A stretch of DNA of 64,000 nt, taken from assembly GCA_946414315.1 (NCBI GenBank), contig CAMKNZ010000011.1:1-64000 (forward strand). The letters run 5' to 3'. Both the position numbers and the translations under genes were made by a program. The stretch's first letter is position 1, and every line of letters starts with the position of its first letter. The notes under the pieces are model-generated. The model ran no database searches and was not told the DNA's origin. It saw nothing but the letters and a program-made list of their open reading frames with translations. The stretch comes from an uncultured Clostridia bacterium (GTDB taxonomy: Bacteria > Bacillota > Clostridia > Christensenellales > Aristaeellaceae). Positions 1 to 64,000 of this stretch are shown piece by piece.

Positions 1-10
1 GGTCTGTTCT

Positions 11-91
11 GCGGGCGTGGCGGAATGGCAGACGCGCCAGACTTAGGATCTGGTGTCGAAAGGCGTAAGAGTTCGAGTCTCTTCGTCCGCA
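11..91 (+). tRNA. tRNA-Leu (anticodon TAG)
   Basis: The acceptor arms at 11-17 and 84-90 pair over seven bases with one G-T pair. The anticodon loop CTTAGGA sits between CCAGA and TCTGG and reads TAG. A long variable arm follows, as expected for a class II leucine tRNA. The T-loop GTTCGAGTC is intact. CCA is not encoded. This is the first of three closely spaced tRNA genes that probably share a transcript starting before the window. Confidence 0.95.
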
Positions 92-112
92 CTGTTTCCC
101 GGTTTCCTTTAT

Positions 113-188
113 GCGGTAGTAGCTCAGTTGGTAGAGTGCCACCTTGCCAAGGTGGATGTCGCGGGTCCGAGTCCCGTCTACCGCTCCA
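113..188 (+). tRNA. tRNA-Gly (anticodon GCC)
   Basis: The acceptor stem GCGGTAG/CTACCGC is perfect. The anticodon stem CCACC/GGTGG encloses TTGCCAA, giving anticodon GCC. The 3' CCA is encoded at 186-188, unlike in the two neighbouring tRNA genes. Confidence 0.95.
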
Positions 189-191
189 TTT

Positions 192-262
<71 letters not shown>

Positions 263-270
263 CGCAAAAC

Positions 271-300
271 GGCCGATGCAAGATGCATCGGTCATTTTTT
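271..300 (+). terminator. Terminator of the tRNA operon
   Basis: The arms GGCCGATGCA and TGCATCGGTC pair over ten bases (one G-T) around a three-base loop. A run of six T follows. It lies eight bases after the last tRNA and ends the tRNA transcript. Confidence 0.9.
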
Positions 301-393
301 GTACCGCTTCCGGCGGTTCAAGCCGGAACTTGACTACCTGCCTTGTCCAGCTTCAGCACCGTTTTTCTCCGGTATGCTGCGCCTGATCCTTCG

Positions 394-423
394 TTGACAC
401 ATCGAATAACGCCTTGTTATAAT
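394..423 (+). promoter_or_regulatory. Sigma-A promoter of the DUF2142-type gene
   Basis: A perfect TTGACA (394-399) and a perfect TATAAT (418-423) are separated by 18 bases. The start codon at 500 leaves a leader of about 70 bases. The stretch 301-393 shows no gene or structure. Confidence 0.8.
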
Positions 424-499
424 CACCCTGTCTGATGCGCAGGGCTTTCTTTCTTGGCAGGCCGATGCGATCAAGCTGAAATCCGGGAGCGTCAGGATT

Positions 500-2680
500 A
501 TGAAAAAGCGTATTGTCCGAATCGGGGTTATTCTGCTGGCCAGCGTCCTGCTGGCCTTCCTGCTGGAGTTTATCCAGATCCGTACACAGCCGCCCGTCTA
601 TGAAGCAGAAGAGCGGGTGGTCTCGGAAGCCGAAACCCTGGATTTTGCCCAGGCGGAGCTGACCAATGCCGTCCTGAAAGACGAAAACGTCAAAACCGGC
701 GGCGAAGGATCGGTGATCCTCTTCCGTTTTCAGCCCGCAAAAAACCTTTCCTATGTGACGATCGAATCCAAATTGCATATTCACAATGAAATCCCGATCA
801 GGATCTCCTGGTCTGACGACGGTGAAACCTTCCCCGATGCTAACAATACCGTGCTCCTGGCAGATCCGGGAGCTGTTGTCTGGAAAGCGGAAATCCCCGA
901 AGGTCAGTACGCCGCCCTGAAAATCGAACTGGACAGCAAACTGACCATCCGCCCCATCCGGTGCCGGGATGCGGTCACCGAAAAAGCCACCGTGCCGGAA
1001 TCCATACGCCTCTGGCGGATCGGGATCCTGATCCCTGCCCTGTTCTTTGTGATTTCCCTCCTCTGCTGGTTCCGGACCGGCCGCCGCCTGGCTGCCGCTT
1101 TTCGCAGCGCCGCTGTTTCCCTGAAAAAAGCCGGATGGAAGACACCGCTCCACATCCTGGTTTTCCTGGCGCTGGGTTTCCTGGCTTATGCCATCCTCCG
1201 CTGGATTGTGTCCGGCGCTTTCTTCGGTCCTGTCGATATCCCGCGCCAGCTCTTCTGCATCCTGGCCGGCCTGGCCGCCGGGCTGCTTCTCGCTTTCCCG
1301 AAAACCCTCGGCAAAAAGCCGGAACGGCTGTTCGTGTTTTTCTGCCTGCTTTCCGGATGGTTGCTTGTTTTCCTCCTTCCGAATGATCCTATGGTCAACT
1401 GGGATATGGAATACCATTTTGAACAGACACACATTTATTCCTATCTTGGCGAGGAACGGCTTACCATACCGGATGCGGACATTGTCAATATGAGTAACAC
1501 ACATGATTCCTTCAACTGGGAAGAAAGGATCAGTTCCCAGGAAATGCAGGATGAATCATATGCTTACGGTGCCTATGCCACCGGGTACAGCGGGCTGATG
1601 CTCAACAGCATCTATGATATTTTCCCCGCAGCAGGCATGTTCCTGGGCCGTGTCTTCCGGATGCCCTGGTACTGGACCATGTACCTGTCAAAGCTTTTTA
1701 ACCTCCTGATCTGTGCCGTCTGCGGCTTCTTTTCCATCCGCCGGCTGAAGAGCGGCAAAATGATCCTTGCCTGCGTACTGCTGATCCCTACGAATATTTT
1801 CCTGGCTTCCGTCTTTTCCTATGATCATGGCGTCATATCCTTCATGGCACTCGGCATGAGCTATTTCTTTGCCGAATGGCAGGAACCGGAGAAAAAGCTG
1901 TCCCGCCGCAATGCCTTTGTGATCCTCGGCAGCCTGACCTTTGCCTGTCTCACCAAGGCCTTTTATGCGCCGGCCCTGTTCCTTACCTTCTTCATGCCGA
2001 AAGGCAAATGGGCTGAAACCGCAGAGGAACGCCGTGAATACGTCTCACGGAAAAGCTATGCCCTTTTTACCGGACTGGCCCTGTTGATTTGTCTCCTTCC
2101 CTATATCCTGCCGCTGTTCCAGGGCAACGTGGTCACGGATATGCGCGGCGGTTCTTCCGCTGTGCCTATGGACCAGATCCGTTATATCCTGGAGGATCCC
2201 CTACGTTTCTTCCGGCTCCTCTTCTCCTTCCAGAGCGGTTACCTCAATCCGGCCAACAGTTCCGGTCTGCTGACTTTCTTCGCCTATTTAGGCATGGGGC
2301 CCGGTTGGGACGTCCTGTGCGTCCTCCTTATCCTCATCGCCCTGACAGACAAGAAGCCCTGCGACCGGACGCTGGAGAGAAATGTCCTTACGCGGATTAT
2401 GGGGCTTTTCCTTTTCTATATCAGCGTCTGTATCATCTGCTTCTGCCTCTATGTCTCCTTTACGCCAACCGGCATGGATTACATCGACGGCGTCCAGCCA
2501 CGTTACCTCCTTCCATTTGTCTTCCCGGTGCTGATGCTGTTCGGCTCCGGCCTGGCTGCAAAACTGCTGAATATTGACAGGGAATGGAAACAGCGCCTCT
2601 ATAACGGCCTGGCTTTTCTCGGATCCCTGGTGATTCTCTTCAACACCATCTACACCGTCTGTATCAGCAGATTTACCTGA
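500..2680 (+). CDS. DUF2142-like polytopic membrane protein
   Basis: This 726-residue integral membrane protein has an N-terminal membrane segment (residues 7-27) and a beta-rich extracytoplasmic stretch (about 28-170). A long series of hydrophobic helices fills the rest. The layout, the acidic motif NWDMEYHF near residue 300, a SYDHG motif after a helix, and PRYLLPF near the C-terminus resemble DUF2142 proteins. That family belongs to the GT-C-like fold group often linked to surface polysaccharide transfer, but no activity can be assigned here. The gene stands alone: a consensus promoter precedes it and the convergent kinase operon follows. The ATG at 500 has a modest GGGAG ribosome site about 11 bases upstream. 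The family call rests on motif memory, so it is moderately sure. Confidence 0.7.
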   Translation: MKKRIVRIGVILLASVLLAFLLEFIQIRTQPPVYEAEERVVSEAETLDFAQAELTNAVLKDENVKTGGEGSVILFRFQPAKNLSYVTIESKLHIHNEIPIRISWSDDGETFPDANNTVLLADPGAVVWKAEIPEGQYAALKIELDSKLTIRPIRCRDAVTEKATVPESIRLWRIGILIPALFFVISLLCWFRTGRRLAAAFRSAAVSLKKAGWKTPLHILVFLALGFLAYAILRWIVSGAFFGPVDIPRQLFCILAGLAAGLLLAFPKTLGKKPERLFVFFCLLSGWLLVFLLPNDPMVNWDMEYHFEQTHIYSYLGEERLTIPDADIVNMSNTHDSFNWEERISSQEMQDESYAYGAYATGYSGLMLNSIYDIFPAAGMFLGRVFRMPWYWTMYLSKLFNLLICAVCGFFSIRRLKSGKMILACVLLIPTNIFLASVFSYDHGVISFMALGMSYFFAEWQEPEKKLSRRNAFVILGSLTFACLTKAFYAPALFLTFFMPKGKWAETAEERREYVSRKSYALFTGLALLICLLPYILPLFQGNVVTDMRGGSSAVPMDQIRYILEDPLRFFRLLFSFQSGYLNPANSSGLLTFFAYLGMGPGWDVLCVLLILIALTDKKPCDRTLERNVLTRIMGLFLFYISVCIICFCLYVSFTPTGMDYIDGVQPRYLLPFVFPVLMLFGSGLAAKLLNIDREWKQRLYNGLAFLGSLVILFNTIYTVCISRFT

Positions 2681-2720
2681 TTGCTGTCCGGTCCGGCTCA
2701 TCCGGCTAGTCACCGACGTC

Positions 2721-2757
2721 GCAGAAAGAACTGGAGCGCCATCCGACGCTCCAGTTC
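2721..2757 (-). terminator. Convergent terminator between DUF2142-type gene and kinase operon
   Basis: GAACTGGAGCG (2728-2738) and CGCTCCAGTTC (2747-2757) form a perfect 11-base-pair stem with an eight-base loop. On the minus strand it is followed by TTTCT. It lies 14 bases beyond the stop of the sensor kinase and may also stop the + strand gene. Confidence 0.7.
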
Positions 2758-2771
2758 CTGTATATTGTCCT

Positions 2772-3854
2772 TTATGCTCTGGGCAGTTCAAACCAGAACG
2801 TGGTTCCCTGCCCTTCCTCGCTTTTGACGCCGTACCGGGCGCCGTGCTTCTCCAAGATGCTGCGGCAGATGTTCAGGCCCAGGCCGCTGCCGATCACCGC
2901 ACGGCGGTGGTTCTCCCGGCTGCGGTAATACCGGTCGAAAATAAACGGCAGTTCATCCTTGGGAATGCCTTCCCCGCTGTCCGAGATTTCCACCCTTACC
3001 CTGGATCCGATGTCCTGCTGGGTGATCCGGACGGTTTTATCCTCACCCGTATAGGTCAGGGCATTGCCCAGCAGATTATATACCACCTGACTGATCCGCG
3101 CGCTGTCACCTTTCACCGTGCGCTCCTCCGCGGGATCAAATACCACGGTATAGCCTTCCACCGCAGTCATTTTGCTGACCCTTCCGACGATCCCGCGGAT
3201 CTGTTCGGTCAGGCTGAAGGGCTTTTCCTCCAGCTCCAGGTTGCCGGTCCGCAGACGGCTGAAGTCCAGCACCTCGTTGACCATGGAATTCAGCCGGTTC
3301 GTCTCATCAATGATGATCTGCATATTCTCCGGGGTTACTTCCTGGGGAATATCCCGCATGGCCTCCGCGTAGCCGATGATCATGGTCAGGGGTGTGCGCA
3401 GGTCATGGCTGATGTTGGCGATCAGCTCCCGCTGCAGGTCTTCTACCTTGCCCAGGTCTTCCGCCGCCCGTGCCAGCGTATCGTTCAGCTCCGCAATCTC
3501 GCGGTAGCCGCCGCTGTGCGGCGGGCGCGTATAGCGGGATTCGCTCAGCTGTTTCGCCGCTTCGTTGGTCTCAATGATCGGCTCCGAGATACTCCGTGCC
3601 ATCGTAAAGCCCACCAGCGCCGTTGCAACCAGGATTGCGCCCACGGTCAGCCAGAACTGCGTCCTTGACGCGTCCAGCAGCTGCTGCGGCACGTTCAGTC
3701 CCCGCGAAGCACCGTAGACCAGTACGCCCTGCAGCATCCAGACGGCAGAAATGATAAATCCCGCGAGAACCGCGAGATAAATCAGGATCTTTGCCCGGAT
3801 CCCGAGGCGTCCTGCAAGGAACGCCTCCCGGTATGCCAGATTATTCCTTCTCAA
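2772..3854 (-). CDS. Sensor histidine kinase (HAMP, HisKA, HATPase)
   Basis: This 360-residue membrane kinase has two membrane segments (about 23-44 and 70-88) flanking a very short external loop of about 25 residues. A HAMP linker runs to about residue 140. The phosphoacceptor H150 sits in ISHDLRTPLT. An N-box (NLLGNALTYT), a G1 box (DSGEGIP), an F-box (FIFDRYYR) and a G2 box (GSGLGL) follow. The tiny external loop suggests it senses membrane or envelope stress, or an accessory protein, rather than a soluble ligand. Its start overlaps the end of the response regulator gene by 14 bases, so the two are translationally coupled partners. It is the last gene of a four-gene operon with two D,D-carboxypeptidases, so cell-wall sensing is a reasonable inference. 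Confidence 0.92.
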   Translation of the reverse strand: MRRNNLAYREAFLAGRLGIRAKILIYLAVLAGFIISAVWMLQGVLVYGASRGLNVPQQLLDASRTQFWLTVGAILVATALVGFTMARSISEPIIETNEAAKQLSESRYTRPPHSGGYREIAELNDTLARAAEDLGKVEDLQRELIANISHDLRTPLTMIIGYAEAMRDIPQEVTPENMQIIIDETNRLNSMVNEVLDFSRLRTGNLELEEKPFSLTEQIRGIVGRVSKMTAVEGYTVVFDPAEERTVKGDSARISQVVYNLLGNALTYTGEDKTVRITQQDIGSRVRVEISDSGEGIPKDELPFIFDRYYRSRENHRRAVIGSGLGLNICRSILEKHGARYGVKSEEGQGTTFWFELPRA

Positions 3855-4512
3855 AACGGTAGCCTACCCCTCTGAGCGTCGTGATCTTGTCCGCATAGGG
3901 CCCGAGCTGTTTACGCAGGAGTTTGATGTGGGTGTCCAGCGTCCGGTCGTCGCCGAAGAAATCATAACCCCACACGTCGCTGATGAGTTTCTCCCGCGTC
4001 AGGGCGATCCCGCGGTTGCGGATCATATAGAACAAAAGATCATATTCCTTCGGGCTCAGGTCCGCTTCCGTGCCGTCAACGGTCACCCGCCGGGCAGTGA
4101 AGTCTACGGTCAGGCCGCCGATCTTCACGATCTCTTCCGTTTTCTTTTCCGTCTCGCCGCCGCGGCGCAGTACGGCGCCGACGCGCATCATCAGCTCCTT
4201 CGGAGAAAACGGCTTGACCACATAGTCGTCGATGCCCAGTTCAAACCCGTGAATCCGGTCATACTCTTCGCCCCGTGCGCTCAGCATAATCACCGGCACA
4301 GGGTCGTTCTTCCGGATCTCCCGTACGGCGGAAAAGCCGTCCAGCTCCGGCATCATCACGTCCATGATAATCAGGTCGTAACGGTTCTTCCGGCACATCT
4401 CAATGGCCTGCATGCCGTTCTCCGCCTCTTCGGTCTCATAGCCTTCGAAGGCGGCGTATTTGGCGATCAGCGCGCGGATCCGCGCTTCGTCGTCTACAAT
4501 CAGTAATTTCAT
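3841..4512 (-). CDS. OmpR/PhoB-family response regulator
   Basis: The 223-residue protein has a receiver domain with an acidic pocket (VDDE near residues 6-9), phosphoacceptor D51 in DLIIMDVMMPELDG and K100 in DDYVVKPFSP. A C-terminal winged-helix DNA-binding domain (about 125-223) contains SPKEYDLLFYM and ends GVGYRFEKE. Its start codon abuts the stop of the upstream carboxypeptidase gene with no gap, and its end overlaps the kinase start. It is the cognate partner of that kinase and probably autoregulates the operon. The order carboxypeptidases-regulator-kinase recalls VanR/VanS modules, but no ligase or dehydrogenase genes are present. Confidence 0.93.
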   Translation of the reverse strand: MKLLIVDDEARIRALIAKYAAFEGYETEEAENGMQAIEMCRKNRYDLIIMDVMMPELDGFSAVREIRKNDPVPVIMLSARGEEYDRIHGFELGIDDYVVKPFSPKELMMRVGAVLRRGGETEKKTEEIVKIGGLTVDFTARRVTVDGTEADLSPKEYDLLFYMIRNRGIALTREKLISDVWGYDFFGDDRTLDTHIKLLRKQLGPYADKITTLRGVGYRFEKE

Positions 4513-5358
4513 TTATTCCTCCGTCGGTTCCTGAATGAACGCTTCCACCTTGCTCCGGTCCCCGCCGGCGTCCAGGTATTCCTGAATGGCTTCCTGCAGC
4601 TGTTCGGTAAACTCTTCCAGGCACAGGTTGTTTTCCCAGATATACGTCGCCACGGGAATGCCCACATAGCGCAGGTGCCAGGGCTCTGTATTGATCTCCG
4701 TAATGTCCTGTTTGTCTTCCGGATACCGGATGATGAAGCCGAATTCATAGCAGTGCTCCGCCATCCACTGGCATTCCGGTTCCTTCATCATCTTGTCGTT
4801 CATAGCTTTGTTTGCCCAGTTTTTCGGAACCACGTCACAGCCCAGGCCTGTCTGGTGGTCGCTGGCGCCGGGTTTGGAGACCCAGCCGTCATCCTTGCCG
4901 TGATTCTTCTTCAGGCGGTTGTTGTACATCGTCTTCTGGGTGGAATAGGAACGGTAGGCACTCTTCAGATACAGGTCTTTGTATCCGTATTCGGGTGCGT
5001 CGTCCCGGATGGCCTGGTTCATTGCGCACAGGGCTTCCGCGCACTCCTTGCGCAGCAGCTGGCCGCCCTTGGGCTTTACGGCCCACTTGATACCGCCGTC
5101 AGCGGGTTTGCTCGGCACCTTCACCAGGTCTTTGGGTACATAGTTCTTGTCCAGCAGGTAGTGTTTGTTCGCCAGAATAATGTACTCCGGATTCATATCC
5201 TCCAGCGCCACAGGAAAATCCCATACGGCCTTTTCAGCGGGAACGCCGGCATCCAGGTCGAACTCTTCAATCTCCAGTTCTTCCTCATCCAGCTCCGCCA
5301 GCGAAAGCGCCGGAATCATAAGAGCCAGTACGCACAGGACACATAACAGCTTTTTCAT
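4513..5358 (-). CDS. Secreted VanY-type D-alanyl-D-alanine carboxypeptidase (M15)
   Basis: The 281-residue precursor has a clear signal peptide (about 21 residues, ending ALSLA) and an acidic spacer. The M15B/VanY peptidase domain shows SAYRSYSTQ near residue 135, a zinc-binding GASDHQTGLGCD (H168 and D175) and EPWHLRY (H228). These match the SxHxxGxAxD and HxH-type metal ligands of the family. The enzyme is expected to remove the terminal D-Ala of peptidoglycan stem peptides outside the membrane. It lies 21 bases downstream of a paralogous carboxypeptidase and directly upstream of the response regulator. Two paralogues in tandem suggest different substrates, for example free precursor versus cross-linked wall. 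Confidence 0.9.
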   Translation of the reverse strand: MKKLLCVLCVLALMIPALSLAELDEEELEIEEFDLDAGVPAEKAVWDFPVALEDMNPEYIILANKHYLLDKNYVPKDLVKVPSKPADGGIKWAVKPKGGQLLRKECAEALCAMNQAIRDDAPEYGYKDLYLKSAYRSYSTQKTMYNNRLKKNHGKDDGWVSKPGASDHQTGLGCDVVPKNWANKAMNDKMMKEPECQWMAEHCYEFGFIIRYPEDKQDITEINTEPWHLRYVGIPVATYIWENNLCLEEFTEQLQEAIQEYLDAGGDRSKVEAFIQEPTEE

Positions 5359-5379
5359 CTTATCTCCAATAATTCTGAA

Positions 5380-6096
5380 TTACTCCAGATCCGTGGGCGT
5401 AGCAGCGATCGGAACCCTTCCGATCATATCCTGCATCGTCTTGATTCTGTAGTCGATCAGCCACGTTTCCAGCGGCACGTTTGCCTCATGGATTGCTTTG
5501 GCAAATTCTTTGCCGACATAGCGGAAATGCCAGGGCTCATACTTGTAGCCCGTAATGCTTTCCCATTCCTCGCCTTCTCCGTACCGTAGGATGAAGCCGA
5601 AGCGCCAGCAGTTTTCCGCGCACCATTTTCCGCCTTCGGTATCCCGGAAGGAAACCTCCAGGTGGGCCTTGTTCTTCTGGCCGATGTCCATAGCCAGGCC
5701 GGTCTGGTGTTCGCTGGCGCCGGGCGGCGCCACGTATTCCTGTGCCTTGGCGACATCCTTTCTCACGCTGCGCAGCTTGCGCGAGTAGATCCCCGCCTGC
5801 TTTTCATAGGAACGGAAGCCGCTGATGGATATCAGCTGGCATTTCGTTTCTTCCTTGCAGGCCTGGAACATTTCCTTCAGGGCGGCGGCGGCGTCCGGGC
5901 GCATACGGCGCACCTGTCCCGGCACATCGCTCATCTCCAGGTCCTCCGGCGTATAGCTCGCGGAAAGGGTGTACTGCCGGTTTACCAGAAACAGCAGGCC
6001 GTCCGCGTCATGCTGGGGCGCCGCTTCATAGACCGCACCGGAGATCAGCATCGTTCCCGCCGTCAGCAGGGATAACAATTTCGTTAAAACTGGCAT
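5380..6096 (-). CDS. Second VanY-type D-alanyl-D-alanine carboxypeptidase (M15)
   Basis: The 238-residue protein has an N-terminal hydrophobic segment (about 5-24) that is a signal peptide or membrane anchor. The M15B domain carries SGFRSYEKQ, GASEHQTGLAMDI (zinc ligands His and Asp) and EPWHFRYVG. It is shorter than its downstream neighbour and lacks that protein's acidic N-terminal spacer. It is the first gene of the four-gene wall-modification and two-component operon. No consensus promoter is evident in the 82-base gap before it, although a TATAAT-like element overlaps the stop of the ABC ATPase gene at 6177-6182. Confidence 0.9.
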   Translation of the reverse strand: MPVLTKLLSLLTAGTMLISGAVYEAAPQHDADGLLFLVNRQYTLSASYTPEDLEMSDVPGQVRRMRPDAAAALKEMFQACKEETKCQLISISGFRSYEKQAGIYSRKLRSVRKDVAKAQEYVAPPGASEHQTGLAMDIGQKNKAHLEVSFRDTEGGKWCAENCWRFGFILRYGEGEEWESITGYKYEPWHFRYVGKEFAKAIHEANVPLETWLIDYRIKTMQDMIGRVPIAATPTDLE

Positions 6097-6178
6097 CTTC
6101 GTTTTGCCTGTAATCCTTTGCTATGTTTGTCCTTATCTTTTTTATTCAATCCGAAGGCGATCGGAAAGCCCCTATGTA

Positions 6179-6937
6179 TTATAGCACTTTATTCAGGAAA
6201 TCCTTCGTCCGCTGTTCCTTCGGGGAAGAGAAAATTTCTGAAGGAACCCCTTCTTCCACGATCTTCCCTTCGTCAAAGAACAGCACCCGGTCTCCGACTT
6301 CACGGGCAAAGCCCATCTCATGGGTCACGCAGACCATCGTCATCCCGCTGCGGGCCAGTTCCTTCATGACGTCCAGCACCTCGCCGACCATTTCCGGATC
6401 CAGAGCGGACGTCGGCTCGTCAAAGAGCATGACCTCCGGTTCCATGCACAGCGCACGAACGATCGCGATCCGCTGTTTCTGGCCGCCGGAAAGCTGGCTG
6501 GGATAAGCATTGGCCCGGTCCGCCAGGTTCACGCGCTCCAGCAGCGCCATCGCCTTCTTTTCCGCTTCTTCCTTGCTCTTCTTCAGCAGCTGGATCGGGG
6601 CAATCGTCATGTTCCGCAGCACGGTCATATGCGGGAAGAGGTTAAAATGCTGGAACACCATGCCCATCTTCTGGCGGTGGATGTTGATGTTCACCTTCGG
6701 ATCGGTAATATCTACGCCCTCAAAGGTGATCGTGCCGCCCGTAGGCATCTCCAGCAGGTTCAGGCAGCGCAGGAAGGTGCTCTTACCGCTGCCGGAGGGC
6801 CCGATGACCACCAGCACCTCGCCTTTATGAATATCAGTATCGACGCCGTTCAGGGCCTTGATGTCCCCGCCTTTGAAGTGTTTCTCCAGTCCCCTGACAG
6901 AGATAATGACGTCATTGTTTTTCAGCTCAGTGGTCAC
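6179..6937 (-). CDS. Polar amino-acid ABC transporter ATPase (GlnQ/ArtP type)
   Basis: The 252-residue ATPase has Walker [11 protein letters not shown]-loop [13 protein letters not shown], signature LSGGQKQR and Walker [14 protein letters not shown]. The sequence [11 protein letters not shown] is typical of the polar amino-acid uptake family. It energises the importer encoded by the two genes upstream. Its start overlaps the permease end by 11 bases, indicating translational coupling. Given the ARG box before the operon, an arginine or other basic amino-acid substrate is likely. Confidence 0.94.
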
Positions 6938-8261
6938 TGTTGCGCAGCCTCCTTTCCAGCTTTCCGACCAGCCAGGTGAAGAACATGACCATGATCAGGT
7001 AGATCACCGCAACGGCAATCAGGGGCATAAACGCCGAATACGTCACACCCCGGATAATATCGCCGCCCTTGGTCAGGTCCTTCACTGCCACATAGCCGGA
7101 AACCGATGTTTCCTTCAGCAGGACGATAAATTCGTTGGCCAGCGCCGGTAGCACGCTCTTCATCGCCTGCGGGATGATGATGTGCCGCATGGTCTGTACA
7201 TAATTGAAGCCCAGGCTGCGCCCGGCCTCCAGCTGGCCGCGGTCCACGCTCATGATGCCGCCGCGTATGATCTCCGCCACATACGCGCCGCTGTTGATGC
7301 CGAAGGCCAGCATGGCGATCAGCACACCGTTGCGCGATGAAGCGAAAATGATGTAATACATGATCATCAGCTGGATGACCACAGGTGTTCCGCGGATCAC
7401 GGTCAGATAGATCTTGCAGATTCCGTTGAAAAAGCCGAGGATCGATCTTCCGGGGCCTTTATGCATATTCTCGCTGTTCTGGTCCCAGGTGGAACGCACC
7501 GTGGCAACGATCACACCGATCACAACGCCCAGGAGCACTGCGGCAAATGTGATCTCCAGCGTTACCAGCAGGCCGTTCAGCAGATAGCTCCACCGGCTGT
7601 CGTCCAGGAAGTTCAGCTTGAAATCCGCCGCCAGCGGGCTGATCTGTTTCCCGGGCGTCACTTTCTGTACCGCCGCGTACAGCAAAGTCCGGACATCGTC
7701 CAATTCACGGTCCGCAGGCATTGAGGCCGTCACCTTGATACATACGTCCTCATAGGGTGACGCAAGGAATACGGTAGAGGTTCTCTCTTCCTCGGTAACA
7801 ACTTCCCTCAGACCTCCGTAGAACTTATACAGTTCCCCGTCGGACGCGTCCGCTGTGAAACCGTCCCCTTCTCCGGTTTCCAGCAGGAAACCTTCGTCGT
7901 ATTCACTGACGCCGGGCTTCCAGGGATACGGTTCCACCGTCACGGTGCCCGGATTCTGTTCCGGTTTCTTTCCGACAAACACAAAGTTGGTCGTAATCGG
8001 ATCGCCGTCCGTATCCTCCGCGCCGCTGACCGCCTTGTAATCCTTCGGGGCGGATGCGTCGCCGATCTTGACATAGGTTTCCTGCCCGTTTTCCACGGTC
8101 GTGCCTACCAGCCAGGTCGGCTTGATGCCTTTGACCTTGCCGTTCTCGATCTTCAGGATATCGGCGTTATGGAATGAGGTGAAATAAACAATGACAGCGA
8201 TGACGGCAACCGCCGCCACCGCGAGAAGGCATTTCAGTCCTTTTCTGCTTTTGCTCTTCAT
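6927..8261 (-). CDS. Polar amino-acid ABC permease with large N-terminal extracytoplasmic domain
   Basis: The protein is 444 residues from the ATG at 8261, chosen because AGAGGAAA lies just before it. An upstream in-frame ATG at 8279 has no such site. The C-terminal half (from about residue 215) is a standard HisM/GlnP permease with five helices and the EAA loop region [23 protein letters not shown]. Unusually, an N-terminal membrane anchor (about 12-28) is followed by about 180 polar residues that should lie outside the membrane. Usual permeases of this family have about 220 residues. The extra domain is not recognised; it may be a tethered ligand-capture or gating domain. Confidence 0.88.
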
Positions 8262-8279
8262 GAGTTTCCTCTCAAACAA

Positions 8280-8312
8280 GCAATAGGGAGCGACTGCTCG
8301 CTCCCGTATTGC
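8280..8312 (-). promoter_or_regulatory. Intercistronic hairpin between binding protein and permease
   Basis: GCAATAGGGAGCGA pairs with TCGCTCCCGTATTGC, with one bulge and a short loop, in the 69-base gap between the binding protein and the permease. There is no T-run, so it more likely protects the upstream mRNA or limits read-through than fully terminates. This would raise the binding protein relative to the membrane subunits. Confidence 0.65.
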
Positions 8313-8330
8313 TATTCATCAATGCGCTGC

Positions 8331-9068
8331 TTATTCGGCAGGGATATACTTCGCGATGATGGCGGCCACGGTGCCGTCTTCGATCAGTTCCTTCAGGGCG
8401 CCGTTGATCTTTTCGAGCAGCTCGGTGTTCTCCAGGTTCACGCAGATCGCGTAATCTTCTTCAGCGTAGGTGCTCTCCAGGATCTTCAGGCCTTCGTTGG
8501 CGGCCACATAAGCCTTGGCGGGCTCGTTGTCGATGATGACGCAGTCGACCTTGCCGGTCTTCAGCGCTTCCACAGCGTCCGCGCCGACAGCATACTTGGA
8601 TACGCGCTCTTCGCCGAAATCATCCGTGCAGTAGATGTCGCCGGTGGTGGAATCCTGAACGCCGACCTTCCAGGCCGCACCTTCCGCATACAGATCGTCA
8701 ACGCTGGCGATCTCGGAATCTTCCTTGACGATGATGGCCTGGATGCCGGTGGCATAGGTCTCGGAGAAGTTCACGCTCTGCAGGCGTTCTTCCGTAACGG
8801 TCATACCGGCCATACCGAAATCAATCTTTCCTTCGGTCACAGCGGGAATGATGGCTTTGAAATCCATATCCTGGATATCCAGTTCCATGCCCAGCTTGTC
8901 AGCGATGGCAGCGGCGATCTCAGCGTCGATACCGACGATCTTGCCGTCTTCGTAGTACTCATAGGGCGGGAAGCTCGCATTGGTACCCATGGTCAGGGTA
9001 TCGGCCAGAGCGGCAGCGACAGTGCCCAGCATCATCAGGGCAACCAGCAGAGCAATCAGTTTCTTCAT
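8331..9068 (-). CDS. Polar amino-acid ABC transporter substrate-binding protein
   Basis: The 245-residue precursor starts at 9068, behind GAGGAGG. Its signal peptide is MKKLIALLVALMMLGTVAAALA. The mature part is an SBP_bac_3 protein: TMGTNASFPPYEYYEDGKIV, then VGIDAEIAAAIADKLG, then FGMAGMTVTEER. These are typical ligand-cleft elements of arginine/lysine/glutamine binders. It captures amino acid outside the membrane for the downstream permease and ATPase. It is the first gene of the operon, with a strong promoter and an ARG box upstream. No lipobox cysteine is seen, so it is probably free or weakly held. Confidence 0.93.
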   Translation of the reverse strand: MKKLIALLVALMMLGTVAAALADTLTMGTNASFPPYEYYEDGKIVGIDAEIAAAIADKLGMELDIQDMDFKAIIPAVTEGKIDFGMAGMTVTEERLQSVNFSETYATGIQAIIVKEDSEIASVDDLYAEGAAWKVGVQDSTTGDIYCTDDFGEERVSKYAVGADAVEALKTGKVDCVIIDNEPAKAYVAANEGLKILESTYAEEDYAICVNLENTELLEKINGALKELIEDGTVAAIIAKYIPAE

Positions 9069-9113
9069 TGTTATTTCCTCCTCAAAAGTGTTCATTTCCA
9101 ATGGATTGGCGTC

Positions 9114-9142
9114 AGTATAGCACCTGAATATGCACTTGTCAA
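9114..9142 (-). promoter_or_regulatory. Sigma-A promoter of the amino-acid importer operon
   Basis: On the minus strand TTGACA (9137-9142) and TATACT (9114-9119) are separated by 17 bases. It lies about 45 bases before the binding protein start and just downstream of the ARG-box-like site. Confidence 0.85.
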
Positions 9143-9148
9143 CACAAT

Positions 9149-9166
9149 TTTTGCATTTTTATTCAT
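9149..9166 (-). promoter_or_regulatory. ARG-box-like operator (ArgR/AhrC)
   Basis: The minus strand reads TATGAATAAAAATGCAAA, matching 16 of 18 positions of the Bacillus AhrC consensus CATGAATAAAAATKCAAK as I recall it. It lies six bases upstream of the -35 element. A second, one-base-shorter relative, TGAATATTATGCA, is at 9183-9195. Paired boxes are normal for ArgR hexamers. This points to arginine-responsive control of the importer. Confidence 0.65.
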
Positions 9167-9259
9167 ATATTTCATCTATTCATGAATATTATGCATAAAT
9201 ACAACGGATATACATCATTTGCACCCTGTTTTATGCATCAGGGACGATCCCTTTTTCAC

Positions 9260-9991
9260 TCAGTCCCGTGCATTCATCCGGATCCGGTACCGGGTAGGAT
9301 CGAAATCCGGGGTTTCCGGTTTCATCCGGAACACGCCGTATTTGATCGGCACACCCTGGGCCATGTATTTCTCCTCGTGCTCGCTGACGTAGTTCGGGCT
9401 GAACCCGTCCGCGTGCAGATTCCTTCCGATGGTAACCGGTTCAAACCCGCACAGGTCAAAATACACCAGGGATTCATCAAACAGCGTATCGTCATCCGTC
9501 TTGAACCAGATCTCCCCGCCTTCCTTCAGGAAGCTGCGATACTGCATCAGCTGGCGCGGATGGGTCAGGCGGCGCTTTTCATGCCGCAGATGCTCCGTCC
9601 AGGGATTGCAGAAGTGGATATAGATCCGCTCCGGCGCGTCCTCGGGGCCGAACAGCTTGTCCACAAAGCAGATATCCGCCAGCAGGATCTGTACGTTCCC
9701 CGGTTCCTCCCCGCAGGCCGCCACGATGTTCCGCCTTGCCACGCCCAGCACGTCCGCGCTCAGGTCTGCGGCGACGTAGTTGACTCCGGGATTGTCCGCG
9801 ATCATCTTCGCCGTGCTCACGGCCTTGCCGCAGCCCATTTCCAGATGCAGCGGCTTTCCAGGATCCGCAAACCGTTTCCGCCAGGTCCCCTTCAGGATGT
9901 CCGGTTCGCTGTCCGGTCCCTTGATTGAATTAATAAAGAAGGGGCAGGCCTGCAGCTCAGGTCTCGCCCACTTCTTTGTCCTCATGTGCAT
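9260..9991 (-). CDS. trmB: tRNA (guanine-N7)-methyltransferase
   Basis: The 243-residue class I SAM methyltransferase begins MHMRTKKWARPEL, similar to the usual TrmB start. LEMGCGKA near residue 50 is the SAM-binding loop. FCNPWTEHLRHEKRRLTHP corresponds to the family motif (D/N)PWPKxxHxKRR. WFKTDDDTLF is the substrate-pocket strand. It makes m7G46 in the variable loop of many tRNAs. It is the last gene of the purA-purB-trmB run, 18 bases after purB. Confidence 0.93.
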   Translation of the reverse strand: MHMRTKKWARPELQACPFFINSIKGPDSEPDILKGTWRKRFADPGKPLHLEMGCGKAVSTAKMIADNPGVNYVAADLSADVLGVARRNIVAACGEEPGNVQILLADICFVDKLFGPEDAPERIYIHFCNPWTEHLRHEKRRLTHPRQLMQYRSFLKEGGEIWFKTDDDTLFDESLVYFDLCGFEPVTIGRNLHADGFSPNYVSEHEEKYMAQGVPIKYGVFRMKPETPDFDPTRYRIRMNARD

Positions 9992-10009
9992 AGCGTTTTG
10001 TCTCCGAAA

Positions 10010-11425
10010 TCAAACGTCAATGGAATCTTTTGTCTCGGTGGCTTCCGCGAACAGGGGCCTCAGCCTGTTCGCCAGCGCTGTCACCTGCGCGCCGCAGCGT
10101 CCCACATACTTGGCCGGATCCAGCACGGCCCGCATCTCCTCTTCCGTCAGGCCGAAATCTTTCTCCGCCGCCAGCCGCGCCAGCAGGTCGCAGGGCTCGC
10201 CCTGCTTCATCTTCTCTGTTGCGGCCATGGAGCACTTCCGGATAATCTCATGCAGCTGCTGGCGGTTGCCGCCCCGCTTCACCGCTTCCATCATCAGGTT
10301 CTCGGTGGCCAGGAAAGGCATATATTCCCGCAGGGTCTTGTCGATCACTTTCTCGTTTACCCGCAGGCCGCCGGCGATATTCCGGATCAGCCGCAGGATC
10401 GCGTCCGCGCACAGGAAGGCTTCCGGCAGGGAAATCCGGCGGTTGGCGCTGTCGTCCAGCGTCCGCTCCATCCACTGGACGGAGGCGGTCAGCGGCGCGT
10501 TCATCGCGTCCGCCATCAGGTACCGTGCCAGGGAGCATACACGCTCGCAGCGCATCGGGTTGCGCTTGTAAGCCATGGCGGAAGAACCGATCTGGTTTTC
10601 TTCGAAGGGTTCGTCGATCTGCCGGTCGTGCTGCAGCAGGCGGATGTCGTTCGCCATCCGGTAGCAGCTCTGGGCCAGGGCGCTCAGCGCGTTCAGGATC
10701 CGGGCATCGGTCTTCCGGGGATAGGTCTGTCCGCTCACCGTGAAGCACTCCGCAAAGCCGAACTCGGAAGCGATCTTCCGGTTCATCTCGTCGATCTTTG
10801 CTTCATCGCCTTCAAACAGGTCCATAAAGCTCGCTTCGGTGCCTGTGGTGCCCCGGCAGCCCAGGAAACGCAGGTGATCGATTACAAAATCGATCTCCTC
10901 CAGGTCGGATTCCAGGTCCTGCAGCCACAGGGAGGCGCGCTTGCCAACGGTGACCGGCTGCGCCGGCTGATAGTGGGTATAACCCAGCGTAGGCAGATCC
11001 TTATACTTCTCCGCGAAGCCGCACAGGCTCTTCATTGCGCCCAGCAGTTCCCCGCGCAGGTATTTCAGGCCGTCCCGGTAGATGACCAGGTCGGCGTTAT
11101 CGGTCACATAGCAGCTCGTGGCGCCCAGGTGAATGATGCCCGCCGCGGAAGGAGCTGCCTTGCCGTAGGCATAGACGTGCGCCATTACGTCGTGGCGGAC
11201 TTCCTTTTCCCGCGCCTTCACGCAGTCATAGTCGATATCCGTGATATGCGCGGCCAGCTCGTCCACCTGCGCCTGCGTCACCGGCAGGCCCAGTTCCATT
11301 TCCGCTTTTGCCAGCGCCACCCACAGCCGCCGCCAGGTCTGATACCTGGTGTCAGCCGAGAACAGCTCCAGCATATACTTACTCGCATACCGTGAACTCA
11401 ATGGCGTTTCATACTGCTGTGTCAT
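10010..11425 (-). CDS. purB: Adenylosuccinate lyase
   Basis: The 471-residue fumarase/aspartase-superfamily enzyme has GATSCYVTDNAD, TLGYTHYQPAQPVTVGKR and the signature loop GSSAMAYKRNPMRCE with the catalytic serine. It cleaves SAICAR to AICAR and adenylosuccinate to AMP in purine synthesis. The gene follows purA after a four-base gap, so the two consecutive AMP-branch enzymes are co-expressed. The length and the THYQPAQPVT variant match the subgroup shared by clostridia and animals. Confidence 0.95.
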   Translation of the reverse strand: MTQQYETPLSSRYASKYMLELFSADTRYQTWRRLWVALAKAEMELGLPVTQAQVDELAAHITDIDYDCVKAREKEVRHDVMAHVYAYGKAAPSAAGIIHLGATSCYVTDNADLVIYRDGLKYLRGELLGAMKSLCGFAEKYKDLPTLGYTHYQPAQPVTVGKRASLWLQDLESDLEEIDFVIDHLRFLGCRGTTGTEASFMDLFEGDEAKIDEMNRKIASEFGFAECFTVSGQTYPRKTDARILNALSALAQSCYRMANDIRLLQHDRQIDEPFEENQIGSSAMAYKRNPMRCERVCSLARYLMADAMNAPLTASVQWMERTLDDSANRRISLPEAFLCADAILRLIRNIAGGLRVNEKVIDKTLREYMPFLATENLMMEAVKRGGNRQQLHEIIRKCSMAATEKMKQGEPCDLLARLAAEKDFGLTEEEMRAVLDPAKYVGRCGAQVTALANRLRPLFAEATETKDSIDV

Positions 11426-11429
11426 CGCA

Positions 11430-12707
11430 TTAACCTCTCAGAATAATACTTTCTCTTTCCGGTCCGACAGAGATCCACCTGATGGGGCATTTGATAGCCC
11501 TTTCGATCATCTGCACATAGGCCTTTGCTTCTTCAGGCAGCTCTTCCCAGGTCCGGACCCCGCTGATATCCTTTTTCCAGCCCTTAACGGTTTCGATCAC
11601 GGGTTTGCAGGCACCCAGCGCCGCCGGGAAGGGGAATTTGTCGGTCTCTTCACCGTTCAGCACATACTTCGTGCAGACCGGGATCTCGTCCATATAGCTC
11701 AGCACGTCCAGCTTCGTCAGGGCGATCTCCGTCGCGCCCTGGACCTCCACGCCGTAGCGGGTAGCCACCAGGTCCACCGGGCCGACCCGGCGGGGCCTGC
11801 CGGTCTTGGCGCCGTATTCTCCGCCGGCTTCACGCAGTTTCTCGGCTTCCTCGCCGAACATCTCGCAGGTGAACGGTCCTTCACCCACACAGGTGGAATA
11901 AGCTTTCACCACGCCGACAATCCGGTCCAGCTCAGCGCTGGAAAGGCCGGAGCCCACCGGCGCGTAGGCCGCGATCGTGTTGGAGGAGGTGGTCATCGGA
12001 TAGATACCGTGGTCCAGGTCCCGCAGGGAGCCCAGCTGGGCCTCAAACAGGATCTTTTTGCCATTCTCTTCAGCATCCCGCAGCAGCGCGCCCGTATCGC
12101 AGATAAAGGGCTTGATCGCTTCGCAGCTGGTGTTCAGCCAGTTTTCGATCTCGTCCCATGTATAGGGTTCCGCGCCGTATACGCCCTGGATGATCAGGTT
12201 CTTCCATTCCATCAGGTCCTTCAGCCGGGCTTTCAGCACGTCCGGGTAGAACAGTTCGCCCGCCATCACGGTCTTCTTCTGGTATTTGTCGGAATAGAAC
12301 GGCGCGATGCCCTGCTTGGTAGAGCCGTACTTCTTGTCCGCCAGGCGCTGTTCTTCCAGTTCGTCCAGGCGGCGGTGCCACGGCATCAGCAGGGAGGCGC
12401 GTTCACTGATCTTCAGGTTTTCCGGGGTTACAGCGACGCCCTTGTCGGCCACGTCTTTGATCTCGTTCATCAGGCTTTCCGGATCCATGGCCACGCCGTT
12501 GCCCAGGATGTTGACCACATTCTTCCGGAAAATGCCGGAGGGCAGCAGGTGCAGGGCAAACTTGCCGTACTGGTTGATCACGGTATGGCCGGCGTTGCCG
12601 CCGCCCTGGTAACGGACCACAATGTCAAACTGCTCCGTCAGCAGGTCGACCATCCGGCCCTTTCCTTCATCGCCCCAGTTGATTCCAACGATCGCTGTAC
12701 AAGCCAT
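11430..12707 (-). CDS. purA: Adenylosuccinate synthase
   Basis: The 425-residue GTP-dependent enzyme joins IMP and aspartate. It starts with the P-loop GINWGDEGKGRMVD, where the common form is WGDEGKGK, and has the GNAGHTV substrate loop near residue 40. Later elements include VGEGPFTCEM and KTGRPRRVGPVDLVATRYG. It is the first gene of the purA-purB-trmB operon with a consensus-like promoter about 50 bases upstream. No purine riboswitch is visible in the short leader. Confidence 0.96.
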   Translation of the reverse strand: MACTAIVGINWGDEGKGRMVDLLTEQFDIVVRYQGGGNAGHTVINQYGKFALHLLPSGIFRKNVVNILGNGVAMDPESLMNEIKDVADKGVAVTPENLKISERASLLMPWHRRLDELEEQRLADKKYGSTKQGIAPFYSDKYQKKTVMAGELFYPDVLKARLKDLMEWKNLIIQGVYGAEPYTWDEIENWLNTSCEAIKPFICDTGALLRDAEENGKKILFEAQLGSLRDLDHGIYPMTTSSNTIAAYAPVGSGLSSAELDRIVGVVKAYSTCVGEGPFTCEMFGEEAEKLREAGGEYGAKTGRPRRVGPVDLVATRYGVEVQGATEIALTKLDVLSYMDEIPVCTKYVLNGEETDKFPFPAALGACKPVIETVKGWKKDISGVRTWEELPEEAKAYVQMIERAIKCPIRWISVGPERESIILRG

Positions 12708-12754
12708 TTTTTAATCTCCTCCGGTCGTCATAATCGTCCAAACCCAAACAATTT

Positions 12755-12783
12755 ATTTTACTGCCGAAACCGTTATAAGTCAA
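12755..12783 (-). promoter_or_regulatory. Promoter of purA-purB-trmB
   Basis: On the minus strand TTGACT (12778-12783), a 17-base spacer and TAAAAT (12755-12760) lie about 48 bases before the purA start codon. It is divergent from the xylanase promoter, with 35 bases between the two -35 boxes. Confidence 0.75.
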
Positions 12784-12818
12784 TCTTTCCGAATGTTTAA
12801 AACCTGCATATCAGTCCC

Positions 12819-12847
12819 TTGATATGCAGGAAAATGCATGATATAAT
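12819..12847 (+). promoter_or_regulatory. Promoter of the cytoplasmic xylanase gene
   Basis: TTGATA (12819-12824), a 17-base spacer and TATAAT (12842-12847) precede the GH10 gene. The -35 box lies in the right arm of a perfect 11-base inverted repeat (CCTGCATATCA at 12803-12813, TGATATGCAGG at 12820-12830), which could itself be an operator or weak hairpin. Confidence 0.8.
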
Positions 12848-12854
12848 GATTTTG

Positions 12855-12866
12855 TTGTACGTACAA
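12855..12866 (+). promoter_or_regulatory. AraR/GntR-like palindromic operator
   Basis: TTGTACGTACAA is a perfect 12-base palindrome located at about +2 to +13 of the xylanase promoter. It equals the core of the AraR operator known from Bacillus (ATTTGTACGTACAAAT). A bound repressor here would block initiation. Control by a pentose-sensing GntR-type regulator is inferred; the regulator is not in the window. Confidence 0.65.
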
Positions 12867-12889
12867 TTGCGAAACGCAGGAGGACGCCC

Positions 12890-13942
12890 ATGAAAGACGC
12901 GCTGCAGTGCCCTTCCCTTTTCAAAGCTTACGAAAAATATTTCCGCATCGGTGCGGCGGTCAGCAGTTTCATGACCTTTGATCCAGCCTACCGTACCCTG
13001 ATCCGCCGCCATTACAATTCCCTGACAGCGGATAACCAGATGAAACCGGAAAGTGTACTGGACCGGGCCGCAACCCTGGCGAAGGGTGACCTGCTCCACG
13101 CCGCGGTGGATTTCACCCGGGTGGACGCGCTGATGTACTTTGCCCGGGACAATGGGATCCCCATGCGGTATCACACGCTGGCCTGGCATAACCAGACGCC
13201 CCGCTGGTTCTTCGCGAAGGACTGGAGCGACGCGGAAGGCGCTGAACCCGCCTCAAAGGAAACCATGCTTGCTCGGCTGGAAAACTACATCCTGGATGTC
13301 ATGACCCATGTTAACGAAAAGTTTCCCGGCCTGGTCTACACCTGGGACGTGGTGAACGAAGCCATCGAGCCGGAACTGAAAGTGCCGGGGCTGTACCGTA
13401 CCTGGAGTCCCTGGTTCAAAACCTGCGGAGAGGATTTCCTCTTTACCGCTTTCCGGGCCGCCCGCAAAGGGCAGGCGCCCGGCCAGACCCTGTGCTATAA
13501 CGACTATAACGCTTTCGAACCCGTCAAGCGGGACGCGATCATCGACCTGCTGAAGAAACTGCAGGCGGAAAACCTTGTGGATACCATGGGCATGCAGGGA
13601 CACTATGTCATGGACTGGATGAACATTTCGCTCTGCGAAGAAGCCGCCCGCGCCTATGCCGCCCTGGGCCTGAAGATTCAGGTTACCGAGCTGGATATCC
13701 ACTGCAACAGCGACGATGAAACCCACAGTCAAAGGCTAGCGCAGCTTTACGGCGATTATTTCGCCATGCTGAAAAAGCTGAAGGAAGAAGGCATCGACAT
13801 CGAAGCCGTCACCTTCTGGGGCGTAACGGATCAGGACAGCTGGCTCACCGGCTTCCGCAAAGAAACCAGTTATCCCCTCCTCTTCGACCGCGCCAAGCAG
13901 GCCAAGGATGCCTATGACGCTGTCATGAAAGCCGCGAAATAA
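12890..13942 (+). CDS. Cytoplasmic GH10 endo-1,4-beta-xylanase
   Basis: The 350-residue protein is a bare GH10 barrel with no signal peptide and no carbohydrate-binding module. GH10 landmarks are NSLTADNQMKPE near residue 50, HTLAWHNQTPRWF near 95-107, acid/base E157 in TWDVVNEAIE and nucleophile E267 in QVTELDIH. Without a signal it should act inside the cell on imported xylo-oligosaccharides. The start at 12890 has AGGAGG upstream. The gene is monocistronic, with its own promoter, palindromic operator and terminator. It complements the secreted GH10 enzyme at 43.2 kb. Confidence 0.95.
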   Translation: MKDALQCPSLFKAYEKYFRIGAAVSSFMTFDPAYRTLIRRHYNSLTADNQMKPESVLDRAATLAKGDLLHAAVDFTRVDALMYFARDNGIPMRYHTLAWHNQTPRWFFAKDWSDAEGAEPASKETMLARLENYILDVMTHVNEKFPGLVYTWDVVNEAIEPELKVPGLYRTWSPWFKTCGEDFLFTAFRAARKGQAPGQTLCYNDYNAFEPVKRDAIIDLLKKLQAENLVDTMGMQGHYVMDWMNISLCEEAARAYAALGLKIQVTELDIHCNSDDETHSQRLAQLYGDYFAMLKKLKEEGIDIEAVTFWGVTDQDSWLTGFRKETSYPLLFDRAKQAKDAYDAVMKAAK

Positions 13943-13947
13943 GAATA

Positions 13948-13976
13948 AAACCGGAGACGTTCTGTCTCCGGTTTCT
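13948..13976 (+). terminator. Terminator of the cytoplasmic xylanase gene
   Basis: AAACCGGAGAC (13948-13958) and GTCTCCGGTTT (13964-13974) form a perfect stem around a five-base loop, six bases after the stop codon. The A/T-rich flanks let it work in both directions, so it probably also ends the convergent btu operon. Confidence 0.85.
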
Positions 13977-13980
13977 TGAT

Positions 13981-14739
13981 TCATTCTTTCCATGTCTCCA
14001 GCAATGTTCTCATCCACCCGTATACGTCCATATCATAAACGCTCTTCAGCGCTTCCGGAGTCAGCACTTCGGAAGCTTTTCCCTGTCCGGCGCACTGTCC
14101 TTTGTTCAGCAGCAGCGCGTGGGACCCGTACTTCCTTGCCAGGCTCAGGTCATGCATGACCGTGATTACAGCCCTTCCCGGTTCTTTCAGCCATTCCCCG
14201 ATCATGGAGAACAGCTCCTGCTGGAAAGGCAGGTCCAGATGGTTGGCCGGCTCGTCCAGAATCAGGATTTCCGGATCCTGACAAAGAACCTGGGCAAGGA
14301 ATACCCGCTGGCTCTCTCCGCCTGAAAGCGTCAGCATGTTCCGTTTCCGCATGTCTGCCAGCCCGGTCAGTTTCAGCGCCTCGTCAATCTTTGCCGCGCC
14401 GTCCGGGTCGCCTTTCCGCAGGAAGCCTGTATACCGGGCATATCGGCCGAGGTTCACGACCTCTTCCACCGTAAACCCGTAAACAGCGCTGTGATTCTGG
14501 CTCAGTACGCCGACTTTCCGGGCATATTCCTGCTGCGGGATCTGCCGGATATCTTTCCCCTCCAGGGTTATCGTCCCTTCATAGGATACGGTCTTTCCCA
14601 GCGCCCCCGCCAGGGTGGATTTTCCCGCGCCGTTCGGGCCGACGACGGTCCACCATTCTCCTTCACACACCTGCAGGGACAGGTCTTTCAGCACAGTCTT
14701 TTCCCCGTACCGGACCGTCAGGTGTTCCGCTTTCAGCAT
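13981..14739 (-). CDS. btuD: ABC transporter ATPase, cobalamin/siderophore type
   Basis: The 252-residue FecE/BtuD-type ATPase has Walker A GPNGAGKST, signature LSGGESQR and Walker B ILILDEPANHLD. It energises the FecCD-type permease whose gene overlaps its start by one base. The family serves both cobalamin and iron-siderophore uptake; the cobalamin riboswitch upstream of the operon decides for a corrinoid substrate. It is the last gene of btuFCD. Confidence 0.88.
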   Translation of the reverse strand: MLKAEHLTVRYGEKTVLKDLSLQVCEGEWWTVVGPNGAGKSTLAGALGKTVSYEGTITLEGKDIRQIPQQEYARKVGVLSQNHSAVYGFTVEEVVNLGRYARYTGFLRKGDPDGAAKIDEALKLTGLADMRKRNMLTLSGGESQRVFLAQVLCQDPEILILDEPANHLDLPFQQELFSMIGEWLKEPGRAVITVMHDLSLARKYGSHALLLNKGQCAGQGKASEVLTPEALKSVYDMDVYGWMRTLLETWKE

Positions 14740-15773
14740 CAGCGAACCCCTCCTTTCCGGCTCCGGTAGAAGATCACAATGAACACCACCGCGCCGATCA
14801 GGGACGTAACCACGCCGATCGGAAGCTCCAGCGGACTCAGGAGGCTCCGGGCCGCCAGGTCCGCCAGCATCAGGAAGATCGCGCCGGCAAACGCGGACAG
14901 CGGCAGCAGCTTCCGGTGGTTCGGTCCCGCTGCCAGCCTTACCATGTGCGGTATGATCAGGCCGACGAAAGCGATGCTCCCGCCGATGGACACGCAGATA
15001 CCGATCAGCGCGGAGGCGCAGATCATTACCGTCAGTTTCACCCGCCGCACCGGCACGCCGACATGCAGGGCGTTTTCCTCGCCCACCGCGAACGCGTTCA
15101 GTTCCCGGCTCTGCAGGAAAAGCGGCGTACCGAAAAGAATCAGGCCGCCCAGCAGCACGCCCGCCTGCTCATAACTTTTTCCGCTCAGGGAACCCATGGT
15201 CCAGTATGTAATGGACCGCAGTTTCTCCCCGGAAAAGGTGATCAGGATGCTCAGCAGCGCTGAAACCAGCATCGTAAAGACGACGCCGATCAGAATGATG
15301 TTGTGCGTCGCAAAGCTCCGGTCGATCCCCCAGGCCAGCGCCAGGATCAGCAGAAGCGATCCGAAGGCAAACAGCATTGCCATCGCTGCCGGTCCCGCAG
15401 TTTCCAGTCCGGGAATCGTAATACCCAGTACAATGGACAGGGCCGCGCCCAGCGCCGCGCCGGAGGACACACCAAGTGTGGAGCCGTCTGCCAGCGGATT
15501 GCGAAGCAAGCCCTGCATCGCCGCGCCGCAGAGGCTCAAAGCCGCGCCCATCAGTCCTGCGCAGAGAACCCGGGGCAGGCGTGTCCACCAGATGATGGAA
15601 CGATAGGTCTCCCGGCTGACTTCGCCGCCGAAGACCGAATTCCATACATCCCGGAGAGAAATATTCACACTGCCGAGGCTGACGCATGCCACAAATGTGA
15701 CCAGCGCCAGTCCGGTCCAGAGGACGGCAGGGCCAAAGCCCAGGCCGCCCTCCTTCTGAGGACTGTTTTTCAA
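14739..15773 (-). CDS. btuC: ABC transporter permease, cobalamin type (FecCD family)
   Basis: The 344-residue protein has about ten hydrophobic helices and typical FecCD motifs: RLPRVLCAGLMGAALSLCGAAMQGLLRNPLADGSTLGVSSGA (read in parts) in the first half, and GSIAFVGLIIPHMVRLAAGPNHR in the second. It forms the membrane channel of the importer. It begins 21 bases after the binding-protein gene and ends overlapping the ATPase start. Confidence 0.9.
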   Translation of the reverse strand: MKNSPQKEGGLGFGPAVLWTGLALVTFVACVSLGSVNISLRDVWNSVFGGEVSRETYRSIIWWTRLPRVLCAGLMGAALSLCGAAMQGLLRNPLADGSTLGVSSGAALGAALSIVLGITIPGLETAGPAAMAMLFAFGSLLLILALAWGIDRSFATHNIILIGVVFTMLVSALLSILITFSGEKLRSITYWTMGSLSGKSYEQAGVLLGGLILFGTPLFLQSRELNAFAVGEENALHVGVPVRRVKLTVMICASALIGICVSIGGSIAFVGLIIPHMVRLAAGPNHRKLLPLSAFAGAIFLMLADLAARSLLSPLELPIGVVTSLIGAVVFIVIFYRSRKGGVR

Positions 15774-15794
15774 GTCAGTTGTTTCCTTTCATGA

Positions 15795-16712
15795 TCAGGC
15801 AGCGGGCGCCTCTTCCGCTTCCGTACCATAAACAAATTCATACAGTGAAACGACCGCGTTGATCAGACGGGGGCCGGGACGGGTGATTTCATTCTGGTCC
15901 GCGTTGAACACCTGGTCATTCTGTACTGCCTTCAGCTGATCCCAGCCGGCGCGTCCCTTGACTTCCTCCACCGGTGTCGGGCCTTCATTCCAGTACATGG
16001 CAGTCGTCACAATATAGTCGGGATCCTTTTCGAAAACCTGTTCTTCGGAAACGGCACCCCAGCCATCCACATCCGCAAAGGCGTTGGTCAGTCCGCAGAT
16101 GGTTGCCAGTTCATCCATGAAAGTACCCTTGCCGGCAGCCCACAGGCCCCACTCCAGCGGGGAGACCTCAAAATAAACGGTCTTTCCGGAGTCCTGAACC
16201 TTGGATTTGATCTCTTCGAAGGTATCCTTCATCTCCTGCACGATCCCGGCAGCTTCTTCAGCCTTTCCGGTCACATCGCCGATCAGGGTGATCGCGGTGT
16301 AAACACCTTCCAGGTTCTGAGCGTCGGAAACAATGACCTTTACGCCGGCCTGTTCCAGCGCTTCCACCTGTTCTTTGGTCTGGGCCATGGTCGCCATGAT
16401 GACGACGTCCGGTTCCAGCTTCAGGATCTCTTCCAGGTTGGTCTCTGCGCCGGATTTCACAACAGGTTTCTCCAGCACCTCCGCCGGATAGTCGCAGTAT
16501 TCGCCGCGGCCCACCAGCAGGTCTCCTGCCCCCAGGGCATAGATGATTTCCACGTCGGAAGCGGTCAGCGCAACGATCTTTGTTGCAGGGCCGTCCAGCG
16601 TGATTTCCCGGCCGGTCATGTCAGTGACGGTGATTCCGCCCTCCGCCAGGACCGGGACGCAGGCGAGCATCAGCGCCAGCGCCAGGAAAAGGGAAACAAG
16701 TTTTTTGGACAT
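15795..16712 (-). CDS. btuF: Cobalamin-type ABC transporter substrate-binding protein
   Basis: The 305-residue precursor starts at 16712 behind GAGGAGGGA. The signal peptide ends near PVLAEG. The mature protein is a class III binding protein with DMTGREITLDGPATKIVALT, GAGDLLVGRGEYCDYP and LEPDVVIMA, typical of BtuF/FhuD-like proteins. An in-frame opening further upstream lies inside the riboswitch leader and is not translated sense. No lipobox cysteine follows the signal, which is unusual for a Gram-positive binding protein of this class. Corrinoid specificity is inferred from the riboswitch. Confidence 0.9.
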   Translation of the reverse strand: MSKKLVSLFLALALMLACVPVLAEGGITVTDMTGREITLDGPATKIVALTASDVEIIYALGAGDLLVGRGEYCDYPAEVLEKPVVKSGAETNLEEILKLEPDVVIMATMAQTKEQVEALEQAGVKVIVSDAQNLEGVYTAITLIGDVTGKAEEAAGIVQEMKDTFEEIKSKVQDSGKTVYFEVSPLEWGLWAAGKGTFMDELATICGLTNAFADVDGWGAVSEEQVFEKDPDYIVTTAMYWNEGPTPVEEVKGRAGWDQLKAVQNDQVFNADQNEITRPGPRLINAVVSLYEFVYGTEAEEAPAA

Positions 16713-16719
16713 TCTCTGT

Positions 16720-16955
16720 CCCTCCTCTGATAAGATCAGATGAATCAGCGGGAGCGATGCCTCACATAAAGAAAGACGTCCCTCCCCGAGGCACGCCAAC
16801 AAAACCTGCAGCTTGACTGTCCGCAAGTTTTATAGCATATCCCACCCTGCGATCGCTGTTACCAAAGCCGTTTCACGCCTTTGACAGCTGTAGCAGGGGG
16901 CGTGTTACCCAAATCACAGATTCGGACACGTCCTCCCCAGGGGAATGATTATTCA
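16720..16955 (-). other. Long structured leader after the cobalamin aptamer
   Basis: About 240 bases separate the aptamer from the btuF start. Hairpins visible on the minus strand are GGACGTGT/ACACGCCC (one mismatch), a nested CCCTGC...GCAGGG stem with inner AGCTGT/ACAGC and AAAG/CTTT helices (about 16838-16898), AAAACTTGC/GCAGGTTTT (about 16803-16833), and TGCCTC/GAGGCA (about 16760-16796). They probably make up the expression platform. None has a clear terminator T-run, so translational control is more likely. No reading frame of note was seen. Confidence 0.55.
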
Positions 16956-17156
16956 CGGTGTAAACAAGTCTCCCGGCTTGGCTTCATCCTACCTGGAACT
17001 CCTTCTCACAGCTTTCGCCGCAATGGATGAGACGGTTTTTCGTCCCGTGTTCCGTCGTCTGCTTCACGGTTTCTGGGAAAGCCCGGGAATCTCACCCGGT
17101 TCCTATGGCGCGTTGGATTGTTCCGCTGCGTCGCGCATTTCTGCGCAGATACACCG
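16956..17156 (-). ncRNA. Cobalamin riboswitch
   Basis: The minus strand shows the conserved core: closing stem CGGTGTA (17150-17156) with TACACCG (16956-16962), AGGAACCGGGTGAGATTCCC, AACCGTGAAGCAGACGA, then GGATGAAGCCAAGCCGGGAGACTTG near the 3' end. These match the cobalamin aptamer elements around the B12 box and the GGAGAC segment. It lies between a consensus promoter and the btuFCD-type genes. It should repress them when adenosylcobalamin or a related corrinoid is abundant. Confidence 0.88.
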
Positions 17157-17177
17157 GCTATTCATCTGTCATATTCA

Positions 17178-17206
17178 ATTATAGGCACATGGATTTTATC
17201 CGTCAA
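17178..17206 (-). promoter_or_regulatory. Promoter of the btu operon
   Basis: On the minus strand TTGACG (17201-17206), 17 bases and TATAAT (17178-17183) lie 22 bases before the first riboswitch stem. The -35 box is only about 10 bases past the tex stop codon. Confidence 0.85.
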
Positions 17207-17216
17207 TTTCAGTTTT

Positions 17217-19361
17217 TTACATTCTTCCCTGCACCATCGTCAGGGCAATCCGTTTCTTCTGCTCGTCCACGCTGACGACCCAGACCTTGACGATATCGCC
17301 GACTTTGACAACTTCTGAGGGATGCCGGATGAACTTCTCCGCCATACGGCTGATGTGCACCAGTCCGTCCTGATGAACGCCGATGTCCACAAACGCGCCG
17401 AAGTCGATCACGTTGCGCACCGTTCCCGTCAGTTCCATGCCGGGCTTCAGGTCCTTCATCTCCAGCACGTCTGTGCGCAGAACAGGTTTGGGCAGTTCGT
17501 CACGGGGATCCCGTCCGGGTTTGGCCAGTTCCGCCAGCATATCGTTCAGCGTCGGCAGGCCGACTCCGATCTCCTGCGCCAGCTTCTCATGGCCGTACCG
17601 GCTGGCCCGGTGAACCACGTCCGCCGCGCCGCCGCGGATCTCTTTCAGGTCGTATCCGAGCTTCTCCAGCAGCAGTTTCGCCGCGTCATAGCTTTCCGGA
17701 TGCACTGCGGTCGCGTCAAGCGGGTTTTTGCTGTCCATCACCCGCAGGAAGCCCGCGCACTGCTCGAAGGCCTTCGGTCCCAGCTTCGGAACCTTTTTCA
17801 GCGCTGCCCGGCTGGCAATCCCGTTTTCTTCCCGGTATGCGACGATGTTCTTCGCCAGCGCCGGACCGATGCCGGCCACATGGCTCAACAGTTCCGCCGA
17901 CGCCGTGCTGACTTCCACACCCACCTGGTTCACGCACTGTTCCACAACGCCGTCCAGCGCCGCGGTCAGTTCGTTCTGTTTCAGGTCGTGCTGATACTGG
18001 CCCACGCCGATGGCCTTCGGATCGATCTTCACCAGTTCCGCCAGCGGGTCCTGCATACGCCGCGCGATCGACACCGCGCTGCGCTGGGTCACGTCAAAGT
18101 CCGGGAATTCCTCCGCCGCCAGCTTGCTGGCGCTGTAAACGGATGCTCCCGCCTCGCTTACAATCATATAGGCCGCCCCCGGCAGTTCAGGCAGCAGGGA
18201 AACGATAAACTGTTCGCTTTCCCGGCTGGCCGTCCCGTTGCCAATGGCAATGGCCGTAATCCCGTATTTCTTCGCGAAACCCTTAATCAGCTTCGCAGCC
18301 TCGGCTTTGCGTGCCTCATTACCCGGCAAGGTAAAATAGCCCACGCCGGTATCCAGCACCTTACCGTTCTCGTCCACCACAGCCAGCTTGCAGCCGGTCC
18401 GGAATCCCGGATCCACACCCAGGGTCACCTTGCCCTTGACGGGCGGCTGCATCAGCAGCTGGTGCAGGTTGTCGCTGAACACCTTGATTGCGCTGACGTT
18501 TGCCCGGTCGGTCAGGTCGTTCCGGATCTCCCGTTCCAGGGAGGGAAACACCAGCCGCTCCCATGCGTCCGCGCAGGCTTCGGAAACCTGCTGAGCCGCC
18601 GGGGTGCTGTTCCGAACAAATGCTTTGCGGATTACTTCCAAAGCTTTCTCGTCCGGAACCTCCAGGGAAACCTTCAGAAACTCTTCCCGTTCACCCCGGT
18701 TCACCGCCAGGATCCGGTGCGCCGCAATGGTCCTCACCGGTTCCCTGAAGTCATAGTACATGCTGTATACGCTGTCTTCTTCCTTTGCGGCTTTGCTCCG
18801 GATCACGCCTTCCCGGTTCAGAAGCGCCCGAAGGTCTTTCCGGATCTCCGCGCTGTCGCTCACGGTCTCCGCCAGGATGTCCCGCGCGCCGGCCAGGGCC
18901 GTCTCCGCGTCCGGAACTTCCTTCTCCGGGTCGATATATTTCGCCGCCTCCGCCGCCGGGTCTCCGGGCTGCTGCAGCATCAGCCACAGGGAGAGGGGTT
19001 CAAGTCCCCGTTCTTTCGCCACTGTAGCACGGGTCCGCCGCTTCGGCCGGTACGGACAGTAAATATCCTCCAGTTCGCTCAGGGTTGCCGCCTTCGCAAG
19101 CTGCGCCTGCAGCTCGTCGTTCATTACGCCCTGCTCTTCCAGCGAGGCCGCGATTTCTTCCCGCCGTTTTTCCAGGTTCCGCAGGTATTCCAGGCGTTCC
19201 GCCAGTTCACGCAGCACCTGGTCGTCCAAAGATCCGGTGGCTTCCTTCCGGTACCGGGCAATAAAAGGAATCGTATTTCCCGCATCCAGCAGTTCCACCG
19301 CCGCCTGCACCTGCTGCGGCCTCAGTTTAAACTCCGCCGCCAGTCTGTTTATAAAATCCAT
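17217..19361 (-). CDS. tex: Tex family RNA-binding protein
   Basis: The 714-residue protein has the full Tex architecture. It starts with an N-terminal helical region (IPFIARYRKEATGSLDDQ). A YqgF-like RNase H fold around residue 320 (LGVDPGFRTGCKLAVVD) and tandem helix-hairpin-helix motifs (HVAGIGPALAKNIVAYREENG, read in parts) follow. A C-terminal S1 domain spans about 640-710 (GTVRNVIDFGAFVDIGVHQDG). Tex binds RNA/DNA and contacts the transcription machinery. It lies one base after queH and shares its promoter. Confidence 0.95.
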   Translation of the reverse strand: MDFINRLAAEFKLRPQQVQAAVELLDAGNTIPFIARYRKEATGSLDDQVLRELAERLEYLRNLEKRREEIAASLEEQGVMNDELQAQLAKAATLSELEDIYCPYRPKRRTRATVAKERGLEPLSLWLMLQQPGDPAAEAAKYIDPEKEVPDAETALAGARDILAETVSDSAEIRKDLRALLNREGVIRSKAAKEEDSVYSMYYDFREPVRTIAAHRILAVNRGEREEFLKVSLEVPDEKALEVIRKAFVRNSTPAAQQVSEACADAWERLVFPSLEREIRNDLTDRANVSAIKVFSDNLHQLLMQPPVKGKVTLGVDPGFRTGCKLAVVDENGKVLDTGVGYFTLPGNEARKAEAAKLIKGFAKKYGITAIAIGNGTASRESEQFIVSLLPELPGAAYMIVSEAGASVYSASKLAAEEFPDFDVTQRSAVSIARRMQDPLAELVKIDPKAIGVGQYQHDLKQNELTAALDGVVEQCVNQVGVEVSTASAELLSHVAGIGPALAKNIVAYREENGIASRAALKKVPKLGPKAFEQCAGFLRVMDSKNPLDATAVHPESYDAAKLLLEKLGYDLKEIRGGAADVVHRASRYGHEKLAQEIGVGLPTLNDMLAELAKPGRDPRDELPKPVLRTDVLEMKDLKPGMELTGTVRNVIDFGAFVDIGVHQDGLVHISRMAEKFIRHPSEVVKVGDIVKVWVVSVDEQKKRIALTMVQGRM

Positions 19362-19362
19362 T

Positions 19363-19965
19363 TTATTCTTCTCCTTTGGAATACCTGCACCCGCAGTAAT
19401 CCTGCCTGTACAGCCCGTATTCTTTCGATAACTGCAGAGATCGCAGGTATCCGTTCTTTTTCTTGAAGTCCGCGAACAGATACTTCACCCCTGCCTTTTC
19501 CCCCGCCTCCGCGCCGATCCTGTTCACGTTGTCGGCGTTCTTGTGGGGGCTGACGGAAAGCGTGGTCGTGAAATACTCAAATCCGTGTTCCTTCGCCTGC
19601 CGGGCGGTATAGTCCAGCCGCAGGGCAAAGCAGGCCAGGCAGCGCTCCCCGCCTTCCGGCGCGTCCGCCATCTTCGGCGCAAATGCGTCAAAAGCCTCAT
19701 GGTCATACGCGCACTCCAGCAGCGGAATCTCCTCCGGCAGCAGGCTGAGCAGCCGCTTCTGTTCGCTCAGCCGGTGAAGGTACTCCTCCTCTGGCTCAAT
19801 ATTCGGATTGTAATACAGAAGCGTCACGCGAAAATGTTCGCAAAGCCGTTCCAGGACCGCACTGGAGCAAGGGCCGCAGCAGCTGTGCAGCAGCAGCGGC
19901 GGCTTTCTTCCTTCCAGCCGCGCGATCTCTGCTTCCATTTCCCGCTGATAATTCCGTTTCTCCAT
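19363..19965 (-). CDS. queH: Epoxyqueuosine reductase QueH
   Basis: The protein is 200 residues from the ATG at 19965, preceded by AGGAG. An upstream in-frame opening lacks a ribosome site. Cysteine motifs HSCCGPCSS near residue 28, CLACFALRL in the middle and DYCGCRYS near the C-terminus match QueH (DUF208), the iron-sulphur enzyme that performs the last step of queuosine tRNA modification in place of QueG. No preQ1 riboswitch is seen upstream. Confidence 0.93.
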   Translation of the reverse strand: MEKRNYQREMEAEIARLEGRKPPLLLHSCCGPCSSAVLERLCEHFRVTLLYYNPNIEPEEEYLHRLSEQKRLLSLLPEEIPLLECAYDHEAFDAFAPKMADAPEGGERCLACFALRLDYTARQAKEHGFEYFTTTLSVSPHKNADNVNRIGAEAGEKAGVKYLFADFKKKNGYLRSLQLSKEYGLYRQDYCGCRYSKGEE

Positions 19966-19996
19966 GCCGTACGCTCCTGTTTGCCTGATATTGGAA

Positions 19997-20025
19997 ACTT
20001 TACTCCCCTCTGCTGCCAAAGTCAA
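19997..20025 (-). promoter_or_regulatory. Promoter of queH-tex
   Basis: On the minus strand TTGACT (20020-20025), 17 bases and TAAAGT (19997-20002) lie about 32 bases before the queH start codon. Confidence 0.7.
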
Positions 20026-20105
20026 CCGCGGGCCAATGTATGGCTCATACTCACTTCAGTTATAGATCCAATCTATATCTCCGGATAAAAAAACTCTATC
20101 TTATT

Positions 20106-20124
20106 ACCTATTGACTCAATAGGT
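20106..20124 (+). promoter_or_regulatory. CymR/IscR-like palindromic operator of cysK
   Basis: ACCTATTG-ACT-CAATAGGT is a perfect inverted repeat with eight-base arms. It covers the -35 box of the cysK promoter. Its form, with A/T flanks, resembles operators of Rrf2-family regulators (CymR, IscR) that control cysteine and Fe-S genes in Firmicutes. A bound repressor would occlude RNA polymerase. Confidence 0.6.
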
Positions 20125-20139
20125 TTAATATGATATCCT
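20111..20139 (+). promoter_or_regulatory. Promoter of cysK
   Basis: TTGACT (20111-20116), a 17-base spacer and TATCCT (20134-20139) precede the gene. The palindromic operator overlaps the -35 box. Confidence 0.65.
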
Positions 20140-20168
20140 TCTCGCAACACATCAAGGAGGTACTGATT

Positions 20169-21101
20169 ATGGCTAAGATCTACAAAGGCTCCCTGGAGCT
20201 GATCGGGAATACTCCCCTGGTTGAGATCGTCAATATTGAAAAGGAACTGGGCCTGGAAGCCACCGTGCTGGTGAAGCTCGAATACTTCAATCCCGCCGGC
20301 AGCGTCAAGGATCGTATCGCCAAGGCGATGATCGAAGACGCCGAAGCGAAGGGCCTGCTGAAGGAAGGTTCCGTGATCATTGAGCCCACCAGCGGCAACA
20401 CCGGCATCGGCCTTGCGTCAATCGCGGCTGCCAAGGGCTACCGCATCATCCTGACCATGCCCGAGACCATGAGTGTGGAACGCCGCAACATTCTGAAGGC
20501 ATACGGCGCCGAGCTGGTCCTGACCGAAGGTGCCAAAGGCATGAAGGGCGCCATCGCCAAGGCGGAAGAACTGGCAAAGGAAACGCCCAACAGCTTCATC
20601 CCCGGCCAGTTCGTGAATCCTGCGAACCCCGCGATCCACCGTGCGACCACCGGCCCCGAAATCTGGAATGATACAGACGGCGCTGTGGATGTCTTTATTG
20701 CCGGCGTGGGCACCGGCGGCACCCTGACCGGTGTGGGCGAATTCCTGAAGTCCAAAAAGCCTGACGTCAAAGTCGTTGCCCTTGAGCCCGAAGATTCCCC
20801 CGTCCTGTCCGAAGGCCGCGCGGGCGCCCATAAGATCCAGGGCATCGGCGCAGGTTTTGTGCCGGACGTACTGAACACCAAGGTCTACGACGAGATCTTC
20901 AAGGCCGCTGCCGCGGACGCCTTTGCCGCCGCGAAGCTGCTTGCCAAAAAAGAAGGTATCTCTGTCGGCATCTCCTCCGGCGCCGCCCTGCATGGCGCCA
21001 TCGAGCTGGCAAAGCGCCCGGAGAACAAGGGCAAGACCATCGTGGCCCTGCTGCCCGACAGCGGCGACCGCTACTACTCCACCGCCCTGTTCACCGAATA
21101 A
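20169..21101 (+). CDS. cysK: Cysteine synthase A (O-acetylserine sulfhydrylase)
   Basis: The 310-residue PLP enzyme starts at 20169, eight bases after AAGGAGG. The cofactor lysine is K47 in [12 protein letters not shown], the phosphate and substrate loops are [11 protein letters not shown] and [12 protein letters not shown], and SSGAALHGA is near the C-terminus. It makes cysteine from O-acetylserine and sulphide. It is monocistronic, with a palindromic operator at the promoter and a terminator just after it. CysK rather than CysM is favoured by the SGNTG loop and the length. Confidence 0.95.
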
Positions 21102-21116
21102 CAAATAGACAAACGC

Positions 21117-21151
21117 AACGGAGCACTCTGAATCCAGGGTGCTCCGTTTTC
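21117..21151 (+). terminator. Terminator of cysK
   Basis: AACGGAGCAC (21117-21126) pairs with GTGCTCCGTT (21139-21148), continuing into TTTTCG. It starts 16 bases after the stop codon. Confidence 0.88.
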
Positions 21152-21202
21152 GTTTGGATGATTTTGCTCCGATTCCCGCTCTGTCGCCGGACACTTTCAT
21201 CT

Positions 21203-21231
21203 TTGTGTTTCCGGATATCCTGTGATATGAT
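21203..21231 (+). promoter_or_regulatory. Possible promoter of the 21.3 kb gene
   Basis: A weak TTGTGT (21203-21208) and a good TATGAT (21226-21231) are 17 bases apart, about 60 bases before the start codon at 21294. Confidence 0.45.
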
Positions 21232-21293
21232 AACTGCAGAGAACAGAGAACCCGGGAATGACAACTGAACAACATGCTGAAAGGAGAATCTCC

Positions 21294-22160
21294 ATGAAAT
21301 GCTATAATTGCGGATACGACGGAACGGTCAATCCATGCAAATGCCTTGTAATCAAACAGGTGAAATCCTTCAGCCAGATTGAGGAAAACCTGGTCGGCAT
21401 TGAGGACGGCGGGCTGTGTGAATCCTGCGTGAAGGAACTTGCCCTCCACAATGCCCCGCGGCATCCGCTCTATCCGCTTCAGGCAGTGCTGATCGGCATA
21501 GGCGTCGCCTGTATCATCATGATGATCGCCGCCGGGGAAACTCATCCCCTTTTAATCGCCGTCGCTGCGGTATCGCTGATCCTCGGCCTGATCGTCTGGC
21601 GGGTTGTCGTCCCGTCTACAGCAGCCAAATATGCGTACCGCTGGATCGGATCCGTTTCCGAAGATAAAACAAGGGAGCGCATTCTGGATGTAAGCGTGAT
21701 CCCCGCCCCTGTCGGTGAAAAGATGTACAGGAGCAGGAGGGCTTTTGACAAACTGAATCCGAACCTGACGGCCGGAATGCGCGAAAAGCTGTATACCCAG
21801 GCCATCACCAACGGACTGTGGAAGCGTCTTCCGGATGCCAGGGCTGTGGAAGAACAGCAGAAAAAAGAAGAGGAACTTCGGAAACAGGCGGAAGAAAAAG
21901 CCCGGCAGCCTCTGCCGGACATTTCCGATCCGGATTTCTTCTCAGCCTGCGTGGAACGGCTTGTATGGCTCTATCAGAAAAGACCCGGCGGTTACCTGAC
22001 CAGCCAGGCGGATGAAGTGCGTGAAGTCGGAAGAAAACTGAACGAAGCCGGCGGCATGGACATGATGCTGGAAGCGCATGCCGCGTTCGCAAGGCAGAAC
22101 GGTCTGATGGCACGCAACCTGGAAATGGTCTGGGACGGCATCGGGAACTGGGCTGGATAA
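21294..22160 (+). CDS. Uncharacterised protein with N-terminal Cys motif and two membrane helices
   Basis: The 288-residue protein starts at 21294 behind AAGGAG. The N-terminus CYNCGYDGTVNPCKC, together with CESC about 45 residues in, looks like a small zinc-binding module. Two hydrophobic helices follow (about 60-80 and 84-104), then a cytoplasmic domain with a charged coiled stretch (EEQQKKEEELRKQAEEKARQ) and a helical C-terminus. I do not recognise a family. The gene is alone, convergent with and directly abutting the MATE gene at 22161. A regulatory or scaffolding role is possible but nothing in the sequence fixes it. Confidence 0.75.
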   Translation: MKCYNCGYDGTVNPCKCLVIKQVKSFSQIEENLVGIEDGGLCESCVKELALHNAPRHPLYPLQAVLIGIGVACIIMMIAAGETHPLLIAVAAVSLILGLIVWRVVVPSTAAKYAYRWIGSVSEDKTRERILDVSVIPAPVGEKMYRSRRAFDKLNPNLTAGMREKLYTQAITNGLWKRLPDARAVEEQQKKEEELRKQAEEKARQPLPDISDPDFFSACVERLVWLYQKRPGGYLTSQADEVREVGRKLNEAGGMDMMLEAHAAFARQNGLMARNLEMVWDGIGNWAG

Positions 22161-23513
22161 TTAAATTTTCAGGTCAACCCATTTTCCCTGCTTAAACCGC
22201 AGCGAAACCATAATGAACCGGGACAGTTGGTCCGCCAGGATGCCCAGCCATACGCCGTGCAGGCCCCAGCCGAGGACATTGACCATTACCAGGGTGGACA
22301 GCGTGCGGATGCCGGCGATGGAAATGATCGCGGCGATCAGCACATACCGGACGTCTCCCGCCGCCCGCAGGCAGCCGGTAAAGATGATCTGGCTGATCTG
22401 CAGCAGCACGATGAGGATCAGGTACCGGCAGATCAGTTCGCCCTTCTCCAGGATGTGCGGCTCCGTAAAATACAGGCCGAAGAACCACCGCCCGCCGAAA
22501 AACAGGAGCAAGGCCAGGATAAAGGAGATTGCCAGGCCGATCCGCTGGCAGATGCTGCCGTAGCGTTTCGCCGTCTGCTTCTGTCCCGCGCCAAGCGCTT
22601 CCCCAGCCAGCGCCACCGCCGCCACCTGCATGCCGTCGGCAAAGGAGAAGCCCAGGCCCAGGATACTCATGCCGATATTGTGCGCGGCGAACTCATCCGT
22701 TCCCAGCCGGGCGGCGATCATCGCCGTAGCCAGGAAACCGATCCGTGCCGCAATGTTTTCAAACGAAGTGTTCAGCGCCAGATGCCAGATGGATTTCGCG
22801 CACTCCCGGGAATAACGGAGTTTCAGCTTTTTCATCAGGGGAATACGTACATAGCTGCTCTTCCGGAACAGGGAGTAAACCGCCATGCCCGCCGCCACCA
22901 CCGTGCCGAGCACCGTGGCAATCGCCGCGCCGCGGATCCCCCACCGCGGGAAACCAAAATGGCCTTCGATCAGCAGATAGTTGAAACAGATGTTGACAAT
23001 GCTGCTGGTCAGGTTTGTGGTCATGGACAGCTTGGTATTGCCGCTTCCCCGCTGGGCGGAATTGATGACCATCGTGATTACGTTGAAGAACGTACCGCCC
23101 ATAATGATCTGGAAGTATTCCACGGCCATCTCGTGGGTGTCAGCGTTGCTTCCCGCCAATTCCATCATCCAGGGCGCGAAGCCGACGAACAGCGCCGTTA
23201 CAGCCACACAGGCGATACAGCCCAGGATGATGGCGGTCAGCAGGATCTGGTTGGCCGTATCCTGTCGCTGCTCCCCTTTTCGCCTGGCGACCAGCGCTGA
23301 AACTGCCACATTGATGCCGAAAAAGATCGTCAGTCCGATGAACTTCGGCTGGTTTGTCAGTCCGACCGCCGCAACGGCGGACGGGCCCAGTGCCGACACC
23401 ATCATCGTGTCGATCATGCCCGCGAGGGCAACGAAAAAGCTCTCCGCCATCGCCGGCCAGGCAACGGAGAGTGCTTTTTTCGTCATTGCGCCGCGTGTCA
23501 GTTCGGTCGTCAT
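22161..23513 (-). CDS. MATE family efflux transporter
   Basis: The 450-residue protein has twelve hydrophobic helices and typical MATE elements: WPAMAESFFVALAGMIDTMMVS at the start (read in parts), ALGPSAVAAVGLTNQP, and the repeated half with FADGMQVAAVALAGEALGAGQ. It exports organic cations or drugs in exchange for H+ or Na+. It is the last gene of a co-directional run that begins with the GGDEF gene. The substrate is unknown. An alternative start nine codons in (MTKKALS) is possible. Confidence 0.92.
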   Translation of the reverse strand: MTTELTRGAMTKKALSVAWPAMAESFFVALAGMIDTMMVSALGPSAVAAVGLTNQPKFIGLTIFFGINVAVSALVARRKGEQRQDTANQILLTAIILGCIACVAVTALFVGFAPWMMELAGSNADTHEMAVEYFQIIMGGTFFNVITMVINSAQRGSGNTKLSMTTNLTSSIVNICFNYLLIEGHFGFPRWGIRGAAIATVLGTVVAAGMAVYSLFRKSSYVRIPLMKKLKLRYSRECAKSIWHLALNTSFENIAARIGFLATAMIAARLGTDEFAAHNIGMSILGLGFSFADGMQVAAVALAGEALGAGQKQTAKRYGSICQRIGLAISFILALLLFFGGRWFFGLYFTEPHILEKGELICRYLILIVLLQISQIIFTGCLRAAGDVRYVLIAAIISIAGIRTLSTLVMVNVLGWGLHGVWLGILADQLSRFIMVSLRFKQGKWVDLKI

Positions 23514-23541
23514 GAATTTTCGTTATCCTTAAAATGTAATA

Positions 23542-24303
23542 TCAGAATCCGTGGCTGCCGCCGCCACCGCCGAAGCCGCCGCCACCGCCGCTGAAGCCGC
23601 CGCCTCCGCCGCCGTGGAAACCTCCGCCGCCGGAGGAAGAGGAATGTTTCACCTTCCGGGTCAGCGTCTTCGCGGCTATGACCGCGCCGGCCCCGGCCGC
23701 CGTTGTCGTGATAATATCAGGCAGGGAGACCTTTACCTCCTGCTCCATACGGGCGGAGATAAACAGATAGGCCAGCAGGATCGCCGCCAGCAGGGCCAGC
23801 AAAGCATTGCTGATGATGCGCATGGGCCCTTTGACGTTTTCGCCGTTCAGGGCCTTGTTCATCTGGTTGAACGCGCTTTCCGCGCATCCGGCGTAGTCTC
23901 CCCGTGAGGCGTATTTATATACATTGTCGGTAATGGTATAGCCCTTGGACTGGCTCAGTGTCTTCTGTACGTCCGTGCTGGACCAGACTGCCAGCTGGCG
24001 CGTCGCCATATCGATGATGAACAGCGTGCAGGTGCCCGGAAAGTTGTCGTTCGCCCAGGCTTTCGCTTTGTCCATCACGTAGCTTGTGGACGAACCGCTG
24101 TAGGTATAGAAACCGACGTTGCAATGCTCCGTAATCGGCATCATCGTTTCCCATACGCCGTCGTATTCGGCGGCGTCCAGCAGGCTGCCGCTGTCGTCAA
24201 GCACGGCAATGTAGCCAGTGGATTCATTCGTCCTGGTTTCCGCCGCTGCAAAGACGGGAACCAGCAGGAACAGGGTCAGCAGGAAAGCAAGAATCTTTTT
24301 CAC
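23542..24303 (-). CDS. TPM-domain protein with glycine-rich tail
   Basis: The 253-residue protein has a signal peptide (MKKILAFLLTLFLLVPVFAAA) and an extracytoplasmic alpha/beta domain (about 25-145) resembling the TPM/YgcG family. One membrane helix lies near 165-185. A cytoplasmic tail ends in a glycine-rich stretch GGGGGFSGGGGGFGGGGGS-HGF. Such Gly-rich tails are common in TPM proteins. It overlaps the end of the zinc-ribbon membrane gene by four bases (ATGA), so the two are probably made together. The family is loosely linked to membrane protein quality control; the precise role is unknown. Confidence 0.8.
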   Translation of the reverse strand: MKKILAFLLTLFLLVPVFAAAETRTNESTGYIAVLDDSGSLLDAAEYDGVWETMMPITEHCNVGFYTYSGSSTSYVMDKAKAWANDNFPGTCTLFIIDMATRQLAVWSSTDVQKTLSQSKGYTITDNVYKYASRGDYAGCAESAFNQMNKALNGENVKGPMRIISNALLALLAAILLAYLFISARMEQEVKVSLPDIITTTAAGAGAVIAAKTLTRKVKHSSSSGGGGFHGGGGGGFSGGGGGFGGGGGSHGF

Positions 24304-25874
24304 AGAAGCTCACCTCCTGTATGTGTTTCGAACTGGGGCAGCGCATTGGAGCACGACTTGTTGTAAAGCCGCAGCAGCGTCAGGCTTTCCCAGACCACGC
24401 CGGCCATGATCGCCAGCGTCACAATATACACCGGGGTGTCCGCGCTGTGGAACGGATCCAGCAGCAGGATCACGGTGCCGGCGATCATCGCGACAAGCGT
24501 GATGAGGCAGCCGACCGGCAGTTTTGACTGCTTTCCCCAGGGAATCAGCAGAAAAGCCATAATAACTGTCAGGATCAGCGAACCCCAGCGGAAATACATG
24601 ACATTGTCCAGGCCGGAGATCAGGTTCAGTCCGATCACGGAGGCCGCGCCGGTGCCCAGTGCGCCGAGATAGCGGAAGATCCCGTGGTTTTTCTGGCGGT
24701 TCACCCGCGCCTCCAGCTTCCGCATCTTGCTCATCCGGTCGTCAACATCCACGGTCTCGCCCCGGACGACGGCTTCCGCCAGCTGTTTCTCCCCGATCTT
24801 TGACCGCCTGCCGTTCACGGCAATCTGGGCGAAAATCGCCAGCAGCATTGCCGCAATCAGGACCATTTCCGGGCGCAGGGTCAGGAAGCTGTTGAACAGG
24901 AAATACAGCGCCACGCCGAGCGCCAGCGTCACCAGGACAAAGCGGGAGATATCCATCGGGATATCGGCCCACATTTCCCCGGTCACAGCGTTCTGTACGG
25001 CGTAGAGCACGCGCTTCCCGCTCTTCATGGACATAAACCAGACCGGCAGCATGGTATCGCCGGTATATTCAGCCTGCGCTTTGGGCATCAGCGCCTTTTC
25101 CGCCGCGGAAGTGGAATAGCTGCAGGAGTCGTTCTCCAGCGTCGGCAGCGTATCCTCAAGACCCTTGCGGATCGTTTCGGACCGGGCATACGGAATGTAA
25201 TAATCCGGATCGGTATCCGACACGTCCGCATAGAAGCCGCTCAGGTAAGCCGGCGAGAACGGCCGTACCATATCCCGTGCGTCTTTGGAGATGGAAATCG
25301 CTTCGGAGATGTTATCCGGCATTTCCCTGGACGCGTCATGCATGATCCCGGTATAGTGGTGGTTCAGGTGGATCCGGGTCTTGTAGTAATAGCTCGTATC
25401 GCCTTTGGTCTCGCTTCCTTCGACCGTTGCGCTGCCTTCCACTGAACCGCTGTAGGTATGGTAAGGCACATAGATCCCGCGGAAATCCTCCGCGCTGATA
25501 TTCTTCTTCAGCCGGTGATCCGCGCAGAAACTGCCCTTCAGCATATTCCGGAATTTTTCAAAGCACTGTTCCCGCGTGATCTGGAACGGGATTACGGTTT
25601 CCGGAGGCACAAACTCCTGGCCTTCCTGCTTTTCAAGCATCACGGAAGAACCGCAGTAGCTGCAGAAAGATGCCGCAGCCGTATTGACGGCACGGATCTC
25701 CGCGCCGCAGGTCGGGCAGGTCAGCACATCCACGGCAAAGCTGCTTCCGGCCTGCCGGGCTTCTTTCTCATCTGCTTCCTCTATGCTCATGGTCCGGTCA
25801 CACCGGCCGCACTTCAACTGCTGCCCGGCAATATCGAACAGCATCTGGGATCCGCATCCGGGACAACTGTACAT
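24300..25874 (-). CDS. Zinc-ribbon membrane protein, partner of TPM protein
   Basis: The 524-residue protein starts with two zinc ribbons: CPGC...CGRC (residues 4-27) and CPTC...CSYC (about 53-75). A soluble beta-rich region of about 220 residues (IPFQITREQCFEKF, YVPYHTYSG, LPVWFMSMKSGKRVLYAVQNAVTGEMW in parts) follows, and several C-terminal membrane helices (from about 310) complete it. This layout is known from uncharacterised Firmicutes proteins annotated as TFIIB-type zinc-ribbon containing. It lies 17 bases after the AI-2E-type gene and overlaps the TPM gene, which supports a joint membrane complex. Confidence 0.8.
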   Translation of the reverse strand: MYSCPGCGSQMLFDIAGQQLKCGRCDRTMSIEEADEKEARQAGSSFAVDVLTCPTCGAEIRAVNTAAASFCSYCGSSVMLEKQEGQEFVPPETVIPFQITREQCFEKFRNMLKGSFCADHRLKKNISAEDFRGIYVPYHTYSGSVEGSATVEGSETKGDTSYYYKTRIHLNHHYTGIMHDASREMPDNISEAISISKDARDMVRPFSPAYLSGFYADVSDTDPDYYIPYARSETIRKGLEDTLPTLENDSCSYSTSAAEKALMPKAQAEYTGDTMLPVWFMSMKSGKRVLYAVQNAVTGEMWADIPMDISRFVLVTLALGVALYFLFNSFLTLRPEMVLIAAMLLAIFAQIAVNGRRSKIGEKQLAEAVVRGETVDVDDRMSKMRKLEARVNRQKNHGIFRYLGALGTGAASVIGLNLISGLDNVMYFRWGSLILTVIMAFLLIPWGKQSKLPVGCLITLVAMIAGTVILLLDPFHSADTPVYIVTLAIMAGVVWESLTLLRLYNKSCSNALPQFETHTGGELL

Positions 25875-25891
25875 TCAGGATCCTCCTTGTG

Positions 25892-27016
25892 TTATTTCAA
25901 TCGATTTTTAAACCATGCCGAGATGATATGGCAGTCCCTGGCTGCCAGTGAAAACAGTCCGCCCTTGAAAGCACCGACCACCACGGACATCAGGACCGGG
26001 CCGCCGATCAGGCCGATGATCCCGCCGTAGCGCAGGCCGACAAACATGCCGATCAGGCTCTGCAGCGGCGTGATGCCGATCCTGTCGGCCATCAGCTTTG
26101 GTTCCAGCACCCGGCGGAGCAGCTGCAGCACCAGCGTCAGCACCAGCAGCAGGATTCCGAAGCGGGTGTTCCCCAGCAGGAACTGGACGATGGACATCAC
26201 GATATAGGGCACGCCGCTTCCGATCATCGGGATCAGCTCGAACACACCGCAGCAAAGCGCAATGATGCCGGCGTAAGGGAAACCGAATGCCGTCAGATAG
26301 ATCCAGGAAATGATCCATACCATCACGCCGAAGGTGCCCTGTACCCGCAGATAGCCGAAGAGGCTCTTCAGCGTGGAGTTTGTCAGCTGGGTCGTCGTGC
26401 TGTCCTGCTTCCGGCGTTTTCCGCCCGGCAGATAGCTGCGGATATTGTCGTAGTCCTTTGAGATAAAATACAGCCCGATGGTCAGGAAGCTGATATAAAT
26501 GATGACGTACGGCATGGACGCGGCCAGGCTGATGGAGAAATTCACCATTCTCTCCGCCACATCGGTGCCGAACTCGCTCAGGCGCTCCATCGCCTGGCTG
26601 ATTGCGTTCCGGAGCCACTGTTCCACACCGGGGCCGGAGGTCGCGCCAATGGAGGCCAGCAGGTTTTTCAGCGCCTGCCGGACGGAATTGACCGTCTCGG
26701 TGATCATGTCCCCGGAATGATTCACAATCCGTGTGACCTGGCCGATACCGAACGTGAACAGCCAGGTCAGCAGGCCCAGGAAGATGAACAGCAGCAGGAG
26801 CACCGGAATCAGCGACGCGGGGCTCCGCTTCATTTTAATCTTTTTCTGCAGGAACCGGATCACCGGCTGCAGCGCGGCAGCGATCGGGATCGCGATGATA
26901 AAGGGCGAAAGCTTGTCCCATACTTCGGGCAGGACCCAGCGCAGGATGACAAAGGTCAGCACAACACCCAGCAGCCGCAGCGCCAGCCGCTCAGCCGCTT
27001 TTCTTTCTTCGCTCAT
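25892..27016 (-). CDS. AI-2E family transporter (YtvI-like)
   Basis: The protein has about 374 residues from the ATG near 27016, which has GGTGAG upstream; a TTG at 27064 is an alternative. Paired N-terminal helices, a long amphipathic central segment (residues about 100-170) and C-terminal helices with GFPYAGIIALCCGVFELIPMIGSGVPYI (read in parts) are typical of the AI-2E/PerM family. Members export autoinducer-2, Na+ or other solutes, or act in sporulation (YtvI). No substrate is predictable here. It sits between the adenosine-deaminase-like gene and the zinc-ribbon gene. Confidence 0.88.
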   Translation of the reverse strand: MSEERKAAERLALRLLGVVLTFVILRWVLPEVWDKLSPFIIAIPIAAALQPVIRFLQKKIKMKRSPASLIPVLLLLFIFLGLLTWLFTFGIGQVTRIVNHSGDMITETVNSVRQALKNLLASIGATSGPGVEQWLRNAISQAMERLSEFGTDVAERMVNFSISLAASMPYVIIYISFLTIGLYFISKDYDNIRSYLPGGKRRKQDSTTTQLTNSTLKSLFGYLRVQGTFGVMVWIISWIYLTAFGFPYAGIIALCCGVFELIPMIGSGVPYIVMSIVQFLLGNTRFGILLLVLTLVLQLLRRVLEPKLMADRIGITPLQSLIGMFVGLRYGGIIGLIGGPVLMSVVVGAFKGGLFSLAARDCHIISAWFKNRLK

Positions 27017-27060
27017 CCGCTCACCGCCCTTTTTGATGGATTCTATATATTTTACCCTTT

Positions 27061-27265
27061 TCAACCTGCTTTTGCAACCTTCCCGCAGCAGGAAAAGAAG
27101 CCCGGATCAACGGTGCGCAAGGGCTCTTCCGCATTTACAAGCCGGACGGCTCCATCTTCCGGATGCAGCTTCTTGTCTGTTGTCTGAGAAATGAGAACGG
27201 CCAGGATATCTTCCAAGGCCTCGCCATAGGCATAACCGGGGTCATGAACCTGAGAGAGCTGTCAA
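27061..27265 (-). pseudogene. Possible frameshifted C-terminal extension of the deaminase gene
   Basis: Just before the deaminase stop, the minus strand continues in another frame for 60-odd codons without a stop: QVHDPGYAYGEALEDILAVL, then ISQTTDKKLHPEDGAVRLVN, then AEEPLRTVDPGFFSCCGKVAKAG and TGA at 27061-27063. It has no start codon of its own. Adding one CT to the CTCTCT run near 27253-27259 would join it to the deaminase, giving about 878 residues. It fills the whole gap to the next gene. Whether this is a mutation, programmed shift, sequence error or chance cannot be decided here. Confidence 0.45.
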
Positions 27266-29692
27266 GGCGCTGATGACTGCGTACGGGGTTCCGATCGGTT
27301 CCACATAACCTTCAAGCATTTTGGCTTTGATCCGAAGTCCTCTGGACCGCGGATTGATAAACATCCTGCACTTGCCCCGGCCATTCTTCGCCTCCTGCAT
27401 CAGGTTCTGGGCCGGCGCGTTGCCGTCAAAGGCGATCAATGCCGAATCCATCCGCTTGAAGACCTCATAGGAAAAGCTCTTATACAGTCCCATTCCGGAA
27501 CTTTCGATGGAGATCCTGACCGAAACGCCCGCCGCGAGCAGGCGTTTTTTCTCTGCCCGGCTGATCCGGTTGGGCACGATTGCGACGATCTCAAACCGTC
27601 CCCTGTTCCGATCCGCCAGGTAACCCTCCTGCCCGGACAGGCTGTGGCCGATCACAAAATATGTTTTCGCCGGGTTCAGCGTGTCCAGCAGCCGGTCGAT
27701 CAGCAGTTTCTCTTCATCCCGCACGTTGGAGCGGTGGCTTGAGTTGTTGAAGCTTCCGCCTGCGATCACCACCGGGAACTTCCCTTCCGGCAGCGGGGCG
27801 ATCAGCTCCTTCAGTTCCTCCGCCGCGTCGATCCGTCCGGATTCCTTCCACAGGTCCTGTACGATCCTGGGCGTTTCCTCCAGCCGGCGCAGGTACCATT
27901 TCTCCGCGTCCCCGGCGCCGTACTCCTCATGAAACACCGTCATCCGCTTTTCAAACACGCGCAGGCTCTCCTGCAGGATCCGTTCCTCCGTCCTGCGCAT
28001 CTTTTTCAGCTCGTCGCAGCTCAGTCCCAGCAGTTTCTCCAGCGACAGCTCCTCGTCAATAGAATCCGTTCCGTACAGCGCGCTGCCGTCCGTTCCCTGC
28101 ACGCAGGCGACGCCTGCCCGCAGATACTGCCGCAGCGGATGGTTGTCCAGCCGGGACAGGTTGTTCAGCCGCACGTTGGAGGTGATCTGGAATTCCAGTG
28201 TCACCTTGTTTTTCTTCATGTCCGCCAGCAGTTTCTGGCCCTTGGGTTTTCGCAGGTCACAGGTGTACAGGCCGTGTCCGATCCGCAGGTTCGGCATCTT
28301 CTGCCCGGGCGCCAGCGCTTCCGTCACACAGGCGATGCTGTTTGCCACATTGTCCCGCAGGGAGTCGTTCTCGCCAGCATGAATGCGGATCACAAAGCCT
28401 TCGTTTTCCCCGGCAATCTTTACCAGTTCCCGGATTACCGCGCGCAGTTCCAGGATGTTGTTGATCTCCTCGCCGATGATATCGCTGCCGGCCACATAGG
28501 GATCCCCGGCAATTGCCCGGAGGATCTGCAAGTTGTCCGCCAGGTAGTCGTTGGGCGTAATCCGGTCTCTGATGATCGTCAGCGGAATCCGGCGTATGCC
28601 GGCCAGGAACCGGAGCGTCACGCCGGTTTCCCGGGTGACCGCCGGCATGATCTCGTGGATTTCCCGCAGTTTACGGGCAAACACGGCGCGGTTCAGCAGG
28701 CTCGTGTCCGATATCTCCGCATATTCAATTCCCCTGCGGCGGTATTCCCGGGCGATCCATAAAAGCAGGTCCTGGTACAGTGTATTGCTGCCGAAGCGTT
28801 CTGTTTCCCGGTCCCGGCGCATCTGTTCAGCGTAGGCAAGCACCTCCCGGTCCGGGATCAGGGCCAGGTTGATCCCGCTGTACTGATCCTCAGCCGGCCT
28901 TCCCTTGGTGAATACGTATCGATACAGGTAAACTTTTTCCAGATCGTTGAACACGGCCTGGCCGTCTTTGGGGATCGTCAGGGAATTCCGGATCCGGTCG
29001 ATGTTGTACTGCGCGTCCGCGGGATTCCCGAGGATCAGCTCCGCAAAATTGATGAATGTCAGGTCGTCGATCCGACGCTCCCGGTGCTTTCCGGTCAGCG
29101 TAGTTTCCCCCAGTGCCGCTTCCGCCGCGATCCGGCGTTCCTCGAGCTTCGCCGTCTGGGAAAGGTCGCAGCGCAGTTCCAGCTTTTTGATGTAGTAATA
29201 CGGGTACCTCAGCTGTCGCACGATGCCCAGGGCGATCAGGGCGTCCGGCGGAAGGTTCCCGTTCATATGCGTATGCAGGTCCGTCCGGAACTTGCAGTCG
29301 CCCAGGATATAGGTCTTGACGATCGTCTTGGCTACGCCGAGTTTATAATCCCGGGTCTGGCTCATCAGCGTCTTGGAGATCGCGGGAATCGACGCCTTCA
29401 TCTCCACCCGGCCGTTCGGAAAGATATTGGCGATCTTTGTATTCCCGAGCCGCAGGATATACATCTTCCGGTTGTCCCCGTCGTAATAGCTGGGGATCTC
29501 GTCACGGATCACCTTCAGTCCCTGATCGTCAAGCTCTGTCTTCAGGTCACACAGTTTCGCCAGGTTCGTGATCAGGTTGCCGGAATGGTGGTTCGGCGTC
29601 CGGATGGTATAGAACAGGCGGTCTCCCTCCATCCGGAGGTCGACCGCGATATCCTTTTCTTTGTCAAGATAAAATTGTTGGAAGAAGATCAT
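27242..29692 (-). CDS. Large adenosine-deaminase-like protein with C-terminal SLOG-like domain
   Basis: The 816-residue protein has three parts. An N-terminal domain (about 1-130) is unrecognised. A metal-dependent deaminase barrel (about 135-560) shows DLHTHMNGNL (HxH metal site), RIHAGEND (catalytic Glu), LRIGHGLY and a metal Asp in GTDGSALYGT. Typical adenosine deaminases have TDD at the last site; here it is TDG, which may alter substrate choice. The C-terminal Rossmann-like region (about 640-810) has PVVIAGGSF, TYFVIGHSLSG and YEVFKRMDSALIAFDGN, resembling the SLOG nucleotide-sensor superfamily. Typical deaminases have about 340 residues. The gene overlaps the GGDEF gene by ATGA. The size recalls RdrB of RADAR, but no RdrA is nearby. 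Purine deamination is likely; the role is unknown. Confidence 0.8.
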   Translation of the reverse strand: MIFFQQFYLDKEKDIAVDLRMEGDRLFYTIRTPNHHSGNLITNLAKLCDLKTELDDQGLKVIRDEIPSYYDGDNRKMYILRLGNTKIANIFPNGRVEMKASIPAISKTLMSQTRDYKLGVAKTIVKTYILGDCKFRTDLHTHMNGNLPPDALIALGIVRQLRYPYYYIKKLELRCDLSQTAKLEERRIAAEAALGETTLTGKHRERRIDDLTFINFAELILGNPADAQYNIDRIRNSLTIPKDGQAVFNDLEKVYLYRYVFTKGRPAEDQYSGINLALIPDREVLAYAEQMRRDRETERFGSNTLYQDLLLWIAREYRRRGIEYAEISDTSLLNRAVFARKLREIHEIMPAVTRETGVTLRFLAGIRRIPLTIIRDRITPNDYLADNLQILRAIAGDPYVAGSDIIGEEINNILELRAVIRELVKIAGENEGFVIRIHAGENDSLRDNVANSIACVTEALAPGQKMPNLRIGHGLYTCDLRKPKGQKLLADMKKNKVTLEFQITSNVRLNNLSRLDNHPLRQYLRAGVACVQGTDGSALYGTDSIDEELSLEKLLGLSCDELKKMRRTEERILQESLRVFEKRMTVFHEEYGAGDAEKWYLRRLEETPRIVQDLWKESGRIDAAEELKELIAPLPEGKFPVVIAGGSFNNSSHRSNVRDEEKLLIDRLLDTLNPAKTYFVIGHSLSGQEGYLADRNRGRFEIVAIVPNRISRAEKKRLLAAGVSVRISIESSGMGLYKSFSYEVFKRMDSALIAFDGNAPAQNLMQEAKNGRGKCRMFINPRSRGLRIKAKMLEGYVEPIGTPYAVISALTALSGS

Positions 29693-30777
29693 TGCCTGTT
29701 CCTCCGTCGGTCATGCATGTATTCCTGATAGAACCGTGCTTTGTCCTTGTACATTTTCTCATCCGCCCAGCGGATCAGATCCTGCACTGTGGCCGAACTG
29801 AGTCCCCGCATGGAATAACCGGTGGAGATAAAATATCCCCGGGCCTGGATCCGCTGTTTCAGATCCTTGATCACCTGCGCCACAACCTCTTCGTCCTGGT
29901 GGATAAACAGGAGAGCAAACTCGTCCCCGCCGATGCGGTACGGGTAGATCTTTTTGTTCCGGATCTCCTGAAGGTTCATACCGATGATCTTCAGCGCCTC
30001 GTCTCCCGCTTCATGTCCCGCCGAATCGTTCAGATACTTCAGGCCGTTCATGTCAATGGAGGCTACGGCGCTGATGGACGCGCCGAACCGGATGCAATCG
30101 TCATAGAAGGAGATACGGTTCAGCAGTCTCGTCAAAGGATCCCGGTTCGTATCAATGGAACGCTGGAATACATACAGGAACAAACTGCTGATAATAATCG
30201 CGGCGTTCAGGTGCGCGCTTTCCATCTCCATATCAATCAGCGCCGCGCAAACGCAGGCGATCGCGCAGACATACAGGATAAAGCGCTCCCGGGTATGGTC
30301 CTTTCTCCGGAAACCCCACCAGGTCATGATCACCGCCAGGGCAATATAGGAGAAGGAGACCCACATCACCGAGTAGCTCAGGGGCCCTCTTCCGAAATGA
30401 TAGGTATCGCCGAAGTAAAACGCCACGTCGGAAAAAAAGGCGGTACAGTAGATGCACGCGTTGATGAGGTTCGGGATCCAGAGCCAGAACGGGCGTTTGG
30501 TTCTCGGATAAACAATCAGGCAGATGCTCAGCGCGGCAGTCGGCCTCATGATGTAACCAATGACTGAAAACAGTATACGCAGGAATCGCCGGGACGGATC
30601 CTCTGCCGCCCACAGTTCCCCGCTGTCCACCACAATCAGGATCAGCGTGCTGAGGATCGTAAGCCAGTGATAGCGCAGCGAATGGTCCATGGAACCGCGC
30701 TGGTGCCATAGTTTCATTGAAAAACCGACAATCAGGAAGAGTGTAAGAAAATGCCGGTAAACCAATTCAACTGCCAT
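29689..30777 (-). CDS. Membrane-bound diguanylate cyclase (GGDEF)
   Basis: The 362-residue protein has six or seven N-terminal membrane helices (to about residue 200), resembling small-ligand sensors. A GGDEF domain follows with RDPLTRLLNRISF, SIDMNGLKYLNDSAGHEAGDEAL (read in parts) and the intact active site YRIGGDEFALLF. No RxxD inhibitory site is visible five residues before GGDEF. It should make cyclic di-GMP at the membrane. Its stop codon overlaps the deaminase start (ATGA), so a nucleotide second-messenger enzyme is translationally coupled to a purine deaminase. A promoter lies about 63 bases upstream. Confidence 0.92.
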   Translation of the reverse strand: MAVELVYRHFLTLFLIVGFSMKLWHQRGSMDHSLRYHWLTILSTLILIVVDSGELWAAEDPSRRFLRILFSVIGYIMRPTAALSICLIVYPRTKRPFWLWIPNLINACIYCTAFFSDVAFYFGDTYHFGRGPLSYSVMWVSFSYIALAVIMTWWGFRRKDHTRERFILYVCAIACVCAALIDMEMESAHLNAAIIISSLFLYVFQRSIDTNRDPLTRLLNRISFYDDCIRFGASISAVASIDMNGLKYLNDSAGHEAGDEALKIIGMNLQEIRNKKIYPYRIGGDEFALLFIHQDEEVVAQVIKDLKQRIQARGYFISTGYSMRGLSSATVQDLIRWADEKMYKDKARFYQEYMHDRRRNRQ

Positions 30778-30839
30778 ATGCTGATCCTTTCGACGCGGAA
30801 ATGCAGGCTCTGTACTTTGTCATTCCACTTTGTGTATTG

Positions 30840-30868
30840 ATCATATCATACATTTCCTAAGATGAAAA
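30840..30868 (-). promoter_or_regulatory. Possible promoter of the GGDEF-deaminase operon
   Basis: On the minus strand TTTTCA (30863-30868), 17 bases and TATGAT (30840-30845) lie about 63 bases before the GGDEF start. A second overlapping TATGAT is at 30845-30850. The -35 match is only four of six. Confidence 0.5.
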
Positions 30869-30881
30869 GAGCCGCCCGGCG

Positions 30882-31673
30882 TTATTTTACGCCAAGCAGC
30901 ATTCTGTCATTGTCCAGTGTCCGTCCGCTGAGCTGCCGGAACTTATCTGTCAGGTCCGCGATTGTCAGCTGCGCCCGCTCCTCCCCGGTCACGTCATAGA
31001 TCACCCTGCCCCGGTCCATCATCAGCGTCCGGTTACCCAGGTCCAGTGCGCTCTGCATGTTATGCGTGATCATCAGGCAGGTGATCCGGTTCTCTTCGAC
31101 AATGCTCTTCGTCAGCGCGAGCACCTTTTCCGCCGTTCCGGGATCCAGGGCCGCCGTATGCTCGTCCAGCAGCAGCACCTGCGGCGCGTGGTAGGTCGCC
31201 ATCAGCAGGGTCAGGGCCTGCCGCTGGCCGCCGGAAAGCAGGCCTACCGGCTGGCGCATCCTGTCCTCCAGGCCCATGCCCAGCAGGCTCAGCCGGTCCC
31301 TGAACGCCTTTTTGTCCGCTGCGGATACCCGGGAAAGCCAGCCGCCGTTCCCGGCTGCCAGCGCCAGGTTCTCTTCAATACTCATATCCGGCGCGCTGCC
31401 GCGCATCGGATCCTGGAACAGCCGGCCGATCCGCCGGGCTCTTTTATGTTCCGGCGTCATGGTCACGTTTTTCCCGTCCAGGTATACGGAACCTGAATCG
31501 ATCACAAAACTGCCGCAGATGGCGTTGAACAGGGTGGATTTCCCCGCTCCGTTCGCGCCGATGATGCTCACAAAGTCCCCGTCCCCGATGGTCAGGGATA
31601 CGTCGATCAGCGCCCGCTTTTCGTCCGGCGTGCCGGGATGAAAAGTCTTGCAGACGTTCTTCAGCTCAAGCAT
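30882..31673 (-). CDS. trpZ: Tryptophan-type ABC transporter ATPase
   Basis: The 263-residue ATPase has Walker A GANGAGKST, signature LSGGQRQAL and Walker B LLLDEHTAALDP. The DEHTAALDP variant is usual in the family serving PF04392-type binding proteins. It overlaps the permease gene by eight bases. Substrate assignment to tryptophan rests on the T-box upstream of the operon, whose specifier reads TGG. Confidence 0.87.
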   Translation of the reverse strand: MLELKNVCKTFHPGTPDEKRALIDVSLTIGDGDFVSIIGANGAGKSTLFNAICGSFVIDSGSVYLDGKNVTMTPEHKRARRIGRLFQDPMRGSAPDMSIEENLALAAGNGGWLSRVSAADKKAFRDRLSLLGMGLEDRMRQPVGLLSGGQRQALTLLMATYHAPQVLLLDEHTAALDPGTAEKVLALTKSIVEENRITCLMITHNMQSALDLGNRTLMMDRGRVIYDVTGEERAQLTIADLTDKFRQLSGRTLDNDRMLLGVK

Positions 31674-32607
31674 CCTTCAGCCCTCCTTCCCGGGAGGCTT
31701 TCCACCGGCGGAGCACAAGCGGAAGCTGCTTTTTCAGGTAAGGACCGGAAATCGCCAGTACCACGATCACCGAGGAAACCAGTTTCAGCATGAACGCCGG
31801 CATATTGAGCCGCAGCGCCAGGGCATAGACAATCCGGAAGAGGATCGCGCCGATCACCGCGCCGACTGCCCGGAGCGGTATCCGCTTATGCTTCGCCACG
31901 AACACACCGCCGATCAGCAGGCTCGCCAGGGCGACGGTCACCATGCCGGATCCCATATTGATGTCAAAGCTCTTCTGCTGCTGCGCCATCAGGCATCCGC
32001 TCAGCCCCGTGAACGCATTGGAAACGCAAAGGCCCACGGTCGTTGTGAACGTGGGGTTGATGGAAGAGGAACGTACCATATCCGTGTTGCTTCCGGTTGC
32101 GCGGATCGCCAGTCCCAGCTTCGTCTTCAGGAAGAAGCACAGGAAAATCACGACCAGCGCCACAACAATCAGCATGACGATCAGCGCGCTCTGGCCCGCA
32201 AGGAACGTATCCTTCAGCAGATCCTTTGCCATGGAGAAGATCGTCGTTGTCTTGTTCAGCGGCAGGGTCGCCTTGTTCCCTGTCAGGGCCAGATTGACAG
32301 AGTAAAGTCCGGTATTGACGACAATACCGGCCAGTAAACTCTGTACACCCATCCGTGTCTGCAGCGTCGCCGTCACAAAACCGGAGATCATCCCGGCCAG
32401 CATGGCCGCCGGCAGCGAAAGCCAGGGATACCCGGCGATCGCTGTCAGCGTACCCACTGCCGCGCCAAGCGTGAAGCATCCGTCCGTGGACAGGTCGCAC
32501 ACATTCAGCATTGAATAGCTCAGGAACAAGCTCAGCACCGTCAGGGCATTCACCAGGCCCAGTTCCGCAGCTGTCTGGCCCAAGGCCAGCCACTTATCTA
32601 TACCCAT
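31666..32607 (-). CDS. trpY: Tryptophan-type ABC transporter permease
   Basis: The 313-residue protein has eight or nine hydrophobic helices of the BPD_transp_2 family (LivH/TrpY type), with SLFLSYSMLNVCDLSTDGCF near the N-terminus and GLAIRATGSNTDMVRSSSIN in the central cytoplasmic loop. It forms the channel for the importer. It lies 46 bases after the binding-protein gene and overlaps the ATPase gene. Confidence 0.87.
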   Translation of the reverse strand: MGIDKWLALGQTAAELGLVNALTVLSLFLSYSMLNVCDLSTDGCFTLGAAVGTLTAIAGYPWLSLPAAMLAGMISGFVTATLQTRMGVQSLLAGIVVNTGLYSVNLALTGNKATLPLNKTTTIFSMAKDLLKDTFLAGQSALIVMLIVVALVVIFLCFFLKTKLGLAIRATGSNTDMVRSSSINPTFTTTVGLCVSNAFTGLSGCLMAQQQKSFDINMGSGMVTVALASLLIGGVFVAKHKRIPLRAVGAVIGAILFRIVYALALRLNMPAFMLKLVSSVIVVLAISGPYLKKQLPLVLRRWKASREGGLKDA

Positions 32608-32653
32608 AACTCAATTCCATCATGAATGTTGTTGGTTCTGCCGCCGCGGCCGA

Positions 32654-33670
32654 TTATTCAAAAGCCTCCGCTGTCTGAATCTCCACCACCTGGGTGCAGA
32701 ACGGGCCGAACGCTTCCCTGATCGTTTCAAAATCAAATCCGACCGCTTCGCAGGTTTCGGTATTCACAGTCGCTGTACCGTTGTCGAAGGTCTTCACGGC
32801 CAGCGTTGCAGGTTCCGCGCCGTCCAGCAGGATCGCGGCGATCATGTCCGCTGTTTCCCGGCCCAGGTTTGCATAATCCACGCCGAAGCCGAGGAACGCG
32901 CCGTTCAGGGCGAAGGAGTCCGCGCCGCAGTAATGCGGGATCTTCGCCTCGGCAAACTTCTCATAGATGGACAGTTCCGCCGCCATGATCGTATTGTCGG
33001 TAGGTGTAAATACCGCGTCCATTCCGTCCGCCACGATGGCGTCCGCCGCCAGCATTACTTCGGAAGGATTGGAACCGGTGTATTCCTTCACTTCGACCCC
33101 CTTGGCCGCCAGGACTTCCTTGGCCGTCACGATCGGAGCGGTGGAGGCGTCCTCGGAGGGATTGTAAAGCAGCGCGATCTTCTTCGCGTCTGGATTGGCG
33201 GCAAAGATCAGGTCCAGGATCGCGTTGGTGTTCAGGTAATCAGAAGTACCGGTGATGTTTGCGCCGGGCGCTTCTAGGCTCTCCACCAGGCCTGCGCCAA
33301 CCGGATCCGAAACCGCCGCAAAGACGACGGGGATATTGCTCTCTTCCGTCATACCCTGCATGGTCTGGGCCACGGGCGTCGCGACGCCGACCAGCAGGTC
33401 AACTTCATCCGCAATATAGTTCTCGATGATCTGCTGCCGCACAGAAGCGTCCAGGTTGCAGTTCTGCTCAAGAATTTCAAACTGCACGCCTTTTTCTTCG
33501 CTGATTTCTGCCAGCCGTTCCCGGATGTTCTGGATGATCTGGTTCAGGCTTGCGTCATCCACCAGATTGCAGATACCGATGGTATAGGTCTTCGCATCCT
33601 CCGCAGAAGCCAGGGAAACCATAGAGAATACCATGATCAGAGAGAGTACCAGTGCCATTGCCTTTTTCAT
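32654..33670 (-). CDS. trpX: Tryptophan-type ABC transporter substrate-binding protein
   Basis: The 338-residue precursor has a signal peptide of about 23 residues (ending SLASAEDA) and an ABC_sub_bind (PF04392) fold: YTIGICNLVDDASLNQI, VDLLVGVATPVAQTMQG, VVFAAVSDPVGAGLVESLEAPG and AADAIVADGMDAVFTPTDNT (read in parts). Proteins of this family bind tryptophan or tyrosine in streptococci (TrpX). The T-box leader with a Trp specifier gives independent support for tryptophan. It is the first gene of trpXYZ. Confidence 0.9.
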   Translation of the reverse strand: MKKAMALVLSLIMVFSMVSLASAEDAKTYTIGICNLVDDASLNQIIQNIRERLAEISEEKGVQFEILEQNCNLDASVRQQIIENYIADEVDLLVGVATPVAQTMQGMTEESNIPVVFAAVSDPVGAGLVESLEAPGANITGTSDYLNTNAILDLIFAANPDAKKIALLYNPSEDASTAPIVTAKEVLAAKGVEVKEYTGSNPSEVMLAADAIVADGMDAVFTPTDNTIMAAELSIYEKFAEAKIPHYCGADSFALNGAFLGFGVDYANLGRETADMIAAILLDGAEPATLAVKTFDNGTATVNTETCEAVGFDFETIREAFGPFCTQVVEIQTAEAFE

Positions 33671-33730
33671 TGTTTTGTCCTTCCTTTCATCTTGTAAAAT
33701 AATGAAATTCAGGGGGTCTTTTTGAGCCGG

Positions 33731-33772
33731 AAAACAAAAACCTCAGCGCGCATCTCTCACTGCGCGCTGAGG
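33731..33772 (-). terminator. T-box-controlled terminator
   Basis: CCTCAGCGCGCA and TGCGCGCTGAGG (33741-33752 and 33761-33772) form a perfect 12-base-pair stem with an eight-base loop, followed on the minus strand by TTTTTGTTTT. It is the terminator alternative of the T-box leader, 60 bases before trpX. Confidence 0.92.
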
Positions 33773-34007
33773 CGATTATTTCGCGGTGCCACTCAGCTTG
33801 ATCTTCCTTGCGGAAAACCATCTCTTTCATCACGTACCCCTGATACGTGCCGCCCTGGTAACGGGTGCGTCCCCCGTCGCTTCCTACTCATTGCTTTTCG
33901 GAGCGCCCTCAGGAGCCCATTCACATCTTCCGCACGCACCGCCGTCCCACTATCGGCAGTTCCCTGTACCGTGCCGCAAAGAAGTTACTCTTCTCCCTCG
34001 CCGGTTT
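33773..34007 (-). ncRNA. Tryptophan T-box leader
   Basis: The minus strand carries the T-box sequence TGGCACCGCG (33782-33791) just before the terminator. Upstream is a stem I region with an AGTA motif (GAAGAGTAACTT). The specifier segment GTGAATGGGCTCCTGAG has codon TGG at 33917-33919 followed by the usual purine. Uncharged tRNA-Trp should pair with TGG and with the T-box bulge, favouring the antiterminator and turning on trpXYZ under tryptophan shortage. The TGG reading is by eye and should be confirmed by a covariance model. Confidence 0.85.
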
Positions 34008-34013
34008 AGATGA

Positions 34014-34042
34014 AGGATACGCTTCCTCCGCGTCCCTGTCAA
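34014..34042 (-). promoter_or_regulatory. Promoter of the trpXYZ operon
   Basis: On the minus strand TTGACA (34037-34042), 17 bases and TATCCT (34014-34019) lie directly upstream of the T-box leader, about 28 bases after the stop of the flavoprotein gene. Confidence 0.75.
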
Positions 34043-34070
34043 TATGCCGGATTGTTTTTCCCCTGTACTG

Positions 34071-35831
34071 TCACTTTCCGATGTACTTCATCGCGGTTTC
34101 CGCGGCGATCCGGCCGAAGATGACGATATCCGCCACCGCGTTGCCGCCCAGGCGGTTGCCGCCGTGGACGCCGCCGCAGACTTCGCCTGCCGCGAACAGT
34201 CCGGGAATCGCCTTGCCTTCGGTGTTGATAACCTCCGCAGCCGTATTGATCTTGATGCCGCCCATCGTGTGATGGATACCGGGAGCGATCTTGATCGCGT
34301 AATACGGCGGGGTGGACAGGTCTTCGTTCATACCGGTGGTCCGGCCGAAGTCCGGATCCCGCTGGTTCTTCACGATCTCGTTCCAGTCGGCCAGCGTCTT
34401 CGCCAGCGTCGCCGGATCGATATTCAGCTGTTCCGCCAGGCCTTCGATCGTATCCGCCTGCACGGTAATGCCGCTCTTGACGTATTTCTCGATCGCTTTC
34501 AGGTTGTCCCTCAGTTTCTGGTCAAAGATGATATAGGCGTAGCTGCCTTCCTGCTCCAGTTCTGCGGCGGATACCGCGTCGCGGGTCAGCAGCTCGTTGG
34601 TGAAGCGCACGCCGCTCTGGTTGACCAGGATTGCGCCGTCACCGCGCACGGACTCAGTAATCAGGATGGAAGTCGTCTGTTCGACGGTGGGATGCAGCTG
34701 AATCTGCTCGATGTCCACCAGGTCTGCGCCCAGTTTCTGGGCCATCACGATGCCGTCGCCGGTGGCGCCGGGCGCGTTGGTGGTCACAGTGCCCTTCAGG
34801 TCCGGCCGGTAAGAGGTATACATTTCCTCATTGGCGCCGAATCCGCCGCTCGCCAGGATCACAGCCTTTGCGTTGATGGTATAGGCCGCGTCCGGGCCTT
34901 CCGCCTTCACACCGACAACCTTGCCTTCCCCGTCGGTAATCAGCTCGGTCGCCGCGGTCTCCAGCATAACCTCCACACCCAGCTCATTCAGCTTTGCGGA
35001 GAAGCGGTCCACCAGGTACGCGCCGACGCCGGAGCCGTCCTCAGGAGCGTGAATCCGGTTTACGGAAGCGCCGCCGGAGAAAGAGATCTTCGGCAGGGCC
35101 GCACCGATGGTGTCCAGCCAGTCGATCGCGCCCGCGGAACTGTTGGTCATCACGGCTACCAGGGAAGCGTCGTTCAGCGCATGGCCGCCCTTCATGGTAT
35201 CGGCGGCGAACAGCGCGTTGGAATCCTCGATTCCCTGTTCTTTCTGATAGTGCGTTTCTGATGCGTTCATACCGCCGGTTGCTTTGGTGGTGTTACCGCC
35301 GACATAGGGCATTTTTTCCAGGATCACAAAGTCGACCCCGGCCTGTTTCAGCATGATCGCCGCAGTCATGCCGGCACCGCCCGCGCCGACGATCACGACC
35401 TCGGTATCGATCGTCTTCTCGGCTTTGGGTCCGGTGTCTCCGGTATCCTTACGGTTTGCGTCCAGCACGGCAATGTCCGCACCGGCGCTTTCCAGCGCCT
35501 GGGTTGCCGCGGCGATAATGGCCTTGCTGGTCACCGTCGCGCCGGAAACGGTATCCACGTTCGGCGTCTGGGCTTTCATAATGGCCATCGCCATCTTTTC
35601 CGCCGCAACGCCGCCCAGCTCCGGCGTCTCGCCGGTCGCGTCGACCAGCACGGTCTGGATCTCGTTTTCAGAGACTTTGACCATCACTTTCACGGGTACA
35701 AAGATGCCCTGCGCCTCGCCGCTGTAGGTGCCCGGTGTAAATAGGGGTGCCTCCGGCTGCGCCTCAGAGAAGGCGGCCGCGCAGGTCAGGAGCATCGCCA
35801 GGGTCAGGAACAGGCAAAGAAGCTTTTTCAT
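34071..35831 (-). CDS. Secreted FMN/FAD-dependent reductase (fumarate reductase-like)
   Basis: The 586-residue precursor has a signal peptide (about 21 residues). An N-terminal FMN_bind domain (about 30-115) contains DTVSGATVTSKAI, in which the threonine of SGAT is the expected covalent FMN site added by ApbE. An FAD/succinate-dehydrogenase-like domain (about 140-586) has VVIVGAGGAGMTAA and, near the end, GNRLGGNAVADIVIFGRIAAE. No haem motif is present. Relatives reduce fumarate, urocanate or other enoates outside the membrane. The terminal acceptor cannot be told. It is a single gene with its own strong promoter. Confidence 0.9.
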   Translation of the reverse strand: MKKLLCLFLTLAMLLTCAAAFSEAQPEAPLFTPGTYSGEAQGIFVPVKVMVKVSENEIQTVLVDATGETPELGGVAAEKMAMAIMKAQTPNVDTVSGATVTSKAIIAAATQALESAGADIAVLDANRKDTGDTGPKAEKTIDTEVVIVGAGGAGMTAAIMLKQAGVDFVILEKMPYVGGNTTKATGGMNASETHYQKEQGIEDSNALFAADTMKGGHALNDASLVAVMTNSSAGAIDWLDTIGAALPKISFSGGASVNRIHAPEDGSGVGAYLVDRFSAKLNELGVEVMLETAATELITDGEGKVVGVKAEGPDAAYTINAKAVILASGGFGANEEMYTSYRPDLKGTVTTNAPGATGDGIVMAQKLGADLVDIEQIQLHPTVEQTTSILITESVRGDGAILVNQSGVRFTNELLTRDAVSAAELEQEGSYAYIIFDQKLRDNLKAIEKYVKSGITVQADTIEGLAEQLNIDPATLAKTLADWNEIVKNQRDPDFGRTTGMNEDLSTPPYYAIKIAPGIHHTMGGIKINTAAEVINTEGKAIPGLFAAGEVCGGVHGGNRLGGNAVADIVIFGRIAAETAMKYIGK

Positions 35832-35883
35832 CGGTTTCCCTCCGTTCGATATTGTTCAGTTGTTGGGTTTTTCTTCCAGATAC

Positions 35884-35912
35884 ATCATACTATATTCTTC
35901 AGGCCGGGTCAA
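35884..35912 (-). promoter_or_regulatory. Promoter of the secreted reductase
   Basis: On the minus strand TTGACC (35907-35912), 17 bases and TATGAT (35884-35889) lie about 53 bases before the start codon. Confidence 0.8.
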
Positions 35913-35930
35913 TGAAAGAATATTTAAATG

Positions 35931-35957
35931 AAAGAGACCCCTGATTGCTCAGGGGCT
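35931..35957 (-). terminator. Terminator of the second amino-acid importer operon
   Basis: CCCCTGA (35938-35944) and TCAGGGG (35949-35955) form a perfect stem with a four-base loop. On the minus strand it is followed by TCTCTTTCATTT. It lies 21 bases past the racemase stop. Confidence 0.8.
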
Positions 35958-35978
35958 GACCTTCTGTCGGATAACCGC

Positions 35979-36773
35979 TTATGGTATCTCAATGATTGTT
36001 TCTATTCCAAGCTTCACCCGTCCGGAAATCTTCACGGACAGGATCTTCCCGTTTTCCGCCGCGGCGGACACACGGATCGTTCCGCCCGGCTGTTTCACTT
36101 CGATTTCGGTTTCTCCCGTTCCGTTCCGGAGCGCTTCCGCCGCGCCGACCGCAGCGCTGCCGCTTCCGCAGCCGTGTTCCCATACCAGGCTGCCGCTCCC
36201 GCGGACAAAGACCAGGGGCTGCATATACTGCTCCGCCCGGTCCCACTGGATCAGTCCGATCGCTTCATCCGGCAGCAGGCCCGCGATCTGCCTGAGCAGG
36301 CTTTCCGCTTCCTCTTTTTCAAAAGCCCTGTCGTCGCAGATCAGGTGGGTGATGCCCTCCATCCGGACCGCCGTAAACGGAATGCCGCAGATTGTTTCAG
36401 TTCCGATCTCGGGAACGCCGGGCATTTCCACGGTCCCCTCAAACCCGTCCGCTGTTTTCAGGACCGTACAGCACACCGGATCCTCCGCGCCCGATATTTC
36501 CATCAGGAGCGCTTTCGTTCTGCCTTGCTCCGCTTCGTCCCGGATCAGCCAGGCTGCCGAGGCCATAGCGGCGTTGCCGCAGAACTCCCCGCCCATCAGG
36601 CGGATGGCCGCCACGGCGCCGGATTTCTTCGGCAGTTCCAGATAAGCCACCTGCTCGCTCTGCTTCAGCAGTTCACCGGTCAGCAGCCTTTCATCCGCCG
36701 GATCCGCTGGATCCAGCACCAGGGCGGTGAGGTTGCCGGTAGGATCCAGCAATACGTATCGATAGCTTTTCAT
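35979..36773 (-). CDS. DapF-fold amino-acid racemase/epimerase
   Basis: The 264-residue protein has the two cysteines of cofactor-independent DapF-fold racemases: C65 in GGEFCGNAAM and C202 in EHGCGSGSAAVG. The first motif is GGEFCGNA rather than the MCGNG context usual for diaminopimelate epimerase. The neighbourhood is a polar amino-acid importer, not lysine synthesis. Related divergent DapF proteins include histidine racemases such as CntK. It overlaps the ATPase gene by ATGA, so it is translationally coupled to uptake. I infer that it interconverts L- and D-forms of the imported amino acid; the substrate is not known. Confidence 0.8.
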   Translation of the reverse strand: MKSYRYVLLDPTGNLTALVLDPADPADERLLTGELLKQSEQVAYLELPKKSGAVAAIRLMGGEFCGNAAMASAAWLIRDEAEQGRTKALLMEISGAEDPVCCTVLKTADGFEGTVEMPGVPEIGTETICGIPFTAVRMEGITHLICDDRAFEKEEAESLLRQIAGLLPDEAIGLIQWDRAEQYMQPLVFVRGSGSLVWEHGCGSGSAAVGAAEALRNGTGETEIEVKQPGGTIRVSAAAENGKILSVKISGRVKLGIETIIEIP

Positions 36774-37534
36774 GTCTCCTGCAGTCTCCGGAGGAACTGG
36801 ATCGTCCGCTCGTGCGTCGGATGGTCGATCACTTCCCGCGGATCGCCCTGCTCGATGATCACGCCGCCGTTCATGAACACCACCCAGTCCGAAACGTCCC
36901 GGGCAAAAGCCATCTCATGGGTCACGATGACCATGGTCATTTTCTTCTCTGCCAGTTTCCGGATCACGCGGAGAATCTCCCCGGTCAGTTCCGGATCCAG
37001 GGCGGAAGTCGGCTCGTCGAAGAACAGGATCTTCGGATTCATCGCCAGCGCCCGGGCGATGGACACCCGCTGCTGCTGGCCGCCCGAGAGCTGGTAAGGG
37101 TAAGCGTCCGCCTTATCCGACAGGCCCATCTGGTCCAGCAGCGACAGCGCTTCTTCCTTCACTTCTTTTTCCGCCCGCTTCTGTACCAGCATCGGCGCTT
37201 CCATTACATTCTTCAGCACGGAATAGTGCGGGAAAAGATTGAAGTTCTGAAACACCAGGCCGAACATACCCCGGATCTTCTGCAATTCCGCAGGTGTCCC
37301 GTAGACAGCCTTCCCGTCCACGTCACGTGCAGCATAGTTCCCCAGATAAATCAGGTCTCCGCCGTCCATGGTTTCCAGGAGCGTGGCGCAGCGAAGCAGC
37401 GTGGACTTCCCGCTGCCGCTGGGGCCGATGATGGACAGCACCTGGCCTTCCTCCACCGAAAGGCTCAGGTCGGTCAGCACTTCATTCGTGCCGAAAGATT
37501 TCCGGCAGTGATTGATCTCAAGCAGTTTACTCAT
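36770..37534 (-). CDS. Polar amino-acid ABC transporter ATPase
   Basis: The protein has 254 residues from the ATG at 37534, which has AGGTGA just upstream; a GTG at 37543 overlapping the permease stop is an alternative. Walker [11 protein letters not shown]-loop VFQNFNLFPHYSVL, signature LSGGQQQR and Walker [14 protein letters not shown] define a GlnQ/HisP-type ATPase. It is the third gene of the binding protein-permease-ATPase-racemase operon. Confidence 0.93.
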   Translation of the reverse strand: MSKLLEINHCRKSFGTNEVLTDLSLSVEEGQVLSIIGPSGSGKSTLLRCATLLETMDGGDLIYLGNYAARDVDGKAVYGTPAELQKIRGMFGLVFQNFNLFPHYSVLKNVMEAPMLVQKRAEKEVKEEALSLLDQMGLSDKADAYPYQLSGGQQQRVSIARALAMNPKILFFDEPTSALDPELTGEILRVIRKLAEKKMTMVIVTHEMAFARDVSDWVVFMNGGVIIEQGDPREVIDHPTHERTIQFLRRLQET

Positions 37535-37539
37535 GTCTG

Positions 37540-38187
37540 TCACCTGTAATAACTCAGTTTCTTCTCAAACCGTCCCATGACCCAGCCGACGATCGCATTG
37601 AACAGGAAATAGAAAACGCCGGCGATCACAAAAGGCAGAAAACTGGTCTGAGAATTCGCGATCTGTTTACCGATGGTAAACATCTCCTGATAAGCCACAG
37701 TGAACGCCAGAGACGTATCCTTGACCAACGTCACGATCTCGTTGGTTACCGAAGGCAGAATCCGCTTGATCACCTGGGGCAGGATGATCCGCATGAAACA
37801 CTGGAATCTGCTGTAACCCAGCACTTCCGCCGCTTCATACTGTCCCTGGCTCATGGATTCGATGCCGCCGCGGTAGATCTCCGCGAAATATGCGGCGTAG
37901 TTCAGGGCAAAAGCGATCACCACCGGGATCAGTTTTTCCCGGGATACGCCGATCCCGAAAAGATAATACGGTCCGTAGGTCACCGCCAGCAGCTGCAGCA
38001 TCAGCGGCGTTCCCCGCAGGATAGCGATATATACCTTGGCGATCGAGGAAACGATCTTGTTTTTGCTCATCCGAAGCAGGGATACGATCAGACCCAGCGG
38101 AAGGCTGAACAGCAGCGTCAGAAAAAAGATCGCGCAGGTCCTGCCGAGGCCTTCTCCCATCTTGGTGATCATTGTCAGGATCGACAT
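37540..38187 (-). CDS. Polar amino-acid ABC transporter permease
   Basis: This 215-residue HisM/GlnP-type permease of normal length has five hydrophobic helices and the cytoplasmic loop YEAAEVLGYSRFQCFMRIILPQ that contacts the ATPase. Unlike the permease at 6.9-8.3 kb it has no extra N-terminal domain. It pairs with the ATPase six bases downstream and the binding protein upstream. Confidence 0.93.
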   Translation of the reverse strand: MSILTMITKMGEGLGRTCAIFFLTLLFSLPLGLIVSLLRMSKNKIVSSIAKVYIAILRGTPLMLQLLAVTYGPYYLFGIGVSREKLIPVVIAFALNYAAYFAEIYRGGIESMSQGQYEAAEVLGYSRFQCFMRIILPQVIKRILPSVTNEIVTLVKDTSLAFTVAYQEMFTIGKQIANSQTSFLPFVIAGVFYFLFNAIVGWVMGRFEKKLSYYR

Positions 38188-38212
38188 ACAAAACTCCTTT
38201 AATACTGAAATC

Positions 38213-38239
38213 GCAGGGGCCCGGAACAGGGGCCCCTGC
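38213..38239 (-). promoter_or_regulatory. Intercistronic hairpin between binding protein and permease
   Basis: GCAGGGGCCC (38213-38222) and GGGCCCCTGC (38230-38239) form a perfect ten-base-pair G/C stem with a seven-base loop in the 79-base gap. There is no T-run, so it probably stabilises the upstream message or reduces read-through. It matches the position of the hairpin in the other amino-acid importer operon. Confidence 0.7.
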
Positions 38240-38266
38240 TGAAATGAGCGTCAGTACCGACAGTGA

Positions 38267-39049
38267 TTATTCAGCAGCCTGAAGCAGCGCAAAGTATTCT
38301 TTTTCCAGATTGTACTTTTCCACCAGCTGCAGATAGGTGCCGTCCGCCACGAGCTGCATTACGGCTTCATCCATCTTCTTGCAGATTTCTTCGTCGCCCG
38401 CGCGGTAAAGGATCCCGTACTGCTCGTTGCCCAGTATTTCGTCCAGAATCACAAAGTCTTCGTACTTGGTGACCAGATCCTGCGCAACAGGAAGGTCAAC
38501 AACGACCGCGTCCACGCCGCCGGCATCCAGCTCAGTCGCGCAGACCAGGAAGCTCTCCATGGTGATCGCGGCGCCGCCGTCAAAGGTCTGGGACAGCTCC
38601 AGCTGATCTCCCGCGAGCATGTCTTCACCGGATGTGCCCAGCTGTACCGCAACACGCTTTCCGGCCAGGTCGTCCTTGGAAGCAATGCCGTTGCCTTCCT
38701 TGGTCAGAATCACCTGTTTGTTCTCATAGTAAGGGGTGGAAATCACAAAACCGGCGTCGATCATGGACTGCTTGATCGTCATTCCGGACCAGACGCAGTC
38801 ATGCTCATTGGCGTTCAGGGAATTCTCTTTGTTCTCCCAGTTGACCGGAACGGCTTCGTAATCCAGGCCCAGGATCTTGCAGGCCGCCTGGCAGACTTCC
38901 ACGTCAAAGCCTGCATATTCACCGTTGTCGTCCAGATAGCTGAAGGGCGGGTATTCCGGGTCAATACCCTGTCTGAATGTGTCAGCCAGCGCGATGGAAG
39001 CGCCAAGGCTCAGACACAGCACCAGGACCAGAGCGATCAGTTTTTTCAT
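38267..39049 (-). CDS. Polar amino-acid ABC transporter substrate-binding protein
   Basis: The 260-residue precursor starts at 39049 behind GAGGAGGAAA. The signal peptide is MKKLIALVLVLCLSLGASIALA. The mature SBP_bac_3 domain has FRQGIDPEYPPFSYLDDNGEYAGFDVEVCQAA (read in parts), DCVWSGMTIKQSM and VAVQLGTSGED. Ligands of this family are polar or sulphur amino acids. The racemase in the same operon suggests that the ligand is a chiral amino acid usable in both forms. Confidence 0.93.
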   Translation of the reverse strand: MKKLIALVLVLCLSLGASIALADTFRQGIDPEYPPFSYLDDNGEYAGFDVEVCQAACKILGLDYEAVPVNWENKENSLNANEHDCVWSGMTIKQSMIDAGFVISTPYYENKQVILTKEGNGIASKDDLAGKRVAVQLGTSGEDMLAGDQLELSQTFDGGAAITMESFLVCATELDAGGVDAVVVDLPVAQDLVTKYEDFVILDEILGNEQYGILYRAGDEEICKKMDEAVMQLVADGTYLQLVEKYNLEKEYFALLQAAE

Positions 39050-39085
39050 TACAGTTTCCTCCTCAGGTATCAATTTGATGCTGAC

Positions 39086-39114
39086 ACTCTATCACTTTAC
39101 CGAGCTAAAGTCAA
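39086..39114 (-). promoter_or_regulatory. Promoter of the second amino-acid importer operon
   Basis: On the minus strand TTGACT (39109-39114), 17 bases and TAGAGT (39086-39091) lie about 37 bases before the binding-protein start. It is divergent from the promoter at 39124. Confidence 0.7.
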
Positions 39115-39123
39115 GTTCTTTTC

Positions 39124-39152
39124 TTGCATAATTGCCGTTTTTCCCGTATACT
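39124..39152 (+). promoter_or_regulatory. Promoter of the flavoprotein-exonuclease-kinase-xylanase run
   Basis: TTGCAT (39124-39129), 17 bases and TATACT (39147-39152) lie 33 bases before the first start codon. The two divergent -35 boxes are only nine bases apart. Confidence 0.7.
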
Positions 39153-39185
39153 CTCCTTTGATCAAAGCGACTCCGGAGGATTTTT

Positions 39186-40424
39186 ATGTCAGACATCGTG
39201 GTCATCGGAGGCGGCGCAGCCGGCATGATGGCCGCTGTTTTTGCCGCCCGGGCAGGGGCCGACGTCACCCTGCTGGAAAAGAATGAAAAGCTTGGCAAGA
39301 AAGTCTATATCACCGGCAAAGGCCGCTGTAACCTGACCAACGACTGCGACCGGGATGAATTTCTCTCCCAGGTACCCCGCAATCCGAGGTTTCTTTACAG
39401 CGCGCTGAACTTTTTTGCGCCCCGGGATATGATGACCCTGCTGGAGGAAAACGACTGTCCGGTCACCGTCCAGCGTGGAAAACGGGTCTTCCCTTCCTCC
39501 GAAAAAGCCAGCGACGTGACCAAAGCCCTGACCTCCCTTCTGCGGAAGCTGAACGTCCGCGTCTGCCTGAACGCCGAAGTGAAAACGCTGACCGTTGAAG
39601 GCGGCAGGCTGACAGGCGCCAAACTGAAAAACGGAACGGTCCAGCGAGCGGACGCGGTCATCCTGGCCTGCGGCGGGCTGAGCTATCCTTCCACCGGTTC
39701 TACCGGCGACGGATACCGCTTTGCAGAAGACCTGGGTCATACGGTAACTCCCCGCTCTCCTGTCCTGGTCGGCCTGGAAACGGAAGAAACCTGGCCCCGG
39801 TCATTGCAGGGGCTGAGCCTGCGGAACGTGACGCTGACCCTGTCAAACGGCAAAAAGACGCTGTACACCGAACTGGGTGAAATGCTCTTTACCCACTTCG
39901 GGATCTCCGGGCCCCTGGCGCTGGAAGCCAGCTGTCACCTGCCGGATCCCCCTGCAGGCGCCGGACTGACCGTTGACCTGAAGCCCGGGCTCACCCGGGA
40001 ACAGCTGGACGCGAGGGTGCGCCGGGACTTCTCCGAAGCCGGCAAAAAACAGCTGAAAAGCGTTCTGCCGGGCCTGCTGCCCGCGAGCCTGGCGGAGATC
40101 TTCCCCGGTCTTTGCGTAATCGACGCTTCCCTGCCCTGCAACCAGGTGACCGCCGCCCAACGGGAAAAGCTCCTGGTTATGCTCAAGGCCCTGCCCCTGA
40201 CCGTCAAAGCCCCCCGGCCGATCGACGAAGCGGTCGTTACCCGCGGCGGCGTCAGTATCAGGGAGATCGATCCCGGCGCCATGCGCAGCAAGCTGATCCC
40301 GAACCTCTACTTTGCCGGCGAAATGATCGACGTCGACGCGCACACGGGCGGCTTCAATCTTCAGATCGCCTGGAGCACAGGAGCGCTGGCAGGTGCGTCT
40401 GCCGCAGATCATAATGAATTGTAA
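39186..40424 (+). CDS. NAD(P)/FAD-dependent oxidoreductase, HI0933/BaiN family
   Basis: The 412-residue flavoprotein has the dinucleotide fold DIVVIGGGAAGMMAAVFAA at the start. Then come LLEKNEKLGKKVYITGKGRCNLTN, LACGGLSYPSTGSTGDGYR and a C-terminal AGEMIDVDAHTGGFNLQIAWSTG (read in parts), all characteristic of the HI0933/BaiN family. Members reduce double bonds, for example in bile-acid intermediates, but most are uncharacterised and the substrate here is unknown. It is the first gene of a four-gene + strand run; a GGAGG site precedes the ATG at 39186. Confidence 0.92.
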   Translation: MSDIVVIGGGAAGMMAAVFAARAGADVTLLEKNEKLGKKVYITGKGRCNLTNDCDRDEFLSQVPRNPRFLYSALNFFAPRDMMTLLEENDCPVTVQRGKRVFPSSEKASDVTKALTSLLRKLNVRVCLNAEVKTLTVEGGRLTGAKLKNGTVQRADAVILACGGLSYPSTGSTGDGYRFAEDLGHTVTPRSPVLVGLETEETWPRSLQGLSLRNVTLTLSNGKKTLYTELGEMLFTHFGISGPLALEASCHLPDPPAGAGLTVDLKPGLTREQLDARVRRDFSEAGKKQLKSVLPGLLPASLAEIFPGLCVIDASLPCNQVTAAQREKLLVMLKALPLTVKAPRPIDEAVVTRGGVSIREIDPGAMRSKLIPNLYFAGEMIDVDAHTGGFNLQIAWSTGALAGASAADHNEL

Positions 40425-40443
40425 ATAATGAATTGAGGAAATT

Positions 40444-41445
40444 ATGACTTATATCATCCTGGATCTGGAATGGAACCAGCCGATCTCTTACCAGAGCAAA
40501 GCCTACCGCGAGGTCGGCGACAAACTCATCTTTGAAATGATCCAGATCGGCGCCGTAAAGCTGGACGGAAACCTGAATCCCGCCGATACGATCTCCATTC
40601 CGATCGCGCCGACCCACTATCTGCGCATTCATCCCCGCATCCGCCGCATGACCGGCCTGGATTCCGAGACGCTGGCCGGCGCCCCGGCCTTCCGGGAAGC
40701 CCTGGAGCAGTTCGCCGCCTGGTGCGGAGACGACTACACCCTGCTCACCTGGGGCATCGACGACGTAAGCGTGCTGTACCAGAACATCCATTTCTTCCAT
40801 TGCGAGGATATCCCCCTGCCTCAGCTGTGCGATATCCAGCAGCTCTTCAGCCAGGAGCACAAGCTCAAGGACCGTGCCGGCCTCAAAGCCGCCATGGAAC
40901 TGACCGGCATCGAGCCGGATGAGAACATGTCCTTCCATAACGCCCTAAACGATGCCTGGTATACGGCGCTGGTTTTCCGCACCCTGCCGGATCCTTCCGC
41001 CGTACTGAACTATGCCCGCGAGCCGAAGGAACTGATCCACGGCAAACGTTCCGCCCGCGAAAAGACGCCCGGCGAGGTTTTTGATTCCGTCAAAGACGCG
41101 CTCGAAAGCGAATCCGCAATTCATCCGACCTGCCCGCGCTGCGGAAGGGTTCTGGCGTTGGATGGCGAATATATTAAACAGAGCGCCGATAAATATATTG
41201 CTGTCGCCAGATGTAAAAACCATGGCCGCATCCTGATCCGCCTTCGTTTCCGGATCGATGATGACGGCAAAAAGATCATGACCCGCACCACCGCACCGGC
41301 CACCCATGCGAACGTGGCCTATGTGCATACCAAACAGATCCAGGTGCGCGAACGTCAGGAAAGATATCTGGCGGAACACGGCTCTCTTCCCGACCCGGAT
41401 GAAGAGCTGCTGAACGCGGACGTGTCCAGCATGCCGTTTGATTGA
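40444..41445 (+). CDS. DEDDh 3'-5' exonuclease with C-terminal zinc ribbon
   Basis: The 333-residue protein has an N-terminal exonuclease fold with D7 and E9 in ILDLEWNQ, an Asp in LTWGIDDVSVL and the His/Asp pair in SFHNALNDAWYTA, giving the DEDDh set. It resembles KapD/ERI-1-like enzymes acting on RNA or DNA ends. An additional C-terminal part carries CPRCGRVLALDGEYI and a later C-x-NHG, probably a zinc ribbon that binds nucleic acid. It begins 20 bases after the flavoprotein gene. Confidence 0.88.
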   Translation: MTYIILDLEWNQPISYQSKAYREVGDKLIFEMIQIGAVKLDGNLNPADTISIPIAPTHYLRIHPRIRRMTGLDSETLAGAPAFREALEQFAAWCGDDYTLLTWGIDDVSVLYQNIHFFHCEDIPLPQLCDIQQLFSQEHKLKDRAGLKAAMELTGIEPDENMSFHNALNDAWYTALVFRTLPDPSAVLNYAREPKELIHGKRSAREKTPGEVFDSVKDALESESAIHPTCPRCGRVLALDGEYIKQSADKYIAVARCKNHGRILIRLRFRIDDDGKKIMTRTTAPATHANVAYVHTKQIQVRERQERYLAEHGSLPDPDEELLNADVSSMPFD

Positions 41446-41507
41446 GTATGATCGCCGTGACCCATCCTTGCGGCACTTCGTTTGCAACGATGGACGGCTG
41501 TAATATG

Positions 41508-41542
41508 GGAGGCACGTTACGCACTGAAGTGCGTGTGCCTCC
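41508..41542 (+). promoter_or_regulatory. Hairpin before the nucleoside kinase ribosome site
   Basis: GGAGGCAC (41508-41515) pairs with GTGCCTCC (41535-41542), with an inner ACGCAC/GTGCGT stem and a TGAA loop. It ends two bases before the AAGGAGG site at 41545-41551. No T-run follows. It might stabilise the downstream message or help set kinase translation. Confidence 0.55.
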
Positions 41543-41558
41543 GCAAGGAGGTATCCCC

Positions 41559-43205
41559 ATGATCATCCGTTCAATGAACAACGAAAAAGAATTCCCGGAA
41601 GGCAAAACCGTCATGGATTGCCTGAAAGCGCTTGACGCTTTCCCCAGAGGCACCCTGGCTGCCCAGTCCGGCGGCGTCGTATGCGAACTGAACGACGTGC
41701 TCCGCCAGGACTGCACCCTGACGCCCCTGACGCTGGAAAATGAAGAAGGCCGCCGGATCTATGAGCGCTCCCTGCGTTTTGTAATGCTGCTCGCCCTTCG
41801 CCATCTTTATCCGTATCAGCGGGTCCGGATTGAATATTCCGTCGGCTACGGCGTGTTTGTCCGCCTGCCCGGCATTGAACTGCACCGTCAGGATATCGTC
41901 CGCATTGAGAACGAGATGCGCCGGCTGGCTGAACTGGATCTTGTTTTTGAAAAGAAGCGCTGGTCCAAGGAAGACGCGATCCGTTATTTCGAAGAAGAGC
42001 AGATGCCGGACAAAGTCAACCTGCTGAAACACCGTCCCGTTCCCTATTTCAACATGTACTGCATCGACGGAATGTGGGAATATTTCTACGGCGCCATGAC
42101 CGTTTCCACCGGCTATGTCAAGGTCTTCACCATGTTCGAGCTGCGGGGCGGTTTTGTGCTGCAGCTGCCTGCCGGTGCGGACTTTGATCATGCCGCGCCG
42201 TATGTTTACCGTCCGAAGCATCTGGAAATTTTCAACCAGAGTGCTGAATGGTGCGAGATTCTGGGCGTCACCAACGTCTCCGACCTCTCCCAGATGATCG
42301 AGGACAAGAAGCTGCGCAATTTCATCCGCGTGAACGAAGCGCTCCATGAAGCCGCGATCCATAAGATCGCGAAAACCATCCACGAGCAGAACAAGCATAT
42401 TGTGCTGGTGGCCGGCCCTTCTTCCAGCGGCAAGACCACTTTCGCCGGCCGCCTCGGCGTACACCTGCAGATGTACGGCCATGCCTGCCGCCGGATCTCC
42501 ATGGACGACTTCTTTATCAACCGGGATGATATGCCCCTGCAGGTGGACGGCACCCGGGACTATGATTCCATCGACGCGCTGGACCTGAAGCTCCTGTCCG
42601 ACAGCCTGACCGGCCTGCTCAACGGCGAGGAAGTCTTCATGCCCAACTTCGATTTTGCCTCCGGTTCCAAGGATTACCTGACGCCTCCCACGACGCTTGC
42701 TCCCGGCGAGATTATCATCCTGGAAGGCATCCACGGCCTGAATCCCCAGGTATGCGATATGCTGCCGGCGGACGAGATCTACAAGATCTTCGCCAGCGCG
42801 CTGACCGTTCTGAACCTGGACGATCACAACCGTATCCGCACCACGGACGTCCGCCTGCTTCGCCGGATTGTCCGGGACAACCAGTTCCGCGGTTATCCGC
42901 CGGAAACGACGCTTGAAATGTGGCCCCGCGTACGCAGCGCGGAAGAAAAATACATCTTTACCTATCAGGAAAACGCGGACAGCATGTTCAACACTGCCCT
43001 GCAGTATGAGCTGCCGATCCTGAAGCTGTACGCCTTCAACCTGCTCATGGACGTTCCGTCCTCCTCCCCCAACTATCTGCTTTCCCGCCGTCTGATCAAG
43101 GCGCTGAACTACCTGCCGGATGTGGACGAGGAGATACTGAGCGAAATCCCGCCGCTTTCCCTGCTGCGTGAGTTCATCGGCGGCTGCACGATGGAAGAAG
43201 TCTGA
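41559..43205 (+). CDS. Nucleoside kinase with N-terminal TGS-like domain
   Basis: The 548-residue protein starts at 41559, seven bases after AAGGAGG. The N-terminal part (about 1-65) looks like a TGS domain (FPEGKTVMDCLKALDAFP) and is followed by a threonyl-tRNA-synthetase-like second domain. From about residue 280 there is a uridine-kinase fold with P-loop GPSSSGKTTF, ISMDDFFINRDD and ILEGIHGLNPQV. This architecture is well known as Firmicutes nucleoside kinase / uridine kinase-like. It should phosphorylate a nucleoside; the TGS part may bind RNA or regulate the kinase. Confidence 0.9.
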   Translation: MIIRSMNNEKEFPEGKTVMDCLKALDAFPRGTLAAQSGGVVCELNDVLRQDCTLTPLTLENEEGRRIYERSLRFVMLLALRHLYPYQRVRIEYSVGYGVFVRLPGIELHRQDIVRIENEMRRLAELDLVFEKKRWSKEDAIRYFEEEQMPDKVNLLKHRPVPYFNMYCIDGMWEYFYGAMTVSTGYVKVFTMFELRGGFVLQLPAGADFDHAAPYVYRPKHLEIFNQSAEWCEILGVTNVSDLSQMIEDKKLRNFIRVNEALHEAAIHKIAKTIHEQNKHIVLVAGPSSSGKTTFAGRLGVHLQMYGHACRRISMDDFFINRDDMPLQVDGTRDYDSIDALDLKLLSDSLTGLLNGEEVFMPNFDFASGSKDYLTPPTTLAPGEIIILEGIHGLNPQVCDMLPADEIYKIFASALTVLNLDDHNRIRTTDVRLLRRIVRDNQFRGYPPETTLEMWPRVRSAEEKYIFTYQENADSMFNTALQYELPILKLYAFNLLMDVPSSSPNYLLSRRLIKALNYLPDVDEEILSEIPPLSLLREFIGGCTMEEV

Positions 43206-43242
43206 TTCATTTATCATTCATCATTGTATTTGGAGGTTCTCC

Positions 43243-44466
43243 ATGAAAATTGTCCTGCTGCTGATCCTTGCGCTTGTCTTTTGTGTTCTGCCGGTAGCCT
43301 CGTTCGCTGAGGAAGCGGGAACCGTCTCGGAAGATTACGATCCGATGTGGCAGCTGACCGAACCTTACGGATTCAAGTTCGGCGGAGCTTTCAGCTACAG
43401 CGATATGAACAACTCGGTCTTCATGGATTTCCTGGCCAGGCATTTCAACTCCCTGACCTGCTGCAATGAGACCAAGGCCTACTCCCTGCTGAACCAGCCG
43501 CTGTCCCGGGCTTCGAAAGACGGAATGCCCCGGATGTCTTATTCCCAGGCAGACGCCATGATCAGCTGGGCCCAGAAAAACGGCATCAAGGTCCGCGGTC
43601 ATGTTCTGGTCTGGGACGCCTATATGACCCAGTGGTTCTTCCATGAAGATTACGAAACGTCCAAACCGCTTGCGGACAAAGAAACCATGAGAGCCCGGCT
43701 GGCCAGCTATATCGACCAGGTAATGACCCACTTTGAGGAAAAGTTCCCCGGCGTGATCTACTGCTGGGATGTGGTCAATGAAGCCATCGGTGACAGCGGC
43801 CTGGAATACAGTCTGACCGACCCCCGCCATCTGCGTACCAAGCGCAACGGCGGCTCCAACTGTTTCCTGGAATATCTCGGAGACGATTATGTTGAATATG
43901 CCTTCCTCTGCGCCCGAAACACCCAGGAAAAACTCGGCGCGGATATCAAGCTGTTCTACAACGACTATAACCTGTTCTTCCCGGAAAAACGGGCCGCGGC
44001 CTGCGCGCTGGTGAACAGCATCCAGTCCTACGCAAAGGACGAAGAAGGCAACCCCCGTTCCCTGATCGACGGAATCGGTATGCAGGGCTATATGGGCGGC
44101 TACGGCACCCAGAGCGGCTGCCTGGATCCCTCCATCATCACCAATGTGAAGACGTCCATCCAGACTTACGCTTCCAAGGGAATGGAAGTCCAGCTGACGG
44201 AAATGGCCGTCCGCAACTTCGACAAATCCAAAGCTGCGGAACATGACGCCTTCTATTCAAAGCTGTTCAGTGATGTGTTCATGCAGGCCAATACCGAAGA
44301 GAACGCACCGCTGACCGCCGTGTGCATCTGGGGCCTGGTGGATGCGTCCGGGAAAAAAGGCAACTATGTTTACGATCTGAACAGTCCCTACGGCTGCCTC
44401 CTGACCAAAAACTACAGGATCAAAACCTGCTTCGACGCGGTCTACCACACCCTCAAGGGCGAGTAA
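43243..44466 (+). CDS. Secreted GH10 endo-1,4-beta-xylanase
   Basis: The 407-residue precursor starts at 43243 behind TGGAGG. The signal peptide ends near SFAEEAG. The GH10 domain shows FNSLTCCNETKAYSL, RGHVLVWDAYMTQWFF, acid/base E180 in CWDVVNEAIGDSG and nucleophile E320 in QLTEMAVR. No binding module or cell-wall anchor is present, so it is probably released. It follows the kinase gene by 37 bases and is the last gene of the run. Together with the cytoplasmic GH10 at 12.9 kb it suggests outside cutting of xylan and inside trimming of imported oligomers. Confidence 0.95.
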   Translation: MKIVLLLILALVFCVLPVASFAEEAGTVSEDYDPMWQLTEPYGFKFGGAFSYSDMNNSVFMDFLARHFNSLTCCNETKAYSLLNQPLSRASKDGMPRMSYSQADAMISWAQKNGIKVRGHVLVWDAYMTQWFFHEDYETSKPLADKETMRARLASYIDQVMTHFEEKFPGVIYCWDVVNEAIGDSGLEYSLTDPRHLRTKRNGGSNCFLEYLGDDYVEYAFLCARNTQEKLGADIKLFYNDYNLFFPEKRAAACALVNSIQSYAKDEEGNPRSLIDGIGMQGYMGGYGTQSGCLDPSIITNVKTSIQTYASKGMEVQLTEMAVRNFDKSKAAEHDAFYSKLFSDVFMQANTEENAPLTAVCIWGLVDASGKKGNYVYDLNSPYGCLLTKNYRIKTCFDAVYHTLKGE

Positions 44467-44484
44467 GCGTTCTGGGTGAAGATA

Positions 44485-44521
44485 AAAAACGGGATCAGGC
44501 TTCCACAAGCCTGATCCTTTT
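44485..44521 (+). terminator. Bidirectional terminator between xylanase and rqcH
   Basis: GGATCAGGCTT (44492-44502) and AAGCCTGATCC (44507-44517) form a perfect 11-base-pair stem with a CCAC loop, followed by TTTTGATTT. On the minus strand it is followed by CGTTTTTTATC. It includes the last codons of rqcH and serves both convergent genes. Confidence 0.92.
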
Positions 44522-46234
44522 GATTTCTTCCTCTTCCGGCGTCATATACGCCGTTTTCTGATGCGTGTATATTACCTTCCCGGGCGCCGCCCCGGAAGGT
44601 TTTTTCACATACTTTTTCAGCGTATAGTCGATCGGTACCATGGAGCTCCGCTGGCCCTTGCTGAACCAGGCCGCTAGCAGCGCCGCCTGCTTCATCGTGG
44701 TCTGGGGGATCTCCCCTTCCGCGCAGATGATCACATGGCTGCCCGGCATGTCCTTGGCATGCAGCCACATTTCCTCCGGTTTTGCCCCGAGGGTGATGCG
44801 GTCGTTCTGCGAAGCGTTCTTGCCTACCAGGATCTCGATCCCGTCGCCGGACAGATACCGGTACGGCTTGCTCTGGGGCAGCTGCCGCTGCTGCTTCCGG
44901 CTGGTGGTCTTTTTCATGTAGCCGGTGCGCACCAGTTCCTGGCGGATTTCCTCCAGTTCGCTCTCACCGACGCATTTGTCCACATCCAGCAGCATCGTCT
45001 CCAGATAGTCGATCTCAGCCAGGGTCTTATCCCGCTGCTGTGCCGCGATTTCCCGTGCGGAGCGTGCCTTCTGGTATTTTTTGAAATACTTCTGGGCATT
45101 CTGCCCGGGTGTCAGTTTAATATCCAGCGGCACGGTAATCGTTCCGCCGTCCGGATCGTTCCAGTCCGTCAGCGTCGCTTCCGTCATGCCTTTCTTCAGC
45201 TGATACAGGTTGGCGTTGATCGCCTCGCCCATCCGGCGGAATTCCTCCATCCGTTCAGCGGAGGATAATTCCTCCATCTGGATTGCCAGCTTTCGCTGGC
45301 AGCGGTCCAGCTGGCCTTTGAGCATTTTGATCATGGAAGCGCTCCGCTGGTTCAGCCGTTCCCGGATATCCCGCGATCCGTAATAGATTTCCAACGCTTC
45401 GCTGAGCGTTTTGCAGGGGCGCTGCATATCCGTCCGCCTGGACAGATACGGGAAAGGAAATACGTCCTCCGCCTCGCCGCCCTCACCGAAGAGCACCCGG
45501 GCGTCCGCCATTTCCGGCAGCCGGTGCAGCAGGTCCGCGACGCGCATGCAGGCGTCCTTCAGGTCCTCCGGCCATTCGCCGCCCCGCAGTACGCGGCATG
45601 CCAGTTCTTCCGCCGACGCGCGGCTCAGGCCCGTAATATGATCTCCCAATGCCCTGCTGAACCGTTCCGCCGGCAGCGCATTCAGCCGGTTATACAGTTC
45701 CTCCCCGGTCAGCGTTCCCGGATCCAGCTTATCCTGCGCAGGCGGCGGCAGATAGGTCATCCCGGGCTGGATCTGGCGCACCCGGCTCATTTCAGGGTTC
45801 ACGTGCCGGGTTGCTTCCAGGATCCGGTCCTGCTCGTCCAGCAGCAGCAGATTGGAATGGCGGCCCATGATCTCCAGCACCAGGCGGCGGAGCACATGGT
45901 CTCCCAGCTCGTTGACCGCATCCATATCCACATGGATGACGCGGTCTCCGCCGACCTGGCGGATCTCCGTGATCCGGGCGCCGGTCAGCTGCTTGCGCAT
46001 CAGCATGCACAGTGCCGGCGGCTCCAGCGGATTGGAATAGGTTCCCATGGTCAGATGGCACCGGGCGTTGTTCGGCGAGGCGCACAGGATCAGCCGGTGA
46101 TTCGCGCCTCCTGCGCGGATCACCAGCACCACCGTATCCCGCTCCGGCTGGGTGATCTTGTCGATCCGTCCGCCTGTGAGCGTTTCATTCAGTTCCCTGG
46201 CGGCAAATCCTGCCGTCAGCCCGTCCATCGGCAT
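44495..46234 (-). CDS. rqcH: Ribosome-associated quality-control factor (NFACT family)
   Basis: The 579-residue protein has the NFACT-N domain (MPMDGLTAGFAARELNETLTGGRIDKI, read in parts, with LEIMGRHSNLLLLD), a coiled-coil middle (about 280-420), and an NFACT-R domain (ILVGKNASQNDRITLGAKPEEMWLHAKDMPGSHVI, read in parts). RqcH binds stalled 50S subunits and adds C-terminal alanine tails to nascent chains. The DR residues required for tailing are expected in the N-terminal domain, but I did not align them. GAGGTAA precedes the ATG at 46234. It lies six bases after ribU. Confidence 0.93.
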   Translation of the reverse strand: MPMDGLTAGFAARELNETLTGGRIDKITQPERDTVVLVIRAGGANHRLILCASPNNARCHLTMGTYSNPLEPPALCMLMRKQLTGARITEIRQVGGDRVIHVDMDAVNELGDHVLRRLVLEIMGRHSNLLLLDEQDRILEATRHVNPEMSRVRQIQPGMTYLPPPAQDKLDPGTLTGEELYNRLNALPAERFSRALGDHITGLSRASAEELACRVLRGGEWPEDLKDACMRVADLLHRLPEMADARVLFGEGGEAEDVFPFPYLSRRTDMQRPCKTLSEALEIYYGSRDIRERLNQRSASMIKMLKGQLDRCQRKLAIQMEELSSAERMEEFRRMGEAINANLYQLKKGMTEATLTDWNDPDGGTITVPLDIKLTPGQNAQKYFKKYQKARSAREIAAQQRDKTLAEIDYLETMLLDVDKCVGESELEEIRQELVRTGYMKKTTSRKQQRQLPQSKPYRYLSGDGIEILVGKNASQNDRITLGAKPEEMWLHAKDMPGSHVIICAEGEIPQTTMKQAALLAAWFSKGQRSSMVPIDYTLKKYVKKPSGAAPGKVIYTHQKTAYMTPEEEEIKRIRLVEA

Positions 46235-46240
46235 GAATCT

Positions 46241-46834
46241 TTACCTCATTTTTCCATGAAGAATCGGAGAAAGCGGTTTATAGATCAGCGCTGTCACAAT
46301 GCTGAGCACAACGCCTTTCAGCAGGTTAAAAGGCCCGGTAACCAGCAGCAGCAGTTTCCACTCGCTGTCCACACCGGCCACGCCCGCAGCCTTGATGATC
46401 CCGTCCATATCCATGTGGAACGCGCCCATATAAAACGGCAGCATGACCCATTTGTTCATCAGCACGCCGACGATCACCATGCAGACCGTACCGATCGCCA
46501 TACCGATGATTGCGTTCTTCCGGCTCTTGTTCCGGTGATAGATCACCGAAGCCGGAATGACCAGCGCGGCGCCCATCACAAAGTCCGCCAGCTCGCCGAC
46601 GCCGGCGCTGGAAGAATGCAGCAGGCCGATGGCGCTCTTGAGCGCCAGGATGATCACGCCCGGCACCGGGCCCATGGAGAAAGCGCCCAGCAGCACCGGG
46701 ATGTTGGACAGGTCCAGTTTGTAGAAGGCAACGATCGGAATCTCGATCAGAAACAGGATGGATGCCGCCGCTGCCAGAATGGCGATACGGGTCATCGTGG
46801 CTACAGAAAACCGGGATTTGGTTGTGCTTGTCAT
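46241..46834 (-). CDS. ribU: ECF transporter riboflavin-binding S component
   Basis: The protein has 197 residues from the ATG at 46834, behind AAGGAGG; an upstream in-frame TTG is less likely. Five or six hydrophobic helices with FLIEIPIVAFYKLDLSNIPVLLGAFSMGP (read in parts) match RibU. The FMN riboswitch upstream makes riboflavin the clear substrate. The general EcfA/EcfT energy module is not in the window. Confidence 0.93.
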   Translation of the reverse strand: MTSTTKSRFSVATMTRIAILAAAASILFLIEIPIVAFYKLDLSNIPVLLGAFSMGPVPGVIILALKSAIGLLHSSSAGVGELADFVMGAALVIPASVIYHRNKSRKNAIIGMAIGTVCMVIVGVLMNKWVMLPFYMGAFHMDMDGIIKAAGVAGVDSEWKLLLLVTGPFNLLKGVVLSIVTALIYKPLSPILHGKMR

Positions 46835-46859
46835 CTTCAAGCCCTCCTTATAATGCGCG

Positions 46860-46897
46860 CGCCTCCTTAAAGCAACTTCATTTGCTTCAAGGAGGCG
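46860..46897 (-). promoter_or_regulatory. Hairpin in the expression platform of ribU
   Basis: On the minus strand CGCCTCCTT-AAGCAA pairs with TTGCTT-AAGGAGGCG through a six-base loop, with one mismatch. It lies between the FMN aptamer and the ribU ribosome site and lacks a T-run. It probably takes part in translational control rather than termination. Confidence 0.65.
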
Positions 46898-46937
46898 GAG
46901 AGCTTTTCGCGCAAAAGCACGTTATTTCTCTTTTCCG

Positions 46938-47052
46938 TTCTTCTCTCATCCAGACTGTACTGTCGGCTCCGGAATCGAACCGGATCGGCTGAGCAATGCT
47001 CAGTTCGCGGGCTTTACCGCCGGTAGGGAATTTCACCCGTCCCCGAAGAAGC
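46938..47052 (-). ncRNA. FMN riboswitch (RFN element)
   Basis: The minus strand carries the full RFN signature: GCTTCTTCGGGG, ACGGGTGAAATTCCCTACCG, GCGGTAAAGCCCGCGA, GGTTCGATTCCGGAGCCGAC, AGTACAGTCTGGATGAGAGAAG. It lies between a consensus promoter and ribU, and should shut off riboflavin uptake when FMN is high. Confidence 0.96.
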
Positions 47053-47079
47053 TTTAAGCGGTACGCAATGTACGGACAT

Positions 47080-47108
47080 ATTATAGGGGTTTCTCCCCCG
47101 TCCGTCAA
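47080..47108 (-). promoter_or_regulatory. Promoter of ribU-rqcH
   Basis: On the minus strand TTGACG (47103-47108), 17 bases and TATAAT (47080-47085) lie about 28 bases before the RFN element. The -35 box is only a few bases past the esterase stop. Confidence 0.87.
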
Positions 47109-47114
47109 TCCCTG

Positions 47115-47894
47115 TTACATGTCTTCCCTGGCATAGATCAGTTCAATGAACGCCTTGATCTGTTCATCCCAGAATCCCCATTCGTGAATGGCGTCCGGCT
47201 CTTCATGGCTCATCACATCCCATCCGTTTTTCCGCAGTGCCGGGACAAAAGCCTTGTGTGCGTCAAAGAGGAAATCCTTTGTTCCGCAGCTGACATACAG
47301 CCAGGGCCTGCGGGGCGCCTTCGCGTTCTTCTCCATCAGGTGGAAAAGGTCAAATTCCGTTCCCTTGATCTCCTTTTTGTCTCCGAAGACCCGGTCGATC
47401 TCCGTGCCGAGATGCCGCTGGTAAAAGATTCCTTCCAGGTCCACTGCGCCGCTGAAAGACGCCGCCGCAGCAAAGTGGTCCGGATAGGTCAGCGCCAGCC
47501 GCATGGCGCCGTAACCGCCCATGCTCAGGCCGGCTACATAAGTATCCTCCGGCTTATCGCTCAGCCGCAGGAAACGGTGCATGGTCCGCGGCAGCTCGTC
47601 GCTCACATAGTCCCAGTATTTTTCACCGAGAACCTCGTTGCAGTAAAAGCTGTGGTTGACCGCCGGCATGATGACCGCCAGGTTATGGTTCGCCGCGTAC
47701 CGTTCCACAGAGGTCCGCCGCATCCAGATGGAATGGTCATCGCTATATCCGTGCAGCAGATACAGCACCTTCGGCAGCCGCTCATCCTTCGAAGCACCCA
47801 TGCCGATGCCCTGGTTGGCTTCCGGCATGATCACGTTCACGGTGGACGCCACATTCAGCGCCGCGGAGAAAAACTGGATCTGTAAGAATGCCAT
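47115..47894 (-). CDS. Alpha/beta-hydrolase esterase (EstA / S-formylglutathione hydrolase-like)
   Basis: The protein has 259 residues from the ATG at 47894, behind AAGGAGAG. The fold shows KVLYLLHGYSDDHSIWMRRTSVE, nucleophile Ser in VAGLSMGGYGAMRLAL, YVSCGTKDFLFDAHK and the His in DAIHEWGFWD. It belongs to the esterase D family, whose members hydrolyse short acyl esters such as acetylated or feruloylated sugars. No signal peptide is seen, so it works in the cytoplasm. It lies 14 bases after psuG and is the last gene of that run. Confidence 0.88.
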   Translation of the reverse strand: MAFLQIQFFSAALNVASTVNVIMPEANQGIGMGASKDERLPKVLYLLHGYSDDHSIWMRRTSVERYAANHNLAVIMPAVNHSFYCNEVLGEKYWDYVSDELPRTMHRFLRLSDKPEDTYVAGLSMGGYGAMRLALTYPDHFAAAASFSGAVDLEGIFYQRHLGTEIDRVFGDKKEIKGTEFDLFHLMEKNAKAPRRPWLYVSCGTKDFLFDAHKAFVPALRKNGWDVMSHEEPDAIHEWGFWDEQIKAFIELIYAREDM

Positions 47895-47908
47895 AGGAAC
47901 TCTCCTTC

Positions 47909-48832
47909 TTACTTGCAAAGTTCAGACGCGACCAGCGCGCCGAGTTTCGCGTTGTTGAAGACCAGCTGGATGTTCGCCTTCAGGGAATCGCCGCCGGTAA
48001 GTTTCTGGATCTTGTCCAGCAGGTACGGCGTGGTCTGTTTGCCGTGGATGCCCAGGCGTTCACATTCCGCGATGGCTTCGTCGATGTTTTTGCTGATATA
48101 ATCCGGATCCATGGAATACTCTTCCGGGATCGGATTGGTCACCAGCATGCCGCCCTGCAGTCCGCACTCCAGTTTCACTTTGAAAGCGTCCGCGATCTCC
48201 TTCGGCGTATCGAGGCGGTAATCCACCTTGAAGCCGGAAGACCTGGTATAAAACGCCGGCAGTTCTTCCGTGCCGTATCCGATAACCGGAACGCCGTGGG
48301 TCTCCAGGTACTCCAGCGTCAGCCCCAGGTCAAGAATGCTCTTGGCGCCCGCGCAGATGACCATGACCGGCGTCTGGGCCAGTTCTTCCAGGTCCGCGGA
48401 GATATCCATGGTCGTTTCCGCTCCGCGGTGTACACCGCCGATACCGCCGGTAGCGAATACCCGGATGCCTGCCAGTGCCGCGCCGATCATGGTTGTGGTC
48501 ACGGTTGTCGCGCCGTCCTCGCCGCGCATCAGCAGCACGGGCAGGTCGCGGCGGCTGGCCTTGGTCACCGCCAGGCCCTTCTTCCCCAGATACTCAATCT
48601 GCTCCGGGGTACAACCCACGGTAATCTTCCCCTGAATAATCGCGATCGTCGCGGGTACAGCGCCGTTTTCCCGGATGATCTTCTCCACGTTCAGCGCCGT
48701 CTCCACGTTCTGGGGATAAGGCATCCCATGGGAAATGATCGTCGATTCCAGGGCGACCACCGGCCTGTTCTCCGCCAACGCCTGCTGTACTTCAGGGGAC
48801 ACGGAAAGGTATTTGGAAAGGTTATTCATCAT
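47909..48832 (-). CDS. psuG: Pseudouridine-5'-phosphate glycosidase
   Basis: The 307-residue protein contains PVVALESTIISHGMPYPQN near the N-terminus, TVGCTPEQIEYLG, ATGGIGGVHRGAETTMDISADL and CAGAKSILDLGLTLEYLET (read in parts), all diagnostic of PsuG. It splits pseudouridine 5'-phosphate into uracil and ribose 5-phosphate. The adjacent sugar-kinase-family gene supplies the phosphorylated substrate. Confidence 0.95.
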   Translation of the reverse strand: MMNNLSKYLSVSPEVQQALAENRPVVALESTIISHGMPYPQNVETALNVEKIIRENGAVPATIAIIQGKITVGCTPEQIEYLGKKGLAVTKASRRDLPVLLMRGEDGATTVTTTMIGAALAGIRVFATGGIGGVHRGAETTMDISADLEELAQTPVMVICAGAKSILDLGLTLEYLETHGVPVIGYGTEELPAFYTRSSGFKVDYRLDTPKEIADAFKVKLECGLQGGMLVTNPIPEEYSMDPDYISKNIDEAIAECERLGIHGKQTTPYLLDKIQKLTGGDSLKANIQLVFNNAKLGALVASELCK

Positions 48833-48841
48833 ACAATCTCC

Positions 48842-49834
48842 TTACATCGGGAATGCCAGTTTGATCTCTATTGCTTCCTGTGACAGTTTCGGGCTGACCG
48901 CCGCATTGTCCTCCGCGCAGATTGCGGAAGCCGCCAGCGCTCTCCTCGCCGCCTCCATGGTGTCCAGTCCGTTCAGGAACGCATCGGCTGCAGCCGCCAC
49001 AAAAGCGTCGCCGCAGCCGGTCGTATTGACGATGGTGCCCGGCGCGCAGGGAATCAGCATACCGCCTTCCCGTACGTCATCCGCCCAGACGCCGCGGCTG
49101 CCCAGCGAAATATAGACCCGTTTCACGCCCAGCCTGTGCAGCGCGTCCGCTGCCCGGCTCAGGTTCAGGTCTCCCCGGATCGTCACACCGGTCAGCAGCT
49201 CCGCTTCCGGGATATTCGGTTTCAGCAGCGTCAGCCGGGACAGAAGCGGAAGCAGCCGGGGCGCTTTGGATACGGAAACCGGATCTGCCGCAACCGGCGC
49301 AGTGATCTTCTTCGCGATCCAGGCCAGGGTTTCTTCCGGCAGATTCGCGTCCGCAATCACCATGCTGCCACGGTTCAGCACCGGCAGCAGCGGTTCCAGT
49401 CTGGCCGGCGTCAGCCCGTCGCAGATGGTCATGTCCGAAACCGCGGCGCTCAGGTCGCCGTTCTGCTCATTGATACACAGATAGGCGGACGTCCGGCCCA
49501 ACGGGTCGGTGAAACTGTACTGCAGGTCAACCCCGGCGTTCAGGCAGTGTTCCCGGATCACATCGGCATAGGTGTCCTCTCCCATGATCGTGATCAGGGA
49601 AACCTTCCGGCCGAGCAGGCGCAGGTTCTCCGCGATGTTGCGGCCGACGCCGCCGGGCGACATGGTGATCTTCCCGGGATTGGAATCTCCCATGCGCAGT
49701 TCGCCTGAGGGCGTGCCGGAAAGATCCATGTTTACCGCACCGATAACATAGACCGGCGTTTCGGTCCGCAGCAGCGTGCTGCGGTCAAAGATCGGTCCCT
49801 CCCGGCGCGGCGCCGGACTTGCGAACAGGTTCAC
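48842..49834 (-). CDS. psuK: PfkB-family pseudouridine kinase
   Basis: The 330-residue protein starts with GTG at 49834 behind GGGAGGAAG. It has YVIGAVNMDLSG, SPGGVGRNIAENLRLLG and the catalytic TTGCGDAFVAAA motif of ribokinase-like enzymes. The first 25 residues precede the usual start of the fold. Next to psuG it should phosphorylate pseudouridine. No separate promoter fits the 52-base gap to gpmI, so expression may come through the gpmI hairpin. Confidence 0.9.
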   Translation of the reverse strand: MNLFASPAPRREGPIFDRSTLLRTETPVYVIGAVNMDLSGTPSGELRMGDSNPGKITMSPGGVGRNIAENLRLLGRKVSLITIMGEDTYADVIREHCLNAGVDLQYSFTDPLGRTSAYLCINEQNGDLSAAVSDMTICDGLTPARLEPLLPVLNRGSMVIADANLPEETLAWIAKKITAPVAADPVSVSKAPRLLPLLSRLTLLKPNIPEAELLTGVTIRGDLNLSRAADALHRLGVKRVYISLGSRGVWADDVREGGMLIPCAPGTIVNTTGCGDAFVAAAADAFLNGLDTMEAARRALAASAICAEDNAAVSPKLSQEAIEIKLAFPM

Positions 49835-49851
49835 TGCGCTTCCTCCCGCTA

Positions 49852-49878
49852 AAATGACAGCCGGGTGTTACCCGGCTG
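49852..49878 (-). terminator. Terminator or attenuator after gpmI
   Basis: CAGCCGGGT (49858-49866) and ACCCGGCTG (49870-49878) form a perfect nine-base-pair stem with a three-base loop, followed on the minus strand by TCATTTTA. It ends just before the psuK ribosome site, so partial read-through would be needed to express psuK. Confidence 0.75.
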
Positions 49879-49886
49879 CCTTGATT

Positions 49887-51491
49887 TTATTTGAGCATGC
49901 TCTTTTCCCAGCAGTCATAGGGCTTCAGTCCCAGAAGCTCCACTACCGTGGGCGCGACGTTTGCCAGGCCGAAGGGGCTCTCCGTGTCCATCTCGTGGCG
50001 CTCGTCCGGATCATGGATGATGAACGGGACGGGCCGCAGGCTGTGGGCCGTACGGACGGAAACGACGCCCTTCTTGTTCTTCTCAAGCATCTGGTCGCTG
50101 TTGCCGTGGTCGGCAGTCACCACCAGGATGCAGCCGTGCTCGTCGCAGGCCTTCAGGATCCGGGTCAGGCACAGGTCCACGGTTTCCACGGCGATCTCCG
50201 TGGCTTCCAGGTTGCCGGTATGGCCGACCATGTCGCCGTTGGGGAAATTGCAGCGGATGAAGCCGTACTTGCCGCTTTCAATCGCCGCGATCACCAGGTC
50301 AGTGATCTCGGTGCCCTTCATCCAGGGGCATTCATCAAAGGAGCGGACATCGGAAGGCACTTCTTCCCAGGTCTCCAGCTCTTCGCTGAATTTCTCGCTC
50401 CGGTTGCCGTTCCAGAAATACGTCACATGGCCGTATTTCTGGGTTTCGGAGCAGGCATATTCGTTGATGCCGTTCTCCACCAGCAGCTCGGTCAGCGTAT
50501 GGCGGATCTGCGGCGGGTTCACCAGGTACTTGTGCGGAATGTGCAGGTCGCCGTCATATTCCAGCATGCCGGCATACTTCACCTGGGGAATCACGCCCCG
50601 GTCAAACTTGTCAAAGGACGCGTCGCCGTCAAAAGCCATGGAGATTTCCAGGGCGCGGTCGCCGCGGAAGTTGAACAGGATTACGCTGTCGCCGTCTTCC
50701 ATGGCACCGACAGGCTTGCCGTTTTCGCCGATGACGAAGGACGGAAGATCCTGGTCGATGGCGCCGGTTTCGGCGCGCAGAGTTTCAATCGCTTCGGTGG
50801 CGCTGCTGAAGAAAGCGCCTTCCCCGTCGATTACATTGTAGCTGCTCTTGCCGTGGACATGCACTTCCCAGCCGGCTTTGACCATGTCCCAGTTGGCCTG
50901 GTAACGGTCCATGGTGATCTGCATGCGGCCGCCGCCGGAAGCGATCCTGCCGTCAAAGCTGCCGTCGTTCAGTTCCTTCAGAACGTCCTCCAGCTGGCCG
51001 ATATATTCCAGCGCGGAAGTGGCGGGCACATCGCGGCCGTCCAGCAGCGTGTGGATACGGACCCGCTTCACGCCTTCCTTTTTGGCTTCCCGGAGCATCG
51101 CGATCAGGTGGGAAATGTTGCTGTGCACATTGCCGTCGGACAGCAGGCCGATGAAGTGCAGCGTCTTGCCGCCGGAGATCACGGAGCCGACCAGGTCCTT
51201 CCATGTTTCGGAAGCATAGATGGAGCCGCTCTCAATGGATTCATTGACCAGCTTCGCGCCCTGAGAATATACCTGGCCGCAGCCAAGGGCGTTGTGGCCG
51301 ACTTCGCTGTTGCCCATATCGTCATCGGAGGGAAGACCGACAGCCGTGCCGTGCGCCTTGATGATCCGGAAAGGATCGTTGGCTTTCAGCTCGTCCAGCG
51401 TCGGGGTCGTGGCCTTCATGACCATGTTTCCCAGCTCTTCGTTTGTTTCACCCACACCGTCCATAACAACCAGAACAACGGGCTTTTTCAT
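49887..51491 (-). CDS. gpmI: 2,3-bisphosphoglycerate-independent phosphoglycerate mutase
   Basis: The 534-residue alkaline-phosphatase-fold enzyme has VVMDGVGETNEE, the phosphoserine in DDMGNSEVGHNALG, GLLSDGNVHSNISHL, HTLLDGRDVPATSA, and the C-terminal metal ligands VTADHGNSDQM and HSLRPVPFI. It interconverts 3- and 2-phosphoglycerate in glycolysis. Its length is in the family range of about 510-550. Confidence 0.96.
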   Translation of the reverse strand: MKKPVVLVVMDGVGETNEELGNMVMKATTPTLDELKANDPFRIIKAHGTAVGLPSDDDMGNSEVGHNALGCGQVYSQGAKLVNESIESGSIYASETWKDLVGSVISGGKTLHFIGLLSDGNVHSNISHLIAMLREAKKEGVKRVRIHTLLDGRDVPATSALEYIGQLEDVLKELNDGSFDGRIASGGGRMQITMDRYQANWDMVKAGWEVHVHGKSSYNVIDGEGAFFSSATEAIETLRAETGAIDQDLPSFVIGENGKPVGAMEDGDSVILFNFRGDRALEISMAFDGDASFDKFDRGVIPQVKYAGMLEYDGDLHIPHKYLVNPPQIRHTLTELLVENGINEYACSETQKYGHVTYFWNGNRSEKFSEELETWEEVPSDVRSFDECPWMKGTEITDLVIAAIESGKYGFIRCNFPNGDMVGHTGNLEATEIAVETVDLCLTRILKACDEHGCILVVTADHGNSDQMLEKNKKGVVSVRTAHSLRPVPFIIHDPDERHEMDTESPFGLANVAPTVVELLGLKPYDCWEKSMLK

Positions 51492-51556
51492 AAATGGAGT
51501 TCCTCCTGTTGACAGTATTCTGAATCCCTTTTACAGGGAGGGGTCTAACCCTATAA

Positions 51557-51585
51557 ACATTACAGGAAAAACGCCGAAAAGTCAA
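51557..51585 (-). promoter_or_regulatory. Possible promoter of gpmI
   Basis: On the minus strand TTGACT (51580-51585) is followed after 17 bases by a poor -10 (TAATGT, 51557-51562). It lies about 65 bases before the gpmI start. Confidence 0.4.
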
Positions 51586-51622
51586 TGTCAGTCCTGGCTT
51601 TAGTCCATAATAAACATGCTGA

Positions 51623-53296
51623 TCACGGCTTGTTCAGAAATACCCTCGCTTCATAGGGCTGCAGCTTCCCGTCCTGATGAGACGGATAATTGGAGATCAG
51701 TTCTTTCCCAAGCTGTTCCTCTGCCATCGGGCAGGCTACCGTCCGTTCTGTCCAGTTCAGCAGCACGGTCAGCCTTGTCCCGTCCAGTTCCCGTGCGTAG
51801 GCGTATATCTCCGGATCCTCTTCCAGCAGGGGGATAAATTCTCCGTACACGATCACGTCATGGCTGTGACGCAGTGAGATCAGCTTCCTGTAATAATGAT
51901 AAACGCTGTCCGGATCTTTCACCTGATCCTCCGCGTTGATCATCGGATAATTTCCTGTCACAGGCAGCCAGGGGGTTCCGGTCGTGAATCCGGCATGCTT
52001 CTCCGCATTCCACTGCATCGGCGTCCTCGCGTTGTCCCGGGCAATCCGCGCAAACCAGCGCATCATATCCTGCCCGTCTACGATGCCTGATTCCACCCAC
52101 TGCCGCCAGGCATTGTGCACTTCCACGTCCTCATACTGTTCCAGGCGTGTAAAATACGCGTTGGTCATGCCCAGTTCCTCGCCCTGATAAACATAAGGTG
52201 TGCCGCGCATCATGTGGATCATGGTCGCAAGCATCTTTGCGCTCCGTGTCCGGAAAAGCTCGCTGTCATTGCCGTAGCGGCTGACCTGACGGGGCTGGTC
52301 GTGATTGCCCAGATATACCGTGTTCCAGGCTTTTCCCTGCAGGGCGGTCTGCCAGTGGTTAAACGCCGCCCGGACATCCTTCAGCGGCGCGCCGTGATCA
52401 CTCCACTTACCCAGTTCCGTGCCGTCGTTCAGCCCGTCGTTGTGATCAAAGGAGAAAATCATGTCCAGTTCGGATCCGTCTTCGTTGGCGTAACGGATTG
52501 CGCTTTCCACCGTGCCGCCCGCTTCCCCGACAGTCAGCAGGTCATACTTGTCCAGCACTTCACGCCGCATTTCCCGCAGATAACGGTGTGTGGTCTCCGT
52601 ATGCTGGCAGGATGGAATAAAACTCCCGTACAGCGCACCGGGCGCCACCGGACCGTCGTTGAAATTCTCTTTGCCGATCATGCTGATCACGTCCATGCGC
52701 CAGCCGTCAACGCCTTTTTCGCACCACCACCGCATCATGTCAAAGATGCCTTCCCTGACCTTCGGATTGGCCCAGTTCATATCCGGCTGTTCCTTTGTGA
52801 ACAGATGCAGGTAATACTGTCCGCTGGCCTCATCCTTCTCCCAGGCGGATCCGGAAAAACAGGAGCCCCAGTTGTTGGGCGGCCCGCCGTCCTTTCCGTC
52901 CTGCCAGATATAATAGTCACGGTAAGGGTTATCTTTCCCTTTCCGGCTCTCCACGAACCAGGCGTGTTCATCCGAAGAGTGGTTTGCCACCAGATCCATA
53001 ACCAGCTTCATGCCCCGGAGATGGATTTCCTTCAGCATCCGGTCAAAGTCTTCCATGGTACCGAATTCCTTCATGATCGCGCGGTAATCCGAGATGTCAT
53101 AGCCGTTGTCATGATTCGGGGAAGCATAGACCGGCGAGACCCAGATCACGTCGATGCCCAGCCCTTTCAGATAGTCCAGGTGGGCTGTGATCCCGTTCAG
53201 ATCTCCGATCCCGTCGCCGTTGGAATCCGCGAAGCTCCGGGGATAAATCTGATAGACCACCGCTTCCTTCCACCAGGTACGCTTTTCGTTATTCAT
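51623..53296 (-). CDS. malL: GH13 alpha-glucosidase (oligo-1,6-glucosidase type)
   Basis: The 557-residue GH13_31 enzyme starts VVYQIYPRSFADSNGDGIGDL. It has region I DLVANHSSDEHAWF, region II GWRMDVISM (nucleophile Asp), region III LTVGEAGG (acid Glu) and region IV YLGNHDQPRQVSRYG. No signal peptide is present. It should hydrolyse alpha-1,6- or alpha-1,4-linked glucose from oligosaccharides brought in by the ABC importer encoded just upstream. Sucrose-type activity cannot be excluded from sequence alone. Confidence 0.93.
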   Translation of the reverse strand: MNNEKRTWWKEAVVYQIYPRSFADSNGDGIGDLNGITAHLDYLKGLGIDVIWVSPVYASPNHDNGYDISDYRAIMKEFGTMEDFDRMLKEIHLRGMKLVMDLVANHSSDEHAWFVESRKGKDNPYRDYYIWQDGKDGGPPNNWGSCFSGSAWEKDEASGQYYLHLFTKEQPDMNWANPKVREGIFDMMRWWCEKGVDGWRMDVISMIGKENFNDGPVAPGALYGSFIPSCQHTETTHRYLREMRREVLDKYDLLTVGEAGGTVESAIRYANEDGSELDMIFSFDHNDGLNDGTELGKWSDHGAPLKDVRAAFNHWQTALQGKAWNTVYLGNHDQPRQVSRYGNDSELFRTRSAKMLATMIHMMRGTPYVYQGEELGMTNAYFTRLEQYEDVEVHNAWRQWVESGIVDGQDMMRWFARIARDNARTPMQWNAEKHAGFTTGTPWLPVTGNYPMINAEDQVKDPDSVYHYYRKLISLRHSHDVIVYGEFIPLLEEDPEIYAYARELDGTRLTVLLNWTERTVACPMAEEQLGKELISNYPSHQDGKLQPYEARVFLNKP

Positions 53297-53327
53297 CGCA
53301 TTTCACTCCATCCAATTTATACAGAGA

Positions 53328-53361
53328 GTAAAACGGCAGGCCGAAACATCCGGCCCGCCGT
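53328..53361 (-). promoter_or_regulatory. Intercistronic hairpin before the alpha-glucosidase gene
   Basis: ACGGC-GGCC pairs with GGCC-GCCGT over about eleven bases with one mismatch between 53333 and 53361, followed on the minus strand by TTTTAC. It lies in the 78-base gap after the permease gene and is terminator-like, so it may attenuate malL. Confidence 0.65.
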
Positions 53362-53374
53362 AAGTATTGTGTGT

Positions 53375-54274
53375 TTACTTGATTGATCCGTCCACCATGC
53401 CCTGTACGATATATTTCTGCGCAAAGAGATAGAGGATGACAATCGGCAGCATCGCCAGCAGCGTCGACGTCATGATCAGATGCCACTGCTTGACATAGGC
53501 GCCGTTGAAGCCCTGTACCGCCAGCGGGATGGTTCGGATATTGCCGCTGGCACCCAGCACCAGCAGCGGAAGCAGGTAGTCGTTCCAGATCCACAGGCCG
53601 TTCAACACCAGCACCGTGACAAAAACCGGCTGAAGCAGCGGAAGCACGATCCGGAAGAAAGTACCCGCCCGGGAGCAGCCGTCGATGTCGGCCGCTTCTT
53701 CCAGTTCCAGCGGTACGCCCTTGATGAAGCCGTGGAAGATGAAGATCGACATGGCCTCGCCGAAGCCCAGGTAAGCGAAGATAATGCCCTGGTAGCTCCG
53801 CAGCATCGGAATGCCCAGGAAATCGCCCACAGACTTGAACCAGGTCAGCAGGGGGAACATCACCACCTGGAACGGGATGACCATAGCCGCCACATAGGCC
53901 ATAAAGAGGAAGGTGGACCATTTTGTCTTGTTCCGTACCAGTACCCATGCCGCCATGGACGAGAAGATCGAAATCACGGCCAGGGAGAGTACGGTGATAA
54001 TCACGGAATCACGCAGCGCGGACAGGAAATTGAAGTTCGGATTGTTCCAGATTTCAGCGACGTTCCGCCAGATCTGGCCCAGATCCGTCGGGAAACCCAC
54101 CGGCGCGTTGATGATATCCTGGTTCGTCCGCATGGAGTTGAACAGCACGATGACGAAGGGCAGCATAAAGAGGATAAAGAGAATCAGGGTTATGATCTCA
54201 AGCGCGATCTTGCGGCCCTTGTTGGGTTTGTATCCCGCCATCCGTTCGATGGGGGCGGCAGCCTGCTTAGCCAT
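53375..54274 (-). CDS. Carbohydrate ABC transporter permease (MalG type)
   Basis: The 299-residue protein has six hydrophobic helices and the EAA loop LEEAADIDGCSRAGTFFRIVLPLLQP (read in parts) that docks on the ATPase. It overlaps the MalF-type gene by one base. The ATPase is not encoded here; as in many Firmicutes, a shared MsmX-type ATPase elsewhere would be needed. Confidence 0.92.
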   Translation of the reverse strand: MAKQAAAPIERMAGYKPNKGRKIALEIITLILFILFMLPFVIVLFNSMRTNQDIINAPVGFPTDLGQIWRNVAEIWNNPNFNFLSALRDSVIITVLSLAVISIFSSMAAWVLVRNKTKWSTFLFMAYVAAMVIPFQVVMFPLLTWFKSVGDFLGIPMLRSYQGIIFAYLGFGEAMSIFIFHGFIKGVPLELEEAADIDGCSRAGTFFRIVLPLLQPVFVTVLVLNGLWIWNDYLLPLLVLGASGNIRTIPLAVQGFNGAYVKQWHLIMTSTLLAMLPIVILYLFAQKYIVQGMVDGSIK

Positions 54275-55173
54275 TACGCCTCCACCTCCTTGCTCTTGTT
54301 CCAGGAGACCTGGATGATGGAGAAGATCGTCAGCACAATGAAGAAGATCACGGCCTTGGCCTGGCCCTGTGCCATATTGTTATACTTGAAAGCCGTATTG
54401 TAGATGTTCAGCGCCAGCAGTTCGGACGCCTGAACCGGTTTGTTCATGAAAACCGAAACCGGGCCTCCGTTGGTCAGGGCAACGTTCACGTCATACATCT
54501 TGAAGCTGTTGGTCAGCGTCAGGAACAGGGAAATCGTGAACGCGTTTGCCATCAGCGGAATCTGGATCCTCGTTACCCGGGTCCAGTAACGCGCTCCGTC
54601 CACCTCCGCAGCTTCCATAACCGATTTGGATATGCCCTGAATCGCCGCCACGTAGATCAGCATGATATAGCCGGCATACTGCCACGTATTCACCGTGACC
54701 AGGGTAAACATCACCGTGTCCTTATTGGAAATCAGGGACTTGCTCAGTGTCGGCCAGCCAAGCGTCTGCCCGATGGAAGGCAGGATATTGGAGAAAATGA
54801 ACTGCCATACCAGGCCGAGCACGATACCGCCGATCAGGTTGGGAACAAAGAAACCGGCACGGTAGACATTCCGGCCCCGGATTTCACTGGTCACCAGCAG
54901 CGAGATGATAAATGCCACCACATTCACTGTGATGATATTCAGCACCGTGAACAGCAGCGTCACCAGGAAGGAATGAAGGAATCCCGGCTCCTGGAATACT
55001 GCCTTGTAATTCTCAAAGCCGACGGTCTGTGTCACCGCACCGGTTCCCTGCCAGTCGGTAAAGGAGTAGTAGATACCGAAAATGAAGGGAATGATGATCA
55101 CCATCAGAAAGGCGATCAGCGTTGGAAGCAGGAACAGAAATTCTGTCAGTTTCCGTTTGGTTCTGCTGGTCAT
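54274..55173 (-). CDS. Carbohydrate ABC transporter permease (MalF type)
   Basis: The 299-residue protein has six helices, beginning FLFLLPTLIAFLMVIIIPFIFGIYYSFTDW (read in parts). The EAA loop is VMEAAEVDGARYWTRVTRIQIPLM. It pairs with the MalG-type protein to form the membrane channel. It lies downstream of a strong hairpin that separates it from the binding-protein gene. Confidence 0.92.
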   Translation of the reverse strand: MTSRTKRKLTEFLFLLPTLIAFLMVIIIPFIFGIYYSFTDWQGTGAVTQTVGFENYKAVFQEPGFLHSFLVTLLFTVLNIITVNVVAFIISLLVTSEIRGRNVYRAGFFVPNLIGGIVLGLVWQFIFSNILPSIGQTLGWPTLSKSLISNKDTVMFTLVTVNTWQYAGYIMLIYVAAIQGISKSVMEAAEVDGARYWTRVTRIQIPLMANAFTISLFLTLTNSFKMYDVNVALTNGGPVSVFMNKPVQASELLALNIYNTAFKYNNMAQGQAKAVIFFIVLTIFSIIQVSWNKSKEVEA

Positions 55174-55198
55174 GGAATCCCTCCCGTACTGTCTTTCG

Positions 55199-55242
55199 AA
55201 AAAAGGGGATGACCCCAGAGGAAACCTCCGGAAGCCATCCCC
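55199..55242 (-). terminator. Attenuator between sugar-binding protein and permeases
   Basis: On the minus strand GGGGATG and CATCCCC (55236-55242 and 55205-55211) enclose an inner GAGG/CCTC stem, and TTTTTT follows. It is a full intrinsic terminator between genes of one operon, so it should let only part of the transcription reach the permeases and keep the binding protein in excess. Confidence 0.82.
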
Positions 55243-55257
55243 GGGAATTGGATCTGA

Positions 55258-56490
55258 TTACTTGGCGATGCCCGCGATCGCGTCCTTCATCATCGTTTCG
55301 AAGGTATCCACGTCGATGGCGCCGGAGGCAAACAGTTCATAGATCTGGCCCAGCGTGCCCATGCCGAAGCCGTCAGGCAGCTTGTACTGCTGCCAGTCGT
55401 AGGTCTTGCCTGCGGCGTTCCAGTCCATAACAGACTTGGACAGGGGCGTCGCGGGTGCCAGCGTTACATTCGTGAACGCGGGAACCATGGCAGCCTTGTT
55501 GACCATATAGTCGGCACCTTCTTCGGAAGTGGCCAGGAAGTTCAGGTAAGCCAGGGCTTCATCCTTGTTTCCGTTCTCGTTGATGACGTACCAGGACGGA
55601 GGATTGACCAGGATGCCGTCGGTTTCTTCATGCAGGAACGCATGGGGCGCGTAGGCGATTTCGAAATCAGGATTCAGCGCGACCAGGCTGGGATCCATCC
55701 AGTTGCCCTGGTGATAGAAGGCAGCCTTGCCGTTGGCGAATGCAGCCAGCTGGCTGTCCTGCGTGCCGTTCAGCAGCATGTCGGGATCGCTGTACTTGAA
55801 GATCAGCGCGACATACTGGCAGTACTGATGGAACCGTTCCTCGTCAACCTTGCCTTCAAGCACCTGATCGATGTATGTAGTGTCGTTCCGCTCATTTCCG
55901 ACGGTCAGGTATACGTTGAAGTTATGCAGGCCGGTTACCCAGGTCATACCGGTCGTTGTGCCGGCCACCATGGAAACAACCATGTCCAGTCCGAGCTCTT
56001 CCTTCATGCTGTCCAGCTTTTCGAATGCCGCTTCATAGGCATCGTAGGTGGTCAGCGTGGCGGGGTCGATCCCGGCCTTGTCCAGGATGCTCTTGTTGTA
56101 CGCCAGGCCGTAGCCTTCCACAGCAACCGGGAAACCGACAGCCTTGCCGTCCACCATATAGGCCGCAGCAGTATACTGGGTCCATTCCGCGCCGGTCATA
56201 TCCGCAATCTTGTCCTTCCAGAGATCATAGCTGCTGGGGCCTTCGATAACGAAGATGTCAGGCTCACGTCCGGACTGCATTTCAGCCTTCAGAACCGTGT
56301 TGTAGTCGGAAGATCCGCCGCCGGTGATGACCTTCACCGGAACGCCGGTCTTCTCTTCGTACAGTTTGGCAAACTCTTCCATCTGAGAGGTGATTTCGAC
56401 CTTGTTCTGAACGATCACGATGTCCGCCAGAGCAGAGGCCGCTGTCATCATCAGCGCAAGAGTCAGTACAACAGCAATAAGTTTCTTCAT
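55258..56490 (-). CDS. Carbohydrate ABC transporter substrate-binding protein
   Basis: The 410-residue precursor starts at 56490 behind AAAGGAGG. The signal peptide ends SALADIV. The SBP_bac_1 fold includes EEFAKLYEEKTGVPVKVITGG, EPDIFVIEG, AVEGYGLAYNKSILDKAGID and FANGKAAFYHQGNWMDPSL (read in parts). Ligands of this class are oligosaccharides. The GH13 glucosidase in the operon suggests alpha-glucans. No lipobox cysteine is seen. Confidence 0.92.
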   Translation of the reverse strand: MKKLIAVVLTLALMMTAASALADIVIVQNKVEITSQMEEFAKLYEEKTGVPVKVITGGGSSDYNTVLKAEMQSGREPDIFVIEGPSSYDLWKDKIADMTGAEWTQYTAAAYMVDGKAVGFPVAVEGYGLAYNKSILDKAGIDPATLTTYDAYEAAFEKLDSMKEELGLDMVVSMVAGTTTGMTWVTGLHNFNVYLTVGNERNDTTYIDQVLEGKVDEERFHQYCQYVALIFKYSDPDMLLNGTQDSQLAAFANGKAAFYHQGNWMDPSLVALNPDFEIAYAPHAFLHEETDGILVNPPSWYVINENGNKDEALAYLNFLATSEEGADYMVNKAAMVPAFTNVTLAPATPLSKSVMDWNAAGKTYDWQQYKLPDGFGMGTLGQIYELFASGAIDVDTFETMMKDAIAGIAK

Positions 56491-56608
56491 GGGATACCCT
56501 CCTTTTTTATTCGCAGTCAAAGACTGCATGTTAAAACGGATCTCCGCCGTTTTAATTCCTTTCTCAGAGGTTCTGCATTGTTTCTGTATTGTTTGTTTTT
56601 TATGGTTA

Positions 56609-56624
56609 TTGGAAACGTTACCGA
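56609..56624 (-). promoter_or_regulatory. LacI/CcpA-like operator
   Basis: The + strand reads TTGGAAACGTTACCGA, matching the CcpA site pattern WTGNNANCGNWNNCAW at all but one position and containing the central AACGTT usual in LacI-family operators. It lies at about +5 to +20 from the promoter, so binding would repress. It could serve CcpA or a local MalR-type repressor. Confidence 0.65.
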
Positions 56625-56635
56625 TGACAATTATG

Positions 56636-56664
56636 ATTGTAAATGATGAACCCTGCTCTGTCAA
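56636..56664 (-). promoter_or_regulatory. Promoter of the sugar importer operon
   Basis: On the minus strand TTGACA (56659-56664), 17 bases and TACAAT (56636-56641) drive a leader of about 140 bases before the binding-protein start. The LacI-like operator is immediately downstream. Confidence 0.85.
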
Positions 56665-56682
56665 TAGATAATCCGACCGAAA

Positions 56683-56709
56683 TAAAAAAAAGCCCGCGGA
56701 ATGCGGGCT
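56683..56709 (-). terminator. Terminator of the vor operon
   Basis: AGCCCGC (56691-56697) and GCGGGCT (56703-56709) form the stem; on the minus strand eight T follow. It lies ten bases past the gamma-subunit stop. Confidence 0.92.
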
Positions 56710-56718
56710 TGCTGGATG

Positions 56719-57255
56719 TCATTTCACTGCCGCGGCGCCGGCTTCCATTGCCTGGCGGTTGATGGGCAGCAGGTGCTCCTTCTTCGGGCCGAAAGTGGCC
56801 TTCAGGGCTTCCATGGCAGAGTCGATGGTGATCACGCCGGTCTTGGCGATGATCGCGCCGAGCATGACCATGTTCGCGGTCCGGCTGTTGCCGAGCTGTT
56901 CCGCGATGCCGTTGCAGTCCACGGGGATCGCGGTGATATCGTCCCGGTCCGGGGTGATATCGATCAGGGAGGAATTGTACAGCATGATGCCGCCCTTTTC
57001 CATCGCGGGGGTGAACTTGATCATGCTGGGCTTGTTCATGATCACGGCGATCGGAATCTCCGTCACCAGCGGAGAACCGATGGGCTCGTCGGAGATGACC
57101 ACGGCGCAGTTGGCTTCGCCGCCGCGCATCTCAGGTCCATAGGAAGGCATCCAGGAGACGTTCATCCCCTCATGCATGGCGGCCTTGGCCAGCAGCTGAC
57201 CGATCAGCAGCACGCCCTGTCCGCCGAATCCGGCAATCAGAAATTGAGCTTCCAT
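56719..57255 (-). CDS. 2-oxoacid:ferredoxin oxidoreductase gamma subunit
   Basis: The 178-residue protein starts with FLIAGFGGQGVLLIGQLLAKAA, typical of gamma subunits, and contains SYGPEMRGGEANCAVVIS. It belongs to the four-subunit oxidoreductase that oxidises branched-chain or other 2-oxoacids to acyl-CoA and reduces ferredoxin. It is the last of the four subunit genes and lies three bases after the beta subunit. Confidence 0.93.
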   Translation of the reverse strand: MEAQFLIAGFGGQGVLLIGQLLAKAAMHEGMNVSWMPSYGPEMRGGEANCAVVISDEPIGSPLVTEIPIAVIMNKPSMIKFTPAMEKGGIMLYNSSLIDITPDRDDITAIPVDCNGIAEQLGNSRTANMVMLGAIIAKTGVITIDSAMEALKATFGPKKEHLLPINRQAMEAGAAAVK

Positions 57256-57258
57256 GGA

Positions 57259-57996
57259 TCACTCAACCTCCTTTTTCACGCCCAGCGGATACTGGGGGAT
57301 CATGTTGGCTTCCAGCCACTTGAGCGCTTCCTGAGGCGTCATACCCCAGTTCGTGGGGCAGGCGGACAGCACTTCGACCAGGGAGAATCCCTTGCCGGCG
57401 ATCTGCATCTCAAACGCCTTCTTGATGGACTTCTTCGCGTCCATGATGTGCTTCACGTCGTGCACGGATACACGGGAGATGAAGGCGGGACCGTCCAGGG
57501 TCGCCAGCATCTCGCTGACGCGGATCGGATAACCGCACAGTTTGGGATCCCGGCCGTAGGGAGAGGTGGTGGTCACCTGGCCCGGCAGGGTGGTGGGCGC
57601 CATCTGGCCGCCCGTCATGCCGTAGATCGCGTTGTTCACAAAGATCACGGTGATGTTCTCGCCGCGGGTCGCCGCATGGGTGATCTCCGCCGCGCCGATG
57701 GAGGCCAGGTCGCCGTCGCCCTGGTAGGTGAAGACGATGTTATTCGGATTCACCCGCTTGCAGCCGGTAGCGACAGCCGGAGCACGGCCGTGGGCCGCTT
57801 CCATCATGTCACAGTTGAAATAGTCGTAGGCAAACACGGCGCAGCCCACCGGCGCGATACCGATGGTCTTTTCCTGGATGCCCAGTTCGTCAATGGCTTC
57901 CGCCACCAGGCGGTGAATGATGCCGTGGGTGCAGCCGGGGCAGTAATGCAGCGGCTTGTCGGTCAGCAGCTTGGTCTTTTCATATACAACAGCCAT
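57259..57996 (-). CDS. 2-oxoacid:ferredoxin oxidoreductase beta subunit (TPP-binding)
   Basis: The 245-residue subunit has [12 protein letters not shown], the thiamine-diphosphate motif [19 protein letters not shown] ending in the NN of [13 protein letters not shown], and a later CPTNWGMTP. It carries the TPP site of the enzyme. The start overlaps nothing and lies two bases after the alpha subunit. Confidence 0.94.
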
Positions 57997-57998
57997 GC

Positions 57999-59075
57999 TT
58001 ATTTGCCCCCTTTCGCAAGTTCTTCCACCTGGGTGATGATCTCACGGACCGTCGGAACGATACCGCCGGTACGGCCGAAGAAGTGTACGGGTTTCTTCCC
58101 TTCCACCGCCAGCTTCACGTCGTCCACCATCTGGCCCATGCTCATTTCCACGGTCAGGAAGGCTTTCGCGTGTTCCGCAGCCTTCGCGATCGGCGCGGCC
58201 GGGAAAGGCCACAGGGTGATAGGCCGGATCAGGCCGGCCTTGATGCCTTCGTCGCGCAGCTTGCGCATGGCGCTGCGGGCAATACGGGCCGTGGTGCCGT
58301 AGGCCACGATCACATAGTCTGCGTCCTCGGTCATTTCTTCCTGCCAGCGGCACTCGTTTTCTTCCATTACGGCGTACTTCGCGTACAGCTTGTTCACGTG
58401 CTTCTCCAGCACGGCAGGATCGATATACAGGCTGTTGATGATCGCCCGGTCACGGCCGCAGCCGGGCTTCCAGCCGGTCGCCGCCCAGGTCTTCTCGGGC
58501 AGGTCAGCCTTTTCTTTCCGTTCCGGCATCTCCACGGGCTCCATCATCTGGCCGATGAGGCCGTCGCCCATGATCAGCACGGGATTGCGGTACTTGTCCG
58601 CCAGGTCGAATGCTTCCTGGGTCAGTTCCACCGCTTCCTGCACGGAAGAGGGCGCCAGCACCAGCATCCGGTAGTCGCCGTGGCCGCCGCCGCGGGTGGA
58701 CTGATAATAGTCGCTCTGGGCGGGCTGGATGGATCCCAGGCCGGGGCCGCCGCGCACCATGTTCACGATGACGCAGGGCAGTTCCGCGCCGACGATGTAG
58801 CTGATGCCTTCCTGCTTCAGGGAAATTCCCGGGCTGGAGGAAGAGGTCATGACCCTCGCTCCGGCGCCGGCCGCGCCGTAGACCATGTTAATGGCGGCGA
58901 CTTCGCTTTCCGCCTGCAGGAAACAGCCGCCCTCGATCTTCGGCAGCCGCTTGGACATATATTCCGGGATCTGGTTCTGGGGGGTAATGGGATAACCGAA
59001 GAAGAAGCGGCATCCTGCCTGGATAGCGGCTTCGGCGATCGCTTCATTCCCCTTCATGAGCATTTTCTCACCCAT
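57999..59075 (-). CDS. vorB: 2-oxoacid:ferredoxin oxidoreductase alpha subunit (VorB-like)
   Basis: The 358-residue subunit has [17 protein letters not shown], the substrate-binding [36 protein letters not shown] region (read in parts) and [16 protein letters not shown] in the C-terminal domain. It resembles VorB of ketoisovalerate oxidoreductases. The 2-oxoglutarate (KorA) alternative is close and cannot be excluded. AAAGGAGG precedes the ATG at 59075. Confidence 0.9.
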
Positions 59076-59091
59076 GGATTCGCTTCCTCCT

Positions 59092-59295
59092 TTATTTCTC
59101 CACCTTAATCACGGCGTCGGGACACATCCGCGCGCAGAACGCGCAGCCGATGCAGGCTTCCTGATCCGTGATTCCGATGGGATGATAGCCCTTGGTGTTG
59201 ATCTCCTTGCTCAGCGCAAGCAGATGTTTGGGACAAACCTCGGCGCACAGGCCGCAGCCCTTGCAGGTCTCGCGGTCAATGGTCAGTTTGGCCAT
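59092..59295 (-). CDS. Two-cluster ferredoxin-like delta subunit
   Basis: The 67-residue protein carries two full [4Fe-4S] motifs, CKGCGLCAEVCP and CIGCAFCARMCP. It passes electrons from the oxidoreductase to free ferredoxin. It is the first gene of the four-subunit operon, 16 bases before the alpha subunit, behind AAGGAGG. Confidence 0.95.
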   Translation of the reverse strand: MAKLTIDRETCKGCGLCAEVCPKHLLALSKEINTKGYHPIGITDQEACIGCAFCARMCPDAVIKVEK

Positions 59296-59327
59296 GGCTT
59301 CCGCCTCCTTACAAAATGATTAAACCT

Positions 59328-59356
59328 ATTATAGATATTTGGTTTATATGAGTCAA
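59328..59356 (-). promoter_or_regulatory. Promoter of the vor operon
   Basis: On the minus strand TTGACT (59351-59356), 17 bases and TATAAT (59328-59333) lie 33 bases before the delta-subunit start. Directly after the -10 box the sequence AATAGGTTTAAT repeats the right half and flank of the cysK operator. Confidence 0.85.
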
Positions 59357-59366
59357 TGAAGGTACA

Positions 59367-59392
59367 TAAAAAAGCCAAAGCGAAAAGGCTTT
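59367..59392 (-). terminator. Terminator of the Res/Ccs-esterase run
   Basis: AAAGCC (59371-59376) and GGCTTT (59387-59392) form a six-base-pair stem; on the minus strand the run TTTTTT follows. It lies about 40 bases after the esterase stop and just before the vor promoter. Confidence 0.75.
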
Positions 59393-59431
59393 GATCTTTT
59401 CACCCTGACCTTATTCATTGTTTATGAAACA

Positions 59432-60475
59432 TTACAGGCTGCGCATGAATTCCGCCAGCATCAGTCCGACCCGTTTGTTATACTCCGCGTTCGGGTGCCA
59501 TCTCGCGCCCATGTCCTCCGGGCCGTAATCCGGGATGGTGAAGGCAAAAACATCCTTCATTTCTCCCTGCGCCCGCCGGACCGCTTCAGCGGCCAGCTCC
59601 GGACGGCAGTCACTGCCCGGCAGGATCCAGACGATCTTCGCCTGCGGATTGTGCCCGCGCACCTTGCGGATCAGGTCCACCGCGCCCAGGATGACCTTCT
59701 CCCTGTCTTCCTCAAAAGACCGGCGCTCGATCATGCCGTTGTTGTCGTTGGTCAGCAGGCGGATGCAGACGATGTCCGGCTGCCAGTCGCTGAAGTCCCA
59801 CGGCTTCCTGCAGCCCCTTGCCTCCGCCTCCGGCCCGTTCAGCACGCCGACGGTATACTCATAGGCGTCGGACATATTGTTTGCTTCCGTATGCTGATAG
59901 TCCCAGCAGCATCCCCAGCCGCTCTGGGACAGGATGCTCCGTTCCGCGTTCAGCGCGTCGCAGGCGTACCAGGAATAATTGCCGCGGGAAGTGAACCAGG
60001 GCGTAACCCATTCCATATTGTCCCGGGCCGCCAGCGCGCCTTCCCCGCTGGTCAGGCTGTCGCCGATGAACTCGATCCTTTTGTTCCTTTCCGGCAGTTC
60101 CAGCAGTTCCCCGTCAATCCGCAGGCTGTGAAGCAGGACCGTCGCCTCCGGACTGCCCGGCATGCACTGGGTTTCTTTCATCAGGGTCACGGTCCGTTCC
60201 TGTTCCGCTTCCAGCCCCAGCAGCAGCGGATACATCCGGATTCCCGGCTCCACCGGGAAACGGGTAACCGGCGCGCCGTCCGCCAGCACGATCATCCACA
60301 TGACCGGGGACGCGGCCGGCGCTTCCATCTTCGCCCAGCAGTCCGTCCCCCGGAAGCGGAACTCCATCCCGCTGCCAGTCCAGTCCAGGGCCAGGGGCAG
60401 CTGTTCATAATCCATCCGTCCCATCAGGCGAATGCCCGGTGTGGAAGGGGTGATCTCAAATGTCTGAAAGCCCAT
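59432..60475 (-). CDS. CE2-like SGNH carbohydrate esterase
   Basis: The protein has 347 residues from the ATG at 60475, behind GAGGG; an upstream in-frame ATG would overlap ccsA. The N-terminal part (about 1-130) is a beta-sandwich. The SGNH domain has the nucleophile Ser in EFIGDSLTSGEG, DIVCIRLLTND with the block III Asn, and the His of ARWHPNAEYN. This two-domain order is typical of CE2 acetyl esterases. No signal peptide is present, unlike most CE2 enzymes, so it may deacetylate imported xylo- or manno-oligosaccharides. Confidence 0.88.
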   Translation of the reverse strand: MGFQTFEITPSTPGIRLMGRMDYEQLPLALDWTGSGMEFRFRGTDCWAKMEAPAASPVMWMIVLADGAPVTRFPVEPGIRMYPLLLGLEAEQERTVTLMKETQCMPGSPEATVLLHSLRIDGELLELPERNKRIEFIGDSLTSGEGALAARDNMEWVTPWFTSRGNYSWYACDALNAERSILSQSGWGCCWDYQHTEANNMSDAYEYTVGVLNGPEAEARGCRKPWDFSDWQPDIVCIRLLTNDNNGMIERRSFEEDREKVILGAVDLIRKVRGHNPQAKIVWILPGSDCRPELAAEAVRRAQGEMKDVFAFTIPDYGPEDMGARWHPNAEYNKRVGLMLAEFMRSL

Positions 60476-60512
60476 AGAATCCCTCACGTTCCCTTTTCCA
60501 TTATTCATTGGA

Positions 60513-61331
60513 TTAAGCATAACTGTGAATTCCCGGCAGGAAAGTGTTCACGCCGATATAGGTAAAGATCACGCAGACAAAACCGATCACCGCGAACCAC
60601 GCGGCGGCTTTCCCCTTCCAGCCTTTCCGGAGTCTCTGATGAAGATAGATAGCGTAAATGATCCAGGTCACAAGGGACCAGGTTTCCTTCGGATCCCAGG
60701 ACCAGTAACTGCCCCAGGCCTGCTCCGCCCAGATCGCCCCGGTCAGAATTGTCAGCGTCAGGAACAGCATCCCCAGGCAGACACTGCGGTAACTGATCAT
60801 GTCCAGCTTGTCCGGCTGTGGAATATGCTGTCTCCAGAAGCCGTCTTCCTTCATCTTTCCCCGGAACAGGAAGATCAGGGACAGCACAAAGGCAACGCCG
60901 AAAGCGCCGTAGCCGATGATGGCGGTGGAAACATGGAACGCCAGCCAGCTGGATCTCAGGGACGGCATCAGTTCCCGCACTTCCCGGCTCTGCATTGCCG
61001 CGTAACCGATCATCAGCAGAATCAGCGGAGAAGAGAACGCGCCAAGCACCGGAAAACGGTATTTCCGGATAAAAACCAGGCTGACCAGGCACAGTGCCCA
61101 GGCAAAACTGGTGGCAAATTCATACTGGTTTGTCATCGGCCAGTGTCCCGCGCCGATCCCGCGCAGAACCAGTGCCGCCGTATGCAGCACAAAGATTCCG
61201 GCCTGCAGGAAAAATGCTGTTTTCGCCAGCGCGTCCTTTTTACCGATCACGAATGCAAAGTTCAGGGCTGTCAGCACAAAATAACCGATCACGACGATCG
61301 TGAAGATCGTATTCTCCGCCTGAAGCATCAT
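60513..61331 (-). CDS. ccsA: Cytochrome c biogenesis protein CcsA/CcsB type
   Basis: The 272-residue protein has about eight helices and the haem-handling tryptophan-rich WWD motif AWGSYWSWDPKETWSL, with flanking histidines (GHWPMTNQYEF, LAFHVSTAIIG, IYLHQRL). With ResB it forms the system II haem-transfer and cytochrome c synthase complex. It overlaps the resB gene by four bases. No c-type cytochrome gene is present in the window. Confidence 0.92.
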   Translation of the reverse strand: MMLQAENTIFTIVVIGYFVLTALNFAFVIGKKDALAKTAFFLQAGIFVLHTAALVLRGIGAGHWPMTNQYEFATSFAWALCLVSLVFIRKYRFPVLGAFSSPLILLMIGYAAMQSREVRELMPSLRSSWLAFHVSTAIIGYGAFGVAFVLSLIFLFRGKMKEDGFWRQHIPQPDKLDMISYRSVCLGMLFLTLTILTGAIWAEQAWGSYWSWDPKETWSLVTWIIYAIYLHQRLRKGWKGKAAAWFAVIGFVCVIFTYIGVNTFLPGIHSYA

Positions 61332-62626
61332 GCATCCTCTCCTTCCGTCTTTTCTTCATCACCCGGTTTGAATCCGGCGTCTTCCGCCGCTTTCATGAAT
61401 TCCTCTCTGAAAAGCGCCCCGCCTTTCCGGCATCGCCCGTATACATGCCAGCCGTTTCCTTCCCGCTCTGCCCATACAGCCCTAGGCTGAAGCCAGAATG
61501 CCAGCACCAGCCCGACCAGCGTGATCAGGCCGCCCAGCAGGACCAGCCAGGTAAAACTGTCCCGTTTCACCGCCAGCAGCGTATAGTTTCTCGGGTTTTC
61601 AAAAAGAACCGTATACTCGTCTATGGTCAGTTCCTCGCCCTGCATCAGGACGTTCATTCCGAGAAGCTGCCCCTGATAGTAAACCTGGTAAAGGTAAGCC
61701 GGATTCCTGATCTCCTCCGAGGTGGATAGCGGCATCGACCCCTCTGACTGAACATAGTCCGGATAAAAAGCCTGGAAATAGATTACCAGCTCCGGTTTGT
61801 CCTTTACCGGAAAGAACTCCCCTGCGCACAGCGCTTCGGTCTGCAGTTCTTCTCCGTTTTCCAGCACCCGGACATCTGCGCCCCAGCCGATGGAGTTCTG
61901 AAAGAATTTATAACCGTACAGCACCGCCGGCGAATTGACGCTGGCCGTTCCGCTTTCCCGTGTGCCTGCGGCAGGGTCCGTCACGGTGAGCGCGGCGCAG
62001 TACTGCTGTGCGGATCCGGTCTCCGTCCTGGTGACCTGAAAATCGTCCACGGATACCGTCAGGCCCGAATCTCCCATCTCCTTCGTCTGTCCGGGCAGCG
62101 CGTAAACCGTATACTGTTTCATGGTCGTCTGTCCCAGCGCAAAGCCCAGGATCAGCAGCAGTATCCCCAGATGGCAGACCCAGGCTCCCCAGAATCCCGC
62201 CCGGTTTCCGGCCGCAAACAGACGCCCGTTTTTTTCTTCTTTCGGAACGGTCATCCGCAGTTCCGTGAACAGACGGCGCGGATCTCCCGCGCCGGAAGCT
62301 TCCGCAGAGGCGCTGCCGGCTGCCGTGCTGTCAGGATCCGCAAATGCTTTGGTCCGTTTCAGCAGCGCGGGCAGGCGGATCAGGTTGCAGCACAGCAGGT
62401 TTACGCACAGAATGACGCTCAGCCCGATAAACCACCAGCTGCGGAAAGCGTCATCCAGCCTCAGTGCCATGATCAGGCCCGCGGTTCTTTCCCCGTACTG
62501 CGCTGCGTACTGTTCATATGTGAGTCCCTGTGAAACAGTCGAACATAGTGCGCACGCGGCAGCAAGCAGCACAAGGAGAATGATGGCAAAGGGCATGGAG
62601 GAAAGGAATTTTCCGACCTTTTTCAT
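61328..62626 (-). CDS. resB: ResB-family cytochrome c biogenesis protein
   Basis: The protein has 432 residues from the ATG at 62626. The start MKKVGKFLSSMPFAIILLVLLA matches ResB family starts. An in-frame ATG at 62710 overlaps the upstream stop, but a strong hairpin lies between the two, which argues for 62626. Four helices flank a large extracytoplasmic domain (about 160-380), as usual for ResB. It works with CcsA in haem export and attachment. Confidence 0.88.
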   Translation of the reverse strand: MKKVGKFLSSMPFAIILLVLLAAACALCSTVSQGLTYEQYAAQYGERTAGLIMALRLDDAFRSWWFIGLSVILCVNLLCCNLIRLPALLKRTKAFADPDSTAAGSASAEASGAGDPRRLFTELRMTVPKEEKNGRLFAAGNRAGFWGAWVCHLGILLLILGFALGQTTMKQYTVYALPGQTKEMGDSGLTVSVDDFQVTRTETGSAQQYCAALTVTDPAAGTRESGTASVNSPAVLYGYKFFQNSIGWGADVRVLENGEELQTEALCAGEFFPVKDKPELVIYFQAFYPDYVQSEGSMPLSTSEEIRNPAYLYQVYYQGQLLGMNVLMQGEELTIDEYTVLFENPRNYTLLAVKRDSFTWLVLLGGLITLVGLVLAFWLQPRAVWAEREGNGWHVYGRCRKGGALFREEFMKAAEDAGFKPGDEEKTEGEDA

Positions 62627-62647
62627 TGTTTGCAGTCCCGTATACAA

Positions 62648-62681
62648 GGGAGACCGCGGATACATTCCGTCCGCGGTCCCC
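62648..62681 (-). promoter_or_regulatory. Intercistronic hairpin between multi-flavin gene and resB
   Basis: GACCGCGGA and TCCGCGGTC form a perfect nine-base-pair core stem, extended by GGG/CCC with a G-T pair, around a nine-base loop. It stands where a binding-protein/permease hairpin would stand in other operons here, and could keep the flavin protein more abundant than the membrane proteins. Confidence 0.7.
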
Positions 62682-62706
62682 GTAATGTTTTTCCCGTTCC
62701 GGGATA

Positions 62707-64000
62707 TCATTTCCCGTTCATTTTGTCAAGGATTTCCGTCATGGCTTCCGTAACACACGTAGCGGAGAACTTCAGCGTCGCGCCGGAAACAGCGTCAGGT
62801 TCTGCGCTTCCGCTTTCCAGGATCGCCTGCGCCCACTCCGCTTTGATCTCATCCGTCAGCAGGTCTTCTCCTTCCGCTCCGTCGGAAAGAATCTTCACAC
62901 TGGTCAGCTTCCCGTTCTTCGCATAGGCGATCACGGTGATAACGCTGAAGCTGTTTTCCGATTCAGCACGGTATCCGGCGTAGGCCGGCGGCGTCTTTGC
63001 GGGTTCTTCGGTTTCGGGAACTTCGGCTGCCTCCGGAGCAGCTTCTTCGGCCGGTTCGGCCGCCGGCTCCTCTGCCGGTGCTTCCGCTGCTTCAGCTGCC
63101 TCTTCCGCCGCCGGTTCGGCAGCAGGCGCTTCCGCGGGCTCGCCGTTCATTTCCGCCAGGATCTCCGTCATGGCTTCCTGTACGGAACCGGCGGAGAAGG
63201 TCAGCGTCGCGCCGGTAATCGCGTCAGGCGTCGCGCTGCCGCTCTCCAGGATCGCCTTCGCCCACTCGCCGCGGATCTCGTCGGTCAGCAGGTCCTTGCC
63301 TTCCTCGCCTTCGGAGGTGATCTGCACATCGGTCAGCTTGCCGTTCTTTGCGGCAGCCGTAACCGTGACTTTGCTGAAAGAGTTTTCCTTCGTGGAGCGG
63401 TATACGCCGTAGGACTGGCCGTTAGATGATGTCTCTTCCTGCTCAGCCTTCGGCTCTTCCTTCTGCTCGGTTTCCGGCTGCTCCGCGGGTTCCTCCGCCT
63501 TTTCTTCAGCAGGCGCGGCTTCGGGTTCAGCCGCTTCACCGTTCATTTCCGCCAGGATCTCCGTCATGGCTTCCTGTACGGAACCGGCGGAGAAGGTCAG
63601 CGTCGCGCCGGTGATCGCGTCAGGCGTCGCGCTGCCGCTTTCCAGGATCGCTTTCGCCCACTCTTCGCGGATTTCGTCAGTCAGCAGGTCTTTGCCTTCC
63701 TCGCCTTCGGAGGTGATCTGCACATCGGTCAGCTTGCCGTTCTTCGCGGCCGCCGTGACCGTCACCTTGCTGAAGGAGTTTTCCTTTGTGGAACGGTATA
63801 CGCCGTAGGCCTGTCCGTTGGATGCGGCAGGTTCTTCCGTTTTCGCTTCGGCAGGTTTTTCTTCCGTTTCGGGAGCAGGCTCCTCCTGCTTCTCTTCGGC
63901 CGCTGGTGCTTCTGTCGTGTTTCCGCCGGCAACAGCCTTGTTGATCGCCGTCAGGGCTGCGGTGGACGTCACCGTTGCGCCGGACAAAGCTTCAATTCCG
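62707..64000 (-). CDS. Multi-domain FMN-binding protein (5' end outside window)
   Basis: About 430 residues are visible, and the reading frame stays open through the window edge (GIEALSGATVTS), so the start is missing. Four FMN_bind segments are seen: the end of one with SGATVTST, two nearly identical domains with DAITGATLTFS, and a last one with DAVSGATLKFS. The threonine of each GAT is the expected covalent FMN attachment site. Ala/Glu/Pro-rich linkers of about 35 residues separate them. The protein is probably exported and flavinylated by ApbE, carrying electrons outside the membrane. It precedes resB-ccsA. Confidence 0.88.
   Translation of the reverse strand, partial: GIEALSGATVTSTAALTAINKAVAGGNTTEAPAAEEKQEEPAPETEEKPAEAKTEEPAASNGQAYGVYRSTKENSFSKVTVTAAAKNGKLTDVQITSEGEEGKDLLTDEIREEWAKAILESGSATPDAITGATLTFSAGSVQEAMTEILAEMNGEAAEPEAAPAEEKAEEPAEQPETEQKEEPKAEQEETSSNGQSYGVYRSTKENSFSKVTVTAAAKNGKLTDVQITSEGEEGKDLLTDEIRGEWAKAILESGSATPDAITGATLTFSAGSVQEAMTEILAEMNGEPAEAPAAEPAAEEAAEAAEAPAEEPAAEPAEEAAPEAAEVPETEEPAKTPPAYAGYRAESENSFSVITVIAYAKNGKLTSVKILSDGAEGEDLLTDEIKAEWAQAILESGSAEPDAVSGATLKFSATCVTEAMTEILDKMNGK
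63145..63424 (-). repeat. FMN_bind domain repeat, copy 2 of the near-identical pair
   Basis: This 280-base unit matches 63541-63820 at an offset of 396 bases. The encoded domains differ at one residue that I can see (RGEWAKAIL here, REEWAKAIL in the other copy), while about twenty bases differ, nearly all at third codon positions. Confidence 0.9.
63541..63820 (-). repeat. FMN_bind domain repeat, copy 1 of the near-identical pair
   Basis: This is the partner of 63145-63424. It is read first on the minus strand. A third, clearly diverged copy of the same domain is at 62710-62990. Confidence 0.9.

Follow-up and report, generated by a model that had tools for sequence, protein, structure and literature searches.

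A SLOG-tailed relative of adenosine deaminase in gut Clostridia, tentatively read as a regulated deaminase of 5'-phosphorylated purines

The 64,000-nucleotide stretch of DNA analysed here (the window; contig CAMKNZ010000011.1 of assembly GCA_946414315.1, from an uncultured Clostridia bacterium) encodes an 816-residue protein, P0001, made up, from its N-terminus on, of a domain of mostly beta strands, an adenosine-deaminase barrel and a C-terminal domain modelled with a SLOG-type fold, a kind of domain often employed in sensing small nucleotide signals. The catalytic residues of the deaminase are kept, the two aspartates with which mouse adenosine deaminase (ADA) holds adenosine are lost, and within the genus the gene has near-core status. 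Tentatively, we favour a physiological role for P0001, as a deaminase that acts on a 5'-phosphorylated purine under the control of its SLOG domain. The barrel would be an active, metal-dependent purine 6-deaminase whose pocket has shifted away from adenosine, most likely towards a 5'-phosphorylated adenine compound such as AMP, ATP or N6-modified AMP. The SLOG domain would bind, rather than cut, a small nucleotide-type ligand, and this binding would set the activity of the barrel. One could picture such a protein serving everyday nucleotide balance or stress signalling in gut Clostridia, which we regard as its most likely setting, rather than a dedicated anti-phage system. The features on which the argument draws are these:

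29689..30777, minus strand: upstream gene P0002, a 362-residue protein with a GGDEF (diguanylate cyclase) domain; four-base ATGA overlap with the deaminase start
27242..29692, minus strand: P0001, an 816-residue SLOG-tailed adenosine-deaminase-like protein (reading frame and translation, Pfam, relatives)
29297..29692, minus strand: N-terminal domain, residues 1-132, mostly beta strands (model, Pfam, dN/dS)
27983..29296, minus strand: adenosine-deaminase barrel with an insert, residues about 133-570 (Pfam, Foldseek, dN/dS)
29261..29275, minus strand: HTHMN, residues 140-144, with two metal histidines and N144 at the place of mouse ADA D19 (family alignment; alignment with human ADA, a weak match)
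28793..29197, minus strand: insert-bearing region, residues 166-300 (sequence, model)
28370..28381, minus strand: HAGE, residues 438-441, with a metal histidine and the catalytic glutamate (sequence, alignment)
28271..28279, minus strand: GHG, residues 472-474, with the catalytic histidine H473 (sequence, alignment)
28085..28093, minus strand: TDG, residues 534-536, with the metal D535 kept and G536 at the place of mouse ADA D296 (alignments)
27794..27982, minus strand: poorly conserved linker, residues 571-633 (pair identity)
27245..27793, minus strand: SLOG domain, residues 634-816 (model, Foldseek, dN/dS)
27404..27427, minus strand: DGNAPAQN, residues 756-763, at the place of the LOG motif PGGTGTLE (local, non-significant hhalign match; strand order)

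The reading frame at 27242..29692 and its translation bear out the preliminary description, which had recognised both the deaminase and the SLOG domain. It had missed that the gene lies on the minus strand, with its ATG at 29692 (the plus-strand reading of 27242-29692 contains four stops), and that its start shares four bases with a diguanylate-cyclase-type gene. The GGDEF motif of P0002 (29689-30777, minus strand) is intact. Downstream in the window lies an AI-2E family transporter (by Pfam), and the other flanking genes include those for QueH, MatE, a PLP enzyme, a flavoprotein and a set of ABC transporter components; when these flanks were compared with PADLOC, a match was obtained for the ABC ATPase only, to generic ATPase-type models.

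P0001 is a member of the adenosine deaminase superfamily (PF00962), as judged by a profile match above cut-off together with the HxH, HAGE and GHG motifs and the metal aspartate. A_deaminase, the sole Pfam family above its cut-off, spans residues 313-567 (E 5.4e-15; 55.7 bits against a cut-off of 27) and matches all 23 family members tested at E <= 1; other families gave mostly weak matches in these 23, the best being Amidohydro_1 (eight members, 0.00025, not placed within the protein). The NCBIfam equivalogs for adenosine deaminase were not reached, with 45.9 bits against 216.55 for TIGR01430 and 46.1 against 459 for NF006846. Residues 1-132 of P0001 have no Pfam match at E <= 1, and the N-terminal domain thus keeps the status of unrecognised that it had been given. 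By hhalign the first 172 residues, a stretch that takes in the start of the barrel, align with a divergent relative, L140 (E 9.7e-11).

An AlphaFold2 model of the whole protein, built from 23 genus sequences (mean pLDDT 79.7), displays the mostly-beta N-terminus, the barrel with a helical addition between HTH and HAGE, and an alternating alpha/beta C-terminal domain. The model makes residues 166-300 nearly all helical, apart from two short strands or bridges, and is poor at 240-252. H142 and H438 are 296 residues apart in P0001, about 100 more than in mouse ADA. Loops 442-444, 504-513 and 535-545, which adjoin the catalytic motifs, fall below pLDDT 50, so that the pocket cannot be read from the model. 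Among the best 50 of 1457 Foldseek matches to the whole model, the barrel resembles adenosine deaminases, adenine deaminase, ADAL/MAPDA and AMP deaminase, and one Moco carrier protein, of SLOG-type fold, appears in the same set. The linker between barrel and tail has a mean pair identity of 0.30, and no position in it reaches 98% conservation.

The active site was followed through an alignment of 103 family members, among them the window copy, L079, which is interrupted by a stop, and the divergent L140 (two of 105 rows, cut by contig ends, were dropped). H140, H142, H438, E441, H473, D535 and G536 are invariant in all 103, which confirms the HTH, HAGE and GHG motifs noted at the outset. The same holds for the TDG that stands where TDD is usual: TDD is nowhere restored, and since G536 is invariant the change is fixed and not a slip. 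What the preliminary description had overlooked is the replacement at the mouse ADA D19 site, two residues after the second metal histidine, where 102 members have N and one, L140, has A (HTHFAG). Human ADA aligned with P0001, a weak match overall, shows HVHLDG at the place of HTHMN, and a profile alignment sets TDG, at the D296 site, opposite the SDD of Plasmodium vivax ADA. With both adenosine-holding aspartates of mouse ADA replaced, the suggestion made at that stage of a substrate other than plain adenosine is supported.

Ordinary ADAs served as a control, with matches at 28 loci, 27 of which passed a motif filter. Site 19 holds D or E in all 27. At site 296 ten have D and eight have N, and in nine the pattern does not resolve the residue; three control proteins from the same genus as the window read HLHLDG and TDD. 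The eight with N (L179-L185 and L189) are stand-alone ADAs that have TDN for TDD and an intact D19, so a change at site 296 alone is not diagnostic, nor is it confined to Cad1-like proteins. ADAL, which acts on N6-methyl-AMP, presumably has Asn at site 19. TaqCad1 has Gly for Asp19 and Asn for Asp296, two positions that contact ATP and are essential for its deamination, according to PMC12669630. By analogy with Cad1, the changes at both sites support, without proving, a 5'-phosphorylated substrate for P0001.

Modelled alone from 87 relatives, the tail (residues 634-816) reaches a mean pLDDT of 94.8. Foldseek returned YvdD/LOG-type proteins, TRPM8, a Moco carrier protein and DprA at PDB ranks 1-9, with TRPM4 and ShosA also among the best 50 matches; query TM-scores are mostly about 0.54-0.66, only three matches pass E 0.001, all of them LOG-type, and the lower rows of the 50 include unrelated proteins. 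The LOG-type, TRPM, Moco carrier, DprA and ShosA proteins are members of the SLOG superfamily. As modelled, then, the tail is a Rossmann-type fold matching known SLOG structures, and the C-terminal Rossmann/SLOG domain that had been proposed from the letters is confirmed by its fold. Searches with sequence alone linked it neither to a real LOG nor to a solved structure, and the 87 members had no match to Pfam SLOG families among the families listed (25 of 28); the one exception by sequence is L140, whose tail it matches in hhalign (E 2.4e-7).

The LOG motif PGGxGTxxE is absent from the tail of the family, which has DGNxxxxN instead, with D756 in 100, N758 in 101 and N763 in 102 of the 103 members (D in the remaining one). 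A real LOG found in one of 41 genus genomes, L177, keeps PGGTGTLEE; the hhalign match of the tail to it is local, covers just the motif stretch and is not significant. Residues that are invariant or nearly so in the tail follow strands 1, 2, 3 and 5 of the model, and the strand ends of Rossmann-type folds are the places where ligands bind. Because the LOG motif is replaced and the fixed residues lie at strand ends, the SLOG tail would be more likely to bind than to cut. It is the fold and the missing motif that point to a sensor role, and the SLOG class does include non-catalytic sensors beside enzymes (PMC9503650).

Within the genus the gene is nearly universal in genomes of good quality (>=90% complete, <=5% contaminated), being present in ten of 11, with G012 as the exception. 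A first sample of 37 genus genomes gave a near-full-length match in 26 and one cut by a contig end; a second, of 41, gave an A_deaminase match in a frame longer than 800 residues in 31, four of which were not aligned further. G004 retains a 61-residue remnant only (L028:6019-6207, plus strand), an apparent loss, so the gene can be dispensed with at least there. A sample of the class gave matches in 12 of 391 genomes, a count that takes in the window's own genome and the divergent L140. A scan of GTDB contigs brought up at least 564 relatives among at least 595 stretches, 80 of which were kept, many of them, to judge by their titles, from ruminant gut. The family is therefore sizeable; it is widespread in bacteria but apparently unstudied, and we found no function assigned to it. 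Phage and plasmid records and viral contigs gave no match (the viral scans rest on short peptide patterns), and a fold search of BFVD gave nothing under E 0.001.

All three parts of the protein are under purifying selection, with dN/dS over six pairs of 0.017-0.106 for the N-terminus, 0.041-0.125 for the barrel and 0.069-0.165 for the SLOG domain, values that are rough because dS reaches 1.5 in some pairs. Copies within the genus resemble the window copy in step with rpoB identity (Spearman 0.85) over 17 genomes, those of 26 searched whose rpoB match is of full or almost full length (six unmatched and three partial, G019, G023 and G036, were omitted). Members from two other families are 47-52% identical to the window copy at an rpoB identity of 63-64%, while one group of the genus shows only 54-57% at 86-89%. 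In the gene tree, of uncertain root, the genus falls into more than one group and other families lie near one of these, a pattern whose bearing on transfer depends on the rooting. Distant families are thus closer to the window copy than rpoB suggests, and by these sequence comparisons transfer between families is possible. L140 (889-3237, plus strand) is a 783-residue protein whose parts come in the same order; it retains TDG and has A at site 19, its HTH-HAGE spacing is shorter (112 to 328) and its tail matches the family SLOG domain by profile. As a query against 398 phylum genomes it gave two matches at E <= 1e-15, both to the main family, and no further L140-like relatives.

The content of purine deaminases in carrier genomes is informative as well. 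In seven of the 11 good genus genomes (G001, G010, G017, G018, G022, G031 and G035) the two models used find this gene alone, with A_deaminase matching nothing else and no hit passing the adenine deaminase cut-off, which suggests that the protein takes part in normal purine traffic. A second A_deaminase match occurs in G002 and in G008, an adenine deaminase is present in G012, which lacks the gene, and G832 combines a canonical ADA and an adenine deaminase with the SLOG-tailed gene. The genus also has a second ADA-like family, with frames of 502 and 489 residues (L155 and L157), a signal-peptide-like start and an SDDG motif, which is possibly secreted. Genes of the TIR_2 family were found in nine of 17 carriers tested. 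The window's own genome has four clustered TIR_2 matches (G000:C12:3465-10352), three of them below the family cut-off.

The surroundings of the gene were compared over 105 distinct loci (13 duplicates dropped), and its neighbours vary widely; the downstream gene of the window is common to eight loci, the window included. On the same strand and no more than 150 bases away lie 85 adjacent genes, 55 of them upstream and 30 downstream; 80 were scanned, and five near-identical downstream ones omitted. No Pfam family occurs in more than three of the 80, and PADLOC models match no more than two each among the families listed (25 of 38), mostly generic helicase or ATPase models; the reading of these loci as defence islands was rejected on these grounds. 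Csa3, CasR and CARF each have a single PADLOC match among the 80. The GGDEF domain of P0002, used as a query, has a match within three genes of the deaminase, to one side or the other, in six of the 105 loci, a count that farther ones could escape.

It is conceivable, though rather unlikely, that P0001 is an abortive-infection effector, modelled on Cad1 with its CARF domain and RADAR with its RdrA, in which a nucleotide signal made upon infection would bind the SLOG domain and switch on the conversion of ATP (or dATP) to ITP. We give no better a chance to a one-gene, non-CRISPR counterpart of Cad1, sensor and effector together, in which a nucleotide second messenger bound in the SLOG domain would switch on deamination of ATP or of another nucleotide, as a near-core growth throttle of gut Clostridia. 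The change of the same two substrate sites in Cad1 (PMC12669630) is consistent with such a role, as are the TIR_2 genes of nine carriers and the use of SLOG by ThsA effectors as a receptor for cyclic ADP-ribose isomers, described in PMC11204291. Yet the other eight of the 17 carriers are without TIR_2, which weakens a TIR-made ligand as a universal signal as far as this one family goes; and the near-core presence in ten of 11 good genomes, the mostly ordinary neighbours and the lack of a match in the phage, plasmid and viral sets do not support the defence family that had been envisaged at the outset. A Cad1-like abortive-infection role is possible, with less support than the physiological one. 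The patchy spread beyond the genus speaks the other way, since the 12 matches in 391 class genomes would also fit horizontal transfer, as in defence genes.

A further, improbable alternative is a two-step enzyme, in which the barrel would strip the amino or N6-modified group off damaged AMP and the SLOG domain would then cut the base from the ribose phosphate in the manner of LOG. The action of ADAL on N6-methyl-AMP, which also appears in the names of PDB entries among the best 50 of 1457 barrel matches, argues for it, and so do the three LOG-type tail matches under E 0.001 and the frequent action of LOG-like SLOG domains on nucleotides with modified adenines (PMC9503650); against it stands the reading of PGGxGTxxE as DGNxxxxN, with its nearly invariant N763, when the LOG of the same genus keeps the motif. 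No more probable is an ordinary adenosine or adenine deaminase with decorations: this would suit the full set of metal and catalytic residues and the seven good genomes where it alone is found by the A_deaminase and adenine deaminase models, but D19 and D296 are both lost, and D296N severely impairs mouse ADA, as cited in PMC12669630. Least of all would we expect P0001 and the diguanylate-cyclase-type gene that overlaps it to work in one cyclic-di-GMP circuit. The ATGA overlap in the window has a parallel in L049, where a GGDEF gene stands at an equal spacing of -3, but these two are the only loci of 105 with a GGDEF gene as overlapping upstream neighbour, and GGDEF was rejected as a general partner for that reason.

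The barrel, metal and catalytic residues of P0001 are those of a canonical adenosine deaminase (PF00962), from which it differs in length (816 residues against about 340), in the replaced D19 and D296 and in its extra N- and C-terminal domains. The tail has the fold of the SLOG domains of LOG/YvdD, DprA, Moco carrier protein and TRPM; unlike the LOG enzymes, P0001 lacks the LOG catalytic motif and is fused to a deaminase. ThsA does not appear among the best 50 Foldseek matches of the tail. No SLOG-deaminase fusion is mentioned in the titles and opening parts of abstracts that were searched, or in the available parts of PMC7159879, PMC12948488 and PMC9503650, although an earlier mention is possible.

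RdrB of RADAR, a system with a dodecameric shell, likewise has a long extension at its N-terminus and an insertion within the ADA barrel, but it has no counterpart of the SLOG tail. PADLOC (2.0.0), whose models should include those of RADAR, RdrB among them, detected RdrB neither in P0001 (E <= 1) nor in 23 members (E <= 0.01), and RdrA in none of the ten flanking proteins or P0002; nor is an RdrB structure among the best 50 of 1457 Foldseek matches. The initial view that the protein is separate from RADAR is supported by these PADLOC results. Another parallel in design is with Cad1/CAAD, the CARF-fused adenosine deaminase of type III CRISPR systems, which converts ATP to ITP on binding cA4 or cA6. 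It likewise joins an ADA barrel to a Rossmann-type nucleotide-binding domain and has both mouse ADA sites changed (PMC12669630). However, Cad1 has G and N at sites 19 and 296 where the P0001 family has N and G, and its CARF domain is N-terminal, whereas P0001 has a C-terminal SLOG domain and, as far as the model with its mostly-beta N-terminus goes, no sign of an N-terminal CARF. The PADLOC model CARF_ADA does match P0001 (25.8 bits; residues 312-550 only, profile positions 338-555 of 605), but stand-alone ADA-type frames match it far better, with up to 211 bits, and the match was rejected as not specific. The sequence tests do not make P0001 an RdrB or a Cad1. Both of these, known deaminases tied to an ATPase or to a nucleotide sensor, are anti-phage; a near-core deaminase outside a defence setting would, if the reading is true, mean that the same design serves ordinary nucleotide control or else a one-gene defence effector.
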